From Acidobacteriota bacterium (GTDB lineage: Bacteria; Acidobacteriota; UBA4820; DSQY01): a stretch of DNA of 55,278 nucleotides. Numbering within the stretch: position 1 is the stretch's first letter; each line of letters opens with the position of its first letter. The position numbers and the translations under genes are program-made. The notes beneath the pieces were generated by a model that searched no databases, had not been told where the DNA came from, and saw only the letters and a program-made list of their open reading frames with translations. The DNA lies in the NCBI GenBank assembly GCA_040752915.1, contig JBFMHB010000011.1, positions 1 through 55,278 on the forward strand, in the 5' to 3' direction. Below, piece by piece: positions 1-55,278 of the stretch.

Positions 1-61
1 CTTGCATGTGTTAAGCACGCCGCCAGCGTTCGTTCTGAGCCAGGATCAAACTCTCCAGTTG
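1..61 (-). rRNA. rrs: 16S ribosomal RNA, 5' end (partial)
   Basis: The reverse complement of the first bases is the conserved start of 16S rRNA: AGAGTTTGATCCTGGCTCAG is followed by the usual GAACGAACGCTGGCGGCGTG stretch. Only the first ~60 nt are inside the window; the rest lies to the left. The 5' end is placed about 7 nt before AGAGTTTG by analogy with E. coli, so it may be off by a few bases. Confidence 0.97.
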
Positions 62-140
62 ATTTTGGAGGTTTGAATAGGTTCGGATTCGGTCGTGGAC
101 TGTTTTATGGTCCGCACGATCTCGCGTCTTCTGCCACCTA

Positions 141-154
141 GTTTTCAAAGAGCC
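141..154 (-). promoter_or_regulatory. boxA-like antitermination element in the rRNA leader
   Basis: On the minus strand this reads GGCTCTTTGAAAAC, close to the boxA consensus of rRNA leaders (TGCTCTTTAACA type). It lies between the rRNA promoter and the 16S start, where Nus-factor antitermination elements are expected. Function is inferred from sequence and position. Confidence 0.6.
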
Positions 155-189
155 GCGCCAAGTCCCCGCGTTGGGGCCGGCAATTTTAT

Positions 190-218
190 AATTTAGCAAC
201 TTTTGCCCGGCTTGTCAA
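190..218 (-). promoter_or_regulatory. rRNA operon promoter (sigma70 type)
   Basis: On the minus strand a perfect -35 hexamer TTGACA (218-213) is followed after 17 nt by TAAATT (195-190) in an AT-rich patch that stands out from the GC-rich surroundings. It lies about 130 nt upstream of the 16S 5' end. Spacing and motif quality suit a strong housekeeping promoter. Confidence 0.75.
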
Positions 219-422
219 CCCCTCGAACCTTCCGGCGGGGATTGTCGCCATCGGCCGCCCGTTGCCCACTTCCGGCCGACGAATAGAGATTGTATTCCAA
301 ACTCGCTCCCGTGTCAAGAGCCCTTGGCCCCTCGGATCGGTGGCTTGCCTCGAGCGCTCCGATCCGGCCGATCTCGGACTCACTTGACTTGGCCCGGATG
401 GGGAGATGTTGAATCCGGTTCC

Positions 423-458
423 TTGACGCGGACGGAAGCCGGTTCCTATATTGGAACC
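423..458 (+). promoter_or_regulatory. Promoter of the bifunctional nuclease operon, with a palindrome over the -10
   Basis: TTGACG at 423-428 and TATATT at 447-452 are separated by 18 nt and form a good sigma70-type promoter. The -10 hexamer is the exact centre of an inverted repeat, GGTTCC-TATATT-GGAACC (441-458), which looks like an operator for a dimeric regulator. A second copy of the half-site context (CCGGTTCC) lies just upstream of the -35. Repression by occlusion of the -10 is an inference. Confidence 0.6.
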
Positions 459-478
459 TGAAGGAGGGGGCGCCGGAC

Positions 479-949
479 ATGCTCCAGAAGGTCGTCATCC
501 ACGGTCTCGTCCTCGATCCCATCACCCAGTGGCCCATCCTCGTCCTCAAGGAAGAGGCGGCCAGCCGGCTGGTTCCCATCTGGATCGGGACCTCGGAGGC
601 CAACGCCATCGCCCTGGAACTGGAATCCATCAAGGTCCCCCGCCCCATGACCCACGACCTGCTCTGCGGCATCCTGGAAAAGGTGCACGCCCCGATCAAG
701 GAGGTGAGGATCACGGACGTGCGGGACAACACCTATTTCGCCGACCTCGTCCTCAGCCCTTCGGCGGGCGAACTTCACGTGGACGCCCGACCTTCGGACG
801 CCATCGCCCTCGCCCTGCGGGCGCACGTACCGATCTTCGTAGAGGAATCCATCTTCGAGAAGTGTTACGAGCTAGAGGACAACACGGAAGCCCTCCGCCA
901 GTGGCTCGAAAAACTTTCTCCGGAGGAGATGGGCCGCTTCGAGATGTGA
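479..949 (+). CDS. Bifunctional nuclease (BFN/DUF151) family protein
   Basis: The protein (156 aa) is a single BFN/DUF151 domain, known from a plant nuclease with RNase and DNase activity and from many bacterial proteins of unclear role. Family-typical blocks are visible: PIWIGTSEANAIALEL near residues 33-48, the RPSDAIALALR block near 104-114 and IFVEESI after it. The start is supported by a strong GAAGGAGGGGG ribosome site and a good promoter just upstream. It leads a short operon with the DUF4416 gene. The bacterial substrate is unknown. Confidence 0.9.
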   Translation: MLQKVVIHGLVLDPITQWPILVLKEEAASRLVPIWIGTSEANAIALELESIKVPRPMTHDLLCGILEKVHAPIKEVRITDVRDNTYFADLVLSPSAGELHVDARPSDAIALALRAHVPIFVEESIFEKCYELEDNTEALRQWLEKLSPEEMGRFEM

Positions 950-975
950 TCACTCCGCCAGAACGGAGGTTGGGG

Positions 976-1518
976 ATGGGATCGGTGGGTCCGGAGTCGC
1001 CGGCAGCTCTGGTTTGCGCCATCCTCTATAAAGAAGACTCCTTTCGGGACCAGGCCCTCGAGGGGCTCAAGGAGGATTTCGGGCCCGTCGCCCGGGTGCA
1101 GTCCCCATTTCCCTTCGATTTCACCTCCTACTACCATAAAGAGATGGGCGCGCCCCTCTTCAAGCAGATCGCCGTTTTCGAGGAGCTCGCGCCCCAGGGG
1201 TTCCTGGCGGAGATCAAGCACCTGACGAACCGGCGGGAGGAAAACCTCTCCCGCTTCGGCGCTCGGACGGTCAACCTGGATCCCGGACTGCTCCTGCCCT
1301 CCCGGCTCGTTCTGGCTTCCACCAAGGACCGAGCCCACCGGATCTACCTGTCCGGTGGGATTTATGGGGAGGTGACCCTCCTCTACCACGAGGACGCCTT
1401 CACCCCCCTTCCCTGGACCTATGCCGATTACCGCCTCCCGTCCACCCTGACCTTCCTTCGCGAGGTCCGGGAGTGGTACCTTGGCCGCACGAAACGTCTG
1501 AAGGAAGCGGAGGGGTGA
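976..1518 (+). CDS. DUF4416 family protein
   Basis: The 180-aa protein matches the DUF4416 pattern: an N-terminal A(I)LYKEDS segment, a conserved FPFDFTSYYHKEMG block, the RTVNLDPG(L) turn and a C-terminal TYADYR stretch followed by RxWYL. The role is unknown. The ATG at 976 was chosen because CGGAGGT lies 5 nt before it and because a longer upstream extension would overlap the previous gene. It is co-directional with the BFN gene and 26 nt behind it, so likely co-transcribed. Confidence 0.88.
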   Translation: MGSVGPESPAALVCAILYKEDSFRDQALEGLKEDFGPVARVQSPFPFDFTSYYHKEMGAPLFKQIAVFEELAPQGFLAEIKHLTNRREENLSRFGARTVNLDPGLLLPSRLVLASTKDRAHRIYLSGGIYGEVTLLYHEDAFTPLPWTYADYRLPSTLTFLREVREWYLGRTKRLKEAEG

Positions 1519-1519
1519 C

Positions 1520-1795
1520 ATGGCGTTCATGGGTGGATCCGCTCTCGCGATGGCCTCGTCCCTCATGGAGGGATACCTTCTGCCCTCGCCGACGAACCTC
1601 AAGCGCCTCACCGTGGAGGAACTTCGGGCGCTCCAGTTCGAGGTGGAGAGGCTCTTGAGGGACCAGAGGGGAATCGTCCCCGACCAGTCCGACACCCTGG
1701 CCCTCCAGAAGCGAAACCAGCGCATCCTGAAGCTCTCCCAGTCCCAAACCGTACTCGGCAACTTCCTTTCCTTGAAGACCAAAGGTCGGGTCTGA
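1520..1795 (+). CDS. Small uncharacterised protein
   Basis: This 91-aa ORF starts one base after the stop of the DUF4416 gene, which suggests translational coupling. It has a short hydrophobic N-terminus and a charged, probably helical centre rich in Leu, Glu and Arg (ERLLRDQ, ALQKRNQRILKLSQ). I do not recognise a family. The tight spacing and coding-like composition are the only support that it is real. Confidence 0.6.
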   Translation: MAFMGGSALAMASSLMEGYLLPSPTNLKRLTVEELRALQFEVERLLRDQRGIVPDQSDTLALQKRNQRILKLSQSQTVLGNFLSLKTKGRV

Positions 1796-2235
1796 CCGCC
1801 TTCACGGGCGACCGTGGGAAATGCCCCACGGGCCTCTCGTGTCCATAGATGGACGTCCAGGCCGCGGACGGAGGTCGAACCATGGATGGAGATGCGATCC
1901 AGAGATTTCTTGGTGTTCAGAGAGAAGAACCTTAGCGGAATGCTGTGGGAAAAATGCCCCTTCATAGATACCACCATGGTTTAAGGCTGGCAGACCACGG
2001 TGCACCGAGGTATATTCCCGTTCGACTGGGAATCAGGGGGTAATGCCATGGACGCAGATTTGAGGATCTTTCGCCGCCCGCGCTGACCGCCCGGCGCCCG
2101 GAGAGTCGTGAACTCTCGAGGGTACCGGAGCGGAGTTCCGCTCCGGGGACGATCGCCGTGGAGTCCCATGGCCGATGGTTCCCCAGATCGAACTTCCTCC
2201 AGACGAACTTGAAGCTGAATCGAGTAGGAGAGGGT
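1796..2235. other. Intergenic region with hairpins, upstream of the cytochrome operon
   Basis: No convincing gene is seen in these 440 bases. There are several hairpins: CCGTGGG/CCCACGG near 1816-1835, GAGAGT/ACTCTC near 2101-2116, and a perfect 10-bp palindrome CCGGAGCGGA/TCCGCTCCGG at 2125-2146. The string GTGGGAAA(AA)TGCCCC occurs twice, near 1817 and 1947. A structured leader for the cytochrome operon is possible, but it matches no riboswitch class I know. Confidence 0.5.
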
Positions 2236-3132
2236 ATGAAATCCAAGTGCCTGACGCTGGTACTCGCCGTGGCACTGGGGTGCGTGGGGGCGTGGGCGGC
2301 CGATCCGGGCGCGTGCGTGGCCTGCCACGAGGGAATCGCCATGGGCGCCCTCGGACAGTCGCACATGCGGCTGGAGCCCTTCGAAGTGATGGGCCATTCG
2401 GTCGGCTGCCTGGGCTGCCACGACGCGGGCAAGGCGGACGCCCACGTGGACTCCGGCGACGTCGAGGCCATCCGCGCCTTCGGCAAGGACGAGGCGGTGG
2501 ACAACGCCGCGTGCATGTCCTGCCATGCCGCCAAAGGGATGGGCGAATGGCCCGCCTCGCGCCATGCGGGTGAGGACCTGGCCTGCACCACGTGCCACCA
2601 GGTCCACAAGGCCTCCCGTCCCCAGGACGCCTGCGCTGGCTGCCATGCATCCGTGGCCGCCAGCTTCCGCCTCCCGTCGCGCCACCCCGTCGAATCCGGC
2701 AAGATGTCCTGTGCGAGCTGCCACGACGTCCACGCCTCCACCGAGGGCGCCTTGAAGGTGAAGACCCGCAAGAACGACCTGTGCCTGAGCTGCCACCCTG
2801 CCCAGGAAGGTCCCTTCATCTTCGAGCACTCCCCCGTGAACGAAGACTGCAACCTCTGCCACTCCCCTCATGGGGCCGTGGCCAACAACCTTCTCGTGGC
2901 CAACGAGCCCGCCCTGTGCCTCCAGTGCCACGAGTTCCATTTCCAGGCCAACCACGAGGGCCAGCCCTCGGGACCGCAGACCGTCGGCGGCCGGGTCTTC
3001 CGCAACCCGTACGGGGAGTACGGCATGAACCGGGCCATGACCACCAAGTGCACCACCTGCCATCCGCGCGTCCACGGCAGCGACCTGCCGTCCCAGGGCG
3101 TCCCCACCAGCGGATGGGGACTCACGCGGTAG
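2236..3132 (+). CDS. Decaheme c-type cytochrome, DmsE/MtrA family
   Basis: The 298-aa protein has a signal peptide (residues 1-21, ending AWA-A) and exactly ten CXXCH haem motifs, at residues 27, 58, 93, 117, 133, 159, 183, 205, 228 and 272. This is the layout of DmsE/MtrA periplasmic decahemes, which pass electrons through a porin to or from the cell surface. The ATG at 2236 was chosen because it begins the signal peptide and follows a GGAG-type site; a longer in-frame start at 2158 adds 26 unlikely residues. The MtrB/PioB-type porin follows 16 nt downstream, so the two very likely form one complex. Confidence 0.93.
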   Translation: MKSKCLTLVLAVALGCVGAWAADPGACVACHEGIAMGALGQSHMRLEPFEVMGHSVGCLGCHDAGKADAHVDSGDVEAIRAFGKDEAVDNAACMSCHAAKGMGEWPASRHAGEDLACTTCHQVHKASRPQDACAGCHASVAASFRLPSRHPVESGKMSCASCHDVHASTEGALKVKTRKNDLCLSCHPAQEGPFIFEHSPVNEDCNLCHSPHGAVANNLLVANEPALCLQCHEFHFQANHEGQPSGPQTVGGRVFRNPYGEYGMNRAMTTKCTTCHPRVHGSDLPSQGVPTSGWGLTR

Positions 3133-3148
3133 AGGGAGGGAAGACGCC

Positions 3149-5293
3149 ATGAGAACCTTGACCCTCTTCGCCCTCGCCTCCGTCCTGATCCTCCTTCCTT
3201 GGGCCGCGGCCCGGGCCGAGGAGGCTCCGCCCGCTGGATCCGGCTCTTATGTAGCCGTGGGCGCGTGGCACTCCGAGGACAGCGGGAACCAGGAACAGGT
3301 GAGCGAGTATTCCCCCATCGGATCGGGCCCCGAGTTCGACCTCAGGCTGGTCAACGCGGCTCCCGGCTCTCACTTCCTGCTCTCCGCCCACACGGTAGGT
3401 GGAAACACGCAGGACATGACCCTGACCTTTGACGTTCAGCGAATGCTCAGGAGCCGCACGGAGTACACCAAGTTTGTCCATCGGCTACCCCACGATCCGC
3501 TCTCTTACATGAACGCCGTGGCCTCCCCAAAGGTGCTCCAGGGCACGGACCTGAGCCCCAACGACGAATACAAGATCAACTACTCGCTTCTGGAAAGCCG
3601 CCTCGAATTCCAACACCCGGACATCCCCCGGCTCACGCTGGGTCTGCTGGTCCGCGACCAGCACCGGGACGGTACCCATCAGTCCCTGTCCCTCGGCCAC
3701 TGCTTCGGGTGCCACGTGACGGGTCAGACTCGCGGCGTGGACGAGCACACCTACGACCTCGGATTCAAGGCCGAGATGAACCTCACCAAGGCCGTGGTGG
3801 CCCTCAGCTATACCGAGCGGTCCCTGGCCCAGGGCGTGGACAGCGCCTTCCTGCTCTATCCCCGCGCCAGACATCCCGTGCTCCGCACGGACATCTTTTC
3901 CAATAGGGTCCAGTACGACGCCCGGAGTGGGATCCTGCCCTCGGACCTCCAGCCCGAGTTGGACAAGCGGACGACCAAACTCGACGTGACGGTCCCCAGC
4001 GCCTACGGCTTCGCCCTGGACGCCGGCGGCGTCTGGTCCACCACGGAGAACCGCCGAACCGACATCTCCTACGACTACGAAGGGTATCGGCTCTCCACGG
4101 CCCGGCGCTTCGGGGGACACAAGAAGTGGTCCTTCCGCTGGCGCAGCAACTACTACACCCTCGACAGCGACCCCTACTTCATCGACACGGCGGAGCCCGT
4201 GGCCGCCGCGGGTCCCCACGTCGGGCGGACTTACCGGGACGTGTACGGAGTCAATCCCGACTACTGGCGCTACTCCTCCATGGATCGAAGGGTCTACGAC
4301 TCCAACCTGAACCTCGGGTACCGCTTCGGCAAGAAGGCGGGAAGCCTCGATCTCGAGTGGCTTTACCGAATCGAGGACCGGGACACCTTTACGGTGCTCG
4401 GCGATTCGACGAAGACCACGACGAACCGGTACCGCCTCACCTACCGGGCAAAGCCCTGGAAGGGAGGACAGGTCCGCGGCACCTTCGAGCGCCTCGAGGC
4501 CAACCACACATACGGGAACCCCAACGGGACCTGCACGACCTACGAGGCCCCTGGCAACCCGAGCGCCTTCGCGGCGACCCAGTACTACCAGTGGCGAGCG
4601 GCCCGCGTGTCGGATCCCTCCATGTCCCCCGAGACTCAGGACCGCTACAGCCTGTTCCTCTCCCACAACTTCGGGACCAAGGCCTCCCTGACCGCCGCCA
4701 CCCGCTGGAGTTCGGCGGACAACCGCGAGGGCGACAACACCGACTGGTCCCGCGATCAGATGGCTGCGGATCTCACCTTCTGGCACGCGCCCCTCCCGAA
4801 GCTGGAGTGGTTTGCGAACGTGGCGATTCAGCGCGTCAAGTCGGACTTCCCGACCTGCATCGCGCTGATGGATGGGTGAGCGGCGGGGGCCACTGGGGGC
4901 CTGTATGGCTCCGCGCGGAACCTGCTGCACTACGAGACCCGCAACACCTCCTACTCGGCCGGCCTCACCTACAAGCCCATCGAGGAGCTGGCCCTCAATC
5001 TCGAGTACGTCTACTCCGATTCGGACGGGGGCCTGGACCTCTTCGAACTCCTTCAGCCCTCCGACTTCAACATCCCGGGGATCCACTTCCTGCCGATGAC
5101 CCGCGTCTACTCCTACTCCGACCTGGACATGTCCCAGGCCTGGCTTCGCTTCGGGGCCCGCTACACCTTCACCGACGCCTGGTGGCTCCAGGCCCGTTAT
5201 GAATACGGCGACTACTCGGACAACGATCCTTACCTTTACGACAAGGCCGGACGGTCGCACTTCTACAGCTTGATGGTGGGCCACTCCTTCTAG
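3149..5293 (+). pseudogene. MtrB/PioB-family decaheme-associated outer membrane beta-barrel, interrupted by an in-frame TGA
   Basis: The frame encodes a signal peptide (residues 1-23) and a long beta-barrel ending in the aromatic HSF that outer-membrane proteins need for assembly. It partners the decaheme cytochrome just upstream, as MtrB does with MtrA. The reading frame meets TGA at 4877-4879, after about 576 codons, yet the same frame continues with clear barrel strands for 138 more codons to the true stop at 5293. The part after TGA contains alternating aromatic/polar strands (RYEYGDYSDND, LEYVYSDSD), so the coding signal is unbroken. A CFGCH haem-type motif at residues 185-189 is unusual for a porin. 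Nonsense mutation, sequence error or stop readthrough cannot be told apart here. Confidence 0.85.
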
Positions 5294-5318
5294 GACGGCC
5301 CGCGAATTCCCCTCCTCG

Positions 5319-5347
5319 GCCCCGCCTTCGGGCGGGGCTTTCTTTTT
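5319..5347 (+). terminator. Rho-independent terminator after the cytochrome/porin operon
   Basis: An 8-bp GC stem, GCCCCGCC/GGCGGGGC, closes on a TTCG tetraloop and is followed by TTTCTTTTT. It lies 25 nt after the porin stop. Confidence 0.92.
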
Positions 5348-5472
5348 GGGCTCCGCTTGGGAGTTTCCGCGCCCGGTGGGGTGGGGCCGGCCTGCCGAGC
5401 GCTCGCCGCGCCTGGCCTCGGGCGGAAGGCGCCGGGGAGGGATTCCAGGGCGGGCCCTGGAGGGGAGATCCG

Positions 5473-6510
5473 TCAGGGAACGAGGAAGAGCCGATCGAGG
5501 AGGAGCCGGGGATTCACGTTGTGCGCGAGCTGTGCGGGGGCCTGGGCCAGACGCTCGGCCAGTTCGTCCAGGCCCGCCGCGCCCCGGGCGGCCACCGCGG
5601 CCCTCAAATGCGCGGCGACATCGCGATGACGGAGGGGCTCTCCACCCGACGCGATTCGCGCGGCGTCCCGCACGAGCCCGACGGCCATGGACACGACTTC
5701 ACGGGGGTTTTCCTTCGCCAGGGTTTCGAGGATGGGGTGAAGGGACGGGTACGAAGACAGGTTCAGCCCCTCGGAAAGGAGACGGAGGACGACCTCCCTC
5801 CGGGCCGCTCCCTCCCCTCCCTGCAAGGCCAGAAGCTGGCCGGGGGACCCTCCGGCGGCGGCCAGGGCCGGCTCCTCGATCCCCTCCAGGCCCGCCCTTT
5901 CGCAGAAGGCGCGCATTTCCCCGGGATCGAGGGAGGAGAAGACCACCTCGTGGCATCTCGATCGAACCGTGGGGAGCAAGCTGGACAGATTTGACGCGAT
6001 CAGGAAGAACTGGGCGTAAGAGGGGGGCTCCTCGAGCGACCGGAGCAGGGCGTTCTGGGCGTTGGCGTTGAGGGCCTCGGCGGGATCGATGAGAAAGACG
6101 AGCCGCCTCCCTTCGTACGGGGGCAGGGCCAGGGGCTGGAGCACCTGGGTCCTCACTTGCTCCACGACAATCTGCGTCCGCGCTTTGCCCGAGCCTTCCA
6201 CGAGCTCCAACCCGACCTCGCGCACGTCCGGGTGGATGCCCCGGGACACCTTCCGGCAGGGAAGGCACTCTCCGCAGGGTCCCTGGTTCCCCTTCTCGCA
6301 GAGGAGGCCCGCCGCGGTCATCATGGCCGCCGTCGCCTTCCCGACACCCCGCGGACCGGAGAAAAGCAGAACTTGTGGAAGGACGCCCTTCTGGAGAGCC
6401 TTCCGGAGGAAGCGGAGGGCGGCGGCCTGCCCCACGAGGCCCTCGAAGCGGACCTCCAGGTTTCGGCGGACGACCTGGGGCTCCTCTTGCCTCTCCCTTT
6501 TGCGCGCCAT
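5473..6510 (-). CDS. holB: DNA polymerase III delta' subunit (clamp loader)
   Basis: The 345-aa protein is an AAA+ clamp-loader subunit. It shows a P-loop (GPRGVGKA), the four-cysteine zinc module typical of delta'/gamma (CEKGNQGPCGECLPC), the LEEPP and SRC motifs (VRSRC), and the C-terminal helical collar. It helps load the beta clamp on DNA in the replication holoenzyme. ATG at 6510 is preferred over the upstream start at 6570 because the extra 20 residues look unrelated and a GGGGG tract precedes 6510. Gene mrp lies 87 nt upstream on the same strand. Confidence 0.9.
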   Translation of the reverse strand: MARKRERQEEPQVVRRNLEVRFEGLVGQAAALRFLRKALQKGVLPQVLLFSGPRGVGKATAAMMTAAGLLCEKGNQGPCGECLPCRKVSRGIHPDVREVGLELVEGSGKARTQIVVEQVRTQVLQPLALPPYEGRRLVFLIDPAEALNANAQNALLRSLEEPPSYAQFFLIASNLSSLLPTVRSRCHEVVFSSLDPGEMRAFCERAGLEGIEEPALAAAGGSPGQLLALQGGEGAARREVVLRLLSEGLNLSSYPSLHPILETLAKENPREVVSMAVGLVRDAARIASGGEPLRHRDVAAHLRAAVAARGAAGLDELAERLAQAPAQLAHNVNPRLLLDRLFLVP

Positions 6511-6597
6511 GGTTACCCCCTGGACCCGGGCGCCCTTCCGGGGGCGCACCGGGAACTTCCCCGACGGCACTCCCGGCTTTCCCCGTCCGGACGCCGG

Positions 6598-7659
6598 CTA
6601 GCCCTGGCGGAGGGCCGCGATGCTGGATTGCTGGGCGACCCGCCCGGCGAGGTCCCGGAAGGCGCGCGCCACCGGGGAGTCCGGCGAGCCGATGACCACG
6701 GGAGTGCCGCCGTCTCCCGCCTCGCGCACGCTCGGGTCCAGGGGAACCTCCCCGAGGAAGGGCACGCCCATCTCCCGGGCGCAGCGTTCTCCTCCTCCGC
6801 GGGAGAAGATGTCCGACACACCCTGGCAGTGCGGGCACACGAACCACGACATGTTCTCCACGATCCCCAGCACGGGCACCTGGACCTTCTGGAACATGGC
6901 GAGGCCCTTTCGAGCGTCGATGAGGGCCACCTCGTTGGGCGTGGTGACGATGACCGCGCCGGTGAGCGGAACCTTCTGCGTCAGCGTCAGTTGCGCGTCC
7001 CCGGTGCCCGGCGGAAGGTCCACGACCATGTAGTCCAGCTCCGGCCAGGCCACGTCCTTGAGGAGTTGTTCGAGGGCCTTCATCACCATGGGGCCCCTCC
7101 AGATCACGGGCATGTCGGGGTCCAGGAGGAAGCCGAGGGACATGACGTGCATGCCGTGGGCGAAGATCGGGAGCATCTTCTCCTGGGCCTCGTCCACCTT
7201 GGGCTTCTCCGTGACTCCGAGCATGATTCCCATGGAGGGCCCGTAAATGTCCGCGTCCAGGAGCCCCACCTTGGCTCCCGTCAGGGCCAGCGCAGCGGCG
7301 AGGTTCGAAGCCACCGTGGACTTGCCCACCCCGCCCTTTCCCGAGGCCACGGCGAGGGTGTTCTTCACCTGGGGAAGGAGGTTCTCGATGAGCGGCCCCG
7401 TGGTCCCGGCGGCAACCTTGGCGTCCATGGTGACGGCCACCTCCGTCACCCCGGGGATGGCCCGGACCGCCTCCTCGGCCTGCTGTCGGAACCTCTCCCG
7501 CACCGGGCAGGCCGGCGTCGTGAGCACGATCCGGAAGGAGGCGCGCCCTCCTTCCACCTTGAGGTCGTGGACGAATCCGAGTTCAACGATGTCCTTGTTG
7601 AAATCCGGGTCCACGACGGCCCGGAGGGCATCGAGGATTTGCTGTTCCGTCACAGCCAT
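6598..7659 (-). CDS. apbC: Mrp/ApbC/NBP35-family iron-sulfur cluster carrier ATPase
   Basis: The protein (353 aa) has an N-terminal MIP18/DUF59 domain (residues 1-85) and a deviant Walker A, GKGGVGKST, near 107-115. DADIYGPS follows near 135-142, the Walker B region VVDLPPGTGD near 212-221, and the CPHC cysteine pair at 275-278 that holds the bridging Fe-S cluster. It delivers 4Fe-4S clusters to target proteins in the cytosol. Length and domain order are standard. Confidence 0.95.
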   Translation of the reverse strand: MAVTEQQILDALRAVVDPDFNKDIVELGFVHDLKVEGGRASFRIVLTTPACPVRERFRQQAEEAVRAIPGVTEVAVTMDAKVAAGTTGPLIENLLPQVKNTLAVASGKGGVGKSTVASNLAAALALTGAKVGLLDADIYGPSMGIMLGVTEKPKVDEAQEKMLPIFAHGMHVMSLGFLLDPDMPVIWRGPMVMKALEQLLKDVAWPELDYMVVDLPPGTGDAQLTLTQKVPLTGAVIVTTPNEVALIDARKGLAMFQKVQVPVLGIVENMSWFVCPHCQGVSDIFSRGGGERCAREMGVPFLGEVPLDPSVREAGDGGTPVVIGSPDSPVARAFRDLAGRVAQQSSIAALRQG

Positions 7660-7759
7660 GGTGTCTGCTCCACGTGAAGGGCGTCCCGGCGGGCCGGCAC
7701 CTCCGTGCCCGCCCTGGAACCGGTCGCCCGATGGGTTGCGTTGGGTTCCTCCACGGGCC

Positions 7760-8401
7760 TCAATCCAGCGACCGCGTCGTGCTCCCCACGATTTTCTGGG
7801 CCATGGCGCGGGCCCGGTCGTACTCGCCCCTCACCAGCAGGGACAGGAGTTCCGGGTTGGCCAGTTGGGCGGCCACCTTCCGACGGAATCCCTCCTCGCC
7901 CTCTCCGGCCAGGATCCACTGCCGGATTTCTCCGGCGAGCCGCAGGAACGAACCCGCGAAGGACTCGTGGGCCCTCAGGAAATCCTCGGCGAGGTCCTTC
8001 TCCCAGCCCTTCAGGCCGCCCGAAGACCACGCCGCGAAGGAAAGGACCTCGCCCGGCACCCACATGGGCAGGGCCAGGCTCGACCCCTTCGGGTCCGCCT
8101 CGTCCCAGAAGGGGATGCCCGCCCCCTTCAGGTCGGACAAGGCCTGTTCCCGCCAGTCCGGCGGGCAGGTCGCTCCCAGCAGGACCAGGGACGACTGGCG
8201 GAGCCCCGGACCGGCCGGAGGATAGTTCACGACCTGGGCCCCGGGAAGGCCGGCCAGCTGGGCCTGACCTGCCGGCTCGTGGACGACCACCGGCCACGAG
8301 GCTCGCACCAGCCCCTGGACGGCGGCCCTCAGGTGCGGCCCTCCCCCCAGGGCCCGTGCGGGCCGCCCCGACGGAGCCTCCAACAAGACGGGGATTTTCA
8401 T
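7760..8401 (-). CDS. Siroheme synthase N-terminal-like protein (divergent precorrin-2 dehydrogenase fold)
   Basis: The 213-aa protein has the layout of the CysG/MET8 N-terminal half. A glycine-rich dinucleotide loop (ALGGGPHLRAAV, near 17-28) is followed by a VVVHEP strand. The LVLLGATCPPDWREQALSDLK segment corresponds to the 'LVIAATDD...N' block, and WxPGEVLSFAAWSSGG to the 'IVRRGPLTVAISTGG' block. The last ~80 residues are helical. Several family-typical residues are changed, so catalysis is uncertain. The start overlaps the rpiB stop (ATGA), which fixes the ATG at 8401 and points to co-translation. Confidence 0.65.
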   Translation of the reverse strand: MKIPVLLEAPSGRPARALGGGPHLRAAVQGLVRASWPVVVHEPAGQAQLAGLPGAQVVNYPPAGPGLRQSSLVLLGATCPPDWREQALSDLKGAGIPFWDEADPKGSSLALPMWVPGEVLSFAAWSSGGLKGWEKDLAEDFLRAHESFAGSFLRLAGEIRQWILAGEGEEGFRRKVAAQLANPELLSLLVRGEYDRARAMAQKIVGSTTRSLD

Positions 8402-8847
8402 GCGGACCCTCCGCGATTCAGATCGTCCAGCTTGGCCACCCGCCGGGCGTGCCGCCCGCCCTCGAAGGGGGTTTCGAGCCACACACGCAGGACTTCCTCG
8501 CAGAGCCCCTTGCCCATGAGGCGCCCCGGCAGGCACAGGACGTTGGAGTCGTTGTGCAGGCGGGAGAACCGGGCGAGGTAGAGGTCCGTGCAAAGAACGG
8601 CCCGGATCCCCCTGAACCGGTTGGCCGCCATGCTCATCCCCACGCCCGAGCCGCAGACGAGCACGGCCCGGTCGGCCTCGCCCGACAGGACCTTGGCGCA
8701 CGCCGGTCCGGCGAAGTCGGGATAGTCCACGGAGGCCTCCGAGAAGGCCCCCACGTCCGCGACGTCGTGTCCCGCCTCGGCCAGCCAGCGCCGGACGAAC
8801 TCCTTCATCTCGTATCCCGCGTGGTCCGCGGCCACCGCGATGCGCAT
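8398..8847 (-). CDS. rpiB: Ribose-5-phosphate isomerase B
   Basis: The 149-aa protein is a complete RpiB/LacAB isomerase, interconverting ribose-5-phosphate and ribulose-5-phosphate in the pentose phosphate pathway. Signature parts are AADHAGYEMK at 5-14, DYPDFA near 41-46, the catalytic-cysteine loop VLVCGSGVGMSMAANR near 62-77, and the C-terminal HARRVAKL. ATG 8847 has GGGAGG upstream; a longer frame to 8955 runs through a terminator and is rejected. Confidence 0.95.
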   Translation of the reverse strand: MRIAVAADHAGYEMKEFVRRWLAEAGHDVADVGAFSEASVDYPDFAGPACAKVLSGEADRAVLVCGSGVGMSMAANRFRGIRAVLCTDLYLARFSRLHNDSNVLCLPGRLMGKGLCEEVLRVWLETPFEGGRHARRVAKLDDLNRGGSA

Positions 8848-8913
8848 GGGTCGCCTCCCGAGGGGGGAGCATAGCAGAGAACCCGGGGCCGGGGCCAACG
8901 AGGAGCAAGAAAC

Positions 8914-8937
8914 GGGGCCCGCCTTTCGGCGGGCCCC
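8914..8937 (-). terminator. Strong hairpin terminator between the small secreted-protein ORF and rpiB
   Basis: A perfect 10-bp stem GGGGCCCGCC/GGCGGGCCCC with a 4-nt loop. On the minus strand it is followed by GTTTCTTGCTC, so it can end transcription coming from 9195. The plus-strand side has only a short TT tail. Confidence 0.75.
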
Positions 8938-8964
8938 TTCTGCCGCGCGGATCATGAGGTGAAG

Positions 8965-9195
8965 TTACGGGGTGGGCGCGGCAGGGGCGGACGCCGCCGG
9001 GACCTGAAGCGTCTCGGGCTGGGGTGCACGGGGTCGGGGTCGGCTCCTGTCTCCGGCGGCGTGGGTCGATCGAAGGGGAAAGATCGGGCAACCATCCGGA
9101 GGGACCCATCGCCACGAGGCCCTCCGCGGAAGACTCGGAGACAGGAAAGCGGTCAGTAGGGAAGCCATCCGGACCACCGGGCGGATTCTCTTCAT
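8965..9195 (-). CDS. Short Pro/Arg-rich protein with a possible signal sequence
   Basis: A 76-aa ORF begins at an ATG with a very strong ribosome site (AAAGGAGG 9 nt upstream). Residues 1-20 (basic start, then SLLTAFLS) could be a weak export signal; the rest is rich in Pro, Arg and Ala and ends PAAPTP. No family is recognised. The good Shine-Dalgarno and the terminator just downstream support it, but the low-complexity composition leaves doubt. The 285 bases between it and the mutase gene hold a divergent, unannotated promoter region. Confidence 0.45.
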
Positions 9196-9479
9196 GGCCG
9201 AACCTCCTTTCTCCGACCCTCCGCCCAACGCACGGTCCGTGCCAAGTCCCCCTGGCCGGCTTCGAATCCTCTGCGGGAGCCGCCCGGCGCGGGAATGCAT
9301 GCTTTCTGGTCGGGAGGTCCGCCCCATGCCGCCTTGGCGCGCCGCGCCGTTTCGGCCTGCCGATCGGGCCCGCCGAGGGCCCGCTGCCCCGTTGCACCGG
9401 CGGCGCCCACCATGGAGAATGGAAGCGTGGCGAAAAAGGGCGCGGACCGCTCCGTCCGGCCCTGGGCCAAGGAGCGACC

Positions 9480-11147
9480 ATGGGCGATTCTCGCACGGCG
9501 GGCGGACGGAAGCGATGGGAAAAGGAGACCCTTGAACCGCACCTCAAGAAGCACCCGGAGCGGGAGGTGGACTTCTCCTCCGTGTCCTCGCTCCCCTTCG
9601 ACCGCATTTACGGCCCCGAGGATCTGAAGGACCTCGACTACGACCGGGACCTCGGCTGGCCCGGCGAATACCCCTTCACCCGCGGCGTCCAGCCCACCAT
9701 GTACCGCGGGCGCCTCTGGACCATGCGCATGTTCGCGGGGATGGGAACGGCGGAGGACACGAACGCCCGGTTCAAGTACCTCCTGAGGGAGGGCCAGACG
9801 GGCCTCTCCACGGCCTTTGACCTTCCCACCCTCATGGGCCGCGACGGGGACAGCCCCCTCGCCGACGGAGAGGTGGGCAAGGAGGGCGTGGCGGTCTCGA
9901 CCCTGCGCGACATGGAGATCCTTTTCGACGGGATCCCCCTGGGCGAGGTCTCCACCTCCATGACCATCAACGCCCCCGCCGCCGTCCTCTATGCCATGTA
10001 CCTCGCGGTGGCCGAAAAGCAGGGCGTCCCCTTCAAGAAGCTCCGGGGCACCATCCAGAACGACATCTTCAAGGAGTACATCGCCCAGAAGGAGTGGATC
10101 TACCCGCCGGAGCCGAGCGTCCGCCTCATCGTGGACACCATGGAGTTCTCGGCCCGGGAAGTGCCCCAGTGGAACACGATCTCCATCAGCGGCTACCACA
10201 TCCGCGAGGCGGGCAGCACGGCGGCGCAGGAGCTGGCCTTCACCCTCGCCGACGGCATCGGCTACGTCCAGGCCGGGATCGCACGGGGCCTGCCGGTGGA
10301 CGAGTTCGCCCCGCGCCTGAGCTACTTCTTCAACTCCCACAACGATTTCTTCGAGGAGGTGGCCAAACTGCGCGCCGCCCGTCGGATCTGGGCCCGCCAG
10401 CTGAAGGAGCGCTTCGGCGCGAAGGACCCCCGCTCGTGGATGCTCCGGACCCACGTCCAGACCGCCGGGTGCTCCCTGACCGCCCAGCAGCCCCTCAACA
10501 ACATCGTCCGGGTCACGGTGCAGGCCCTCGCCGCCGTTCTCGGCGGGTGCCAGAGCCTTCACACCGATTCCATGGACGAGACCCTCTGCCTGCCGTCCGA
10601 GCAGGCCGTCACCGTGGCCCTGAGAACCCAGCAGATCCTCGCCGAGGAGAGCGGCGTCGCCCACACCATCGACCCTCTGGCCGGGTCCTATTTCGTGGAG
10701 TCGCTCACGAACGAGATGGAGCGCCAGGCCCTGGCTTACATCGCCAAGATCGACGAGATGGGCGGAATCATCCGGGCCATCGAGCAGGGCTACCCCCAGC
10801 GGGAGATCGCCGAGGCCGCGTACCGGTACCAGAAACAGGTGGAAAGCGGGGAGAAGACCATCGTGGGCGTGAACAAGTACGTTTCCGCCGACGAGGTCCC
10901 CATCCCTCTTCTCAAGATCCCCCCGGAGGTGGAGGCCCGCCACAAGGCCCGCCTCGCCGAGGTCAAACGGACCCGGGACGGAAAGGCCGTTTCGTCGGCC
11001 CTCCGGGACCTCACGGCCAAGGCTCGCACTTCCGAGAACCTCATGCCCGCCCTCCTGGACTGCGCGCGCGCCTACTGCACCCTCGAGGAAACTTGCAACG
11101 CCATGAAGGAGGTTTTCGGCGAGTACCGGGAGGAGAGCGTGATCTGA
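9480..11147 (+). CDS. Adenosylcobalamin-dependent acyl-CoA mutase, catalytic (alpha) subunit, methylmalonyl-CoA mutase type
   Basis: The 555-aa protein is a stand-alone mutase TIM-barrel subunit. Family blocks include [57 protein letters not shown] and [16 protein letters not shown]. It catalyses B12-radical carbon-skeleton rearrangement, usually methylmalonyl-CoA to succinyl-CoA. The position that is Tyr in classical enzymes (GVY-TMY) is Gln here, so another acyl-CoA substrate is possible. The cobalamin-binding partner is encoded at 11900. ATG 9480 has AAGGAG upstream. Confidence 0.92.
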
Positions 11148-11217
11148 TTTCGGATTCGAGATTTCGAAATTCGGATTTCGGAACTCGGGTGTCGGATCTC
11201 GAGATTCGTATTTCGGA
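11147..11217 (+). repeat. Degenerate short repeats of an ATTTCGGA-like unit
   Basis: Directly after the mutase stop the sequence consists of imperfect, mixed direct and inverted copies of ATTTCGGA / GATTCGAG / GAAATTCGG. It is much poorer in GC than its flanks. A related low-complexity repeat (ATTTGGGATTTGGA) occurs at 54644-54677. The function is unknown; it may be an interspersed intergenic element of this genome. Confidence 0.7.
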
Positions 11218-11259
11218 GCGAGGCCTGGATCTCCTGAATCCGTGTACGAGGAGACAGAC

Positions 11260-11814
11260 ATGGAAGCGGCGTTGAGCGTCCTGCTGGGCATCGGGCTGGC
11301 GGCGGCCTGCGGCTTCCGCGTCTTCGTGCCGCCCCTCGTCCTCTCCATCGCCGCCCTGTCCGGCCACCTGACCCTCGCCAAGGGCTTCGCGTGGATGGGC
11401 ACGTGGCCCGCCCTCCTCGCCTTCGCCACGGCCACGGTCCTCGAGGTGGCCGCTTACCACGTCCCTTGGCTGGACCACCTCCTGGACACCGTGGCCTCTC
11501 CCGCCGCCGTGGTGGCGGGGACCGCCGTGGCGGCTTCAGCCATGGGAGATTTGGATCCCTTCCTCAAGTGGACCCTCGCCCTCATCGCCGGGGGCGGTGC
11601 GGCGGGCCTCGTTCAGGTAGCCACGGTGAAGGGCCGGATCCTCTCGGCCCTGACGACCCTCGGCATCGCCAACCCCCTGGTGGCCACGGTGGAGACCGCC
11701 GCCTCCGTCGCCGTGTCCGTCCTGTCGGTCCTGGTGCCCATCCTGGCGGGCCTCCTGCTCCTGGGCACGCTCTCCTTCGCGGCCTGGCTCCTGCTCCGCC
11801 GGCGAACCGCCTGA
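11260..11814 (+). CDS. DUF4126 family integral membrane protein
   Basis: The 184-aa protein has about five hydrophobic segments and the DUF4126 start: helix 1 has the [12 protein letters not shown] motif near 16-27. A conserved [12 protein letters not shown] stretch and a later [11 protein letters not shown] region follow. Its role is unknown. ATG 11260 is preferred over 11242 because GAGGAG lies 6 nt upstream. It sits between the two mutase subunits on the same strand, so it is probably co-transcribed, though no functional link is known. Confidence 0.82.
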
Positions 11815-11899
11815 TCGCCGCCCCTCCGGGGCCGCAGGTTTCGCACCGCTGGCCGGCCCGCCCGAGCACGGTGTATACTTTTTCCTTGCGAGGTGGTTC

Positions 11900-12319
11900 A
11901 TGAGCGAGCGGAAACTGCGTCTCCTGATCGGCAAGGTCGGTCTCGACGGCCACGACCGCGGCGCGAAGATCATCGCCCGGGCCCTGCGCGACGCGGGATA
12001 CGAGGTGATCTACACGGGCCTCCACCAGACTCCCGAGCAGGTGGTCGCCACGGCCATCCAGGAGGATGTGGACGCCATCGGGCTCTCCATCCTATCCGGC
12101 GCCCACAACACCCTTTTTCCCAAGGTCATCCGGCTCCTCAGGGAACAGAACGCGCAGGACGTGGTGGTCTTCGGCGGGGGCATCATTCCGGACGAAGACA
12201 TCCCCTTCCTCCAGGAATCGGGGGTGGCGAGGCTCTTCACGCCGGGGACCCCCACGACGGAGGTGGTCCGCTTCCTCAAGGAGGAGGTGGAGCCCCGGCG
12301 CATGGCCCTGGCCACCTGA
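11900..12319 (+). CDS. Cobalamin-binding (beta) subunit of acyl-CoA mutase
   Basis: This 139-aa Rossmann-type B12-binding domain has the signature D-G-H-D-R-G (DXHXXG) at residues 16-21, whose His replaces the lower axial ligand. [14 protein letters not shown] and [15 protein letters not shown] (GG loop) are also present. It pairs with the catalytic subunit at 9480 to form a split mutase of the archaeal/Gram-positive small-subunit type. Length and motifs are standard. Confidence 0.94.
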
Positions 12320-12341
12320 TTCTCGACCTGCTCCAAACAAC

Positions 12342-12371
12342 ACGGCGGGCGCCCCGAAGGGCGCCCGCCGT
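12342..12371 (+). terminator. Terminator between convergent genes
   Basis: A perfect 13-bp stem ACGGCGGGCGCCC/GGGCGCCCGCCGT with a CGAA loop, followed by CTTTTCT on the plus strand. It ends the mutase operon and can also act on the opposing minus-strand gene. Confidence 0.92.
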
Positions 12372-12393
12372 CTTTTCTCCTGCGCCTGCTCCC

Positions 12394-12696
12394 TCAGGAT
12401 TCCCGAAGGCGGTAATGCTCCGGGTGACGCCAAACGTGGGCCGCCCAGGCCAGCCAGGCCAGACCGAAGAGGACGCGAAACAAGGTCCGGATCCACGAAT
12501 CTGGCCCCGCCGCGTCCAAACCCGCGGCGAGGAGCCAGAACAGCCCGAGGCCCGCGTACACCCCGGCCATGGTCCCCTTTCGGAAGCGTAAGTCGAAAGA
12601 CCTTTTTGTCCAGAGCAGGCCCAGGGTCACGAGGACCGCCAGGGCGGAGACCCCGAACCCGATTCCCAAAAGCACCTTCGCCGTTCCCGGTTCCAT
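12394..12696 (-). CDS. Small membrane protein, unknown
   Basis: This 100-aa protein has three predicted membrane helices: residues ~7-25, ~38-53 and ~65-82. Basic loops lie between them. ATG 12696 follows AGGGGAGGG; the longer frame to 12828 adds a Gly/Arg-rich, non-natural-looking leader. I recognise no family. Confidence 0.65.
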   Translation of the reverse strand: MEPGTAKVLLGIGFGVSALAVLVTLGLLWTKRSFDLRFRKGTMAGVYAGLGLFWLLAAGLDAAGPDSWIRTLFRVLFGLAWLAWAAHVWRHPEHYRLRES

Positions 12697-12808
12697 ACGG
12701 TCCCTCCCCTGCGGGCCGATCTTTCCCCCGCGCCCGGTGCACCGGTCTTCTTGCGGGTTTTCTACGCCGGCGGCCCCGCGCCTGTCAAGAGGACCCCGGC
12801 CGCAATCT

Positions 12809-12842
12809 CCGGCTCGTTTCCCTCGCACGGGAGACGAGCCGG
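12809..12842 (-). terminator. Hairpin downstream of the molbindin gene
   Basis: A 14-bp stem (one G-T pair), CCGGCTCGTTTCCC/GGGAGACGAGCCGG, with a 6-nt loop. It lies 5 nt past the molbindin stop on the minus strand. It lacks a clear T tract, so it may be a weak or Rho-assisted terminator. Confidence 0.6.
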
Positions 12843-12846
12843 AATC

Positions 12847-13056
12847 TCACGCCTTGACCACGAGCACGTGCACGGCCTTCACGATCAGCTCCACCCGGTC
12901 GCCGGGCCGGAGGTCGAGGTCGCGCACGGATTCCGTGGTCAGGACCGAGGCCATCTCCACGGGCCCCTCGGTCTGGAACTTCGCCAGGGACATGATGTCG
13001 TCGCTCTTCACCGATACCACCTTCGCCAGGATCCGGTTCCGCGCTCCCGCTTTCAT
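12847..13056 (-). CDS. mop: Molbindin (TOBE domain molybdate-binding protein)
   Basis: The 69-aa protein is one TOBE/Mop domain. It has the N-terminal SARN-like block (GARNRILAKVVSVK, near 4-17), the central EMASVLTTESVRDLDLRPGDRV region split over two strands, and the C-terminal VKAVHVLV strand. Such proteins form hexamers that store molybdate or tungstate in the cytosol. No modABC transporter is visible nearby, so it acts at a distance or serves a molybdoenzyme encoded elsewhere. Confidence 0.9.
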   Translation of the reverse strand: MKAGARNRILAKVVSVKSDDIMSLAKFQTEGPVEMASVLTTESVRDLDLRPGDRVELIVKAVHVLVVKA

Positions 13057-13081
13057 GGTCCGCCTCCCCTGCGCTCCGCCG

Positions 13082-13480
13082 TTATCGCGAGGCCGCCCAC
13101 GCCGCCGCCAGGCTGGCGAGGGCCGTGACGGCCGCTCCCCATGTCATGTCCACCACCGTCACCACCACGGGCCAGCGCGCCACCGTGGCCTGATTGGTCA
13201 GGTTGTAGGCCCCGTAGGCCAGGAGCCCCAGGAGGGCCCCCTTGAGAAAGGCCCCCGTCAGGTCCCCTCCCCGCGAGGAGGGGCCGGCGGTGAGGACGGC
13301 GATCCCCGCGGGATAAAGGGCGTAGAAGGCCGCCACCGCCCACCAGGTGAGCCTCTCCCCCATCAGGTAGCCGATGTGCTTGACATAGAACGCCCGGGCC
13401 ACCACCCCCAGCCAGAGACCGTCGAGCAGGAGGAGCACCGCGAGGGCCGAAAGGTAGAGGCGCCAGAAAGGGAAAGACAT
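13082..13480 (-). CDS. DUF2177 family membrane protein
   Basis: The 132-aa protein shows the DUF2177 pattern: helix 1 with a conserved LDGLWL, then FYVKHIGYLMGERLTWWAVAAFY, and a later GLLAYGAYNLTNQATV segment with a final helix. Four membrane helices are expected. The function is unknown. AAGGAG before ATG 13480 sets the start. Confidence 0.85.
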   Translation of the reverse strand: MSFPFWRLYLSALAVLLLLDGLWLGVVARAFYVKHIGYLMGERLTWWAVAAFYALYPAGIAVLTAGPSSRGGDLTGAFLKGALLGLLAYGAYNLTNQATVARWPVVVTVVDMTWGAAVTALASLAAAWAASR

Positions 13481-13550
13481 GGGCGATCTCCTTTTCCCGC
13501 GGCCGGGTCCTGCCGTGACCGCGATGCCCGGAGGGTCCGGCGCCGGCGGG

Positions 13551-14006
13551 TTAACGGCTCTTCTTGGTTGCCAGGACCTCGAAGTCGTCGCTTCGCGGAA
13601 GTCTGGCGACCAGATCCTTGAGCGCCTCCGGAGGGGTCGTCCATCGGCGGGCCCCAAGGTCCATCCAGCCTCCCGTGCTCGTCAGGCGGGCCGCCGGCTG
13701 TCCGTCCTCCCGAAGGAACTCGTTCCTCAGCCGGAATCGGGACCCGTCGCCGCTGGCGCCCGCCAGGAGGAGCGCCACCGTGAACGGCTCGAGGAGCCTC
13801 AACTCCCGAAAGTACTCCACCTCGTCCCGCACGATGACCGGGCCCAGGCGGAGGCGCTCGAACTCGCGCATGGAGAACCCCCCCGCTTCGAAGTAGAGCA
13901 TCCGCGCGTCGCCCGAGACGTCCAGGTAGGCCGTGTTGCGCATGTGGCCGTTGAAATCCACGTCTGCCCAGCGGACGAAGAACGACCTTTCGATGTTCCC
14001 GGCCAT
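13551..14006 (-). CDS. Acyl-CoA thioesterase, 4HBT (hotdog) family
   Basis: The 151-aa protein is a hotdog thioesterase with the 4HBT active-site region WADVDFNGHMRNTAYLD (near 12-28), where the Asp in DxNGHM is catalytic. It is expected to cleave acyl-CoA thioesters; the natural substrate is not shown. The previous gene (14023) ends 16 nt upstream, which suggests one transcript. ATG 14006 begins the conserved domain directly. Confidence 0.85.
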   Translation of the reverse strand: MAGNIERSFFVRWADVDFNGHMRNTAYLDVSGDARMLYFEAGGFSMREFERLRLGPVIVRDEVEYFRELRLLEPFTVALLLAGASGDGSRFRLRNEFLREDGQPAARLTSTGGWMDLGARRWTTPPEALKDLVARLPRSDDFEVLATKKSR

Positions 14007-14022
14007 CGCGATCCTCCGCCCG

Positions 14023-14658
14023 TCAGATCCAGCCGAGCACGGCGCCGAAGAGCACGAGGCAGGCCGCGTCGAATCCAAGAATCCCTCCCGTCACCGCCGC
14101 CTTTTTCCCGAGGCTCTCCATGTCGTGGACCCAGTAGGAGACGAGGAAGAAGGGCAGATAGCCCACGAGGAAGATGAGCCACGGAGCGCGGGCTCCCCAC
14201 CAGGGCCAGTCCCACGTGAGGGCTCCTGCGGCGTTGAGGAGCACTTCCACGAAGACGCAGAAGATCGAGTTGGCGACGGCGAAGAACAGGCGGTTGGGCA
14301 CGCCGAGCACCTTCCACTTCCGATCGGCGGGGAGGAGCTTGGCGAAGGCCACGCCCGCCACGGCGAACATGAAGCAGATCTCGATGTTGAGCCCCACCAG
14401 GAGCAGGTAGGCGGTCTTTCCCGGCGCTCCCCAGACGGGGGCCCTGTCGGTGAAGTGAAAGACCAGTCCGTTCCAGATCTCGTTGAACCAGTCCATGCCC
14501 CAGTAGGCCAGGCCCGCGAAGAACACGTTCCAGTTCCGGCGCTCGACCTCCGCGGCGTAGACGTACACGACCAGGGCGAAGAGAGCGATCACGTACCACT
14601 GGAACTGGCTGGGATCCCTGAGAATGGATGCGGCCTGGGCCGCGGCCTCCGTGTTCAT
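14023..14658 (-). CDS. Multi-pass membrane protein, unknown
   Basis: The 211-aa protein has about six hydrophobic helices. It carries conserved-looking Trp/Asn-rich loops (WGMDWFNEIWNGLVFHF) and charged turns such as PADRKWK. GGAGGAGGG precedes ATG 14658. No family is recognised. It may share a transcript with the thioesterase that follows. Confidence 0.7.
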   Translation of the reverse strand: MNTEAAAQAASILRDPSQFQWYVIALFALVVYVYAAEVERRNWNVFFAGLAYWGMDWFNEIWNGLVFHFTDRAPVWGAPGKTAYLLLVGLNIEICFMFAVAGVAFAKLLPADRKWKVLGVPNRLFFAVANSIFCVFVEVLLNAAGALTWDWPWWGARAPWLIFLVGYLPFFLVSYWVHDMESLGKKAAVTGGILGFDAACLVLFGAVLGWI

Positions 14659-14692
14659 GGTCCCTCCTCCTCCGGAGCGCCCCTCGGGCGCG

Positions 14693-15226
14693 TCACTCGT
14701 CCTTTTCCGCCCGTTCCCGCGCCAGCTCCCGCTGCCATTCTTCCGACCAGGCGGCGTTCGGCCAGAGTTCCAAGCCCCCGACGAAGATGGCCTTGGGGTT
14801 CTTCTTGTCCACGCCCGCCACCCGAACGCCGCCCTCCCCCTCCCGGAAGGGAGCGGTGACCGGCCGCTCCTCCTCTTCGTCGATCTCCGATTCGGCGGGA
14901 GGCTTCAAGCCCATGGCTTCGAACGCTTCCTCCTCGGTCATCAGGCCGTTGAAGCGCACCCGAAGCGCCACGAGACCATCCTTCCAGAAAACCGCCGTGA
15001 CGGTGTAGTCCCCGCAGGAAGCGGTCAGGCTGGTTTCGGTCGCCCCAGTCGATTCCTCCACTTCCGCCCCGCATTCCCCCTCCAGAAGCGCCCGCGCCTC
15101 CTCCGGCTTGCACCGAGCGAGGTCGGACACGGGAAAGGGCCCGGTGTCGGCGCCGAAGGCCGCCGATGCGCCGATCAGTGCCAGTGCCGCCGCGCCCGTC
15201 CAGATTCGCCCCGCCTTCATTTGCAT
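14693..15226 (-). CDS. Secreted or periplasmic protein, unknown
   Basis: The 177-aa protein starts with a signal peptide (MKAGRIWTG then ALALIGASAAFGA, cleavage near residue 22). The mature part has three cysteines (SDLARCKPEE, EGECGAEV, ASCGDYTV) and a long acidic segment (EIDEEEERP). No family is recognised. The ATG six bases downstream (15220) is an equally good start. Confidence 0.65.
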   Translation of the reverse strand: MQMKAGRIWTGAAALALIGASAAFGADTGPFPVSDLARCKPEEARALLEGECGAEVEESTGATETSLTASCGDYTVTAVFWKDGLVALRVRFNGLMTEEEAFEAMGLKPPAESEIDEEEERPVTAPFREGEGGVRVAGVDKKNPKAIFVGGLELWPNAAWSEEWQRELARERAEKDE

Positions 15227-15242
15227 GCCCCCCTCCGCCTCT

Positions 15243-15530
15243 CTAGCCTTTAGCCCGGCCGCCTCGCCACACACCCAAGGCCGCCCCGATTCCCCTGGAC
15301 AGGAACACCAGGAAGACGGCGCCCGCCAAGGCAAGCGCCATGAGGGAGCCGGTTCCCGTCTTGGGAGCGAAGGCGTACACGAGAAAGGCCGCGATCAAGG
15401 CGAGCCCGAGGCCCAGGAGCGCGTGGCCGATCAAAAAGAAGACCGCGAGGGCAAGCCGCACCCAGGCCGGGGCCGCCTCTCCCTCGGATGCCGTCCTTGA
15501 CAGACCGAAGAACTCCTTCGGATCCCGCAT
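15243..15530 (-). CDS. Small membrane protein, unknown
   Basis: The 95-aa protein has two hydrophobic helices (VRLALAVFFLIGHALLGLGL... and LMALALAGAVFLVFLS) and polar ends. ATG 15530 has GAGGA 5 nt upstream; a GTG at 15560 is a possible longer start. It lies 16 nt upstream of the secreted protein gene at 14693-15226. Function unknown. Confidence 0.6.
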   Translation of the reverse strand: MRDPKEFFGLSRTASEGEAAPAWVRLALAVFFLIGHALLGLGLALIAAFLVYAFAPKTGTGSLMALALAGAVFLVFLSRGIGAALGVWRGGRAKG

Positions 15531-15604
15531 CGCTTCCTCGTCCCAGCCAGAACCTGTCACCCGCCCCCCATGGTCTCACGCTCGGGGCCTCGAGGCGACC
15601 GTCT

Positions 15605-16276
15605 TCACTTCCCCCGAGCCACCGCGAAGATCCTTCCCTCGGCGATTTCGAAGTCGTAGGGATCGCGCCGTTCGAGACGCTCCACCCGGAACCCTCCTCC
15701 TTCCAGCACGCGCGCCATTTCCTCCAGGGTGAATCGGGAGAAGTAGATGGGGACGGGTGCGCCGAGCAGTTCCGGCTCGTACCCCTCCGATGTCCCCTCC
15801 TTGACGGCCAGGAGCAGGCGGCCACCCGAAGCCAACGTCCGGCGGAACTCCTGAAGGAGGCGGCGGAGGAAGCGCTTCGGCGTATGGATCAGGGAGTAGT
15901 AGGCCACGACGCCGGCGAAGACCGAGGACCCGAAGGGCAGACGGGCAAGGTCTCCCGCCGCCACGGGGATGAGCGGCTGGCACCGTCTGGCCGTTCGGAG
16001 GCAGGAAACGGAAAGGTCCACGCCCACCACCGCCAGGCCGCGATTCCTCAGGTAACGGCTCACGTGGCCGCAGGGCCCGCACCCCGCATCCAGAACCCGC
16101 CCGCCGACGCCGAAGGACCTGGCGAATTCGTCCAGAAGGTCCCGGTCGTATTCCTTTCCTATGAGTTCGTCGCGGAAGAGCTCGTGGTACCGGTCGGCGA
16201 CGGCGTCGTAGGCGCTTCGTGTTCGGCCATGGACCGACTCCAGGGAGCCCTCGCCGGTGATTCGAATCTCGTTCAT
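15605..16276 (-). CDS. Class I SAM-dependent methyltransferase
   Basis: The 223-aa protein has the Rossmann methyltransferase motifs: motif I VLDAGCGPCG (61-70), motif II acidic VVGVDLS (83-89), GDLARLPFGSSVFAGVVAYYSLIH around motif IV (108-131, non-contiguous listing of the region) and LASGGRLLLAV (148-158). It should methylate a small molecule, but the substrate is unknown. Its ATG overlaps the stop of the alkyltransferase-like gene (16273-16276), so the two are translationally coupled. Confidence 0.9.
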   Translation of the reverse strand: MNEIRITGEGSLESVHGRTRSAYDAVADRYHELFRDELIGKEYDRDLLDEFARSFGVGGRVLDAGCGPCGHVSRYLRNRGLAVVGVDLSVSCLRTARRCQPLIPVAAGDLARLPFGSSVFAGVVAYYSLIHTPKRFLRRLLQEFRRTLASGGRLLLAVKEGTSEGYEPELLGAPVPIYFSRFTLEEMARVLEGGGFRVERLERRDPYDFEIAEGRIFAVARGK

Positions 16277-16626
16277 GTCCTCTCGCCCGTCCTTCCGCCG
16301 TCCGGTTGCCACTGGAACCGGTTCAGGTCCAACCGGCCGTCCTCTCCGAAGGACACTCCCTCGCACTCCAGGAGGTGCCTCTGAATGGCCCTCAACGTGG
16401 GCCCCGAATGGAGGCTGATCCGACCGCCGGCGTTCACCACCCGGTGCCAGGGCACCACCGAATCGTCTGGCAGGACGTGGAGCGCGTAGCCCACCTGACG
16501 CGCGCGGCGCGGGATGCCCGCGAGGAGGGCCACTTGGCCGTACGTGGCGACCCTCCCCCGTGGGATCCGCTTCACCACGGAGTAAATTCGCGAATAGGCG
16601 TCTCCGACTGTGGGTCCATCCTTCAC
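16273..16626 (-). CDS. Alkyltransferase-like protein (ATL; MGMT family lacking the active-site cysteine)
   Basis: The 117-aa protein has the DNA-binding half of O6-alkylguanine transferases: RIPRGRVATYGQVA (near 20-33), the Arg finger region RARQVGYAL, and the active-site block as PWHRVVNAGG. The cysteine of PCHRV is Trp, the hallmark of ATLs. ATLs bind and flip O6-alkylguanine and hand the lesion to nucleotide excision repair. GTG 16626 gives the usual family length; further upstream the frame is not conserved-looking. Confidence 0.88.
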   Translation of the reverse strand: MKDGPTVGDAYSRIYSVVKRIPRGRVATYGQVALLAGIPRRARQVGYALHVLPDDSVVPWHRVVNAGGRISLHSGPTLRAIQRHLLECEGVSFGEDGRLDLNRFQWQPDGGRTGERT

Positions 16627-16855
16627 GGGTCCACCGCCCGAGCACGAGGAATCGAGGCGGTGAAACCTCCGGCCGCATTCCAGGCAAAGGTCCCTCGCCG
16701 GTCGGTGGGCTCGGAAGTCCTTTTCGGATCGGCCTGTTTGGAACTTGTCCAGTTCGGTTCGGGATGTGCCTTCGAGTTCACACCTTCCTCCCTTACCACG
16801 GTGCTGAAACTCCATTGAAACCTGGATCAAGGCGCTCTCTCTTTTCCACCGAGGC

Positions 16856-16891
16856 TGTGGAAAGTCCTGTGGAAAGCCCTGTGAATAATTC
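16856..16891 (+). repeat. Three tandem 12-bp repeats resembling DnaA boxes
   Basis: TGTGGAAAG at 16856, TGTGGAAAG at 16868 and TGTGAATAA at 16880 are spaced exactly 12 bp apart. The third differs from the strict DnaA box TGTGGATAA by one base, the others by two. TTTTCCACC at 16842 is an inverted relative. Such arrays occur in origins and in DnaA-regulated promoters. No dnaA, dnaN or gidA gene is in the window, so origin function is unproven. Confidence 0.4.
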
Positions 16892-16999
16892 ATGAAGGTC
16901 TTGAAATAGAAAGGCGATCGAGCGCTTTGCACGGCCGTTCAGCAAGTGCGCGTTTTAGCATTCTAATTGAATGCAGTTTAACGAAATCGGAGGAAAAAT

Positions 17000-17053
17000 A
17001 TGGCCGTTTTTGGACCGAACCCGGACCGTCGTACTCTTCCGAACCCCATGTGA
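17000..17053 (+). CDS. Tiny ORF (17 aa) with a near-perfect ribosome site
   Basis: ATG at 17000 is preceded by CGGAGGAAAAAT, an excellent Shine-Dalgarno with 6-nt spacing, and the ORF ends at TGA 17051-17053. The peptide is polar and Pro/Arg-rich (MAVFGPNPDRRTLPNPM). It has no neighbour on the plus strand downstream, so a leader-peptide role is not obvious. It could be chance. Confidence 0.25.
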   Translation: MAVFGPNPDRRTLPNPM

Positions 17054-17185
17054 AAATCTTCGGGAACACACGGCACCAAAAGGTTTCACTTGAACGATCT
17101 CCGTGATCTTGTTGAACTTCCCGGGCGGCGCTCGGGGTCCGCGGACACCCGGGGCCCGGGGCGATCGCCGCCTCTCCGGTGCGGG

Positions 17186-17515
17186 CTAACGCGCCAGTTC
17201 CCCCAAGACCTCCCGAGCGAAGTCCGCATCCTTTTCTTTCACTTGAACCTCCACCGGCCCCACGAGGACGTTGAAGCCGCCCAGCTCTCCCGCCCCGAAG
17301 AGGCCCTGCACTCCCTCGTTTCGGACGACGAAGGGCACGCCCGCGTCGGAGAGGAGCGTCTTGGCCAGGCCGAGCCGAAGCGGATCCGCGGCCGTGAGGA
17401 CCGTCACCAGGATCAGCGGCGCGCCGGGGTCGCGGCCCGAAGGAGGCCCCGCGCCGCACCGGGGGCACTCGCCCAACTCGTCCTCGAAGGGACCGCCGCA
17501 TTTCGGACAGAACAC
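17186..17515 (-). CDS. DUF2007-type putative signal-transducing protein with a zinc ribbon
   Basis: The 109-aa protein opens with a zinc ribbon (CPKCGG...CPRCG) and continues into a DUF2007 domain: ILVTVLTAADPLRLGLAKTLLSDAGVPFVV, with a final VQVKEKDADFAREVL. These domains are thought to bind ligands, but no function is established. The GTG at 17515 gives the typical '(M)FCPKCG' start, with AAAGGAGG close upstream (spacing short). An ATG at 17545 inside the NUDIX gene is the alternative. Confidence 0.75.
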   Translation of the reverse strand: MFCPKCGGPFEDELGECPRCGAGPPSGRDPGAPLILVTVLTAADPLRLGLAKTLLSDAGVPFVVRNEGVQGLFGAGELGGFNVLVGPVEVQVKEKDADFAREVLGELAR

Positions 17516-17532
17516 CGCCTCCTCCTTTCGGG

Positions 17533-18081
17533 TCAGACTTCCCATTCCATGGACAGGAGCCGCGGGAGAAGGGGCTCCAGAATGCGAAAGGTGGCCCCCC
17601 AGAGCTTGTGGGGGCCTATCCGGATGAATGCGAAGCGCCGGGCCTCGGGCCACTCCGGCCACGCGAACCATTCCTCCCCCCGCGCCGACGGGTCCGACAG
17701 ATCCGTCAGGCGGACCTCGATCACCTCCGACACCTCGGCCGGGTCGGGTCTCCAAGCAGGCGGCGGCACGATGCGCGCGAGGAACGGATGGACGCGGTAA
17801 CCGCTCACCAGCGTGGTGACCGGAGGCAGGACCGCGAGAAGAGACACGGATTCGGAAGGGAGCCCCACCTCCTCCCACGCTTCGCGGCGGGCGGTTTGAA
17901 AGAGGTCTTCGTCGTCGGGCTCCCACCGCCCTCCCGGAAAGGCCAGCTGTCCTCCATGGACGCCGTGCGGGGCGCGCCGGACCAGCACCACTCGCGGCTC
18001 CCCGTCGCCGCCCCGGAAGACGGGGACGAGGCAGGAGGCCAGGGCCGGGGACCCAGGCGGCCCGATCTGCTCCTCGCTCAC
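17533..18081 (-). CDS. NUDIX hydrolase, CoA pyrophosphatase (NudL)-like
   Basis: The 182-aa protein has a NUDIX box at about 50-74 (PGGRWEPDDEDLF then REAWEEVGL, with the catalytic REXXEEXG intact). The preceding RRAPHGVHGGQLAFPGG resembles the CoA-binding UPF0035 motif of NudL/PCD1 enzymes, which cut CoA to phosphopantetheine and 3',5'-ADP. Its start overlaps the stop of terC (18078-18081), which implies coupling. Confidence 0.87.
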   Translation of the reverse strand: MSEEQIGPPGSPALASCLVPVFRGGDGEPRVVLVRRAPHGVHGGQLAFPGGRWEPDDEDLFQTARREAWEEVGLPSESVSLLAVLPPVTTLVSGYRVHPFLARIVPPPAWRPDPAEVSEVIEVRLTDLSDPSARGEEWFAWPEWPEARRFAFIRIGPHKLWGATFRILEPLLPRLLSMEWEV

Positions 18082-19142
18082 GCCGATTCCTTCTTCGGGG
18101 GAAACAGGAGCGAGGCCGCCACGCCCGCCGCCAGGAGGAGAAGCACCGCGCCCAGCAGGTAGAAATTGAAGGCCTTGCCGAGAAACGACTTGAGCCAGGT
18201 CGCGCCGAGCATCTTGCCGCCCACGAGAACGAGAACTAGGGCCAGGGAAACCTTGAGGTAGCGGAATCGGTCCATGAGGCCCGCCAGGGCGAAGTAGAGG
18301 GACCGCAGTCCCAGAATGGCGAAGACGTTGCTCGTAAAGACGAGGAAGGGGTCGGCCGTGATGGCGAAGATGGCGGGGATGGAGTCCACGGCGAAAATGA
18401 GGTCCGTCGTCTCCACGAGGATCAAAGCCAGGGCCAGCGGCGTGAGGAGAAGCGCTCCAGGGCGCGCCGCCGCCACCACCTCGTCCGCCTCCTCCCGTCC
18501 ACCCGGCAGTTCGGCCTCCCGCGAGGCCGGCGAACCGGCGCGAACGAGGAAGTGCTCACCGTGGTACCTCGCCGTCACGGGGAAGAGCCTCCTCGCGAGC
18601 CGGACCATCGGGTTCCGGTTCAGGTCGCCGGCGTGGCTCTTCATCAGCAGCATCTTGAACCCCGTCGCGACGAGGAAGGCGCCGAAGATATAGAGAATCC
18701 AGTGGAACTGCGCGATGAGCCTCGCCCCCACGGCGATCATGAGGCCCCGCATGACCAGGGCCCCGAGGATCCCCCAGAAGAGGACGCGGTGCTGATAGAG
18801 GGCGGGGACCCCGAAGAAGCCGAAAATCATGGCGATGACGAAGATGTTGTCCACGCTGAGGGACTTTTCGACGATGTACCCCGTCACGTATTTGACCGCC
18901 GCCGACGGGCCGTCGTTCACCAGCCCGTCCACGGCGTCCGGCGAGAGGCCCAGCCCGAACCAGTGGCCCTCGTAGCCCATATAGACCAGCCCCGCGAAGG
19001 CCAGGCCCAGCGTGATCCAGAGCGCCGACCAGAGGAGGGCCTCGCGGACCGAAACCACGTGCGCGTGGCGGTGGAACACCCCCAGGTCGAGGGCCAGCAT
19101 GAGGAGCACGAAACCGATGAACCCCGCCCAGATCCCGATCAT
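18078..19142 (-). CDS. TerC family integral membrane protein
   Basis: The 354-aa protein has nine or so membrane helices and the TerC signature: LALDLGVFHRHAHVVS near the start, VEKSLSVDNIFVIAMIF (the conserved SxDN) and a second acidic helix VETTDLIFAVDSIPA. TerC proteins are linked to metal (manganese, tellurite) handling and to metallation of secreted enzymes. The ATG overlaps the stop of the upstream DUF1697 gene (ATGA at 19139-19142). Confidence 0.93.
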   Translation of the reverse strand: MIGIWAGFIGFVLLMLALDLGVFHRHAHVVSVREALLWSALWITLGLAFAGLVYMGYEGHWFGLGLSPDAVDGLVNDGPSAAVKYVTGYIVEKSLSVDNIFVIAMIFGFFGVPALYQHRVLFWGILGALVMRGLMIAVGARLIAQFHWILYIFGAFLVATGFKMLLMKSHAGDLNRNPMVRLARRLFPVTARYHGEHFLVRAGSPASREAELPGGREEADEVVAAARPGALLLTPLALALILVETTDLIFAVDSIPAIFAITADPFLVFTSNVFAILGLRSLYFALAGLMDRFRYLKVSLALVLVLVGGKMLGATWLKSFLGKAFNFYLLGAVLLLLAAGVAASLLFPPKKESA

Positions 19143-19705
19143 GCCCGCCGCCCTTTCTTCTCCCTCGATCGGTCGCCGGCCACACGCCGCACCGTGTTCC
19201 AGTTGCGCGTCGTGGCCGGCACGCCAAAGACCGACTCGACGAACGCGTTGGGAAACCCGTACATTCCCCTCGGGAGGGGGCGGCTCACGACGAACACGTC
19301 CAGGTTTCGCAAGGCCAGGACGTCGAGACCCTCCTTCTCGGAAGAGATGGGAAGGGCGGGCGGACTCCGGGGCGGCTCGGCGAGGAAGGTGACGTACAGC
19401 TTGGCCCCCTCCGGGAGGAGCGCCGCCGAAAAGGAGGAATCCGAGAGGAGGTTTCGAATGGCCTCCAGGCTCCGGAAGCAGACGGCGGCCTCCGGCCCGA
19501 CCAGCCCGCGGACGCCCGCGAGGATCGCGCCTTCCAGCCTGGGGGTCAGGCCCCGGGGTGCCTCGAAAAGGACGTTCCCGCTCTGGATGACCGTCCGCAC
19601 CTCCTCGCACCCCGCCTCCGTAAAGGCCCGGCACAGGTCCGCCATCCCCACGGATGCGCGGCCTCCCACGTTGACGGCGCGCAGGAACGCGGCGTATCGG
19701 CTCAC
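19139..19705 (-). CDS. DUF1697 family protein
   Basis: The 188-aa protein is a full DUF1697 member: AFLRAVNVGGRA at the start, VIQSGNVLFEA in the middle and the C-terminal TTRNWNTVRRV block. The function is unknown. The GTG start overlaps the stop of the upstream gene by GTGA. A second, distinct DUF1697 protein is encoded at 38153, inside the integron region. Confidence 0.92.
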   Translation of the reverse strand: MSRYAAFLRAVNVGGRASVGMADLCRAFTEAGCEEVRTVIQSGNVLFEAPRGLTPRLEGAILAGVRGLVGPEAAVCFRSLEAIRNLLSDSSFSAALLPEGAKLYVTFLAEPPRSPPALPISSEKEGLDVLALRNLDVFVVSRPLPRGMYGFPNAFVESVFGVPATTRNWNTVRRVAGDRSREKKGRRA

Positions 19706-20085
19706 GGCACCGCCTGCGCGCGGCGCACGTGAAGGAACCAGTAGGCGGGCATGACGAAGACGCCCACCGTCACGTTCAGGAGGGACCAGAGGATCTTCCT
19801 CCGTTCGGACAGGGACGGGTTCTTCAAGATGTGCACCTCGAAGTAGAGGGTGGTCACCGCCAGGGCCACCAGGGTCACCCCGTTCAAGACAACCAGGAGC
19901 GAGAGTTCCGCCACGAGGCGCCAGAGTTCCGCCTCGGTGAGCAGCGCCAGGCGCGCCGGCGCCGTGACCGCGGGCGATCTCCACAGCCACACGGCGAACC
20001 CGACGACGAAAAGAGGGCTCCACAGGGAGAGGAGACCCATGACCGCCCGCGTCCGGCGGCCCGGCCTCAAGGGCCGCGCGTCCAT
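19702..20085 (-). CDS. Small membrane protein, unknown
   Basis: The 127-aa protein has three predicted helices (residues ~16-34, ~55-77, ~96-112) and a basic segment (NPSLSERRKILWS) before the last one. Its layout is that of a four-helix hypothetical conserved in several phyla, but I cannot name a family. ATG 20085 begins 8 nt after the cupin stop; ATG 20040 is an alternative. Confidence 0.6.
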   Translation of the reverse strand: MDARPLRPGRRTRAVMGLLSLWSPLFVVGFAVWLWRSPAVTAPARLALLTEAELWRLVAELSLLVVLNGVTLVALAVTTLYFEVHILKNPSLSERRKILWSLLNVTVGVFVMPAYWFLHVRRAQAVP

Positions 20086-20093
20086 GGAGGGCG

Positions 20094-20423
20094 TCAATCC
20101 ACGATGAAGAGCCGGGCGCCGGTCTCCGTCCTGGAGCGGTGCGGTTCGTCCCCGTCCGAGGCGGAATAGCCCATGCCCGGGCCGAGCACGAAGGAACGGC
20201 CGTCCTGCAATTCCGTCACCAGTTCGCCCTCCAGAACGAGGAGCACATGGCCCTTGGAGCACCAGTGGTCGGCCACGTACCCCGGGGTATACTCCACCAT
20301 CCGCGTCCGGATGGGGCCGCACTGCACGGTGCGCCAGAAGGCCGTGCCCGGCGCGCCCGGGTGCTCCGTCGGCTCGACGGCGGCCCAGTCCGTGGTCCGA
20401 AAGGGGAACCCCTTCATCTCCAT
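20094..20423 (-). CDS. DHCW-motif cupin fold protein
   Basis: The 109-aa single-domain cupin has the signature VADHWCSKGHVLLVLEGEL, the beginning MEMKGFPF and an ending DGARLFIVD-like strand. The first cupin motif is G-x5-D-H-W-C, with Glu in LEGEL. Its ligand is unknown. GAGAGGAG before ATG 20423 supports this start over the GTG at 20450. Confidence 0.85.
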   Translation of the reverse strand: MEMKGFPFRTTDWAAVEPTEHPGAPGTAFWRTVQCGPIRTRMVEYTPGYVADHWCSKGHVLLVLEGELVTELQDGRSFVLGPGMGYSASDGDEPHRSRTETGARLFIVD

Positions 20424-20462
20424 TGCCGGCTCCTCTCCCCCGTCCGACACGGCGCCGCGCCG

Positions 20463-20843
20463 CTACGTCGGGGGCTCCCACAGCTCCACGCGGTTCCCCT
20501 CGGGGTCGTAGCACCACCCGAAGCGCCCGAATTCGGACGTTTCCGTCTCCTCCGCCACCCGGACCCCCGAGGCCCGGAGGTCCGCCAGGGCCTCGTCCAA
20601 GGATTCCACGATGTAGTTCACCATGAAGGACTGCTCGCGCCGGCCGAAGTAGTCCGTGTCCGCGGGAAAGGCCGACCACACCGTGCACCTCTCCCTCTCC
20701 GGCGCCTCGTGGTCCCTCCACCTCAGGACCGCGCACCCATCCGCCGAGACGGGGACGCCCAAGTGGCGCAGGTACCACTCGTTCATCGCCGCCGGATCCT
20801 GGACGCGGAAGAACACGCCTCCGATTCCCTTCACGCGCGCCAT
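20463..20843 (-). CDS. VOC (glyoxalase/bleomycin resistance) superfamily protein
   Basis: The 126-aa protein has the beta-alpha-beta-beta-beta module repeats of VOC proteins. It has GGVFFRVQDPAAMNEWYLRHLGVPV at the start (longer than a motif, residues 8-32), the middle FMVNYIVESLDEALADLR, and the final DPEGNRVELWEP with the metal-site Glu. Substrate unknown. Its ATG overlaps the thioesterase stop (TGATG). Confidence 0.9.
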   Translation of the reverse strand: MARVKGIGGVFFRVQDPAAMNEWYLRHLGVPVSADGCAVLRWRDHEAPERERCTVWSAFPADTDYFGRREQSFMVNYIVESLDEALADLRASGVRVAEETETSEFGRFGWCYDPEGNRVELWEPPT

Positions 20844-21304
20844 CACGGCCCTCCTTTCTCTCCCCCTCCGCCTCGCGCGAGAGAGAAGAGGCACTGGCTC
20901 GCGGCCCGTGCCGCCAGTTCTCCCGACGGCGTGAGAAGGTCGCACTCGGCGTACCCCGTCCTCCGTCCCCTTCGCACCAGCCGGGCCCGCGCCCTCAGCA
21001 CCCCCTCGCGCACCGGCGAGAAGAGGTGCACCGACAGGTTCGTGGTCGTGAAGGTCTCCCCTGGGGCCGCCCGCGAGGCGATGGCGGCGCCCATCGTGGC
21101 GTCGGCGAGATCGCCGTACACCCCCCCGTGGAGGGTTCCCATGGCGTTGTGCAGGTTCTCGCGCACGGTCAGTTCGGCCTCCGCGACCCCCTCCCCCGCG
21201 CTCAGAAGCCGCATGCCCAGCCACGACGCGATGGGCGGAACGGTTTGCCCACTGAGCCAGGCTTCCAGCGGACTCATCATGCGATCGCTCCCCTCGGAGC
21301 CCAT
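20843..21304 (-). CDS. PaaI family hotdog thioesterase
   Basis: The 153-aa protein shows the PaaI/YbgC-like hotdog signature: NAMGTLHGGVYGDLADATMG near 55-74, with the catalytic N/HGG-D residues, and later SVHLFSPVREGVLRARARLVRRGRRT. It should hydrolyse acyl-CoA thioesters. GAGAGGAG before ATG 21304 supports the start; MMSPLE at 21280 is possible. Confidence 0.88.
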   Translation of the reverse strand: MGSEGSDRMMSPLEAWLSGQTVPPIASWLGMRLLSAGEGVAEAELTVRENLHNAMGTLHGGVYGDLADATMGAAIASRAAPGETFTTTNLSVHLFSPVREGVLRARARLVRRGRRTGYAECDLLTPSGELAARAASQCLFSLARGGGGEKGGP

Positions 21305-21314
21305 TCGACTCCTC

Positions 21315-21566
21315 TCAACCGGGCGGCGCCCCGTCGCCGCGTTCCTCTCGTTTCGCCTTTTCCCGCTCCTCGAGGACGTACCGCTTCCCGGGCTCGAACA
21401 GGGCCTGGACCCTGAAAGCCGCATCCCCCACGCGGTCCGCGTGGCCCCGCCGCTTCCGGTAGTAGATCCATCCGCGCTCCTCCATCCTCAGGAGGAACCG
21501 GTCCAGGAGGAACAGGAGAGCCGCCGACGCCGAGGCGACTCCAAGCAGGAGGAGGATTGTCCTCAT
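21315..21566 (-). CDS. Small single-span membrane protein
   Basis: The 83-aa protein has one N-terminal helix (TILLLLGVASASAALLFLL) and a charged cytoplasmic tail rich in Arg, Lys and Glu ending in GAPPG. No family is recognised. It is co-directional and 10 nt from the thioesterase gene. Confidence 0.55.
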   Translation of the reverse strand: MRTILLLLGVASASAALLFLLDRFLLRMEERGWIYYRKRRGHADRVGDAAFRVQALFEPGKRYVLEEREKAKREERGDGAPPG

Positions 21567-21591
21567 GGGAAGGACGCCCCGCGAATCGCCC

Positions 21592-21990
21592 TCATCGCCA
21601 CTGCATGGGCTGGTCCTTGCGCACCCACACGGTGAGCGGCCGGCCCTCCACGGTGATCTCCACGAGCGCCGTGGGAGCCGCCGCGTCGGGCAAGGCGGTG
21701 ACCTTCCCCACGCTCCAGGAGCCGATGGGCGCCTTCAGGGACTTCTGGCCGAGCCACGCCTCAAACTCCCCCAACGCCACTTCGAGGTCCCCCTGGTTCA
21801 TGGCGTACGTGCCGTCGAACCACTGGCAGATGGCGGTCTGGTACTCGATGGACTGGTCGTCCTTCGAGAGGCCGCTCAGGACGTTCTCCACCCGGGTCCG
21901 GGCCGCGTCCTTCGCCAGCGAGCATCCCGCCAGGCCCGCCGCGAGCGCCAAGGCTCCCAAAAGAATCCACGGACTTCTCCGGTCCTTCAT
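21592..21990 (-). CDS. Putative lipoprotein
   Basis: The 132-aa protein has a type II signal peptide with lipobox LAGC (Cys23 as the modified residue). The mature domain could be NTF2/cystatin-like (DDQSIEYQTAICQWFDGTYAMNQGDLEVAL). ATG 21990 has GGGAGG upstream. The role is unknown; it is probably anchored in the inner or outer membrane. Confidence 0.7.
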   Translation of the reverse strand: MKDRRSPWILLGALALAAGLAGCSLAKDAARTRVENVLSGLSKDDQSIEYQTAICQWFDGTYAMNQGDLEVALGEFEAWLGQKSLKAPIGSWSVGKVTALPDAAAPTALVEITVEGRPLTVWVRKDQPMQWR

Positions 21991-22047
21991 GGCCGATTCC
22001 TCCCGGAGCCATTGTAAGGGGTTTCCACGCATGAGGGGGGCGCGCCA

Positions 22048-23049
22048 TCACTTCCTCTGCCAGAGGTCGTCCTTTTCCAGAAGGGAGGGGGGGCCGCCGC
22101 CGTCGAGCCAGGCCCTCGCCGCCGGATCTTCGCTCAGGTAGGCGTCCCAGAAGGCCGTCGTCAAGGCCAGGACAACGCGGTGATGGTTGGGGTTCCTCTT
22201 TTCCCGGTCTCCCGGGAGGGCCCTGTCCGCGAAGGCGCTGTGTTCCGCGCCGGAGAGCACCAGTTCGTACTTTCCACCCGGGGGAAGCGCGGGGAACACC
22301 TTCCGCCGCGAGGCCGCGTCCGCCCCCCCGATCAGCGAATCGTCACGGGTTCCCGTCATCAGGAGCCAGGGGATGGTCACAGAACCGAAGGCCTTTTCTG
22401 GGGCCACGCCCAACCGGGGCGCGCTGGGACTCATGAGCACGGCGGCCTGGATCCGTGGGTCCGCGTAGGAGCCGCGCGGGCCAGGGTGGGACTGGCCGCC
22501 GAGGGCCTGGGCCGTCACGGCCCCGAAGGAGTGGCCCGCCACGCCCACCCTCCGGAGGTCGAAGCGCCCCCTCAGGGGGTGGCCCTCCGCCCGATTCCAC
22601 CGCTCCATCTCGTCGAGGACCGCGGTCACGTCCTGCACCCGCAGGAGGAAGTTCTCGGCGCTCGCGGCCCGCTTCATCCGAGTCATCCGCAGAGCCCGCG
22701 GCTGGCCCTTCCACACGGCCTCGTCGCTACCTGGATGCTGGAGGAAGACCGCCGCGTAGCCCCGGTCCGCCCAGTGCCGGCCGAGGTAGGCCGACCCTTC
22801 GCGAGACCCTCCCAGACCGTGGCTGAAGAGGACGACCGGGGCGGGCGAGGGCGTTTCGGGCAGGTAGATCCTCAGCGGGATCTCCCGATTCCGGCTCCCA
22901 TCCCGGATCGTGACGTCGCGGACGTCGTCCGCCTTTCTTGAAGGCGCGGCCAGCGGATCGTACGGGGCTGGCTGCGCGAGAACCGGCAGGAGGCCGCCCG
23001 CCAGGAGCAGGGCCGGGACCGTCGTCTGGAGCGTTCGCAGGGGATTCAT
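22048..23049 (-). CDS. Secreted alpha/beta hydrolase (dienelactone hydrolase / PAF-acetylhydrolase-like)
   Basis: The 333-aa protein begins with a signal peptide (residues 1-25) and has an alpha/beta-hydrolase core: oxyanion loop FSHGLGGSR (75-83) and nucleophile elbow GHSFG with Ser174. The acid is near GTRDDS and the histidine in SGAEHSAF. It resembles the predicted-dienelactone-hydrolase group and probably acts on an ester outside the cytoplasm. Confidence 0.87.
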   Translation of the reverse strand: MNPLRTLQTTVPALLLAGGLLPVLAQPAPYDPLAAPSRKADDVRDVTIRDGSRNREIPLRIYLPETPSPAPVVLFSHGLGGSREGSAYLGRHWADRGYAAVFLQHPGSDEAVWKGQPRALRMTRMKRAASAENFLLRVQDVTAVLDEMERWNRAEGHPLRGRFDLRRVGVAGHSFGAVTAQALGGQSHPGPRGSYADPRIQAAVLMSPSAPRLGVAPEKAFGSVTIPWLLMTGTRDDSLIGGADAASRRKVFPALPPGGKYELVLSGAEHSAFADRALPGDREKRNPNHHRVVLALTTAFWDAYLSEDPAARAWLDGGGPPSLLEKDDLWQRK

Positions 23050-23097
23050 CGCCGTCTCTCCTTCCTCCGTCTCGGACAGGATGCCCGGCGCGGGGGT

Positions 23098-23490
23098 TTA
23101 CCCACCTTCGCCGAGGGCCTTCCGAATGGGCTCGGGGTTGACGTAGACCTGCCAGAGGGCCACGCGGTCCCCTCGGACCACCGCCCTCCACGCGGCGGGG
23201 ACCTTCCAGGGTCTCCCTCGCCCGGATGCTCCGCCGCAGGTCCCCGAGGCCGTCCCCAGCAGAACCACCGTGTCGCCGTCGGAGAAGGTCCGCTCGACGT
23301 TCAAGCGATAATCCCGGACCATGTGGAGGAAGCCTTTCCAGGCCTCGGTGACCGCTTCCCTTCCCTCCACGCGCCCTCCATCCGAATCCACGAAGACGTG
23401 GTCCTCCGTCATGCAGGCCGATAGCGCGCCCACGTCGGCCCGCTCCACGGCCTCCACGAAGCGCAGGACGATTCCCGCCGTCGCGTTCAT
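23098..23490 (-). CDS. SnoaL-like / NTF2 superfamily protein
   Basis: The 130-aa protein has the alpha+beta-cone pattern: VLRFVEAVERADVGALSACMTEDHVFVDS, then GREAVTEAWKGFLHM, and a final WQVYVNPEPIRKAL. It is a single-domain protein of the DUF4440/SnoaL-like type with unknown ligand. GGGAGA before ATG 23490 supports the start. Confidence 0.82.
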   Translation of the reverse strand: MNATAGIVLRFVEAVERADVGALSACMTEDHVFVDSDGGRVEGREAVTEAWKGFLHMVRDYRLNVERTFSDGDTVVLLGTASGTCGGASGRGRPWKVPAAWRAVVRGDRVALWQVYVNPEPIRKALGEGG

Positions 23491-23521
23491 GGGTCCATCT
23501 CCCTGCACGGCGTTCTCATTC

Positions 23522-24142
23522 TCACGGCTCCACCGATCCGTCCAGCCACTCCACGAGGCCGGTATCCAGGCGGTACAAGGCCCCCACGACCTGGAGGCCG
23601 CGTGCCCGCATGGCCCGCGCGATGCCTTGGGAACCGGTCCGTAAGGCCCGTTGCGCGGCTCGCACGTTTTCGAGGATGGACGCCTCTTCGACCACCTCCC
23701 GCGGTTCGCCCGAAAGGGAGGCCGAGACGTGCTCCACGCAGGGCCTTATGCGGTCCAGGATGGCGCGCATGGAATCCTCCCCGGCCCGGGGGACCTCGCC
23801 GTCGAGAACGGCGCGGACGGCCCCGCAGCCGGAATGTCCAAGGACCACCACGAGGCGTACGTCGAAGCGCTCCACGGCGAATTCGACGCTCCCCACCTGG
23901 GACGGGGCGGCCACGTTCCCCGCCACCCGAACGACGAAAAGGTCCCCGAGACCCTGGTCGAACACGATCTCCGCGGGCACGCGGGAGTCCGAACAACCCA
24001 GCACTGCGGCGAAGGGCTCTTGGGCCTCCGCCACGTCCCGGATCCGGTCTCCGTACCTTTCCAGCCACCGTCCGGCCCGCCCTTCGGCGAACCGGAGGTT
24101 GCCCTCCCGGAGCCTTTCCAGCGCACGGACCGCGGGGATCAT
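23522..24142 (-). CDS. Beta-class carbonic anhydrase
   Basis: The 206-aa protein has the full zinc site and catalytic dyad: C50-S-D52-S-R54, and H103-S-G-C106. It reversibly hydrates CO2 in the cytosol. The conserved RVAGN motif follows at 72-76. Length is normal for the class. Confidence 0.95.
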   Translation of the reverse strand: MIPAVRALERLREGNLRFAEGRAGRWLERYGDRIRDVAEAQEPFAAVLGCSDSRVPAEIVFDQGLGDLFVVRVAGNVAAPSQVGSVEFAVERFDVRLVVVLGHSGCGAVRAVLDGEVPRAGEDSMRAILDRIRPCVEHVSASLSGEPREVVEEASILENVRAAQRALRTGSQGIARAMRARGLQVVGALYRLDTGLVEWLDGSVEP

Positions 24143-24178
24143 GAACGTGTCCCCTTCTCTCCCGCGAGCGAGGTGATC

Positions 24179-24511
24179 TCAAACCAGATCATGTCGAAGC
24201 CGCGTCCAGACTGGAGGAGCCCGACGTGAGGAGCGCGGGCGATGTCCAGATCCAGGGGAACCTACTTCTTTAAAGAGGCGATAGACGATCAGCAGGAGGA
24301 TCGCCCCACCCACGGCCATCAAGAAACTTCCCAGATTGAAACCGGTGACCTTCCCAAGCCCCAGGAGAGACTCCACGAATCCGCCCACGAACGCGCCCGC
24401 GATCCCGAGCAGGATGGTCACGATGATCCCGCCGGGGTCCTTGCCCGGCATGAAGAACTTTGCGACGGCACCAACGAGGAGCCCCATCACGACCCAGGAC
24501 AGAATACCCAT
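24179..24511 (-). CDS. GlsB/YeaQ/YmgE family stress-response membrane protein
   Basis: The 110-aa protein has three helices with the family pattern: GILSWVVMGLLVGAVAKFFMPGKDPGG at the start, IIVTILLGIAGAFVGGFV, and LMAVGGAILLLIVYRLF. Members are usually ~80-90 aa; here a basic tail of about 30 residues (SGHRPRSSRRAPP) is added, possibly by loss of the usual stop. GGGAGG precedes ATG 24511. Confidence 0.85.
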   Translation of the reverse strand: MGILSWVVMGLLVGAVAKFFMPGKDPGGIIVTILLGIAGAFVGGFVESLLGLGKVTGFNLGSFLMAVGGAILLLIVYRLFKEVGSPGSGHRPRSSRRAPPVWTRLRHDLV

Positions 24512-24906
24512 CTGGCACCTCCCGATCTTCCGTTCTGCCGCCACCCTCGGACCCGCCGTGGCGGACTCCCGCAGGATACTGCGGAAAGCAAAGGGACGTG
24601 GGCCCGCCTTGGCGCACGGTGACGATCCTCTTCGTCTCGAAGGTCCTCTTCACGGAGAGAGCGAAACGGAATACGGCGGCATCGGGTGTCACGGGCGGAG
24701 GCTGGACCTTTCAGACGATTCATGTGCGGAGAACGCCCCGCACTTCGTATTCCAGCTCGAGGATCGCACTGCGGATTTCTTTCCATGACACCCCTGTTAG
24801 ACCAAGAACACCTCGTCCCAACAGGACTCGCGCGCGCAGCGGACGTTCGCCTTCATCGGATCTCTCGGCTTTTCATGGCCGGCTCCTCGCGCCTTTCTGG
24901 CGGGCG
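24512..24906. other. Intergenic region, no clear gene
   Basis: These 395 bases hold no ORF I can support. One 19-codon minus-strand ORF with two cysteines (24797-24856) starts near a GGAG-like site but has no other support. No terminator or repeat stands out. Confidence 0.4.
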
Positions 24907-25524
24907 TTACGGATGGGGGTAGAGGGTGTTGAGCCTTGGGGACGCCGGCAGGTACAGCACCCGGACGGGCCATCCCGGCCGCAGGGCGGGCGGATTCAGC
25001 GTCGCCACCCGGCCCTCGTAGTGACTTCCGCCGACTTCGAACCTGTATGCGATCGTCCACGGATGCCGCCGGTTCACGCGCACCATGGGATTCCTTTCCA
25101 CCGTTGCCACGCGGCCGAGGACAGGCTCCCCGACCCGAAGGACCTCCACCACCCGTCCCGCCACTCGGTGTCGCCGGGACAGGCCCGCGACGCCGAGGGC
25201 CAGGAAGAGGATGCCGAGGACGAGGAAGGGAACTCCCACGAAGGCCGTAGGAATCGCCAGCGCCAGGAGCGCGCCCAGGAAGGTGAAAATCCCTCCGAGG
25301 AGGGTGAAGATCCCCGCCCCGATGGCCCAGCCGTCCGAGGCCATGAGGCGCCAGGCGTACCGGCCCGAAATGGCCCGAGGGGGTGGAGGCGGCATCGGCG
25401 GGTCCCCGCCCGGCCCCTCGGAGGGAGAAAGGCCCGGTTCGACCAGGGGTCCCCCGCATTGGCCGCAGTTCGAGCGGAATGCCACGTAGCCCGTGCCACA
25501 CCAGGGACACACGATCCGACTCAT
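24907..25524 (-). CDS. Membrane protein with N-terminal zinc ribbon and DUF3592-like domain
   Basis: The 205-aa protein starts with a zinc ribbon (CPWCG at 6-10, CGQCGG at 20-25), then a Pro-rich linker. Two long hydrophobic helices follow (~66-90 and ~96-115), then a beta-rich domain where TIAYRFEVGGSHYEGRV and GWPVRVLYLPASPRLNTL match DUF3592. Such proteins are membrane-bound with unknown role. Confidence 0.75.
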   Translation of the reverse strand: MSRIVCPWCGTGYVAFRSNCGQCGGPLVEPGLSPSEGPGGDPPMPPPPPRAISGRYAWRLMASDGWAIGAGIFTLLGGIFTFLGALLALAIPTAFVGVPFLVLGILFLALGVAGLSRRHRVAGRVVEVLRVGEPVLGRVATVERNPMVRVNRRHPWTIAYRFEVGGSHYEGRVATLNPPALRPGWPVRVLYLPASPRLNTLYPHP

Positions 25525-25586
25525 GGGGGCTCCGGGGCCTGTGGCCCTCTCCGCCGCATGGGCTCTCCTCGGGGATCCGGGCACCC

Positions 25587-26168
25587 TCAACCCGGAGGGA
25601 GGAGTTCGGGCGGAATCGGGTTGCCCTCCCGCTCGGTCTCCCACACGGCCGCGGCGATCCACCAGCGGGAGCCGTCCCAGAAGAGTTCCATGGAGTTCAC
25701 TCCCCGGCCCAGGACGGGCCCGTCCTTCGCCCTCCTGATCTCGTAGGTCGAGAAGACGTGGGCGATGTTTCCAAAGCGCCTCGTCACGCGGTGGATCTCC
25801 GTTTCGTAGAAACCCCGCTCCACCAGCCCCGCATCCGTGCGGTCCACGTACTCCTGGTGCGAGGTCACCTCGGGAACGGGAGTTCCGTCCCGGTTCGCGG
25901 TCATGGCCACGAATCGGACACCGGGGATGTACAGCGTCCGGTCGCGTGCCCACTCCCGCGGGCGGCCGGCGGGCCCGCTGATGACTTCGTAGAAGGCCCC
26001 GATGATGCCGTCCAGCGTGGACACGTCGCCGGGCCGCGCCTCAATGGCGGGGACGCGGACCGCCGCCTCCTCCTCCGGAGCGGCCGACCGCAGCGGCGCG
26101 CAGGCCGCCACCAGAGTCAGGACCAACGCCGCCGCCGCTCCCCGATCAAGACGCCCCATCCCGCTCAT
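25587..26168 (-). CDS. Lipoprotein with NTF2/SnoaL-like domain
   Basis: The 193-aa protein has a lipoprotein signal peptide (VAAC lipobox, Cys near residue 23). The domain has TLDGIIGAFYEVISGPAG, a HQEYVDRTDAGL segment, and the closing WWIAAAVWETER strand, typical of an NTF2-like fold. The role is unknown. GGGAGG before ATG 26168 gives the start. Confidence 0.75.
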   Translation of the reverse strand: MSGMGRLDRGAAAALVLTLVAACAPLRSAAPEEEAAVRVPAIEARPGDVSTLDGIIGAFYEVISGPAGRPREWARDRTLYIPGVRFVAMTANRDGTPVPEVTSHQEYVDRTDAGLVERGFYETEIHRVTRRFGNIAHVFSTYEIRRAKDGPVLGRGVNSMELFWDGSRWWIAAAVWETEREGNPIPPELLPPG

Positions 26169-26212
26169 TCCCGGCCTCCCATTCCGTTGCGCCTGCCTGC
26201 CAAGGCGAATCG

Positions 26213-27076
26213 TCACGCCTCGAAGCAGGTTCCCGTCCTCAGGTCCGAGATCCGCCCGCCCATCGTCTTCTCGAGGATCTCGAAGGCCCAGTCGCCGGTG
26301 CAGTGCCCGGTGTAGGTCATCCCGACGGGATGGTCGAGCACGGCGCGGGCCAGATCCTCCACCGCGCGCCGGCTTCCCGCAAGGAGCCGCAGGGGAGGCG
26401 CGGTCACGAGGTGGAAGCCGCCCACCACGGCCCGGATGGGGATTTCAGGAAACGCCGCGGCCACGGTCTCGATCATGTTGAGGATCCCGCTGTGGGAGCA
26501 GCCCGAAAAGATCACCAGGCCCCCCTCCTCTTCCATGGCCGCGACGATCTCGTGGGCGAAGTCGTCCGGCCGAAGGGCTCCGTCCTTCTCCACGAAGAGC
26601 CGCCGGTTCCCCACCGGCCGGGGATGCCGCCCCGAAATACGGGGAAGGAGGTGGACGCCTGGGAGAACCTCGCTGCGCTCCGTGACAATCTCGAAGCGTT
26701 CCGGATATTCGCGCACGAGCGCCGCGTCCAGGCCCACCCTCTTTTTCAGAAAGCCGTACAGCCGCCCGACGCACTCTCCATCCGGCGGGGCGCCCATGTA
26801 GACCTTCGCCCGCTTGTTGACCTCGAAGAAGCGCCTCAAGCCCCCGCCGTGGTCGTAGTGGTGGTGGGAGAGGACCGCCGCCTCCACGGAGGAGAGATCC
26901 ACCGAAAGGCGCCTGGCGTTGTCGGCGAAGGCACCGGAACTTCCCGTGTCGAAGAGAAGGCTCCGCCCGTTCACCTCCACGTGGAGCGCCAGGCCCCATT
27001 CCGAGGCCAGGCGCGCGTCCGTCGCGCTCGGCCGGTTTTCGATCAGCGTCGTCACCTTCACGGCAATCTCCCTCAC
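26213..27076 (-). CDS. MBL-fold metallo-hydrolase
   Basis: The 287-aa protein is a metallo-beta-lactamase-fold enzyme of the group annotated as 7,8-dihydropterin-6-yl-methyl-4-(beta-D-ribofuranosyl)aminobenzene-5'-phosphate synthase-like. It has LLFDTGSSG, the metal motif SHHHYDHGGG (near 69-78), the SGCSHSGILN block, GGFHL and a final YTGHCTGDWA. The natural substrate is uncertain. Its start overlaps the end of the frameshifted acetyltransferase gene. Confidence 0.88.
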   Translation of the reverse strand: MREIAVKVTTLIENRPSATDARLASEWGLALHVEVNGRSLLFDTGSSGAFADNARRLSVDLSSVEAAVLSHHHYDHGGGLRRFFEVNKRAKVYMGAPPDGECVGRLYGFLKKRVGLDAALVREYPERFEIVTERSEVLPGVHLLPRISGRHPRPVGNRRLFVEKDGALRPDDFAHEIVAAMEEEGGLVIFSGCSHSGILNMIETVAAAFPEIPIRAVVGGFHLVTAPPLRLLAGSRRAVEDLARAVLDHPVGMTYTGHCTGDWAFEILEKTMGGRISDLRTGTCFEA

Positions 27077-27572
27077 TCCCTGGCGGAAAAAGCAGGGTGA
27101 AAAGCCACCCTGCCCCGCAAAGGACCCTCCCTCAGCGGCAACCCCCGGGACACCTCCGCCGAGTCCCTTCGGGGACGAGAGCCGGCAGAGGGCGGAACCC
27201 GAAGCGCCCGTGACAGACCGGCTCTCCCACCCCGAAGCACCCGAGGGCGCCCGGGGCCCTCAACCGGTCCAGTCCCTCGCGGACGAGGGCCCTGCCGATT
27301 CCGCGGCGGTTGAGGTCGGACAGAACGGAGACCGACCCCAGTCCTCGCCTGCGGGGCGTGCTGTCGGAGATGGAGCCGGGCGAAAAGGCGATGTGGCCCA
27401 TCACCCGTTCCCCTTCCTCCGCCACGATCCAAGGCATCAACGCGCCGGAAGCCCGAAGCGCGCGGACCATGAAATGCTCCGTGTGCCCGCTGATGGCGAG
27501 GGAATCGAAGGCCGCCGCGGTGACCCCGGTGATCGCCTGGTGGTCCGAAGGCCGATCGTCTCGATGAAACAC
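27073..27572 (-). pseudogene. GNAT family N-acetyltransferase (YhbS-like), frameshifted near the C-terminus
   Basis: The frame from 27572 encodes a GNAT domain: the acetyl-CoA loop LSDLNRRGIGRALVREGL, then VCHGRFGFRPLPALVPEG. It then shifts and stops at 27132. In the neighbouring frame the missing tail is intact (DSAEVSRGLPLREG, GRVAFHPAFSARE) and ends at 27073, exactly overlapping the next start. Restoring one base in the GGG run of CCCGAAGGG (near 27170) joins both parts. It is either a true frameshift or a consensus error. A terminator lies inside the tail. Confidence 0.8.
27087..27113 (-). terminator. Rho-independent terminator inside the acetyltransferase tail
   Basis: On the minus strand an 8-bp stem GCAGGGTG/CACCCTGC with a 6-nt loop is followed by TTTTT. 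It overlaps the codons for the last residues of the acetyltransferase and lies just upstream of the MBL-fold gene, so it would separate the two transcripts. Confidence 0.7.
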
Positions 27573-27716
27573 ATTGCGCGCCGATGTTTGGACAGGTTTC
27601 TCGGTTCAGGGTTTTCCGCCTGGCTGCGCCGCCGCCAAATCCTCAGGCCCCGGTCTCGAAACAGGGAGCCAATCTCGACGCCCACGAGCCGCGCCGCGGG
27701 CGCAGTCGGATCTCCG

Positions 27717-28100
27717 TCAACCCGCCTTCCACGCCTCGTAGATCATGTAGGCGCCCGTGAGCAAAACAAAGACGCCAAAGGACATCTTCAGGGCGGGTCC
27801 GGAGATTCGGACCGCGAAGACGGATCCGACCCAGGCCCCCAAGATGCACGCCAAGGCGATGATCGCCGCGGCCCTCAAGTCCACGAAGTCGTGGTGGTAG
27901 TACTCCAGAACCGCCGCCAGACCGATGGGGGGAAGGAGCACCGCCAGACTCGTGCCTGTCGCCTTGTGGGCGGGGAAGCCAAGGATGTAGATCAGCGCCG
28001 GGACGATGATGACTCCGCCTCCGATGCCGAAGACACCGGACAGTACGCCCGCCAGAAGCCCGACCAGAAGGAGCAGGAAGAACTCCGGAGATGCGATCAT
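27717..28100 (-). CDS. TauE/SafE family membrane permease (half-size)
   Basis: The 127-aa protein has four helices and the TauE/SafE half-module signature: LLAGVLSGVFGIGGGVIIVPAL near 15-36 and HKATGTSLAV. Full-length members have two such halves (~250 aa); this half-size form probably works as a dimer. Sulfite or sulfonate export is typical of the family but not shown here. Confidence 0.87.
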   Translation of the reverse strand: MIASPEFFLLLLVGLLAGVLSGVFGIGGGVIIVPALIYILGFPAHKATGTSLAVLLPPIGLAAVLEYYHHDFVDLRAAAIIALACILGAWVGSVFAVRISGPALKMSFGVFVLLTGAYMIYEAWKAG

Positions 28101-28130
28101 GGGTGCGACCCTCCCGGGCGCGCTCCCCTC

Positions 28131-28502
28131 CTAGCGCAAGGAGTGGAGGCCGAAGAGGTTTCCCTCGGTGTCATAGGCCAAGGCGATGAACCCGTACTCG
28201 CCGATGGACATCTTCGAGCGCTCGACGCGTCCCCCGTGGGCGGCGATCCGAGCCTCTTCCACGGCGCAGTCCTCGCAGCTGAAGTAGACGAGGACGCTGT
28301 TTCCGCCCGAGGGGCACCCGGCCATCCGGACGAGGGCGCCGCCAGCGCCGTTCGCGGCCATGTCCATGTCGAAAGCCCACATTTCCGGCTCGGGCATGTT
28401 CAGGCGCTCCAGTTTTCTCTGGAGGACGCCCTCGTAGAAAGCCTTGGCCCGGGCCATGTCCTGCACGTAGATTTCAAACCAAACGACGGGATTCCCGCTC
28501 AT
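28131..28502 (-). CDS. VOC superfamily protein
   Basis: The 123-aa protein begins VVWFEIYVQDMARAKAFYEGVL, continues through VLVYFSCEDCAVEEARI and ends AYDTEGNLFGLHS. This is the standard single-domain VOC layout with the terminal DxEGN-x-G/H metal-site strand. Substrate is unknown. Confidence 0.9.
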   Translation of the reverse strand: MSGNPVVWFEIYVQDMARAKAFYEGVLQRKLERLNMPEPEMWAFDMDMAANGAGGALVRMAGCPSGGNSVLVYFSCEDCAVEEARIAAHGGRVERSKMSIGEYGFIALAYDTEGNLFGLHSLR

Positions 28503-28573
28503 GGAGTCCTCCGTGGGTCAGGGCGCGACCGTACATGAAACGCCCGGGGGAGACGGCGGCTTCCCCCTTCGCC

Positions 28574-29437
28574 TCACACCGTGCTGGGGGAACGTTCTTC
28601 CCTTCGCGCCTCGGCTTCCATCGCCGAGGCGATGTCCACGGGCACTTCGGGGAGGCGGAAGAACTCCACGAGGGCGAAGAGGGAAAAGAGAGCGAATCCC
28701 GCACGGAAGGTCGCGGCGTTCTGGTGGAACCCGGCATCTGTGGCCACGAGCACCCAGGCCATGGCCACGACCTGGAGGGTCCACCTCAGCGCCAGGCGGG
28801 GCCGGGCCGCCTCCCTCGTGTCCTTCCACATGAAATACAGGAGATCTGGAAAGGCGAGGTACAAGAAGGTCCACGCGCCAAACGGCTCACCGGCCACGTT
28901 TCGGGCCGCGGCGGAGTACATGAACAGCAGGAGGGCGACGAGGGCCAGGCCGGAGGCCGTCCGCCTCCATCCCGGCTGGGTCGCCAGCCGAGCCGACAAG
29001 GCCAGGAACGGCGACCCGTGGATGTAGAGGCACTGGATCTGAAGCACCTCCACGAGCATGGCCTCGGTGACGCCGGGAACGACGAGGAGCCGGCTTTCTC
29101 CGAGCTCCAGGTATTGCGCCGCCAGGACCCCGAAGGGCGCCGCGGCGAGGAGGGACCGCCACTTCGGCCGCTTCAGCAGCAGGGTAAGGAGACGCCCCGC
29201 GAGCTGGACACCGGAGAGGGACCGCGCCAGCCCGGTGGCCCTTAGAATCTCCCGGCCAAGACTCAGGCCCACGCCGACCATGATCAGCGAGAAGGGAAGC
29301 CCCACCAGAAACCCGGCCACCGGATTGTGCCCCTTCATGGAGGGCAGAAGCCCCACAGCCGCGGCGAACACCAGGCCCCCGCCGGGGATCAGTACGAGGA
29401 CCAGGATGAGCCGGCGCGTGATTTCCTTCACCGACAA
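28574..29437 (-). CDS. Multi-pass membrane protein, unknown
   Basis: The 287-aa protein has about seven hydrophobic segments with polar, Arg-rich loops and ends in an acidic/basic tail (EAEARREERSP). The first codon is TTG with GGAGG 8 nt upstream. I do not recognise a family. Confidence 0.6.
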   Translation of the reverse strand: MSVKEITRRLILVLVLIPGGGLVFAAAVGLLPSMKGHNPVAGFLVGLPFSLIMVGVGLSLGREILRATGLARSLSGVQLAGRLLTLLLKRPKWRSLLAAAPFGVLAAQYLELGESRLLVVPGVTEAMLVEVLQIQCLYIHGSPFLALSARLATQPGWRRTASGLALVALLLFMYSAAARNVAGEPFGAWTFLYLAFPDLLYFMWKDTREAARPRLALRWTLQVVAMAWVLVATDAGFHQNAATFRAGFALFSLFALVEFFRLPEVPVDIASAMEAEARREERSPSTV

Positions 29438-29530
29438 GGTTCGGTCCTCCCCCTCCCGCCCGAGCGCTCCACGCTCGGCGGGCGACCGCTCCCGGAACCT
29501 CTTGGATGGAGGCCCTTCCCAGAAAGGACT

Positions 29531-29977
29531 TCAGGCCGGGCCGGCCTCGCAGAGGGCCTTGAGCCTGGCCAGGGCGCGGGGCCAGGCGTCCTCCATGAAC
29601 TCCACGAAGTCGCCCGGGACGTCCAAGTCCACCGTCAGGTCCGTCGAGGACCCCGCGGGGGATAGGGTGTAGTTCTCGTGGGCCGGCACCCAGGCCGCGG
29701 CCTCTTCGCCATCCGTGACCTCCACTCCCTCCTTGAGAAGCCCGACGTGACGGATGGAGAGGAACCGGTGGGGCCGGTTCTCGGCGATGACCGACACGAT
29801 ACCGCTCCCGCCGGGACCGAGGAAACGCATGCGCGTCCCTTCCTCCCAGGAGCCTTCGAAGGTGGAGCCCTCGCAAAACTCGCCCGCCCAGACCCGGTAG
29901 GTGGGGAGGGAGAAGAGGGTGTTCCAGACCACCTCGGGAGAGGCATCGAACCGGGTGCTGTATCGCAAATGCTTCAT
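29531..29977 (-). CDS. SRPBCC (START/Bet v1-like) domain protein
   Basis: The 148-aa protein has the SRPBCC layout: YSTRFDASPEVVWNTLFSLPTYRVW at the start, the GTRMRFLGPGGSGIVSVI strands, and a final long helix MEDAWPRALARLKAL. Members bind hydrophobic ligands or act as AHSA1-like proteins. The specific role is unknown. The ATG directly begins the domain. Confidence 0.85.
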   Translation of the reverse strand: MKHLRYSTRFDASPEVVWNTLFSLPTYRVWAGEFCEGSTFEGSWEEGTRMRFLGPGGSGIVSVIAENRPHRFLSIRHVGLLKEGVEVTDGEEAAAWVPAHENYTLSPAGSSTDLTVDLDVPGDFVEFMEDAWPRALARLKALCEAGPA

Positions 29978-30140
29978 GGGGGGCCTCCCGGGGCGGGCCG
30001 TTCCCGTCGGAGGGGCCCGAGCGGGCCGGCGCTCGCCTCGCCGCGCGACGCGCGCGGCACTACCCAACCCAACGGCATCCCTCCGAGGAAATTGCGCGTC
30101 TCGGGTTCATGTCACGGGAACACATCTTGCGTTGCAGCCT

Positions 30141-30518
30141 CTACGGTTCAGCCGCTCCCCCTCCGCGGTCTGCCCGGCTCCGATCCGGCAGAGTCGCCCC
30201 GAAACGCCGGATCCTCCAGAAGACGGGGACGAGCCCCAAGAGGGGGCCTCCGACGTAGACCGGCGCCCAGGGGCTCTCGGGCGGAGGCGCGACGGGCCAC
30301 GTGGCCAGCGCGAAGGCCGTGAGAAAGAGGCCGAAGAGAAGGAGCGCCTTCCCCCCGTGGGCGTTGACCGCGAACCAGTTCTCCTCGGAGACGAAGGCCT
30401 TCCGCGTGCGGACCCCGTACCAGTAGTTCATGGGGACCTTGCGGAGGACCAGGGGCACGGCGAGGGCCGACGTCATCAGCCCGATCCCCAGGTGAACGAC
30501 CTGCACGGAAACCGCCAT
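30141..30518 (-). CDS. SdpI family membrane protein
   Basis: The 125-aa protein has three helices and the SdpI motif MNYWYGVRTRKAFVSEENW, followed by AVNAHGGKALL. SdpI of Bacillus gives immunity to the SdpC toxin; other members are uncharacterised. The C-terminus has a basic tail. No SdpC-like toxin gene is nearby. Confidence 0.85.
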   Translation of the reverse strand: MAVSVQVVHLGIGLMTSALAVPLVLRKVPMNYWYGVRTRKAFVSEENWFAVNAHGGKALLLFGLFLTAFALATWPVAPPPESPWAPVYVGGPLLGLVPVFWRIRRFGATLPDRSRADRGGGAAEP

Positions 30519-30546
30519 GACCTCCTCCTGACGCCCGATCGACCGC

Positions 30547-30834
30547 CTACTCGAAGAGGCGGGCGTACCCAGAGTAGGGCAGGAGGGGGACGAGGTCGAA
30601 GCGGATGAGCCCCCGCCGCGCCAAGGGAAGCCCGCCCAGTGCGGCCTCGGCCTGGTCCCGGCCCTCGCACTCCAGCACGAGAACCGCCGTGCGACGATCC
30701 GCCCGGAAATAGGCCTCCCGCACCACGCCCGCCTGCTGGAGGTCCCAGAGGCTCCGCGCCTCTTCCTTGAGGTGCGGCGCGAAGTCCTCGGTCCGCGCCC
30801 CCTCCGATTCCACTTCCATCGCGAGGAACTTCAC
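30547..30834 (-). CDS. Small ferredoxin-like-fold protein (muconolactone isomerase/YCII-like)
   Basis: The 95-aa protein has the pattern KFLAMEVESEG...LWDLQQAGVVREAYFRADRRTAVLVLE, then AALGGLPLARRGLIRFDLVPL, typical of alpha-beta plait dimers related to muconolactone isomerase. Function unknown. GTG 30834 follows GGGAGG and is preferred over the upstream ATG at 30897. Confidence 0.75.
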   Translation of the reverse strand: MKFLAMEVESEGARTEDFAPHLKEEARSLWDLQQAGVVREAYFRADRRTAVLVLECEGRDQAEAALGGLPLARRGLIRFDLVPLLPYSGYARLFE

Positions 30835-30921
30835 TCGGGCCGCCTCCCTGACTCGTGGGCCATCCTGGCCGATTTCCGTCTCACCGGGCCGCGCCACCGA
30901 ACGGCGGGCCGAGCGATCGGG

Positions 30922-31992
30922 CTATCCCCGCCTCAAATCCTTCTTGGCGGACTTGAGGAATTTGCCGAAATCCCGGTCCTTCTGCCGCTTTTCGGCGCGG
31001 GACAGGGCATAAAATTCGGATTCCTCCCGGAGCTGGATGAAGTGGCCGTACTCCTGAGGGCTCAGGGCGCCCTCCTGGACGGCCTCGCGCACGGCGCAGC
31101 CGGGCTCGTTCTCGTGGCGGCAGTCCCGGAAACGGCAGCGCGAGGAGAGCCCGGTGATGCCGGAGAAGGTGTCCCCGATCCCGCCCTCGGCCTCCACGAC
31201 TCCGAATTCGCGCATCCCCGGATTGTCGATGACCAGGGCGCCGCCCTCCAGGAGGACCAGCTCGCGCCGCACCGTCGTGTGCCTCCCCTCCCCCGTGGCG
31301 CTCACCTCCGCGGTGGGGAGCCTCTCCCTTCCGACCAAGGCGTTGAGGACCGTGCTCTTCCCCACCCCCGACGAACCGACGAAGCAGTAGGTCCTCCCGG
31401 GAAGCAGGGCCCGTTTCAACTCCTCCACCCCTTCCCCGGTGACGTGGCTCAGGGTCCGCACCGGCACCGCGATCCCCGCGGATCGGATCTCGTCCACCTG
31501 AGAGGCCAGGACCTCGGGCTTCACCAAGTCCGTCTTCGTCAGCAGGACCCACGGCTCGGCCCCACCTTCCCGGACCATCACGAGGTAGCGCTCCAGCCGG
31601 TGGAGGTTGAAGTCGTAGTGGCAGGACTGGACGATGACCACGGTATCGACGTTGGCCGCGATTTCCTGGGGCTCGCCGGAGCCGCCCGCCGCTCTCCGGC
31701 GCAGGACGGTCTTTCTCTCCAGGAGCGCGCGGACCAGCCCCACGTCGTCCTTCGGGCTCTTCTCCGCGCACACCCAGTCCCCCACGCAGGGCCGCTCCCT
31801 GGACGCCGCTTGTTGATAAAGGAACCGGCCCGCCAGTTGTGCCCGGAAGGTCCCGGACGGGACCATGAGCAAGAGCCGGTCGCGGTCCACCGCCGCCACC
31901 CGGGCGAGGGTGTCCCCGGGCTCGCACGACGCCCTTTCCTCAAGCCACTCGTTCCATCCCAACGGGATCAGGTCGGTGCGCCGGATCGCCAT
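30922..31992 (-). CDS. rsgA: Ribosome small-subunit-dependent GTPase A
   Basis: The 356-aa protein is a circularly permuted GTPase: G4 TKTD at 152-155, then G1 GSSGVGKS at 206-213, then G3 DNPG at 256-259. An N-terminal OB-fold lies at ~30-100 and a C-terminal zinc finger begins at C286 (CRFRDCRHENEPGC). It matures the 30S subunit. Length and order are standard. Confidence 0.95.
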   Translation of the reverse strand: MAIRRTDLIPLGWNEWLEERASCEPGDTLARVAAVDRDRLLLMVPSGTFRAQLAGRFLYQQAASRERPCVGDWVCAEKSPKDDVGLVRALLERKTVLRRRAAGGSGEPQEIAANVDTVVIVQSCHYDFNLHRLERYLVMVREGGAEPWVLLTKTDLVKPEVLASQVDEIRSAGIAVPVRTLSHVTGEGVEELKRALLPGRTYCFVGSSGVGKSTVLNALVGRERLPTAEVSATGEGRHTTVRRELVLLEGGALVIDNPGMREFGVVEAEGGIGDTFSGITGLSSRCRFRDCRHENEPGCAVREAVQEGALSPQEYGHFIQLREESEFYALSRAEKRQKDRDFGKFLKSAKKDLRRG

Positions 31993-32092
31993 GCCTTTCT
32001 CCGGAAGCCTTCCTCAAAGAGGCTCCTCGGCAAGATGCACATCCTCCCACGAGTTCGCTACCGACCGCCACCAACGTGCCACGGGACGCACC

Positions 32093-33516
32093 CTACGTAA
32101 GGGAGCCTCCCGCGCCGTCGGGCGGTGCAGCGACTACGCCGCCTCCCAAACGTCCGTCAAACGGTGGGTACATGGACGGTGGGCGGTCCAGATCGATCCG
32201 TTCCACATCGGCCCAGGGCACGTAGGCCGGGCTCGGGCGACCCTCGACGAAAACCAGCAGGCCCGCGTTGTTCTCGCCGAGGTCGCCGGCGGGCTCGAGG
32301 GGCAGGACCTCGCCGCTCCAGAAGGTCACCCTGGCGCGGGCAGGGCCGGCCTCCCCGCCGCCCGCCTTCGCGATGGAGGCGACCAGGCCCAGGGGGATGA
32401 GGTAGTCCACGCCCGCCGACGGGGCGTCGAGGGTCTCGGTGGTCTCGCTTTCGTCGAGGTCGAAGACGATCCGGCCCGTCAGGCGCCGTGCGCTTCGGGT
32501 GGTGACGGCGCCCGTGAGCGGACGACCCGGCGGAAAGTCGCCGTACGCCGGACCGCTGCCGCCGGGGTTGAAATCCACGCGCTCGAAGGCGTCCCAGGAG
32601 ACCAGCACCCGCCCGTAGCGCGGGTCCTCGACGTAGACCCCGCGGTTGCCGGAATCGACGTCTCCCGCGCCCGAGAGGTCCACCTCGCGGCCGTCCGCCC
32701 GCGTCACCCGGGAGCCGCCGCGCGGGAGGCGCGCGATGGAGCGGATGGAGTCGAAACGCAGGCTCAGGGAGCCGTCCGCGGCGCGGCCGTCGAGCGTGTC
32801 GGAACCGGTGCACTCCTCCCTGTCCCACTGGATGAAGCCCGCGAATTCGCCCGTCCGGGCGCGCACCGTTCCGCGCAGGCGCGAGGGGACGGCGTCGGAG
32901 GGGGGGCCGGGAGGAACTCGACGGCGCGGATCAGCAGGCTGTCCAGTTGGACGATTCCGCGGTCGCGGTCCCACACGCGGAGTCCGTCGTCGAAGTCGCT
33001 GGCCTCCATGCGGTCGAGATCGAAGGCGCTCCCGCTCTTGAGGACGACCTGTACGATTCGTCGCCGCGCCTCGATGCGCGCGATGTCCCCGAAGCGCGCC
33101 ATGAAAGGCCGGAGGAGACTCATCGGACGCTCGCGCCGGAGGATCTCCAGACCGAACACCTCGATGGCGCGGTGCTCCCTGGGCCGGTTCTTCGACGGAA
33201 CGTGAACCAGCCAGGGGTTCTCGCGCTTGGAGCCGTTGAAGGTGTCGCCCCAGAACGCCTCCTGGCCGCCCCCCCAGCGCATCCGGCCCTCGTACACCGT
33301 GCCCCCGACGGTGGTGATCCGGCCGTACAGGAACCCACGGGCGTCCGCGTCCACCTCGCGGGCCCCCGGCGAAGGGCCCGGAGAAGCCGCCGATGTCGGG
33401 ACCCCGGAGCATTTCGCCTGCTGCCTCCGATCGCACCGCGCCGCCGCCAGGACGAGCAGGGCGAAGAGGACGGACGCGATGCCCAGGATCGCCCACGCGA
33501 GGGAGGCTCTTTTCAT
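32093..33516 (-). pseudogene. Membrane-anchored protein of repeated SH3-like modules, frameshifted
   Basis: The frame from 33516 encodes an N-terminal membrane anchor (WAILGIASVLFALLVLAAA) and a first module. It then loses frame near 32900-32906, a run of seven G. The continuation in the adjacent frame to 32093 is clearly coding. At least three modules share the pattern G-x-V/I-T-x...G-x-I/M-x-W/F-D/G...D-T-x-N/D-G, then a stretch ending I-x-x-I. Adding one base to the G run restores one ~474-residue protein. Family unknown; likely a periplasmic binding or scaffold protein. Confidence 0.7.
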
Positions 33517-33597
33517 CGTCGGACCTCCGCAGAAGTCAAGCGCTTCCCGCCCGGAATCGGGCCGCCCCGCCCGCCCGCGGGAGAGCGAGTCCGGTCC

Positions 33598-33993
33598 TCA
33601 CGCCTCGTGTTCGATCTCCGGGGGCAGCAACACCCACGGGTGTTTGCGTTCCACATACACGGTCACGCGGGGAGCCGGAAAGGACGGGTCTGCGAAGGCG
33701 CCCACGGGGATTCCGAAGTACTCCTCGAGCCCCTCCGTCTCGTAGTACACGGTGGCCCCGCAGCGGGGACAGAAGTGAAAGGTGATGGTGCCGCCGTCGT
33801 CGGGCTCCCTCGTGAACGCCCTCGATTCGCCGCTCGGGGCCACGTCTTCCTTGCGGAAGCGGGCCTGCACGCCGAAGACGCTTCCGGTGCGACGCTGGCA
33901 GGCCAGGCAGTGGCACACCGAGATCCGGACCGGTTCCCCTCGGACCCGGGCCGTCAGCCTTCCGCAGCTGCAGGAAGCCAGCCTGTCCCCCAT
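33598..33993 (-). CDS. GFA family protein (glutathione-dependent formaldehyde-activating-like)
   Basis: The 131-aa protein has the GFA zinc sites: CSCG near 8-11, CHCLACQRRTGSVFG near 27-41, and the second metal pair FCPRCGATVYYE near 74-85. The name comes from Gfa of Paracoccus; most members are uncharacterised zinc proteins. GAGGAG precedes ATG 33993. Confidence 0.9.
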   Translation of the reverse strand: MGDRLASCSCGRLTARVRGEPVRISVCHCLACQRRTGSVFGVQARFRKEDVAPSGESRAFTREPDDGGTITFHFCPRCGATVYYETEGLEEYFGIPVGAFADPSFPAPRVTVYVERKHPWVLLPPEIEHEA

Positions 33994-34164
33994 GCGCTCT
34001 CCTCGGGCCAGCGAGCCGGGCCGGTCCGTGGAAGAAACCGAAGCGCGCCGGCAAGAGGCGGGGTCCGCGTCGGAGGGACGCCGCCTGCCGGCCCTCGGCA
34101 ACCCCGAACGACCCGACCCCATCGAGCCGGCCCCTCCGCCGGCCGTACTTTCGAAGACCCGTCC

Positions 34165-34701
34165 TTACGCGGGGCGCACCTCGAAGACGCACCGCTTGCT
34201 TCCGGAAAGCTTCGATTCCAGAAGGGTCACTTCGACCGGTTTTCCGAAGACGGCCTCGAAGGATTGCTTTTGATACCCCACGGAGCACTGGCACCACACG
34301 GCCGGCATGCGGCGGCTGTCCACCAGGGGGCAGCCGCACTCACCCTCGGCCACGGAGACGGTCAAGACGCCCTTCTCCTTGTCCCAGGAGGTTTCCGTGC
34401 CCCAGTTCTCTCGGATGGCGGCCCGGTACCCTTCCAGGTTGCCCTTGAATCGCTCCCCCGCCTGGCCCAGCTTGGCGCACTCCCGGCCGGTCTTCTGCAG
34501 GATCCCCGCGCAGGCGGCGGCCGGCGCGTCCTCGGCCATGAAGCCGATCATCTTGGCCAGCTCGTACCGGACGAAGGCCAGCCGCTGGTCCGATCCGGCC
34601 GATTCTCCCGCGAACACCGCTCCGGAGATGGGCAGGACGTTCAGCACACACCCGCACGCGCCCATTCCGCACAGCCCTTTGAGGAACTCCTTGCGGTCCA
34701 C
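34165..34701 (-). CDS. Cysteine-rich protein with N-terminal DRKEFLK leader (DUF6144/L-2-amino-thiazoline-carboxylate hydrolase-like)
   Basis: The 178-aa protein starts with a Tat-like leader, (M)DRKEFLKGLCGMGACGC. Its C-terminal half has GECGCPLVD, VWCQCSVGYQK, FGKPVEVTLLESKLSG and KRCVFEVR. These are typical of the DUF6144/ATC-hydrolase-like group with a CxC-W-CxC metal-like site. Role unknown. GTG 34701 lies just after GGGAGGACAG, which sets the start. Confidence 0.72.
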   Translation of the reverse strand: MDRKEFLKGLCGMGACGCVLNVLPISGAVFAGESAGSDQRLAFVRYELAKMIGFMAEDAPAAACAGILQKTGRECAKLGQAGERFKGNLEGYRAAIRENWGTETSWDKEKGVLTVSVAEGECGCPLVDSRRMPAVWCQCSVGYQKQSFEAVFGKPVEVTLLESKLSGSKRCVFEVRPA

Positions 34702-34803
34702 CTGTCCTCCCTTCCGGATGGCGCCATCCCCCCCCCGCATCCGTTCAATTCTTTACGCGGGCGGTCCGAAGAAGGTTTCCCCCCGAGCCGCCGCCGGGCG
34801 CGC

Positions 34804-35235
34804 TCAGGGCGTCCTCTCCTTCGCCACGGTCGCGAGGGTCGCCATGGCCTTGGACACGAGGACTCGGCCGGAATCGGAATGACACCATACCTCCGATTCG
34901 ACCACCGTGAGCATCCGGCCGGGCTTGAGGACCTTGGCGACGCACTCCAGCACCCGGCCTCGCGCGGGCCGCAGGAGGTGGATCTTGAATTCCGCCGTCA
35001 GGACGATGTGGCCGGGCGGCGAGAGGGTGGCCGCCGCGCCCCCGGCGGTGTGATCCGCCAGGGTGGCCTGGACCCCGGCGTGGACGAAGCCGTCCTGCTG
35101 GAGGTGCCGAGGCTGGAGAACGAGGCGCGCGGCGCACTCGCCCTCTCCCGCCGAGACCGCCTCGATCCCGAGGTCCGAGATAAACGGCGCGGACCCGAAA
35201 ATGCGCTTGAGTTCCTCGACCTGCTCGTCTTTCAC
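34804..35235 (-). CDS. PaaI family hotdog thioesterase
   Basis: The 143-aa protein has the PaaI hotdog signature: LQQDGFVHAGVQATLADHTAGGAAATL region (near 45-71, catalytic HAG...D), then VLTAEFKIHLLRPARG. It is a second PaaI-type enzyme in the window, distinct from that at 20843. It is the last gene of chromosomal character before the integron array. Confidence 0.9.
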   Translation of the reverse strand: MKDEQVEELKRIFGSAPFISDLGIEAVSAGEGECAARLVLQPRHLQQDGFVHAGVQATLADHTAGGAAATLSPPGHIVLTAEFKIHLLRPARGRVLECVAKVLKPGRMLTVVESEVWCHSDSGRVLVSKAMATLATVAKERTP

Positions 35236-35302
35236 TGGAGCCTCCCAGGAACCACGGAACGCGGCGCGTCGCCGCAGGCGGTCGGCGGGGCGCCCCCCTT
35301 GT

Positions 35303-35864
35303 TCAATTGCTCTTCCTTGGACCCTTTATGCTCCGGGTTCTCTTGAACTCGCGCTCTTGAGGAAACCAAGTGTACGTGTCCGTGCCCTCCCACGAAGCAC
35401 AGCACGTAGGATCATTCGGAAGATAAACGTTGTACTGGATGGTGAAGGTCTTCTCATCCAACTTGGCGAGCCGGATCCCGTACAAGTGGCCCACCGTCTC
35501 GAACACCCTGCGCAGGCGACCCTCCTTGCATCCGTACATCAGCGCATGCCCCCAGGTTCCAGTGCCCGTCAGGTGGCTGGCGTTCAGGTTCAAAAGACGG
35601 AAGGCAACACCGGGCTCTGGATGCAGCGTGAGGTCCTGGTTGATCGTGATTTCCCAATCGCTGCGCAACGGCTGTCCATCCACGACTTCTCCCCGGGGTA
35701 TAGCCCTTTCCCGCCGAGAGCTGGATGGGGCCGAACTCAGGTACATGGATCTTCCTATTCTCGAAGTCGATCTTCTCGATGTCCGCGCAGGCCGGGACCG
35801 CACCCCACGTCACACCGGCCGGGATGGAAAAGAGAACCATACCCAAGAGCAACCTAGCCTTCAC
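35303..35864 (-). pseudogene. Secreted protein of unknown family, frameshifted (possible leftmost cassette)
   Basis: A GTG at 35864 opens a signal peptide (LLLGMVLFSIPAGVTW), followed by IEKIDFENRKIHVPEFGPIQL. The frame changes near 35697 (GGGG in ACCCCGGGGAGAAG). The rest (EVVDGQPLRSDWEITINQ, GTGTWGHALMYGCKEGRL, TCCASWEGTDTYTWF) continues in the other frame to 35303. Removing one G restores one protein of about 185 aa. GTTCAAT lies at its stop and GGAAC upstream of it, which could be a worn attC, but this is weak. Confidence 0.6.
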
Positions 35865-35952
35865 ACAGTGCTTGATCAAGCCATCCCACCCTTCCCGACC
35901 CGTTTCCAAGAATGCCATCGAGCGCCGCGTGGCCCGCGCCAGGGCCCCATGT

Positions 35953-36100
35953 GCCAGGCGACGCCACGCCCTCCATGCCGGAGTGCTTCGTCTGGGAGGG
36001 ACGGCGGCCCGCACGCCGCAATCCTTCGCGGGCACGGCCTTTTCGGCCTCCCTCAGGCAAAGCCGCCCGCCCTCCGCTCCGGTGCGACATCTTGTTTGGC
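35953..36100 (-). repeat. attC-like site of the LolA-like cassette (divergent)
   Basis: The end GTTTGGC (36094-36100) is preceded by GCTCCGGTGCGACATCTT, which matches the right half of the better attC sites (GGTCCGGTGCACTGCGTT). CCGGAG and GGGAGG-CGGCGG in the left part can pair with CTCCGG and CCGCC-CCCTCC in the right part. The left end GCCAGGC is a poor RYYYAAC. It lies 4 nt past the stop of the 36105 gene, as expected for an attC. Confidence 0.5.
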
Positions 36101-36104
36101 CCGG

Positions 36105-36842
36105 CTATTCTCCTGGTGCATTGAACATCAGGCTTTCTTCCGGCACGACGCCGTTTATCGTCGGATTGTAGGTCGTCACCGTTTTCGTGGAGAAGCTCGG
36201 GAACGCCATCGTCTTTTCAATCTTCAACACGAGGCGGCGGCTCTTGCTGATCCAAATGCTGAGAGGAATGCGCCGATCCTGGGCATCAAAGTACCCGTTG
36301 ATTTGATAGCAGTCTTCCCCGGCCACCGCTTCGTCCGCGCCGCGCCGGGGTTCCAAGAGATCGGTCAGTCGTCTCCCCATTGTCTCGTCAGGAAGCAGGA
36401 GAACAGGGATCGTATGCGCGGAACCGGAAGACACGCCCGTGGCACGAGCGAGAGCGAGAGCGAGGGAGTCGTTTGTCTTGATTCCAGGCATGACGTCCCA
36501 CCAGGACTTCACGTCGCCGGCCTTGCGCCATATTATGTAGCTGCGTTCTTTCTTGAACTGGTCCTGATCGGTGTATTGGAAGCGAAAGCGATCAGGACGC
36601 ACGAAGGCCGTCTTGAACTTGATTTCCACCGTTCTCGTCCCATCGGTCTCAAAAAAGGTCTTGATCACACGTCCCTCATCTTGATACGACTTGCAGGAGG
36701 CATACGTCTGCGCCATGGCCGCCAAGATCTCCTGGGCACTTTCCGGATCTCCACCCCTCGATTGCCCAAACACCGAGGAGGTTGCCGCGACCAGGAAGGC
36801 CGCGAACGGAACGAGCGCCTGCAAACCACGAACGAGGGTCAT
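36105..36842 (-). CDS. LolA-like periplasmic protein (outer-membrane lipoprotein carrier fold), cassette gene
   Basis: The 245-aa protein has a signal peptide (residues 1-26). A half-barrel follows of the LolA/DUF2092 type: MAQTYASCKSYQDEGRVIKTF, FVRPDRFRFQYTDQ, SYIIWRKAGDVKSWWDVMPG and YDAQDRRIPLSIWI-like strands (KIEKTMAFPSF). Such proteins bind lipids or lipoproteins in the periplasm. AAGAGGAG precedes ATG 36842. A divergent attC follows its stop. Confidence 0.7.
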   Translation of the reverse strand: MTLVRGLQALVPFAAFLVAATSSVFGQSRGGDPESAQEILAAMAQTYASCKSYQDEGRVIKTFFETDGTRTVEIKFKTAFVRPDRFRFQYTDQDQFKKERSYIIWRKAGDVKSWWDVMPGIKTNDSLALALARATGVSSGSAHTIPVLLLPDETMGRRLTDLLEPRRGADEAVAGEDCYQINGYFDAQDRRIPLSIWISKSRRLVLKIEKTMAFPSFSTKTVTTYNPTINGVVPEESLMFNAPGE

Positions 36843-37006
36843 GAAGGGTCTCCTCTTGAAAAACCTGCGGCTTCGACTTCAACGGATTGGAACAGCGGGC
36901 TCAAACGGACAGCGGAGACGTTCCCATGCGACACCCAATCAATATGCAGGTCCTTCCTCGTAATGCGGCCCCGCCCCCGGCGCCAGGGCGCGCAGATGCG
37001 GGGGCT

Positions 37007-37732
37007 TTACCTGGGAACCAACGCCCTCACGGTCAGGTGCCAGCTGCTTTCATCGAACCATGCGTACGGTCCGGGCATTTGGACATCCACTTCGCGGCAG
37101 AAGGCACAGACGAGATCCCGCGCCTTCCCCGAGAGCGAGACGTCAGCGATGAGCGTGGCCTCCGTGTGGGGCTGGCGGTAGTAGGTCTTGAGGATACGCC
37201 CATCCGGCTTCAGCTTCGGGTAATACCTCTGGTGCTCTGCCGGAGCAAACTGGGCCATCACTCTCTGGACTGCGTCCACGTGTTCCTGGGGCGGACCGTC
37301 GTCGCCTGCAACGGCAGCGTCAAGCCGAATCCCGAGGGAAAACAGGCGCTTTTCGAGCGTCCGGCACCCGAAGACCACGACTTTCAACTCCCCGATGGGC
37401 ACGCGCCTGTCGTCGTCCGACAGGCTGCGGAGTTGTCCCGTGAAGTCGCAACAGATGGCGCGCAGCGTTTTGATCTGGGATGAACGAGGCGTCTTGTTCT
37501 TCACGAGACAACCCAACGTTGTCTTGGGCCACTTGCTTCCGGGGTTCTCCGGCCGCAGAACTCCGTGCATGGCTGACTCAACGTGGCGTTTCACGTCCAA
37601 GAGCGTGCGACTGAAGCCCTCGTAGGCCAAGGTTAGAACGCTGTTGTACGAGACGAAGAACTGGCCCGCCTGGACTTGCGTGGGTCCGTAGTGCCTCGAC
37701 ACGGCGCTGAATACCGCCAGGTCACTATTCAT
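37007..37732 (-). CDS. Unknown protein
   Basis: The 241-aa protein is soluble, with no signal peptide. It has conserved-looking segments: QVQAGQFFVSYNSVLTLAYEGF, DFTGQLRSLSDDDRRVP, VVVFGCRTLEKRLF, and C-terminal FDESSWHLTVRALVPR. The HLT in the last segment resembles one half of a 2H phosphoesterase (HxT) motif, but no second copy is clear. GGGAGAGG precedes ATG 37732. Its codon usage and GC differ from the chromosomal genes, in keeping with a cassette. Confidence 0.6.
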   Translation of the reverse strand: MNSDLAVFSAVSRHYGPTQVQAGQFFVSYNSVLTLAYEGFSRTLLDVKRHVESAMHGVLRPENPGSKWPKTTLGCLVKNKTPRSSQIKTLRAICCDFTGQLRSLSDDDRRVPIGELKVVVFGCRTLEKRLFSLGIRLDAAVAGDDGPPQEHVDAVQRVMAQFAPAEHQRYYPKLKPDGRILKTYYRQPHTEATLIADVSLSGKARDLVCAFCREVDVQMPGPYAWFDESSWHLTVRALVPR

Positions 37733-38152
37733 GCCACCTCTCCCTGTCTTGTCACCTGACGGCCGGTTCGGGAACCCGACTCCCTTTGCGAAGGACCACC
37801 GAACGATGGAGCCCTCTCAAATCTCCGCCCCCATTGAGCGTCTGGTGCCGAGTGAAACAGGTCTCGAGGCTGGCCATTGACGGATGGCTCGGAGGAGCGA
37901 TCGCTGTGACTACGGCGCAAGGCAACCATCCTGACACGCCCACGCACTCCGACCGCACGCTCGCAACATGGGCTCCCCCAGCGAACCTATGCGCCTCGAA
38001 AGGCGGGGCATGGCTCCCAAGCGCCTGCCGCGCTTGGCTTCGGGCGGGAGGCGCCGGGAAGGGAGAAGGCTCTCGAAGCGGTTCGATCCGGATCCCGTCC
38101 TCGGCCGAGCGAATCGGGCCTTTCTCCCGCAATGGCTCGTGGCGTCGGCCCC
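37733..38152. other. Intergenic region with half of an attC-like site
   Basis: No gene is supported in these 420 bases. The stretch 37754-37805 (ACCTGAC, then GGGAACCCGACTCCC and TTTGCGAAGGACCACCGA) matches the left half of the main attC family (CACCGGACCC...TTTGCGAAGGGCATCCGA). A matching right half is not found, so the site looks truncated. The rest contains no recognised feature. Confidence 0.45.
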
Positions 38153-38677
38153 CTATGCGTCGGCCAGCACTCTGGTCATTGCCAGCACGGTGTTCCAGCT
38201 TCGCGTGGTCAGCGACACGCCGACGACTTTCTCAAGTTGCGAAAGGAATCGGATCGCTTTCATCTCACGGCGGTACAGCCCAAAGAGGAGGTCGCCGCGC
38301 AGCGCCAGCACTTTCACGCACCACCTGCCACGAGAAGGCAGATTCATGGGAATCGTGGGGATGGCCTCCGGGCGCCTGGCCGCGACACTTGCGAAGCGCA
38401 CTACATCTGGACCCGTTGGTTGACCTGCGAACGGGTCCTCGGAGGACCATTGCAGAAACTTGCGGGCATCGCGAATCATGACCTCGGCATCGAATGGAAG
38501 CCGCCCCAGGATCTCCTCCTCCAGTCTTTTCCTTGGGACGCGACTCCTGACCACGAAGGTGCCGGCCGCACCGATGTTCACCACGTCATATGGCCGCAGT
38601 TCCTCCGCAAGCGCACTGGGGCGGAATGTCCTGTGGCCACCGACATTGACGCCCTTCAGAAAAACGACCCAGGCCAT
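38153..38677 (-). CDS. DUF1697 family protein
   Basis: The 174-aa protein has the DUF1697 blocks: VVFLKGVNVGGHRTF at the start, VVNIGAAGTFVV in the middle, and TTRSWNTVLAMTRVL at the end. It is a distant relative of the DUF1697 protein at 19139 and lies in the integron region, so it may have arrived as a cassette. Function unknown. Confidence 0.88.
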   Translation of the reverse strand: MAWVVFLKGVNVGGHRTFRPSALAEELRPYDVVNIGAAGTFVVRSRVPRKRLEEEILGRLPFDAEVMIRDARKFLQWSSEDPFAGQPTGPDVVRFASVAARRPEAIPTIPMNLPSRGRWCVKVLALRGDLLFGLYRREMKAIRFLSQLEKVVGVSLTTRSWNTVLAMTRVLADA

Positions 38678-38852
38678 TGATTACGATCTCTTGTGGCGAA
38701 CACCGTGGGCCACCGCTCCCACAGCGGATCGCGGATGCCAGCCGGTGCTCCAGCGGACACCCTTCGTGCACGACAATTCGACCATCCAGAGCTTCATCCT
38801 TCACGCCCGAATCGCGTCTTGCGTCCTGAGAATCCGATTGCGGGCGGCCCTG

Positions 38853-39452
38853 CTACGCCTCCAGGCCCGCCGGAATCTTGCCGGCCATGCGCGCGCGGCG
38901 GTCCAGCCTCCGGCCGTCTGCGATGAAGGTCCCGTCTCCGACCGCGTGCAGGGTTCGGGTCTCCTTGCGCCCCACGGTCTGGTGCGCGGCCACCGCTTCC
39001 AGCACGACGATGTTGTGGCGCTTCACGAAGTCCACGACCCGGCACTCGATGTTGGCCAGACACTCCCCGATGAGCGGGGCCTGCACGACCGTCGCCGGAA
39101 CGGGCGTCAGCCGGAACGCGGCGAACTTGTCCGTATCGGCGCCCGAACAGGTGCCCACGCCCACGACCACGTCCAGCAGATCCACGCCCGGGATGCCGAG
39201 GACGCACTCCCTGGTCTTCCGGAGGGCCTTGAACGAGTAGTTCCACTCTCCCGTCGTGATGGCCAGCCGCGGCGTGAAATCCACGACCATGGTCCAGGAG
39301 ATGGTCATGACGTTGTTTCGGTTCCCGTGCCGCGTGGCCACCAGGACTACGGGGCCCGGCTCCAGGAGCGTGAAGACCCGGCTCAGACTCATCGGCCGCA
39401 TGGGATTCCCTTCTCCGAACTCCCCCCGCCCCGACCTGGCCGGCTTCCTCAT
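38853..39452 (-). CDS. Flavin reductase-like FMN-binding protein
   Basis: The 199-aa protein has the DIM6/NTAB-type flavin reductase fold: PGPVVLVATRHGNRNNVMTISWTM near the start, LAITTGEWNYSFKALRKTRECVLGIP, GADTDKFAAF and CLANIECRVVDF. It binds FMN and should reduce flavin or an electrophile with NAD(P)H. Its ATG overlaps the stop of the upstream HabA-like gene (TGATG), so both come from one message. ATG 39401 is an alternative start. Confidence 0.85.
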   Translation of the reverse strand: MRKPARSGRGEFGEGNPMRPMSLSRVFTLLEPGPVVLVATRHGNRNNVMTISWTMVVDFTPRLAITTGEWNYSFKALRKTRECVLGIPGVDLLDVVVGVGTCSGADTDKFAAFRLTPVPATVVQAPLIGECLANIECRVVDFVKRHNIVVLEAVAAHQTVGRKETRTLHAVGDGTFIADGRRLDRRARMAGKIPAGLEA

Positions 39453-39892
39453 CACCCTGCCTCCTCGCCGCGCAGGCCCCACAGAACCACGCCGGAACAG
39501 ACCAGGATGGAAACGGAAAGCGATACGAGGCCGAACACGAGGAGGTTCTCCTGCAGGGGCGTTCCCCTGCGGCCGAGCGCCGACATGGGCATCAGGGTCG
39601 CGCCCGCGTTGAGCGCCGCGGCGGCCAGCGTGGTCGCCCAGTTCGCGTAGGTTCCGTACAGCGCCGACCAGAAGGTGAGGCGCGACAGGCCCGGGGAAAG
39701 CCTGAGCCGGTGCCACAACAGGCCCAGGATGACCAGGAGCATGCCGTTCATGAGCCCCTCGAGGTGGCTCGAAAGGCCCATGCGCGGATTGCCCAACCCG
39801 GGCACCGCGAGCCCCGTCAGGAGCCCCAAGAGAAAGAGGAGGATGCCCAAGCGCATCAGGCGCCGACCGACCTGCCGAGGGGATTCGTTCAT
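39452..39892 (-). CDS. Hydroxylaminobenzene mutase-like membrane protein
   Basis: The 146-aa protein has four helices and the pattern of HabA-type proteins: LSSHLEGLMNGMLLVILGLLWHRLRLS near 40-66, then FWSALYGTYANWATTLAAAALNAG, then MPMS. HabA rearranges hydroxylaminobenzene to 2-aminophenol in nitroarene breakdown. Most homologues are untested, so substrate is uncertain. AAAGGAGAAGGG precedes ATG 39892. Confidence 0.65.
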   Translation of the reverse strand: MNESPRQVGRRLMRLGILLFLLGLLTGLAVPGLGNPRMGLSSHLEGLMNGMLLVILGLLWHRLRLSPGLSRLTFWSALYGTYANWATTLAAAALNAGATLMPMSALGRRGTPLQENLLVFGLVSLSVSILVCSGVVLWGLRGEEAG

Positions 39893-40226
39893 GGGCCCTT
39901 CTCCTTTCGACACCGTCCAGACCGCTTGGCCGGCGCCATGGCGGACACCATCGGCCGACGGCCGTTTTGAACCGTCACCGCAGAGGGCCCTTTTCAGGCC
40001 CTCTTCCACCCACGCGCCAAAAAGGGCCCGAAGGCCCTGCCATCCATGGCGGAGAACAGCCGCCCACCTTCCCCTGCACCGTGATGCCCCCGCCCGCTTC
40101 CTTGGTGCTGTTCCGGTTCCATTGGCCGGAGACGGCCCGGGCAAGCGGGCATACGCCAACCCGGCCGGCGGGAAAGGGCGCCCGCCTCACCCAGGCCGGA
40201 TCGGCCGGGCAGTCCCCGGTCTCCCG
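39893..40226. other. Intergenic region with hairpins
   Basis: No ORF is supported. Two hairpins lie close together: GAGGGCC/GGCCCTC near 39982-40002 (with TTCC after it on the plus strand) and GGGCC/GGCCC near 40026-40041. They may end transcription from the secreted-protein gene at 40227. The stretch shows no clear attC. Confidence 0.5.
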
Positions 40227-40997
40227 TCACCTTCCCACGGGGCCGAGGAGCGCCTCGAAGGCCCGGCGGTCGATTCTGCTCTTCAGGGCCAACACCTCGG
40301 CCCGGCTGGGGGCGGTGAGGTCCAGCGCGATGCACGCCACGGGCGCCAGGCCCGCGGCGGGACTCTCCACCCGCAGGGTCTGCTCCTCCCGGCAGGTCCG
40401 CGCCCCGAAGACCACCCTGAGCGCCGTCCCGTCGCTGTGGAGGTAGGAGAGGAAAGTCGCGGTCTTTTCGACGTCGGTCGCGTCCGTTTCGGTGACGTCG
40501 ACGCACCGGCCGCCCTCTTCGCCGACGAGATAGGGGTGCGGCAACAGGCAGGCGATCACCTCGACGCGGTCGGCCAAGGCCGCCTGCATCTCCTGCGCCT
40601 CCTCCCAGGGATTCTTGGCCTTGCCGGATCTCGCTCCGGGCTTGGTCTTGCCTTCGTAAAGAAGGTGGACCTCGCCGCGCTCCGTGAAAGCCCCTCCGGG
40701 CCACGACCGGGAGAGCAACGGTGCTCCGGCCTCCATCTCGGCGACGAAGGGCATCGTGAAGGCCGTCCCGACATCCTTCGAAGCCGCGAAGCGCGCCGGA
40801 TCCGGTACCGGCATGGCAGCCTGGAGGGCCATAAGACGCGCCTTGATCGAACTCGCCTCGGCCGCCGTCAGCGGACGGCAGTCGGCGCCCTCCTCGGCGC
40901 ATGGATTCCCCTGAGCCCGGACCGGCACCCCCGTCGACATCGCCAGCCACGCGCCCGTGAACACAACCGCCGCCTGGAACAGACGAAGACCTTTCAT
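40227..40997 (-). CDS. Secreted protein, unknown
   Basis: The 256-aa protein has a signal peptide (residues 1-28, ending VRA-QG). The mature part has cysteines in CAEEGADC, VIACLLPHPYLVGEEGGRCVDV, GARTCREE and VACIALDL, perhaps two disulfides. No family is recognised. AGGAGG precedes ATG 40997. No attC is seen on either side, so membership of the array is uncertain. Confidence 0.65.
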   Translation of the reverse strand: MKGLRLFQAAVVFTGAWLAMSTGVPVRAQGNPCAEEGADCRPLTAAEASSIKARLMALQAAMPVPDPARFAASKDVGTAFTMPFVAEMEAGAPLLSRSWPGGAFTERGEVHLLYEGKTKPGARSGKAKNPWEEAQEMQAALADRVEVIACLLPHPYLVGEEGGRCVDVTETDATDVEKTATFLSYLHSDGTALRVVFGARTCREEQTLRVESPAAGLAPVACIALDLTAPSRAEVLALKSRIDRRAFEALLGPVGR

Positions 40998-41237
40998 GGC
41001 CGCCTCCTGGAAAGCCACGCTTGGCCTTGATCTTCCGCTCTGGCACTCGTCGAGCAACTCCGAAGGGGCTCTTGCCGAGCCGACGACCCGCGCCGTCGCC
41101 GGTTCGGGACTCCGTCCAACCTCCGGCCAACACATCCACATCCGCACTGTACGCGGATCCGAGGGACTGTTCGGGACTTGAGGCACGGACCCTTTCCGGG
41201 GGAATGGCCCCGCGCGCACCGGCCGGTCCGATGGCCG

Positions 41238-41723
41238 CTATTTGTCGTATTCCGCGATGGCGCGTCCCTCGCATGTGAAGGATATTCCCTGGGCCGCCTC
41301 CACGCCGATCATGACGGTCTGAACGATGGGCGCGTTCATGGATTCCTGGGAGGTCCAGCGTACGATGAAATTCGCGCCGGAACCGCCCTGGGTGTCTTTC
41401 TCCTCAATGTAGTATTCCAGCGTCCCCAGAGGCGGGATGCGGGCGGGTTTCTCGAGATAGGACCGGATCTTCTTGCCGCCTGTATCGTGGTAGTCCACGT
41501 GCGTGACGACCAGAGAATGCCTCGGGTCGACGTTCCGGATGCTCAAGGTGCAGGCCAGATTGTATTGCCTTTGCGTCGAACCCCAGTAGATGTGGGAGTA
41601 AACGGGAACGTAAAGACTCTGGCCCTTCGACAGCTCGATCGCCTGTCTGGCTGAAAGGCTCAAGCCGAGCAGGAACCAGAGGGAAATGAAAAGACTTCCT
41701 CGCCTTTTCGCGTCCTTCCTCAT
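41238..41723 (-). CDS. DUF3124 family secreted protein
   Basis: The 161-aa protein has a signal peptide (residues 1-24) and the full DUF3124 pattern: GQSLYVPVYSHIYWG near 33-47, LACTLSIRNVDP, VTHVDYHDTGGKKI, and PLGTLEYYIEEKDTQGG with NFIVRW. The role is unknown; members are periplasmic. GGAGG lies 5 nt before ATG 41723, which decides this start over upstream ones. Confidence 0.85.
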   Translation of the reverse strand: MRKDAKRRGSLFISLWFLLGLSLSARQAIELSKGQSLYVPVYSHIYWGSTQRQYNLACTLSIRNVDPRHSLVVTHVDYHDTGGKKIRSYLEKPARIPPLGTLEYYIEEKDTQGGSGANFIVRWTSQESMNAPIVQTVMIGVEAAQGISFTCEGRAIAEYDK

Positions 41724-41756
41724 TAGAGCCTCCATGAACTCCCCGATCCAACTGAC

Positions 41757-41866
41757 TCCAAACACCCGCGCCGAAGGGCCGACGGCGAGCGCAGCGAGAA
41801 CGGAACCCCAGCGAGCGAAGCGCGCTTGCGGCCGAGCGGACGAAGGCGTGGGTGGGCGTGTTCGTT
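41757..41866 (-). repeat. attC-like site (divergent)
   Basis: TCCAAAC at 41757-41763 and GTTCGTT at 41860-41866 bracket 110 bases whose arms can pair (AACACCCGCGCC with GGCGTGGGTGGGCGTGTT). It has no close match to the main attC family in its centre. It lies 13 nt past the stop of the 41880 gene, where an attC is expected. Confidence 0.4.
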
Positions 41867-41879
41867 CCGCTCGCGACCT

Positions 41880-42107
41880 TCAGGAAGTCGCGGAGGAGCC
41901 CTTGCAACAGCCCGATTGGCGCTGCACCGGCGGACACTTGACGCTTCCGTAGGAACAGAAGACGCAACAGTCGCCGGGTTTCGGCCTCAGACGCGCGCGG
42001 CAGGCCTTGCACTCGAAGAAGTAAACGCACGCGTCGGCGGGCATTTCCTCTACCGACTGAGCGCCGCACGACGGGCACGTGAGAACTGAACGGGTGACTG
42101 GGTCCAT
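41880..42107 (-). CDS. GDCCVFCSYG-motif small zinc protein
   Basis: The 75-aa protein has two pairs of CxxC near the start (CPSCG; CKAC) and the conserved block GDCCVFCSYGSVKCPPVQ near 45-62. This small metal-binding family is widespread and often found near efflux or membrane-protein genes; its role is not known. CGGAGG precedes ATG 42107. Confidence 0.8.
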   Translation of the reverse strand: MDPVTRSVLTCPSCGAQSVEEMPADACVYFFECKACRARLRPKPGDCCVFCSYGSVKCPPVQRQSGCCKGSSATS

Positions 42108-42185
42108 CGGTCCTCCGATTCCCCCCGACGCCGGGAGGGCCGAAACTGGATCCGCGAGCCGCCGGGAAGGCCCTCGGCCATCGCT

Positions 42186-42569
42186 TCAGCCATGCTCGGC
42201 GTCCCTGGGCGGGTTCAGCACCCACAGAAGCTCCCGAACGAACAGGCCGGCGGTCGCGAAGGCAAGCAGCCCAAACCCGGCCATCATACCTCCTAACGGA
42301 TACAGGGCCAGCACGCCGAGGGTGCCACCCGCCCAAGACCAAAGACACGCGCGGAGAAAACCCCACTGGCGACGGCGGGTGAGACGCTCACCTGCGAGCA
42401 TGCCCAGGCCGAAACCCGCGGCGACGGCGACTGGAGCGGTGAGCGTGGCCGCCAACGACGGCGGCACAGGGGGACGGGGCATCCGGATGAGCACAACGGC
42501 CAGCCACACCGCGAAGGCCAAGACACCGCCGACCCAAGCGCCGACTATCCGCAAGCACGCTCCCAGCAT
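42186..42569 (-). CDS. Small membrane protein, unknown (cassette gene)
   Basis: The 127-aa protein has four predicted helices with a Pro-rich loop (RMPRPPVPPS) and a basic loop (GERLTRRRQ). No family is recognised. It starts 31 nt from the attC at 42600-42716, in the position of a cassette gene. Confidence 0.65.
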   Translation of the reverse strand: MLGACLRIVGAWVGGVLAFAVWLAVVLIRMPRPPVPPSLAATLTAPVAVAAGFGLGMLAGERLTRRRQWGFLRACLWSWAGGTLGVLALYPLGGMMAGFGLLAFATAGLFVRELLWVLNPPRDAEHG

Positions 42570-42599
42570 CGTCCGTTCACCCTCTTGCCAGCATCGTCC

Positions 42600-42716
42600 G
42601 CCTTACGCCGGCAAGGACCGAATCCGCACTATTTTTCCGAAGGACTCGCGAGCCAGCCCGCTTCAAGGGCAAGTACGCCGCAGCGAAACCGGGGCCTGTG
42701 CACTGCGCGGTCGAAC
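42600..42716 (-). repeat. attC site of the 42720 cassette
   Basis: The 117-bp site runs from GCCTTAC (42600) to GTCGAAC (42710-42716). It shares the main family's features: GCCGGCA, TTCCGAAGGACTCGCGAGCCAGCCCGC in the left-centre (split here over 27 positions), and CGCAGCGAAACCGGGG with GTGCACTGCG on the right. It ends 4 nt from the stop of the 42720 gene. Slight decay of both ends (GTC for GTT) is visible. Confidence 0.75.
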
Positions 42717-42719
42717 CTG

Positions 42720-43256
42720 TTACGGGTTGTTCTCATAATACTCTTGTTGCGAGCGCCAGTATTCCTGATAGAATTCAACCTGATCCTGTAGACATATGTC
42801 GGAGCCGTTGAGGTAGCGCCAGTAGGAGTCTAGGATAATCCCAGACATGTCATCAGGATGGTAAATGCCGATTCCCGCAAAAAACTCGGCCAAACGTTCA
42901 CCGGTCCACAACCCCCAGTTGTTCCGCAACCACATACCCAGGCCAAAATGGTACTTTATGGTGTCTTCCATGGGCGAGTTGGCATAGTAGTCACGAAACT
43001 CCTTCGTAAGCATTCGATCCAGCTCGGCAAAGGCGTCCGAAAGATCCCGGGGAATATAGACTTCTGTAGGCGACTCCGCATCGCAGGTCGGTGAGAGCCA
43101 GTACGCTGCCTCGGGCAGAGGATACTGGATCTTGATCATCTCGATAACATCCTTTTGGATGTCCTCTTTCTGGACTTCTTCACCATCCTGTGAAGCCACA
43201 GGAAGCCCGAGAGAAAAGGCGCCCAGGATCACGGTTGTCAGGAGTGCCTTGTACAT
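42720..43256 (-). CDS. Secreted DUF6794-like protein (cassette gene)
   Basis: The 178-aa protein has a signal peptide (residues 1-22). An acidic/aromatic domain follows: DLSDAFAELDRMLTKEFRDYY, HFGLGMWLRNNWGLWTGERLAEFFAGIG, and HPDDMSGIILDSYWRYL. This resembles DUF6794. Role unknown. ATG 43256 follows GAGGTG; a GTG at 43262 is possible. An attC lies 4 nt past its stop. Confidence 0.75.
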   Translation of the reverse strand: MYKALLTTVILGAFSLGLPVASQDGEEVQKEDIQKDVIEMIKIQYPLPEAAYWLSPTCDAESPTEVYIPRDLSDAFAELDRMLTKEFRDYYANSPMEDTIKYHFGLGMWLRNNWGLWTGERLAEFFAGIGIYHPDDMSGIILDSYWRYLNGSDICLQDQVEFYQEYWRSQQEYYENNP

Positions 43257-43272
43257 TCTCACACCTCGAATG

Positions 43273-43513
43273 GCCTGACGCTCAGCCTCTGCGGAGGCGC
43301 GAAGCTCCGCCAGCCAACAACGGTTCTTCGATTACCTCACTCGGGCTTGAAAGATCACTGCCCCCCCATCTTCTCCTTCCACAGCCGGTTCAGATCGCCG
43401 GCTTCCTCCCGAAGATACCGGCTGGAAGATGTTTGGAGAAATCGCGTCGTCAGGGCCAGCGAACTTCGAGCCGATTCAGCCGAGACCGGGTCCGGTCAGC
43501 GGCCTTGCTAGGC
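43273..43513 (-). repeat. Degenerate long attC-like region of the VOC cassette
   Basis: The right end CCGGGTCCGGTCAGCGGCC then GCTAGGC (43507-43513) is a mutated version of the right half of the main attC family. The left end GCCTGAC (43273-43279) fits RYYYRAC. The ~240-bp length and poor internal pairing make this a decayed or composite site. Confidence 0.35.
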
Positions 43514-43879
43514 CACGCTTTCGTGGCACACCGCTTCGATGTTGTGCCCGTCCGGACCGATGACAAAGGCCGCATAGTAGTTCCCGTGGTATTCCGGGCG
43601 CAGACCCGGCGCACCATTGTCTTGGCCACCCGCCTCAAGCGCCGCGCGGTAGAAGGCTTCGACTTGCTCGCGGTTTTCGGCCGTGAATGCCAGGTGCAGA
43701 TGCGCCGGCGTCTCCTCGGTTTGGAAGAGGCACAATGAACAGATCCCGCCGGGAGCGCTCAGCTCGATGCCGAGCGGCCCCTCAGCGGCTTCCGTTATGC
43801 CGAGCGGCGCGAGGGCCTTGACAAAGAACGCCTTGCTCGCCGCATAGTCGCTGACCCCGAACACTACGTGATCGAACAT
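43508..43879 (-). CDS. VOC superfamily protein (cassette gene)
   Basis: The 123-aa protein begins MFDHVVFGVSDYAASKAFF and ends YYAAFVIGPDGHNIEAVCHE, a complete VOC domain with terminal metal-site Glu. VOC proteins include glyoxalases and antibiotic-binding proteins; common integron-borne VOC genes confer fosfomycin or bleomycin resistance, but this one is closer to uncharacterised glyoxalase-like members. AAAGGAG precedes ATG 43879. It lies between two attC-type sites. Confidence 0.87.
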   Translation of the reverse strand: MFDHVVFGVSDYAASKAFFVKALAPLGITEAAEGPLGIELSAPGGICSLCLFQTEETPAHLHLAFTAENREQVEAFYRAALEAGGQDNGAPGLRPEYHGNYYAAFVIGPDGHNIEAVCHESVA

Positions 43880-43911
43880 CTGTTCTCCTTTGCTGGGTGC
43901 GCCTGCAAGAG

Positions 43912-44028
43912 GCCTGACGCCAGCGGTCACCGGACCCGGACTTCTTTTGCGAAGGGCATCCGAGCAAGCCCGCTTCGAAGGCCACCTTGCCGCAGCGTAA
44001 CTGGGTCCGGTGCACTGCGTTGTTAGCC
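43912..44028 (-). repeat. attC site of the 44050 cassette
   Basis: A 117-bp site from GCCTGAC (43912) to GTTAGCC (44022-44028). CACCGGACCCGG in the left arm pairs with CTGGGTCCGGTG in the right arm. The centre has the family-typical TTCTTTTGCGAAGGGCATCC and CGCTTCGAAGGCCACC. It is 21 nt past the stop of the 44050 gene. Confidence 0.88.
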
Positions 44029-44049
44029 GCCCCCGCGTTACCTTGCAAA

Positions 44050-44958
44050 CTACCTGTGAGTAAGGGCCTGTAGGTGCTTTGCAAGCGTGCTTTCAATTGC
44101 TGATTTCCCTCCAATAGTGTTGTCGTAGAACAGCGTGCGGAAACCGCTGATGTCGAAAGGTAGTCTGTCTCGCTTTCTGTCGCACAGCAAAATAGTAGCC
44201 TTACCCATGCCATGGGCGTAGCCAACTTCGTAGAATACGTTTGGATTGTTGGGAGTCACATCGGCGATTATTACAAAGCACTCTTGGATTGACCGCACGA
44301 TATCTTCTAGAATCTGGCCGGTCGAGTAAATGTCGGCAGCTCTAATGGCCTGCAGACCGTAGCTTTCGCATGTAGGCCGAATCACCTCATTGTATAGTGC
44401 GTTGAACTCGTCAGTGTATTGAATGACAATGAAAGCAGTTGGTTTTTGAGGACGAACAGTGATCCCGCGAACCAACATTTCCTTATTGCCCTGCATAAGC
44501 AGCGCAACCTGACAAGGTCTAATCTTGTAATACGCTGTGCAGACGATAACGCTATTTATGAGGAGATCAATTCGTGATCCATTGACTCGCACCTCTACAT
44601 CTATATCTGTATCAGCTGGAGGCCTTTCCCCGAAGCCAGCCCCCGCCAGAGGTTCCCACTTGTTATTGGAGAAAAGACTAATAACATATGCTGTAGCCCC
44701 AAACCCAATGCCGGCGTACACTTCTTCGCCGCTCCCGTGGTTGAACCCGACCATTAGCTGACTGTCGCGATCTTTCAATTTTACTTTGAATTGGACCGTA
44801 CCGCTTTCAAATTCGTAACTGGACTTCGCCAGGCAGATCGAGAACTGCCCCTTGTTCGGACCCTCCGTTATCTTTACAGGAATATATTTGAGACCCTCAG
44901 CGGTATGGGCTATCCTGCCCATAAGTGCGATCCAGTGGGTTTGCTTCTTTCGGCTCAT
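44050..44958 (-). CDS. Concanavalin-like + TIR/deoxyribosyltransferase-like (DrHyd) fusion protein (cassette gene)
   Basis: The 302-aa protein has two parts. Residues ~25-170 form a beta-sandwich like laminin-G/DUF1080 (YEFESGTVQFKVKLKD, VEVRVNGSRIDLLINSV, then GITVRP). Residues 174-302 form a small Rossmann-like domain with a DVTPNNPNVFYEVGYAHGMG motif at 233-252. That motif is typical of nucleoside 2-deoxyribosyltransferase/TIR-like effector domains. In other systems such domains cleave nucleotides in anti-phage defence; here this is inferred. Its lower GC and the flanking attC sites show it is a cassette. GAAGGAGGG precedes ATG 44958. Confidence 0.75.
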   Translation of the reverse strand: MSRKKQTHWIALMGRIAHTAEGLKYIPVKITEGPNKGQFSICLAKSSYEFESGTVQFKVKLKDRDSQLMVGFNHGSGEEVYAGIGFGATAYVISLFSNNKWEPLAGAGFGERPPADTDIDVEVRVNGSRIDLLINSVIVCTAYYKIRPCQVALLMQGNKEMLVRGITVRPQKPTAFIVIQYTDEFNALYNEVIRPTCESYGLQAIRAADIYSTGQILEDIVRSIQECFVIIADVTPNNPNVFYEVGYAHGMGKATILLCDRKRDRLPFDISGFRTLFYDNTIGGKSAIESTLAKHLQALTHR

Positions 44959-45035
44959 TGTACCCTCCTTCTCTATGCCCTATAAAAGTAACCTTCCAAG
45001 TAAGCAGGACACCAGGGCTGTTTGAATCGAATGGC

Positions 45036-45154
45036 GGCTAACGCCCCCGTTCAGGGGACCCAGACTTCTTTTGCGAAGGGCAGCCAAACGCGAGAGCACC
45101 TTCGAAGCAAGGCCACTCTTGCGTGCCTGGGTCCACTGCAACGGGCTGTTAGGT
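45036..45154 (-). repeat. attC site of the 45167 cassette
   Basis: A 119-bp site from GGCTAAC (45036) to GTTAGGT (45148-45154), both fitting RYYYAAC/GTTRRRY. GCCCCCGTT pairs with AACGGGC, and GGACCCAG with CTGGGTCC. The centre keeps TTCTTTTGCGAAGGGCAGCC. It starts 12 nt past the stop of the 45167 gene. Confidence 0.9.
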
Positions 45155-45166
45155 GTCGTGTGCCCA

Positions 45167-45898
45167 CTACTCTTGTCTTGTGTCTTCACCGATTCTAGAG
45201 CCATCCGCAAAAATGATGGTTTGAGGAGCCCATATTACCTTGAGGTCTTTCAATTCAGCATTTTTCAGCTTATTGTGTTCGTCGGAGAACTGATTATATT
45301 TTATAGTTCCTTCCCAAGTGGCTTTTTCGCCTGCTTTTATAGGATCTGTGATCTTCAGGCGCGACTTAAATATTACATCGCCGAACAAGTCCTGAAAGAT
45401 GACAGTGCCCTGAAATGCACGAATGTCCTTTGTTGACGTGTTTTGATATGCGGCCTTGATGGTAATATAGTCGTCATACCTGCTTGCGTACATGTTACTA
45501 GGTATAAAGCCTTTTTCATAGATTGCCAGTGAAAGGGACTTGCGAAGTTCAGCAGCAAGTGCCTCTTCTTTCTCTTTTGCTTCTTTGGCCAATAGTTTCT
45601 CCATATCCTCTTTGACTTTCTCTTCCGCTACATACGCCTTTTGCTCTTCAATGATCTGCTTGACGGTTTTTCCCAAAGGATTAGCTGGCATGACACCAAA
45701 GATGCCGCCAAGCTTACTGCGCATAAAGTAGCCTACTACCATTTCCTTTTCTTCAGGTGTCATTGATTTGGATTCCGCAACCGCCTTTAGAACTTCTTGC
45801 TCATTTGTCTCTGTGACCTTCATTCCTTTAGCACTCGAACAGGCAATGAATATTGCCAACAGACCGATTGTGATGACAAATACTCTTTTTCCTTTCAC
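45167..45898 (-). CDS. Putative lipoprotein, unknown (first cassette behind attI-2)
   Basis: The 243-aa protein has a lipoprotein signal peptide (FVITIGLLAIFIACSS, lipobox Cys near residue 18). A coiled, Lys/Glu-rich middle follows (VAEEKVKEDMEKLLAKEAKEKE), then a beta-rich end (DDYITIKAAYQNTSTKDIRAF, then EKATWEGTIKYNQFSDEHN). No family is recognised. GGGAGG precedes GTG 45898. It directly follows the second attI copy. Confidence 0.7.
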   Translation of the reverse strand: MKGKRVFVITIGLLAIFIACSSAKGMKVTETNEQEVLKAVAESKSMTPEEKEMVVGYFMRSKLGGIFGVMPANPLGKTVKQIIEEQKAYVAEEKVKEDMEKLLAKEAKEKEEALAAELRKSLSLAIYEKGFIPSNMYASRYDDYITIKAAYQNTSTKDIRAFQGTVIFQDLFGDVIFKSRLKITDPIKAGEKATWEGTIKYNQFSDEHNKLKNAELKDLKVIWAPQTIIFADGSRIGEDTRQE

Positions 45899-45929
45899 GG
45901 GACCCTCCCTATGAGATACTGTATCAGAC

Positions 45930-46111
45930 ACCTAACGCATATTAGGCCGACGAGTTAGGCCGTGGGGCGGCGGGTTAGCGCGATCAGCGGCGGCCTAGCA
46001 CAACCGGTTTCCGTTACCATCTTCACCGACAATCCCCTGCCAATCCTACCAAAAACTCGATACACGCGTCAGGCCGACGTGTTGGCCCGACGCGTTGGCC
46101 CGCTCAACTTG
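45930..46111 (-). other. Second attI copy (attI-2)
   Basis: This 182-bp region is nearly identical to attI-1 at 53098-53279. It has the same ACCTAAC...GTTAGGC inverted core at its left edge, the same central CGGCCTAGCACAACCGG, and the same run of core-like boxes (AGGCCGACGT, TTGGCCCGACGC, TTGGCCC) at its right edge. Differences are few (for example GTGGGG for GCAAGG, and CAGGC for TAGGC). Cassettes continue to its left, as they do from attI-1. Confidence 0.8.
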
Positions 46112-46448
46112 GTTGGTCTTCCTCGGGCGTCACCTCCGCCCGTCCCCCTCGTGTCTTGCAAGGTCCACGGCTTCGGGAAAGACCCCCCAGATCGTCGGCG
46201 GGGCTGAGACCCCCCCCCGCCCCAAGTGAGGACATGCGTGGAGATCATCGTCGTTGCCACTCGGAGCGGCCGGGCGATTCCTGGATTTTGGGGATGTCCT
46301 GGCCGCGCTCCAGAAGGTACGTGGCGAAGCCGTGCCGAAAGATGTGGGGCGTGACGCGCTTGGCGATCTTCGCGTTCCTCGCCCCACGGCCTACCGCCTT
46401 CTGGAGCACCGACCGTGCAGGGGATAGCGCACGAGACGGCCGCTCCGG
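46112..46448 (-). pseudogene. Broken 3' fragment of an integron integrase gene
   Basis: This segment aligns over its length with the 3' part of the full intI (53280-53632). In frame it still reads [18 protein letters not shown] and [20 protein letters not shown]. It then loses frame and meets a stop. The segment equivalent to TTMIYTHVL reads MISTHVL in another frame, so the catalytic Tyr is Ser. The 5' two thirds of the gene are absent; it is cut off exactly where the next gene's stop begins (46449). It cannot encode an active integrase. Confidence 0.88.
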
Positions 46449-47231
46449 TCACTGCGCGTCGCGCTCCAGACTTGCCTGAAGCCGGACCAGGCTGTCCTGA
46501 GATACTTTGATCAAGCCGCGTCGCGGCCGGTCGATATCCAGAATCGTCGTGAGCACCAGGACAATGAGCACCGCAAAGAGGGCGTTCGAGGCAAATCTCC
46601 GGCGCCGCGTGAGTCCGCAGCGGTAACCCAGCAGGCCGAACGACGCCACGGACACCGCAAGCAAGAGAGACAGCACTGTTTCAGGCACGTGGTTGTCGAA
46701 CGCGACCTGGCGCTTTTCGTGCAAATCGATGACGTTGTTGAGGGACTCCACGAACAGACCCACCGGCACGGACCGTGGCTCCTGGCTGGCCGCTTCAGCC
46801 GCCAACGCCCAGAGCCTTCGTTCGATACGTGTGGTGGCAGTTCTCGCTTGGTCAAGGCGCGCCGGATCGATGCCCGCCTCGTAGAACGCAAGTCGAGATG
46901 ATACGTACTCTCGAAGCAACGCCTTGGCCTCACGTCGCTGGTCAGCGGGCAGAAACTCGGAGCGAAGAAAGGTCGTGCCGATCGCATTGGCCTCTTCGAG
47001 GACGAGCGACTTGCGGACGTCGAAGCGCGATGCCGCCATGAAAAAGGTGAAGCTCAGCAGCAGGGCGAGAAGACCCAGCAACGCGGCCTGCAGAGAATCC
47101 ACATGGGCCTTATCCGACTCCTCTCCCTTGTCGCCGTGGCGCACGCCCAGGCGAAAACCCGCTTCGACCGCGACAAGGAAGCCAGCGAGGGATGCGAACA
47201 GGAAGACGATTTCACCAAGTCTCCACAGCAT
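46449..47231 (-). CDS. Bestrophin-like (DUF4239) membrane protein (cassette gene)
   Basis: The 260-aa protein has two N-terminal helices (IVFLFASLAGFLVAVEAGF; LLGLLALLLSFTFFMAASRF) and two C-terminal helices. The pattern VLEEANAIGTTFLRSEFLPA is diagnostic for the DUF4239 bestrophin-like family, perhaps anion channels. ATG 47231 follows GGGAG. Its stop codon abuts the intI remnant, so its own attC has been lost. Confidence 0.82.
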   Translation of the reverse strand: MLWRLGEIVFLFASLAGFLVAVEAGFRLGVRHGDKGEESDKAHVDSLQAALLGLLALLLSFTFFMAASRFDVRKSLVLEEANAIGTTFLRSEFLPADQRREAKALLREYVSSRLAFYEAGIDPARLDQARTATTRIERRLWALAAEAASQEPRSVPVGLFVESLNNVIDLHEKRQVAFDNHVPETVLSLLLAVSVASFGLLGYRCGLTRRRRFASNALFAVLIVLVLTTILDIDRPRRGLIKVSQDSLVRLQASLERDAQ

Positions 47232-47259
47232 GTACTCTTGCTCCCGCAAGATACCGACG

Positions 47260-47331
47260 GCCTAACCTTGGGGCTCTCGGCGGCGCGCCGAAGCGAAGTG
47301 CAGGCGCGTCGGCCGCTTCCTGTGGTTGAGC
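47260..47331 (-). repeat. attC-like site of the 47417 cassette (short)
   Basis: A 72-bp site from GCCTAAC (47260) to GTTGAGC (47325-47331); both ends fit the consensus. Inner arms CGGCGGCGCGCC and GGCGCGTCGGCCG can pair. It is shorter than the main family and lies 85 nt beyond the stop of the 47417 gene. Confidence 0.6.
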
Positions 47332-47416
47332 CGTTTTGCGAAGTGACCCGCGGCCGCACGCCATCGCTGTTCGGGACCACCGTGGCTCTCATTGGGCGAC
47401 GTGGTCCGTCTCACCC

Positions 47417-48748
47417 TCACGGTTCCCGCCAGCGGTGCCGGTCGGCGGCATCGAGGACCGCCCCATATTCGGAGGATCCAGCGCCGGACGCAAGAAACGA
47501 GCGCACAAGGGCATCGTACGTACCGTCGCTGGTCATTCGATGAAACTGGTGATCATCGTCCACAAGGAGCAGATGTCCCCGTGGGTATAGGTACGCCAGT
47601 GCCACCGAAGAACGGTAGTCCACGGTATGGTCGCGTACGCCCGCGAGGACCAGGACCTCGGTATCCAATTGATGCAGCGCGGCCCGGTCCCAACGCGGAG
47701 CACAGATGCGGCGCTTGTCGTGGAGATCCAGTAAAGGGGCCGCGAAGTTCCTCTGGTTTTCAAGGTCTGGATGGAGCTTGTCGCCTGCCAGCCGCGCGAG
47801 GGCCTGGGATGGGAGGAGAAATTCGAAGAGACGGACCCGGATGGGGATTCCCTCAGGGGAATTGAGAAAGGCGCCAACCGCTTCAACCTGATAGTCCTGT
47901 CGTGCCTTCCCATAGGCTTCGGTGTCTCCCGAGGCCAGGGCACGGATGAGACTTGCCCGCTCTTCTGGCAGCCGGTCGGGCGGGACGAAGAAGTTCTGCC
48001 TCTGCAGGGTCATGACGAGCCGCGCCCTGTCCGCCGCGTGCCTTTCCAGTGCCTGACGGAGCAAGGCGTGAAGCCGCGGATCGAATGCGCCGACTTCCTC
48101 CCAGAAGCGATCCGTATTCAGGCCCAGCTCCCCGACAAGGAATGGGTTCAGCGCGGCGGGTGTCGCCGCCCGCGCGACGTGCTGGCCGTATTTCGCGAGG
48201 TATTGATGAACGAGAAAGGCACCTCCCGACTGTCCATAGAGCAGGATCTTGCCTTCTGCCCCGACGATCGTCCGCCGGACCGTTTCGATATCCTCGACCC
48301 ACTCGTCCGCGGAGAAAACGGCCCACGCTTTCTCCCAGTCCGGCTCTCCCCCCGGCCCTTGTGCCGCCCTGATGAACTCGGGAGTGAAGCCGCGCCCGAT
48401 GATTCCAACAACGTTGAATGCGCTGCCGAATCGCCTCTTCTGCAGCTCGGCCATGGCGCCTTTCCGCACATAGAACTGCTGCGCGTCCGCGATGACGAAC
48501 AGGACCGGCTTGGCAGGGTCGAACGAAGCCCCGAACTCGGCGTGGATCGAAGCGCGGCCCAGCGCTGGATTCTCGCGGTCGAGCGGCACCTCCACCGCGC
48601 GGTCAAGACTCATCTCGAGCGGCTGCTCCCCTTGGGGTTCGACCGGTTTCGCCGTGGCGCTCGCCCATGCGGCGATCCACGCGAACGTGAGCAATAGGCT
48701 ACAGAATGCGAAGCGAGTTCGATGAACCCTTGTTGCGCCGTGAATCAT
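47417..48748 (-). CDS. Secreted alpha/beta hydrolase-like protein (cassette gene)
   Basis: The 443-aa protein has a signal peptide (FAFCSLLLTFAWIAAWASA). An alpha/beta-hydrolase core follows, with nucleophile elbow GQSGGAFLVHQYLAKYG and a late acid/His region (LAGVRDHTVDY, DDDHQFHRM). It resembles proline-iminopeptidase-type hydrolases with a large cap. Substrate unknown. AAAGGACAGG precedes ATG 48748. It is one of the longest cassette genes here. Confidence 0.78.
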   Translation of the reverse strand: MIHGATRVHRTRFAFCSLLLTFAWIAAWASATAKPVEPQGEQPLEMSLDRAVEVPLDRENPALGRASIHAEFGASFDPAKPVLFVIADAQQFYVRKGAMAELQKRRFGSAFNVVGIIGRGFTPEFIRAAQGPGGEPDWEKAWAVFSADEWVEDIETVRRTIVGAEGKILLYGQSGGAFLVHQYLAKYGQHVARAATPAALNPFLVGELGLNTDRFWEEVGAFDPRLHALLRQALERHAADRARLVMTLQRQNFFVPPDRLPEERASLIRALASGDTEAYGKARQDYQVEAVGAFLNSPEGIPIRVRLFEFLLPSQALARLAGDKLHPDLENQRNFAAPLLDLHDKRRICAPRWDRAALHQLDTEVLVLAGVRDHTVDYRSSVALAYLYPRGHLLLVDDDHQFHRMTSDGTYDALVRSFLASGAGSSEYGAVLDAADRHRWREP

Positions 48749-48787
48749 GGACCCTGTCCTTTCTCCAAGCTCGTGCCTACCGTCTCG

Positions 48788-48904
48788 CCCCAACGCCCGG
48801 CAGTCACCGGACCCAGATCGCCCTTGCGAAGAGCATCCGAGCAGCCCCTCCGCGACGCTCGAACGGACGGCGGCGGGGCCGGGTGTTGCGGAGCATGGTT
48901 GGGC
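48788..48904 (-). repeat. attC site of the 48912 cassette
   Basis: A 117-bp site from CCCCAAC (48788) to GTTGGGC (48898-48904). The left half (CGGCAGTCACCGGACCCAGA, then TTGCGAAGAGCATCCGAGCA) matches the main family. The right half (GGGGCCGGGTGTTGCGGAGCAT) is altered. It ends 7 nt before the stop of the 48912 gene. Confidence 0.82.
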
Positions 48905-48911
48905 GTTTGCA

Positions 48912-49697
48912 CTACTTCCAGGGAGAATCCTCGCCCTTCGGGACTCCCAGTCGATCGGCGATCCGATCGACCCACTGCACGAGATTCGCAGATTTGTTGG
49001 ATACTTGCGAGAACAGTGCTTGCAGATCCGCGAGACCCGCCGTTTCGATCAGACGCTTTTCGTTACACACCCATTCGCTGCGCTGGCACATGACGGCGTG
49101 CGCCTCTTGCATCACTGCCGCCGCCGCTTGACCCAGCGCTCCCGCGGCGTTGCGGCGCTGCGCGTACATACGCGCATAATCCAGACTAAACGATCGGCAG
49201 AAACGCCACACCGGAGGTGCGGCGGATGCAAGTTTTGCGGGAAACGGCGCCGCTGGGAGGTGGCCATGGAGCGGACGGCACGAGGCGAGTTCGGCACTCA
49301 GGGTGTAGGTCGGAATGCCGGCCAGATAACCGAGCAGTGCATCTCTCTCGAATTCACCGTTCTCGGCACGACGAGTCCAATACTCGACTACGTCGAGGTC
49401 ACGCAGGATCACATCCACTTTATGGCCTCCGCACCGAAGCCAGGCTCCGCCGTTCATCAGGCGTCCCCAGGAACCTGGAGGGAAGACGGTGCCGCGCGCC
49501 GCGAGGGCCGTGAGATCTATCGCGCCACGGTAATAGAGGCCGAGGTCCCAATCACTTCCTGCATCGCTGCACCCCAGCGCGCGCGATCCACCCAACGCCA
49601 CAGCGATTGTGCACGGCAGGGAAGCGAGCAAGTCCACCAGTTCAGCGACAGGTTGCGGCAGATCATCCATGGTTCGCCCCGTGGCAGTCATAAACAT
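48912..49697 (-). CDS. Nucleotidyltransferase-fold protein, aminoglycoside-adenylyltransferase-like (cassette gene)
   Basis: The 261-aa protein has a pol-beta nucleotidyltransferase active site: GGSRALG (36-42) followed by SDWDLGLYY (48-56), and a third carboxylate in KVDVILRDLD. The helical C-terminal half (YARMYAQRRNAAGALGQAAAAV, then HAVMCQRSEWVCNEKRL) is that of ANT/DUF4037-type enzymes. Related integron cassettes (aadA) modify aminoglycosides, but similarity here is to uncharacterised members, so resistance is only a possibility. Confidence 0.82.
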   Translation of the reverse strand: MFMTATGRTMDDLPQPVAELVDLLASLPCTIAVALGGSRALGCSDAGSDWDLGLYYRGAIDLTALAARGTVFPPGSWGRLMNGGAWLRCGGHKVDVILRDLDVVEYWTRRAENGEFERDALLGYLAGIPTYTLSAELASCRPLHGHLPAAPFPAKLASAAPPVWRFCRSFSLDYARMYAQRRNAAGALGQAAAAVMQEAHAVMCQRSEWVCNEKRLIETAGLADLQALFSQVSNKSANLVQWVDRIADRLGVPKGEDSPWK

Positions 49698-49726
49698 CGT
49701 TCACCTGCCGCGGCGGCTGGTGAGAC

Positions 49727-49776
49727 GTTGAACCGAGAAAAACCCTGATGCGGTCCGGTGCAACGGCTGGTTCGGC
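49727..49776 (-). repeat. Truncated attC-like site of the 49823 cassette
   Basis: The right part (GCGGTCCGGTGCAACGGCT then GTTCGGC, 49770-49776) matches the right half of the main attC family. A short GTTGAACC at 49727 can pair with GGTTCGGC, but the usual left half and centre are missing. Confidence 0.45.
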
Positions 49777-49822
49777 CTGTCTGCCAGGAGCGCGTGGCAG
49801 CACCTTTTCTTTCGGTTTCTCT

Positions 49823-50668
49823 TCATGGCTTGGCGTCAAGAAAGTCGTTCACCATGGGAACGATCACGCCCTTTCGCTGCATCAGCGTGACGTGGGTGGC
49901 GTCGGGCACTATGGCCAAGCGCGATGCGGAGCGTGGCCCGAGGTCGCCGTGCGTCCCACCGCCTTTCAGGCGGAACATCTCCGCGACGTGTTCGAGCCGG
50001 ATGCCGTCGGCATCGCCGTGAATGAAGAACATCGGTGCCGTGGTGGCCTTGAGCTTGTCGGCAGTGATGCTGTCCCCTTTGGAAGCCGAGGCAACCATGT
50101 GTTCGATGAACGTCGGAAAGTCGTCCGGCGTCGGACTCAGCTTCTTGTACTCAACTTCGAGGGGCGAGCCGACGAAAAGTTCCGCCGAGAGTTTCGATAA
50201 CGCCTCTTGCCCTTCCTTCACCACGCCGTCGCGCGAGATGTAGGACGAAATGACGACAACCTTTCGCACCCTGTCCGGATGGCGGATCGCGCACTGCATC
50301 GCCACGCCGCCACCCATACTGTAGCCGATGAGGTCCGCCTTGACGATCTTGAGGTAATCGAGCAGGGCCGCCACGTCGTCGGCGAGGTTCGCCGGGCTAA
50401 TGTCGCGGTCGATGTCCGCAGTGCGGCCGTGGCCCTGCATTTCGAAGGCGATCACTTTTCGCGTCTTGGCGAGTTCGTCGATCCAGCCGGTCCAGTTGTT
50501 GGTAATGGTCATGAACGAACCGTGGAGCAGCACGACCGGCTCGCCGCTCCCGTGGACTTCGTAGTACATCTTGAGCCCATTGACCGGCGCGTAGCCCGTC
50601 GCTGGTTTTTCCTGTGCCGATGCGATACCCGGCACGAGTAGCATCAGGAGTAAAGCTGTTGTCTTCAT
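49823..50668 (-). CDS. Secreted alpha/beta hydrolase (haloperoxidase/lactonase-like; cassette gene)
   Basis: The 281-aa protein has a signal peptide (residues 1-19, ASA-QE). A complete hydrolase core follows: oxyanion HGSF at 49-52, nucleophile GYSMGG with Ser117, acid in [11 protein letters not shown], and His in PDATHVTL. It resembles epoxide hydrolase/non-haem haloperoxidase enzymes. GGGAGG precedes ATG 50668. It is a typical cassette gene of metabolic or detoxification type. Confidence 0.87.
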
Positions 50669-50690
50669 GGTTGGCGTAACCTCCCTTGCG

Positions 50691-50807
50691 GCCGAACGCC
50701 CCCGTTCAGGGGACCAGGGCCGTACTTGCGAAGGCCACCCTAGCAAACCTTCTTCGAAGCGAAACTTGCCGCAACGAGACCGGGTCCGGTGCACTGCGTT
50801 GTTAGGG
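50691..50807 (-). repeat. attC site of the 50814 cassette
   Basis: A 117-bp site from GCCGAAC (50691) to GTTAGGG (50801-50807). It keeps the centre TACTTGCGAAGGCCACC and CTTCTTCGAAGCGAAACTTG, and the right arm GAGACCGGGTCCGGTGCACT. It ends 6 nt before the stop of the 50814 gene. Confidence 0.88.
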
Positions 50808-50813
50808 GGCGCT

Positions 50814-51227
50814 TCACTCTTGCGTTTCAAAGCAGCCCCACTTGTTGCGATAGGGTTCGGCGTCACGCTTCTGGAACGATGGCCACCTCGAATTTGACAC
50901 GGGTTGTTTGTTGGTTATCTGGGACAGGGTCTTTGAAGGTACCACGTAGTAATCTGCGGACCCATCCTTGCGGAGATTCACAAACACGTAGATGTGGCTC
51001 GTAGAGGCTACGGCCTTCGCTTTGTTGCCCAAGAGCCAGAATGATGCAGGTCTACCGTTGGTCTTTACTTGGACCGAAAATGCTCGTTTGCACTCTTGGT
51101 CAGTTACAAGTAGATCGGCACCCATGGCGTTCCGAGAAGTGGTCGAAACAATATAGCCTTGTGCCACGAGCTCGGCTGCGACCAGGAACACGCCACGCAT
51201 ACCGGTTTGCTGACCTTTCGAAGCCAT
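50814..51227 (-). CDS. Small PD-(D/E)XK-like nuclease-fold protein (cassette gene)
   Basis: The 137-aa protein has the core of a PD-(D/E)XK endonuclease: helix [14 protein letters not shown] with Glu19, Asp38 in AMGADLLV, and Q53-V-K55 in FSVQVKT. The Q-x-K variant is common in Holliday-junction-resolvase-like and restriction-type folds. The rest holds aromatic strands ([17 protein letters not shown]). Restriction or DNA-repair function is inferred from fold only. Flanked by attC sites on both sides. Confidence 0.72.
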
Positions 51228-51253
51228 GCGGGGCACCCCCTTAGCTGGTAAGC

Positions 51254-51381
51254 CAGCTAATGCCGCGTGCACCGGCCCGGGCAACCAGGTTCAAGTTTGG
51301 CAAATGGGTCAACGGACTTCCCCCAACGGGCATTGCGTGAAGCAACCTCAGGGACCGGTCTGCTGCAACGCCTTGTTAAGG
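51254..51381 (-). repeat. attC-like site of the 51376 cassette
   Basis: A ~128-bp site from AGCTAAT-type left end to GTTAAGG (51375-51381). ACCGGCCCGG pairs with GGGACCGGT, and the right half GACCGGTCTGCTGCAACGCC resembles the family. The centre differs from the other sites. The stop codon of the cassette gene (TAA) lies inside GTTAAGG. Confidence 0.65.
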
Positions 51382-51966
51382 TGGGCATGCGTCATAGCCA
51401 TGGACCTCGCAAAAGGCATAGTCGTTCAGGCACCAGCCTTCGGCGCCGTTTGCGCCTTTTACTCTGACCCACCACGATGATTCCGGATGTTTTTCAACGA
51501 TGGCCCAACAATCGGGAGGGTCCTCCATCCATCGATAACATTCGATTCCGTTGATGCATTGCGCGTTGCACAGCGTAAGTGTATCAATCTCGCTCATCTG
51601 GCCCTGGTACCAGATCTTCACTACGCCTTCACCCTCGTAAGTGTAAATTAGAAAGCGCTCACCCTCCTTAAAGTCATCCTTGTTTCTTAATACTCGCGCG
51701 ACGCCCGGTCGCGTCATTACCACACCGCCAAGCGCGAGTACGCCATCGCCTTTGTGAAGAACACACACGACATTTGAAGATGTGTCCTGCTGCTCTCGGA
51801 CGATGACCGGTTTCTCGGCCCGCCATTCCCCATATTTGCACCCTTCATAGGGGCAAGCACCCTCCACAACATAGATGGTCGGAGGATCATTTTGAGCGGG
51901 GGTGGGCAAGAGTCCGCTTGCCACAAAGAGACCGGATAGCAGAACCCATCGCGCCGAGTTCGTCAT
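51376..51966 (-). CDS. Secreted Cys-rich SH3-like protein (cassette gene)
   Basis: The 196-aa protein has a signal peptide (residues 1-24). The mature domain begins TIYVVEGACPYEGCKYGEW, continues VCVLHKGDGVLALGGVV and ends WWVRVKGANGAEGWCLND. This is an SH3-like domain with several cysteines, a pattern of secreted 'YVVEGxCPxExCxYGxW' proteins. Role unknown. Its stop lies within the attC end. Confidence 0.75.
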   Translation of the reverse strand: MTNSARWVLLSGLFVASGLLPTPAQNDPPTIYVVEGACPYEGCKYGEWRAEKPVIVREQQDTSSNVVCVLHKGDGVLALGGVVMTRPGVARVLRNKDDFKEGERFLIYTYEGEGVVKIWYQGQMSEIDTLTLCNAQCINGIECYRWMEDPPDCWAIVEKHPESSWWVRVKGANGAEGWCLNDYAFCEVHGYDACPP

Positions 51967-51979
51967 CTTTCCATACCCA

Positions 51980-52097
51980 CCCTAACGCCAGCAGTCACCG
52001 GACCCAGACTTCATTTGCTAAGGGCTCCCGAGCAAGCCCACTTCGAAGCTGAACCTACCGCAGCGAGACTGGGTCCGTGTGCACTGCGTTGTTGGGC
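51980..52097 (-). repeat. attC site of the 52102 cassette
   Basis: A 118-bp site from CCCTAAC (51980) to GTTGGGC (52091-52097). CACCGGACCCAG pairs with CTGGGTCCGTGTG; the centre has TTCATTTGCTAAGGGCTCCC and CACTTCGAAGCTGAACC. It ends 4 nt before the stop of the 52102 gene. Confidence 0.9.
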
Positions 52098-52101
52098 GGC
52101 C

Positions 52102-53094
52102 CTACCGATATTTGTCGCCAGCCTGTTTGCAGAGTGAGATGCATTTCTGAACCCATGAGTCATACCAGTACCAGCTGCCCTGTACGTCGACGCCATAACC
52201 TTTCGCAAGATTGCGCGCGTCTTCAGACTTCCACATATCCGTATGTTCAGGACAAACGCGGAACTTCGTAAAGCCTGCCTTCTTGACTTCAGCGACAACA
52301 TCTTTTGCGCGAAACTTTGGACGCTCCACTTCCTTCTTAACCCAGTACTCTTTGTCGATCTGCTTCGCCAAGTCAGAGTCGGGATTTATGAATTCAACAA
52401 CCTTATCAGCCTGGCCGGGCTTGTTAACCAGTTTCCGCTTAAAAAGCATGCGAAATGAATATCTTTCGCTGTTGTACTCCTCATGCGTGAGTTTGCCATC
52501 GAATTCCGCAACATATGCTCTTAGCCGCGCAGGGATTTCGCACTCAGGCCTCTTGCCCGCGATTTGTTCTTCGGATAGCTCAACAAATTGAATCGAGTAA
52601 CTCAACTGATGATCTAAGCCGTACTTCGTACCGAACAGCGCCTTGATATAGTAATTGAAATTCATGGCGCAGGCTTGATAGCGCCCACTCAAGTAGCTGT
52701 CTAGCAGCCGTGTCATCTGGTGCTCGATTTCGTGCCGCAAGCCGATTAGGAAGCGCAAGTTGTTAGCGGTATTTGAGTCAATTGGGCTTTGGTCGGTGTT
52801 TAGGCATCTCTCGAGTTCCCAGTACTTGTAGGCCCCATGCTTCGTGTGGTCGAAGATCTTCCTCTTGGGGCCCTGTCGATAGTACCGGTATTCAATACCT
52901 TTTCCTCGATAGAATGCGTGCAATAGATAGGTCCAGGCGATGATCATAAGGACTGTGAATGTTTCGGACTTAAATTGGACCTGTGGATCATTGAACACGC
53001 GGATCGCAGACAAGGCCGCCTCGCGCGCCTTTGTCACGAGTTCTTTGCGCAACGACCCGATGGACCTGCTTCTCTTAGGCATATGCTGCCTCAT
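52102..53094 (-). CDS. DUF3644-like protein with a HEPN-type RX4H motif (first cassette behind attI-1)
   Basis: The 330-aa protein resembles DUF3644: helices FKSETFTVLMIIAWTYLLHAF (near 41-61), then FDHTKHGAYKYWELERCL and NNLRFLIGLRHEIEHQMTRL (111-130). The R120-HEIE-H125 motif is the RX4H catalytic pattern of HEPN ribonucleases, many of which act in toxin-antitoxin and anti-phage systems. The C-terminal third (VVAEVKKAGFTKFRVCPEH) is a small alpha/beta domain. As the cassette next to attI it is the most recently inserted and likely best expressed. ATG 53094; ATG 53082 is possible. Confidence 0.72.
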   Translation of the reverse strand: MRQHMPKRSRSIGSLRKELVTKAREAALSAIRVFNDPQVQFKSETFTVLMIIAWTYLLHAFYRGKGIEYRYYRQGPKRKIFDHTKHGAYKYWELERCLNTDQSPIDSNTANNLRFLIGLRHEIEHQMTRLLDSYLSGRYQACAMNFNYYIKALFGTKYGLDHQLSYSIQFVELSEEQIAGKRPECEIPARLRAYVAEFDGKLTHEEYNSERYSFRMLFKRKLVNKPGQADKVVEFINPDSDLAKQIDKEYWVKKEVERPKFRAKDVVAEVKKAGFTKFRVCPEHTDMWKSEDARNLAKGYGVDVQGSWYWYDSWVQKCISLCKQAGDKYR

Positions 53095-53097
53095 GCC

Positions 53098-53279
53098 GCC
53101 TAACGCATATTAGGCCGACGAGTTAGGCCGCAAGGCGGCGGGTTAGCGCGATCAGCGGCGGCCTAGCACAACCGGTTTCCGTTACCATCTTCACCGACAA
53201 TCCCCTGCCAATTTTACCATAAACTCGATACACGCGTTAGGCCGACGTGTTGGCCCGACGCGTTGGCCCGCTCAACTTG
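53098..53279 (-). other. Primary attI recombination site (attI-1)
   Basis: The region between intI and the first cassette. On the minus strand it ends in GCGTTAGGC, the GTTRRRY core at the cassette junction (53104-53098). It carries two clusters of three core-like boxes: near the junction, CGCTAACC, GGCCTAAC and GGCCTAAT; and at 53234-53275, GGCCAACGCGTC, GGCCAACACGTC and GGCCTAACGCGT, spaced 14 bp apart. Such box arrays suit integrase binding. The AT-rich middle (GAGTTTATGGTAAAAT) could hold the cassette promoter. Confidence 0.78.
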
Positions 53280-53280
53280 C

Positions 53281-54438
53281 TCAACGTGCACCCTTTTCCT
53301 CCCGCCTCCCCTTTCCCCCGGCGTGCTCGTCTTCGGAACGTTCCGCGGCCTCGGAAAGGACCCCGCTCAAGTCGTCGGCGGGGCTGACAACTCCCAGGCC
53401 GCCCCGGTTGAGGACGTGGGTGTAGATCATGGTGGTGGAAACGTCGGAATGCCCCAAAAGCTCCTGCACCGTGCGGATGTCCTGGCCGCGCTCCAGCAGG
53501 TGCGTGGCGAAGCAGTGGCGGAAGATGTGGGGAGTCACGTGCTTGGCGATCTTCGCCCTCCTCGCCGCGCGTCCTACCGCCTTCTGGAGCACCGACTCGT
53601 GCGCGTGGTAACGCACGAGTCGGCCGCTCCGGGGGTGCCGTGTGAGTGCCGAGGCGGGGAAGACCCAGTACCATCCCCATTCCCTGGCGGCGCTCGGGTA
53701 CTTGCGCCCGAGCGCTTCCGGCATGGCGACCCCCGTGCTGGCGGAGGCGAGGTCCCGCTCGTAGACCGCCCGCACCCTCTCCAGGTGCTCCTTCAGCTCG
53801 CCCCGGATCGCCGCGGGAAAAACCGTGATGCGGTCCTTGTTGCCCTTTCCCGCCCTCACGGTGATCTCACCCCGGTCGAAATCCAGGTCCTTCACCCTGA
53901 GGCTCAGCCCCTCCGTGAGCCTCAGGCCGGAACCGTACAGCAGAGCGGCCATGAGCCTGGGGACGCCCTCCATCTGGGCGAGGACCTGCTGGACTTCCCT
54001 GCGGCTCAGGACCACGGGGATCCTCGCGGGGCGCTTGGCGCGCACGACGCCTTCGAGCTGGCCGACCTCCCGGCCCAGCACCTCCCGGTAGAGGAAGAGC
54101 AGGGCCGCCAGGGCCTGGTTCTGCGTGGAGGCGCTGACGTTCCGCTTGCCGGCCAGGTAGGAGAGGAAGGTGTTGATCTCCCCCTCCCCCATTTCGAGCG
54201 GGTGGCGCTTGTTGAAGAAGAGGATGAACCGGCGGATCCACTGACAGTAGGTCTCCTCCGTCCGGTAACTGTAGTGGCGGGACCGGATGGCCTCGCGGAC
54301 GCAGTCCAGGAGCTTCTTTCCGCCATTGGGGGAGTAGGTGCCGGGGGGCTCCAGGACACGCGGCAGAGAGTCCGCGGCGGACTTTCGGGGGGCCTTTCGA
54401 GGCGGGTTGGTGACCGGGGGTTCTGCTATCTGTTTCAT
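53281..54438 (-). CDS. intI: Integron integrase (tyrosine recombinase)
   Basis: The 385-aa protein is an integron integrase. It has a SAM-like N-terminal core domain ([20 protein letters not shown]). The catalytic residues are all present: R173 (GLRLTE), H304/R307 (HIFRHC), H330 (GHSD) and Y339 (MIYTH). The insert specific to IntI ([23 protein letters not shown]) is clear. It recombines attI x attC and attC x attC. The N-terminal 40 residues are basic and unusual; ATG 54492 is an alternative start. Its 3' end, not its 5' end, faces the array, which is the reverse arrangement. Confidence 0.95.
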
Positions 54439-54643
54439 GGTGATTACGGCCCTTCTCTTTGGCCGCTTTTTACGAATCTTCCTTATTTCCATTTCGCCGG
54501 CCGCGCAGCTCCGCCTTATGCAGGCCGCGCCCGGAGCCGTCCCCCCCCGAACATCCGCTCCCGGTGCGCGTTCATGCGATGTAGTTTTATTGTACCCTCC
54601 CGGCCCGGCCGTTCAAGGGGAAAGGCGGAAGGCAAGAGGGGCA

Positions 54644-54677
54644 TTTGGGATTTGGAATTTGGGATTTGGAATTTTGG
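54644..54677 (+). repeat. Direct repeat ATTTGGGATTTGGA
   Basis: TTTGGGATTTGGAA occurs twice in tandem, followed by a partial third copy. It is AT-richer than its flanks and similar in style to the repeat at 11147-11217. Confidence 0.75.
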
Positions 54678-54751
54678 AGAAAGGCGAAAAGCACAGAGCG
54701 AAAAAGCAGTAAAGGCAAGAAGCAACCCCTTTGAAAGGGAGGCCTGCGTAG

Positions 54752-54773
54752 CGGCCGATGCTCGCATCGGCCG
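54752..54773 (+). repeat. REP-like hairpin
   Basis: A perfect 9-bp stem CGGCCGATG/CATCGGCCG with a CTCG loop. Further GC-rich, partly palindromic units follow to about 54900 (for example GGCGTGG/CCACGCC), suggesting a cluster of repetitive extragenic elements. Confidence 0.6.
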
Positions 54774-55005
54774 AGGGGCCGGCCCTTGCAAGCAAAGGCG
54801 GAAAAGGAGGGGATGGCCTTCGAAGGCGGTCGGCCACGGAGGGCCGCCCCTGCGAGAGATCGGCGTGGGGCGGCCACGCCACAGGAGTTGAGGGCGGCCG
54901 GCACGATGAATCTCGGCGTCTGGCGACGCCTCCCACAGGAACAAGCGGCGGATCGCGGGCGTGCGATTGGGCCCGGTCCGTTGTAGGATGCCCTCGGAGG
55001 ACACC

Positions 55006-55278
55006 GTGGAAGCGAAGCACGGCCACTGCCCGAACTGCTCGGCGCCGCTGGACATCCCCATGGGGGAGACGGAGGTCGTCTGCGACTTCTGCGAGTCGCG
55101 GCTCAAGTTCGTCCCGGCCACGGAGGAGCTGGAGGTGGTGCGCACCCGGGAGGAGATGAAGTACCGGGAGCGGGTGGCGGTGCGGCAGGCGGTCCTCGAG
55201 AAACAGCTGCGCCAGGAAGAGACGGCCCGCTGGCGCGAGACGGCGGCGCGCGTGGCCATCGCCGCGGCTCCGGCCGTG
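55006..55278 (+). CDS. Zinc-ribbon protein, N-terminal part (cut by window end)
   Basis: An open frame of 91 codons runs off the right edge without a stop. It begins with a zinc ribbon (CPNCSAPLDIPMGETEVVCDFC, four Cys over 22 positions) and continues into a charged helix (EEMKYRERVAVRQAVLEKQL). GGAGG lies 5 nt before GTG 55006; an in-frame ATG at 54988 is the alternative. The family is not recognised from this part. Confidence 0.65.
   Translation, partial: MEAKHGHCPNCSAPLDIPMGETEVVCDFCESRLKFVPATEELEVVRTREEMKYRERVAVRQAVLEKQLRQEETARWRETAARVAIAAAPAV

Follow-up and report, generated by a model that had tools for sequence, protein, structure and literature searches.

The first cassette of the integron array in the window (the whole 55,278-nucleotide stretch of DNA that was analysed) carries a gene whose sequence and predicted fold support its assignment to the DUF3644 / PDC-S19 family of HEPN proteins, and we consider it likely that its product is a stand-alone ribonuclease that is triggered by infection and acts by abortive infection. 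What the analysis shows is the family membership, the conserved residues, the predicted fold, the limits of the cassette and the defence-rich neighbourhoods of the relatives. In the mechanism that we infer, which comprises a dimer, RNase activity, a C-terminal trigger and an abortive outcome, the N-terminal four-helix HEPN domain would supply the predicted catalytic set R116, H121 and E40, and dimerisation would put two Rx4H motifs face to face to cut RNA. The protein would stay silent until phage infection acts via its middle and C-terminal region; host or phage RNA would then be degraded, growth halted and the spread of the phage blocked. The abortive outcome is suggested by the defence neighbourhoods of the relatives and by other HEPN defence proteins.

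The minus-strand open reading frame 52102..53094 is open as described in the initial annotation and gives 330 amino acids from its first ATG, with RHEIEH at residues 120-125 exactly where it had been reported. Because homologues begin at a second in-frame ATG, at 53082, which a GAGG motif precedes by 6 nt, the protein probably starts there and has 326 amino acids (52102..53082, minus strand). Residues are numbered from this ATG, so that R120 and H125 of the longer version become R116 and H121. GC content amounts to 49% in the gene and 65% in the window, and of 59 other genomes of the phylum that were searched, only one holds a DUF3644 protein, which is distant from ours, the other 58 having none. 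The low GC content and near-absence from the phylum are consistent with transfer. Several relatives within the same family do, by contrast, have the integrase, with identities of 61-71%. The genome itself has a second, distant DUF3644 protein (L002 1492-2454, contig C21), with 20% identity and its Rx4H in the form RDTSIH, whose gene has an N6-methylase-like NPPF gene on one side and a ParA-like gene on the other.

The resemblance to DUF3644 that had been noted earlier was borne out by Pfam DUF3644 (PF12358), which matches residues 18-200 of 330 (E=1.3e-53; 181.7 bits, with the curated cut-off at 27.6) across nearly the entire 183-position model. The PADLOC family PDC-S19 (model PDLC04948) matches over the full length (E=9e-152, 503 bits). 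An NCBIfam search with the protein returned no match, and PDB sequence searches with the protein or its profile as query returned no relative. DUF3644 was placed in the HEPN superfamily by Anantharaman et al. (2013; PMC3710099), who also found that many AbiJ-NTD2 sequences had wrongly been put in Pfam DUF3644. Because of this contamination, the HEPN features were tested directly. According to the same study, helix 3 of HEPN RNases ends with the motif, helix 2 carries an acidic residue, and an insert separates helices 2 and 3 (PMC3710099).

The Rx4H motif by itself was rejected as evidence for HEPN, since it is expected by chance: the protein contains three matches (R74, R116 and R275), and 49% of its shuffled versions contain at least one. 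The claim that HEPN RNases need only this motif was therefore too strong. Of the three, only the R116/H121 pair is unchanged in all 56 homologues, whose identities are 16-76%, so that the conservation of arginine and histidine proposed as a check was found for both residues. The sole invariant residues of this alignment are N31, E40, W50, N108, R116, H121 and N141. R116 and H121 are also kept in an overlapping set of 18 sequences that includes plasmid and prophage members and the paralogue from the same genome. The predicted RNase catalytic motif R116-x4-H121 (52720..52737, minus strand) is thus accompanied by an invariant acidic residue, Glu40 (52963..52965, minus strand), near the start of helix 2 (38-60), as expected of the RNase branch of HEPN (PMC3710099). 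Catalysis has been lost in some HEPN families (PMC3710099), and the protein might accordingly bind RNA or regulate rather than cut. We regard this as very unlikely, because the arginine, the histidine and the helix-2 glutamate are invariant across 56 divergent proteins and inactive HEPN lineages lose the motif.

The fold was predicted with AlphaFold2 as a single chain from 56 sequences (mean pLDDT 81); this model replaced an earlier one from 21 sequences, and the HEPN layout is present in both. The predicted four-helix domain (residues 8-150; 52633..53061, minus strand) is formed by helices 8-31, 38-60, 103-120 and 132-150, with an insert between the second and third, and the motif falls where helix 3 ends. 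This motif had been said to lie in a helix, which is true of R116, situated inside predicted helix 3 near its end, but H121 directly follows the helix. In a Foldseek search of the PDB, the eight best matches were all HEPN proteins, with high probabilities (0.99 for 2hsb, with a TM score of 0.70 by target length, and 0.94 for MntA-HepT, 7bxo) but weak E-values, 0.26 at best. Because of these E-values, the fold evidence is supportive but not decisive by itself; together with the published HEPN status of DUF3644, it agrees with the fold initially proposed. These fold matches and the conserved motif are those of HEPN, and the profile match covers approximately the whole 183-position model rather than an N-terminal module of roughly 100 amino acids fused to AbiJ. 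Although many sequences of the AbiJ-NTD2 type have been misplaced in DUF3644 (PMC3710099), the probability that this protein is another such false member, and not HEPN, is close to nil. Parts of residues 160-180 and 210-255 were modelled poorly. The C-terminal domain (residues 259-320; 52123..52308, minus strand) consists of two helices, a beta hairpin and a helix in the model (block pLDDT about 82-91), and it matches no Pfam entry and no known family. It may be a sensor, and the order of its elements gives us the impression, but only the impression, of a winged helix.

The DUF3644 gene is the first cassette of the array, next to attI-1, as had been proposed. The window contains two copies of an intI 3′ end with attI (53099-53632 and 45931-46448), which are 82% identical. 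The near-identity of the attI copies extends to GCGTTAGG and stops at precisely that point, which marks the site of recombination and the 5′ boundary of the cassette at GCG^TTAGG. Thus, attI-1 (53098..53285, minus strand; aligned with the second attI at 45931-46125) ends at GCG^TTAGGC, and the whole cassette, with one gene-sized sense open reading frame, extends over 51986..53103 (minus strand). By direct reading, the 5′ end of the cassette, GTTAGGCGGC, is complementary at 9 of 10 positions to the 3′ R″ box GCCGCCCAAC that follows the stop codon; a 12-mer scan of the cassette ends gave 9 of 12 (p about 0.04). The attC that follows (51980..52097, minus strand; R″ GCCCAAC at 52091-52097 and R′ GTTAGGG at 51980-51986) is approximately 118 nt long and resembles the sites behind other cassettes of the array. 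At this attC, the plus strand, which is the bottom strand of the cassette and the one recombined by integron integrases, folds better than shuffled sequences (z -2.4). In plasmids, the cassette sequence had no match at the DNA level.

The gene upstream of the cassette is the integron integrase intI (53281..54492, minus strand; NCBIfam TIGR02249, E=5e-135), whose 3′ end adjoins attI. It is co-directional with the cassettes and runs towards attI and the array, opposite to the layout of class 1 integrons. Therefore, the class 1 rule by which a Pc located in intI makes the cassette in position 1 the best expressed cannot be assumed, and a promoter/terminator scan found no sigma-70-like promoter. 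The description of the cassette as the newest one fits its position, but the suggestion that it is the best expressed is unsupported.

The array (46.4-53.1 kb) is flanked by two intI-attI modules. The second (45931-46448, minus strand) is a decayed 3′ fragment of intI, with 60% protein identity and one in-frame TGA, followed by the near-identical attI. The third cassette encodes a protein (50814-51227, minus strand) with a weak PD-(D/E)XK-like match. A gene downstream of the DUF3644 homologue with 76% identity (locus L004) contains a GVDLLVSD...LQVKF stretch that looks similar to one in this third-cassette protein, but tblastn found no link between the two. The 302-amino-acid product of a further gene (44053-44958, minus strand), probably a cassette protein, resembles at its C-terminus the nucleoside deoxyribosyltransferase / CAP12-Pycsar TIR domains in a sub-threshold match; it may be another defence effector of the array.

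Integron cassettes often carry toxin-antitoxin pairs, and the initial annotation had proposed a role in defence or in a toxin-antitoxin system. The protein could thus be a toxin that stabilises the array, like HEPN/MNT or other toxin-antitoxin cassettes of integrons; its closest solved folds include the HepT of MntA-HepT, and HEPN cassettes have been proposed as stress toxins (PMC3710099). However, a type II system of the HEPN/MNT kind has an adjacent antitoxin gene, and in this cassette no antitoxin open reading frame was recognised beside the one gene-sized sense frame. Moreover, the solo homologues on plasmids, in prophages and in genomes share no common neighbour, and our protein has 326 amino acids and an extra C-terminal domain, compared with roughly 130 amino acids for HepT. 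Because no antitoxin gene is present, we consider a toxin-antitoxin role improbable, whereas the BREX, type I restriction-modification (R-M), prophage and plasmid neighbourhoods of the relatives uphold the defence part of the proposal.

The homologues in BREX and type I R-M operons have approximately 50% identity to the cassette protein. In the BREX locus L011, the gene order is PglX, a 431-amino-acid gene, DUF3644, PglZ and BrxL, and BLAST found the same BREX gene families in several other loci; in the type I R-M loci L010 and L018, the DUF3644 gene lies between HsdS and HsdR. The homologues at 66-76%, outside such operons, occur in prophages, in a cassette or alone. In Streptococcus phage Javan254, the DUF3644 gene is flanked by a cI-like repressor and an integrase, and in Staphylococcus phage S-CoN_Ph25 by regulator genes and an integrase; further copies lie beside portal or Mu-like structural genes of phages, and others on plasmids. 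Two copies are broken by stops or frameshifts (Legionella tunisiensis, L020 6001-6968; a Helicobacteraceae MAG, L023 498-1486). Apart from two genes common to L009 and L017, shared neighbours occur only inside the BREX group and inside the type I R-M group, and no conserved partner or antitoxin was found for the solo copies on plasmids, in prophages and in genomes. The search for integron ends around the other relatives was convincing only for the 70% homologue of a gammaproteobacterial MAG (L006), a cassette whose ends are complementary at 12 of 12 positions, with a canonical attC nearby; L004 has attI-like repeats upstream, but its ends do not qualify as complementary (7 of 12 positions, p 0.36).

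The 431-amino-acid protein of the BREX loci (L011 4709-6004, with equivalents in L008, L012-L014, L016 and L017) has no Pfam or PADLOC match, and in most of these loci the end of its gene and the start of the DUF3644 gene overlap by 4 nt. It is a possible partner or inhibitor, and because of this overlap some members of the family may need a partner that is absent from our cassette. The embedded homologues and the HEPN back-up effectors described for BREX (PMC12839542) also raise the possibility that the cassette protein is a suicide effector tied to another system of the cell, either BREX or type I R-M, and fires once that system has been beaten; alone in a cassette, it would then be dormant or dependent on the systems of its host. 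The paralogue of the same genome does adjoin an N6-methylase-like gene. However, our gene lies between attI and attC rather than in such an operon, its homologues at 66-76% lie outside these operons as well, and self-sufficient genes are favoured in integrons, because these shuttle genes one at a time from host to host. Dependence on such a system is therefore unlikely in our judgement, if less so than a toxin-antitoxin role, and a self-sufficient ribonuclease remains our preferred reading. A broader proposal, which we hold only tentatively, is that these proteins are portable, antitoxin-less HEPN ribonucleases with an infection sensor of their own at the C-terminus. Inside operons of BREX or type I R-M they would be built-in suicide effectors; in integrons, which would carry them from phylum to phylum, they would work as autonomous anti-phage cassettes.

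The assignment of DUF3644 to HEPN and the proposal of HEPN cassettes in integrons both date from 2013, and PADLOC already lists PDC-S19 as a candidate for defence. Here, a high-GC bacterium has a candidate one-gene RNase defence in the first cassette of its integron, with a 70% homologue that is itself a cassette in a gammaproteobacterial MAG. The integron defence genes of Kieffer et al. and Darracq et al. reportedly come mainly from clinical mobile integrons and Vibrio. DUF3644 recurs in BREX and R-M operons, plasmids and prophages, although we found no published experiment on any DUF3644 protein and the family is named in one of 5.39 million open-access texts. Storage of anti-phage genes in integrons was demonstrated recently (Kieffer et al. 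and Darracq et al., as cited in PMC13092281).

Among known systems, PDC-S19 matches over the full length but is listed by PADLOC as a candidate defence system only, and our literature search found no paper naming it. The EC042_2821 family of HEPN proteins (Anantharaman et al., 2013; PMC3710099) overlaps DUF3644 and thus shares its profile family, and consists of Rx4H HEPN proteins in R-M operons. These proteins have wHTH, REase or zinc-ribbon domains, whereas ours has no recognisable extra nuclease domain and is a solitary integron cassette. The HEPN protein of PDB entry 3jrt also comes from an integron cassette but is listed as a separate HEPN family (PMC3710099), and it was not among the matches listed in our sequence and fold searches. 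MntA-HepT has the same fold in its catalytic domain, but our cassette lacks the MNT antitoxin gene, and its protein is larger, with the extra C-terminal domain. DS-11 is another single-protein HEPN defence (PMC13092281). Tha of phage 80alpha is a single-gene HEPN anti-phage RNase demonstrated by experiment: it is activated by phage tail proteins and degrades rRNA, and the H270A mutation abolishes defence (PMC11087260). Homology to Tha was rejected, with an hhalign probability of 2% and the HEPN domain at the opposite end, C-terminal in Tha (residues 184-296) and N-terminal in our protein; an antisense inhibitor such as ith was not recognised in the cassette. Nevertheless, Tha is also an Rx4H HEPN protein of about 300 amino acids encoded by one gene, and it lies between an integrase and a repressor, as do the DUF3644 copies of Staphylococcus and Streptococcus phages. 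This precedent demonstrates that a lone HEPN protein of similar size can act as an infection-triggered RNase.
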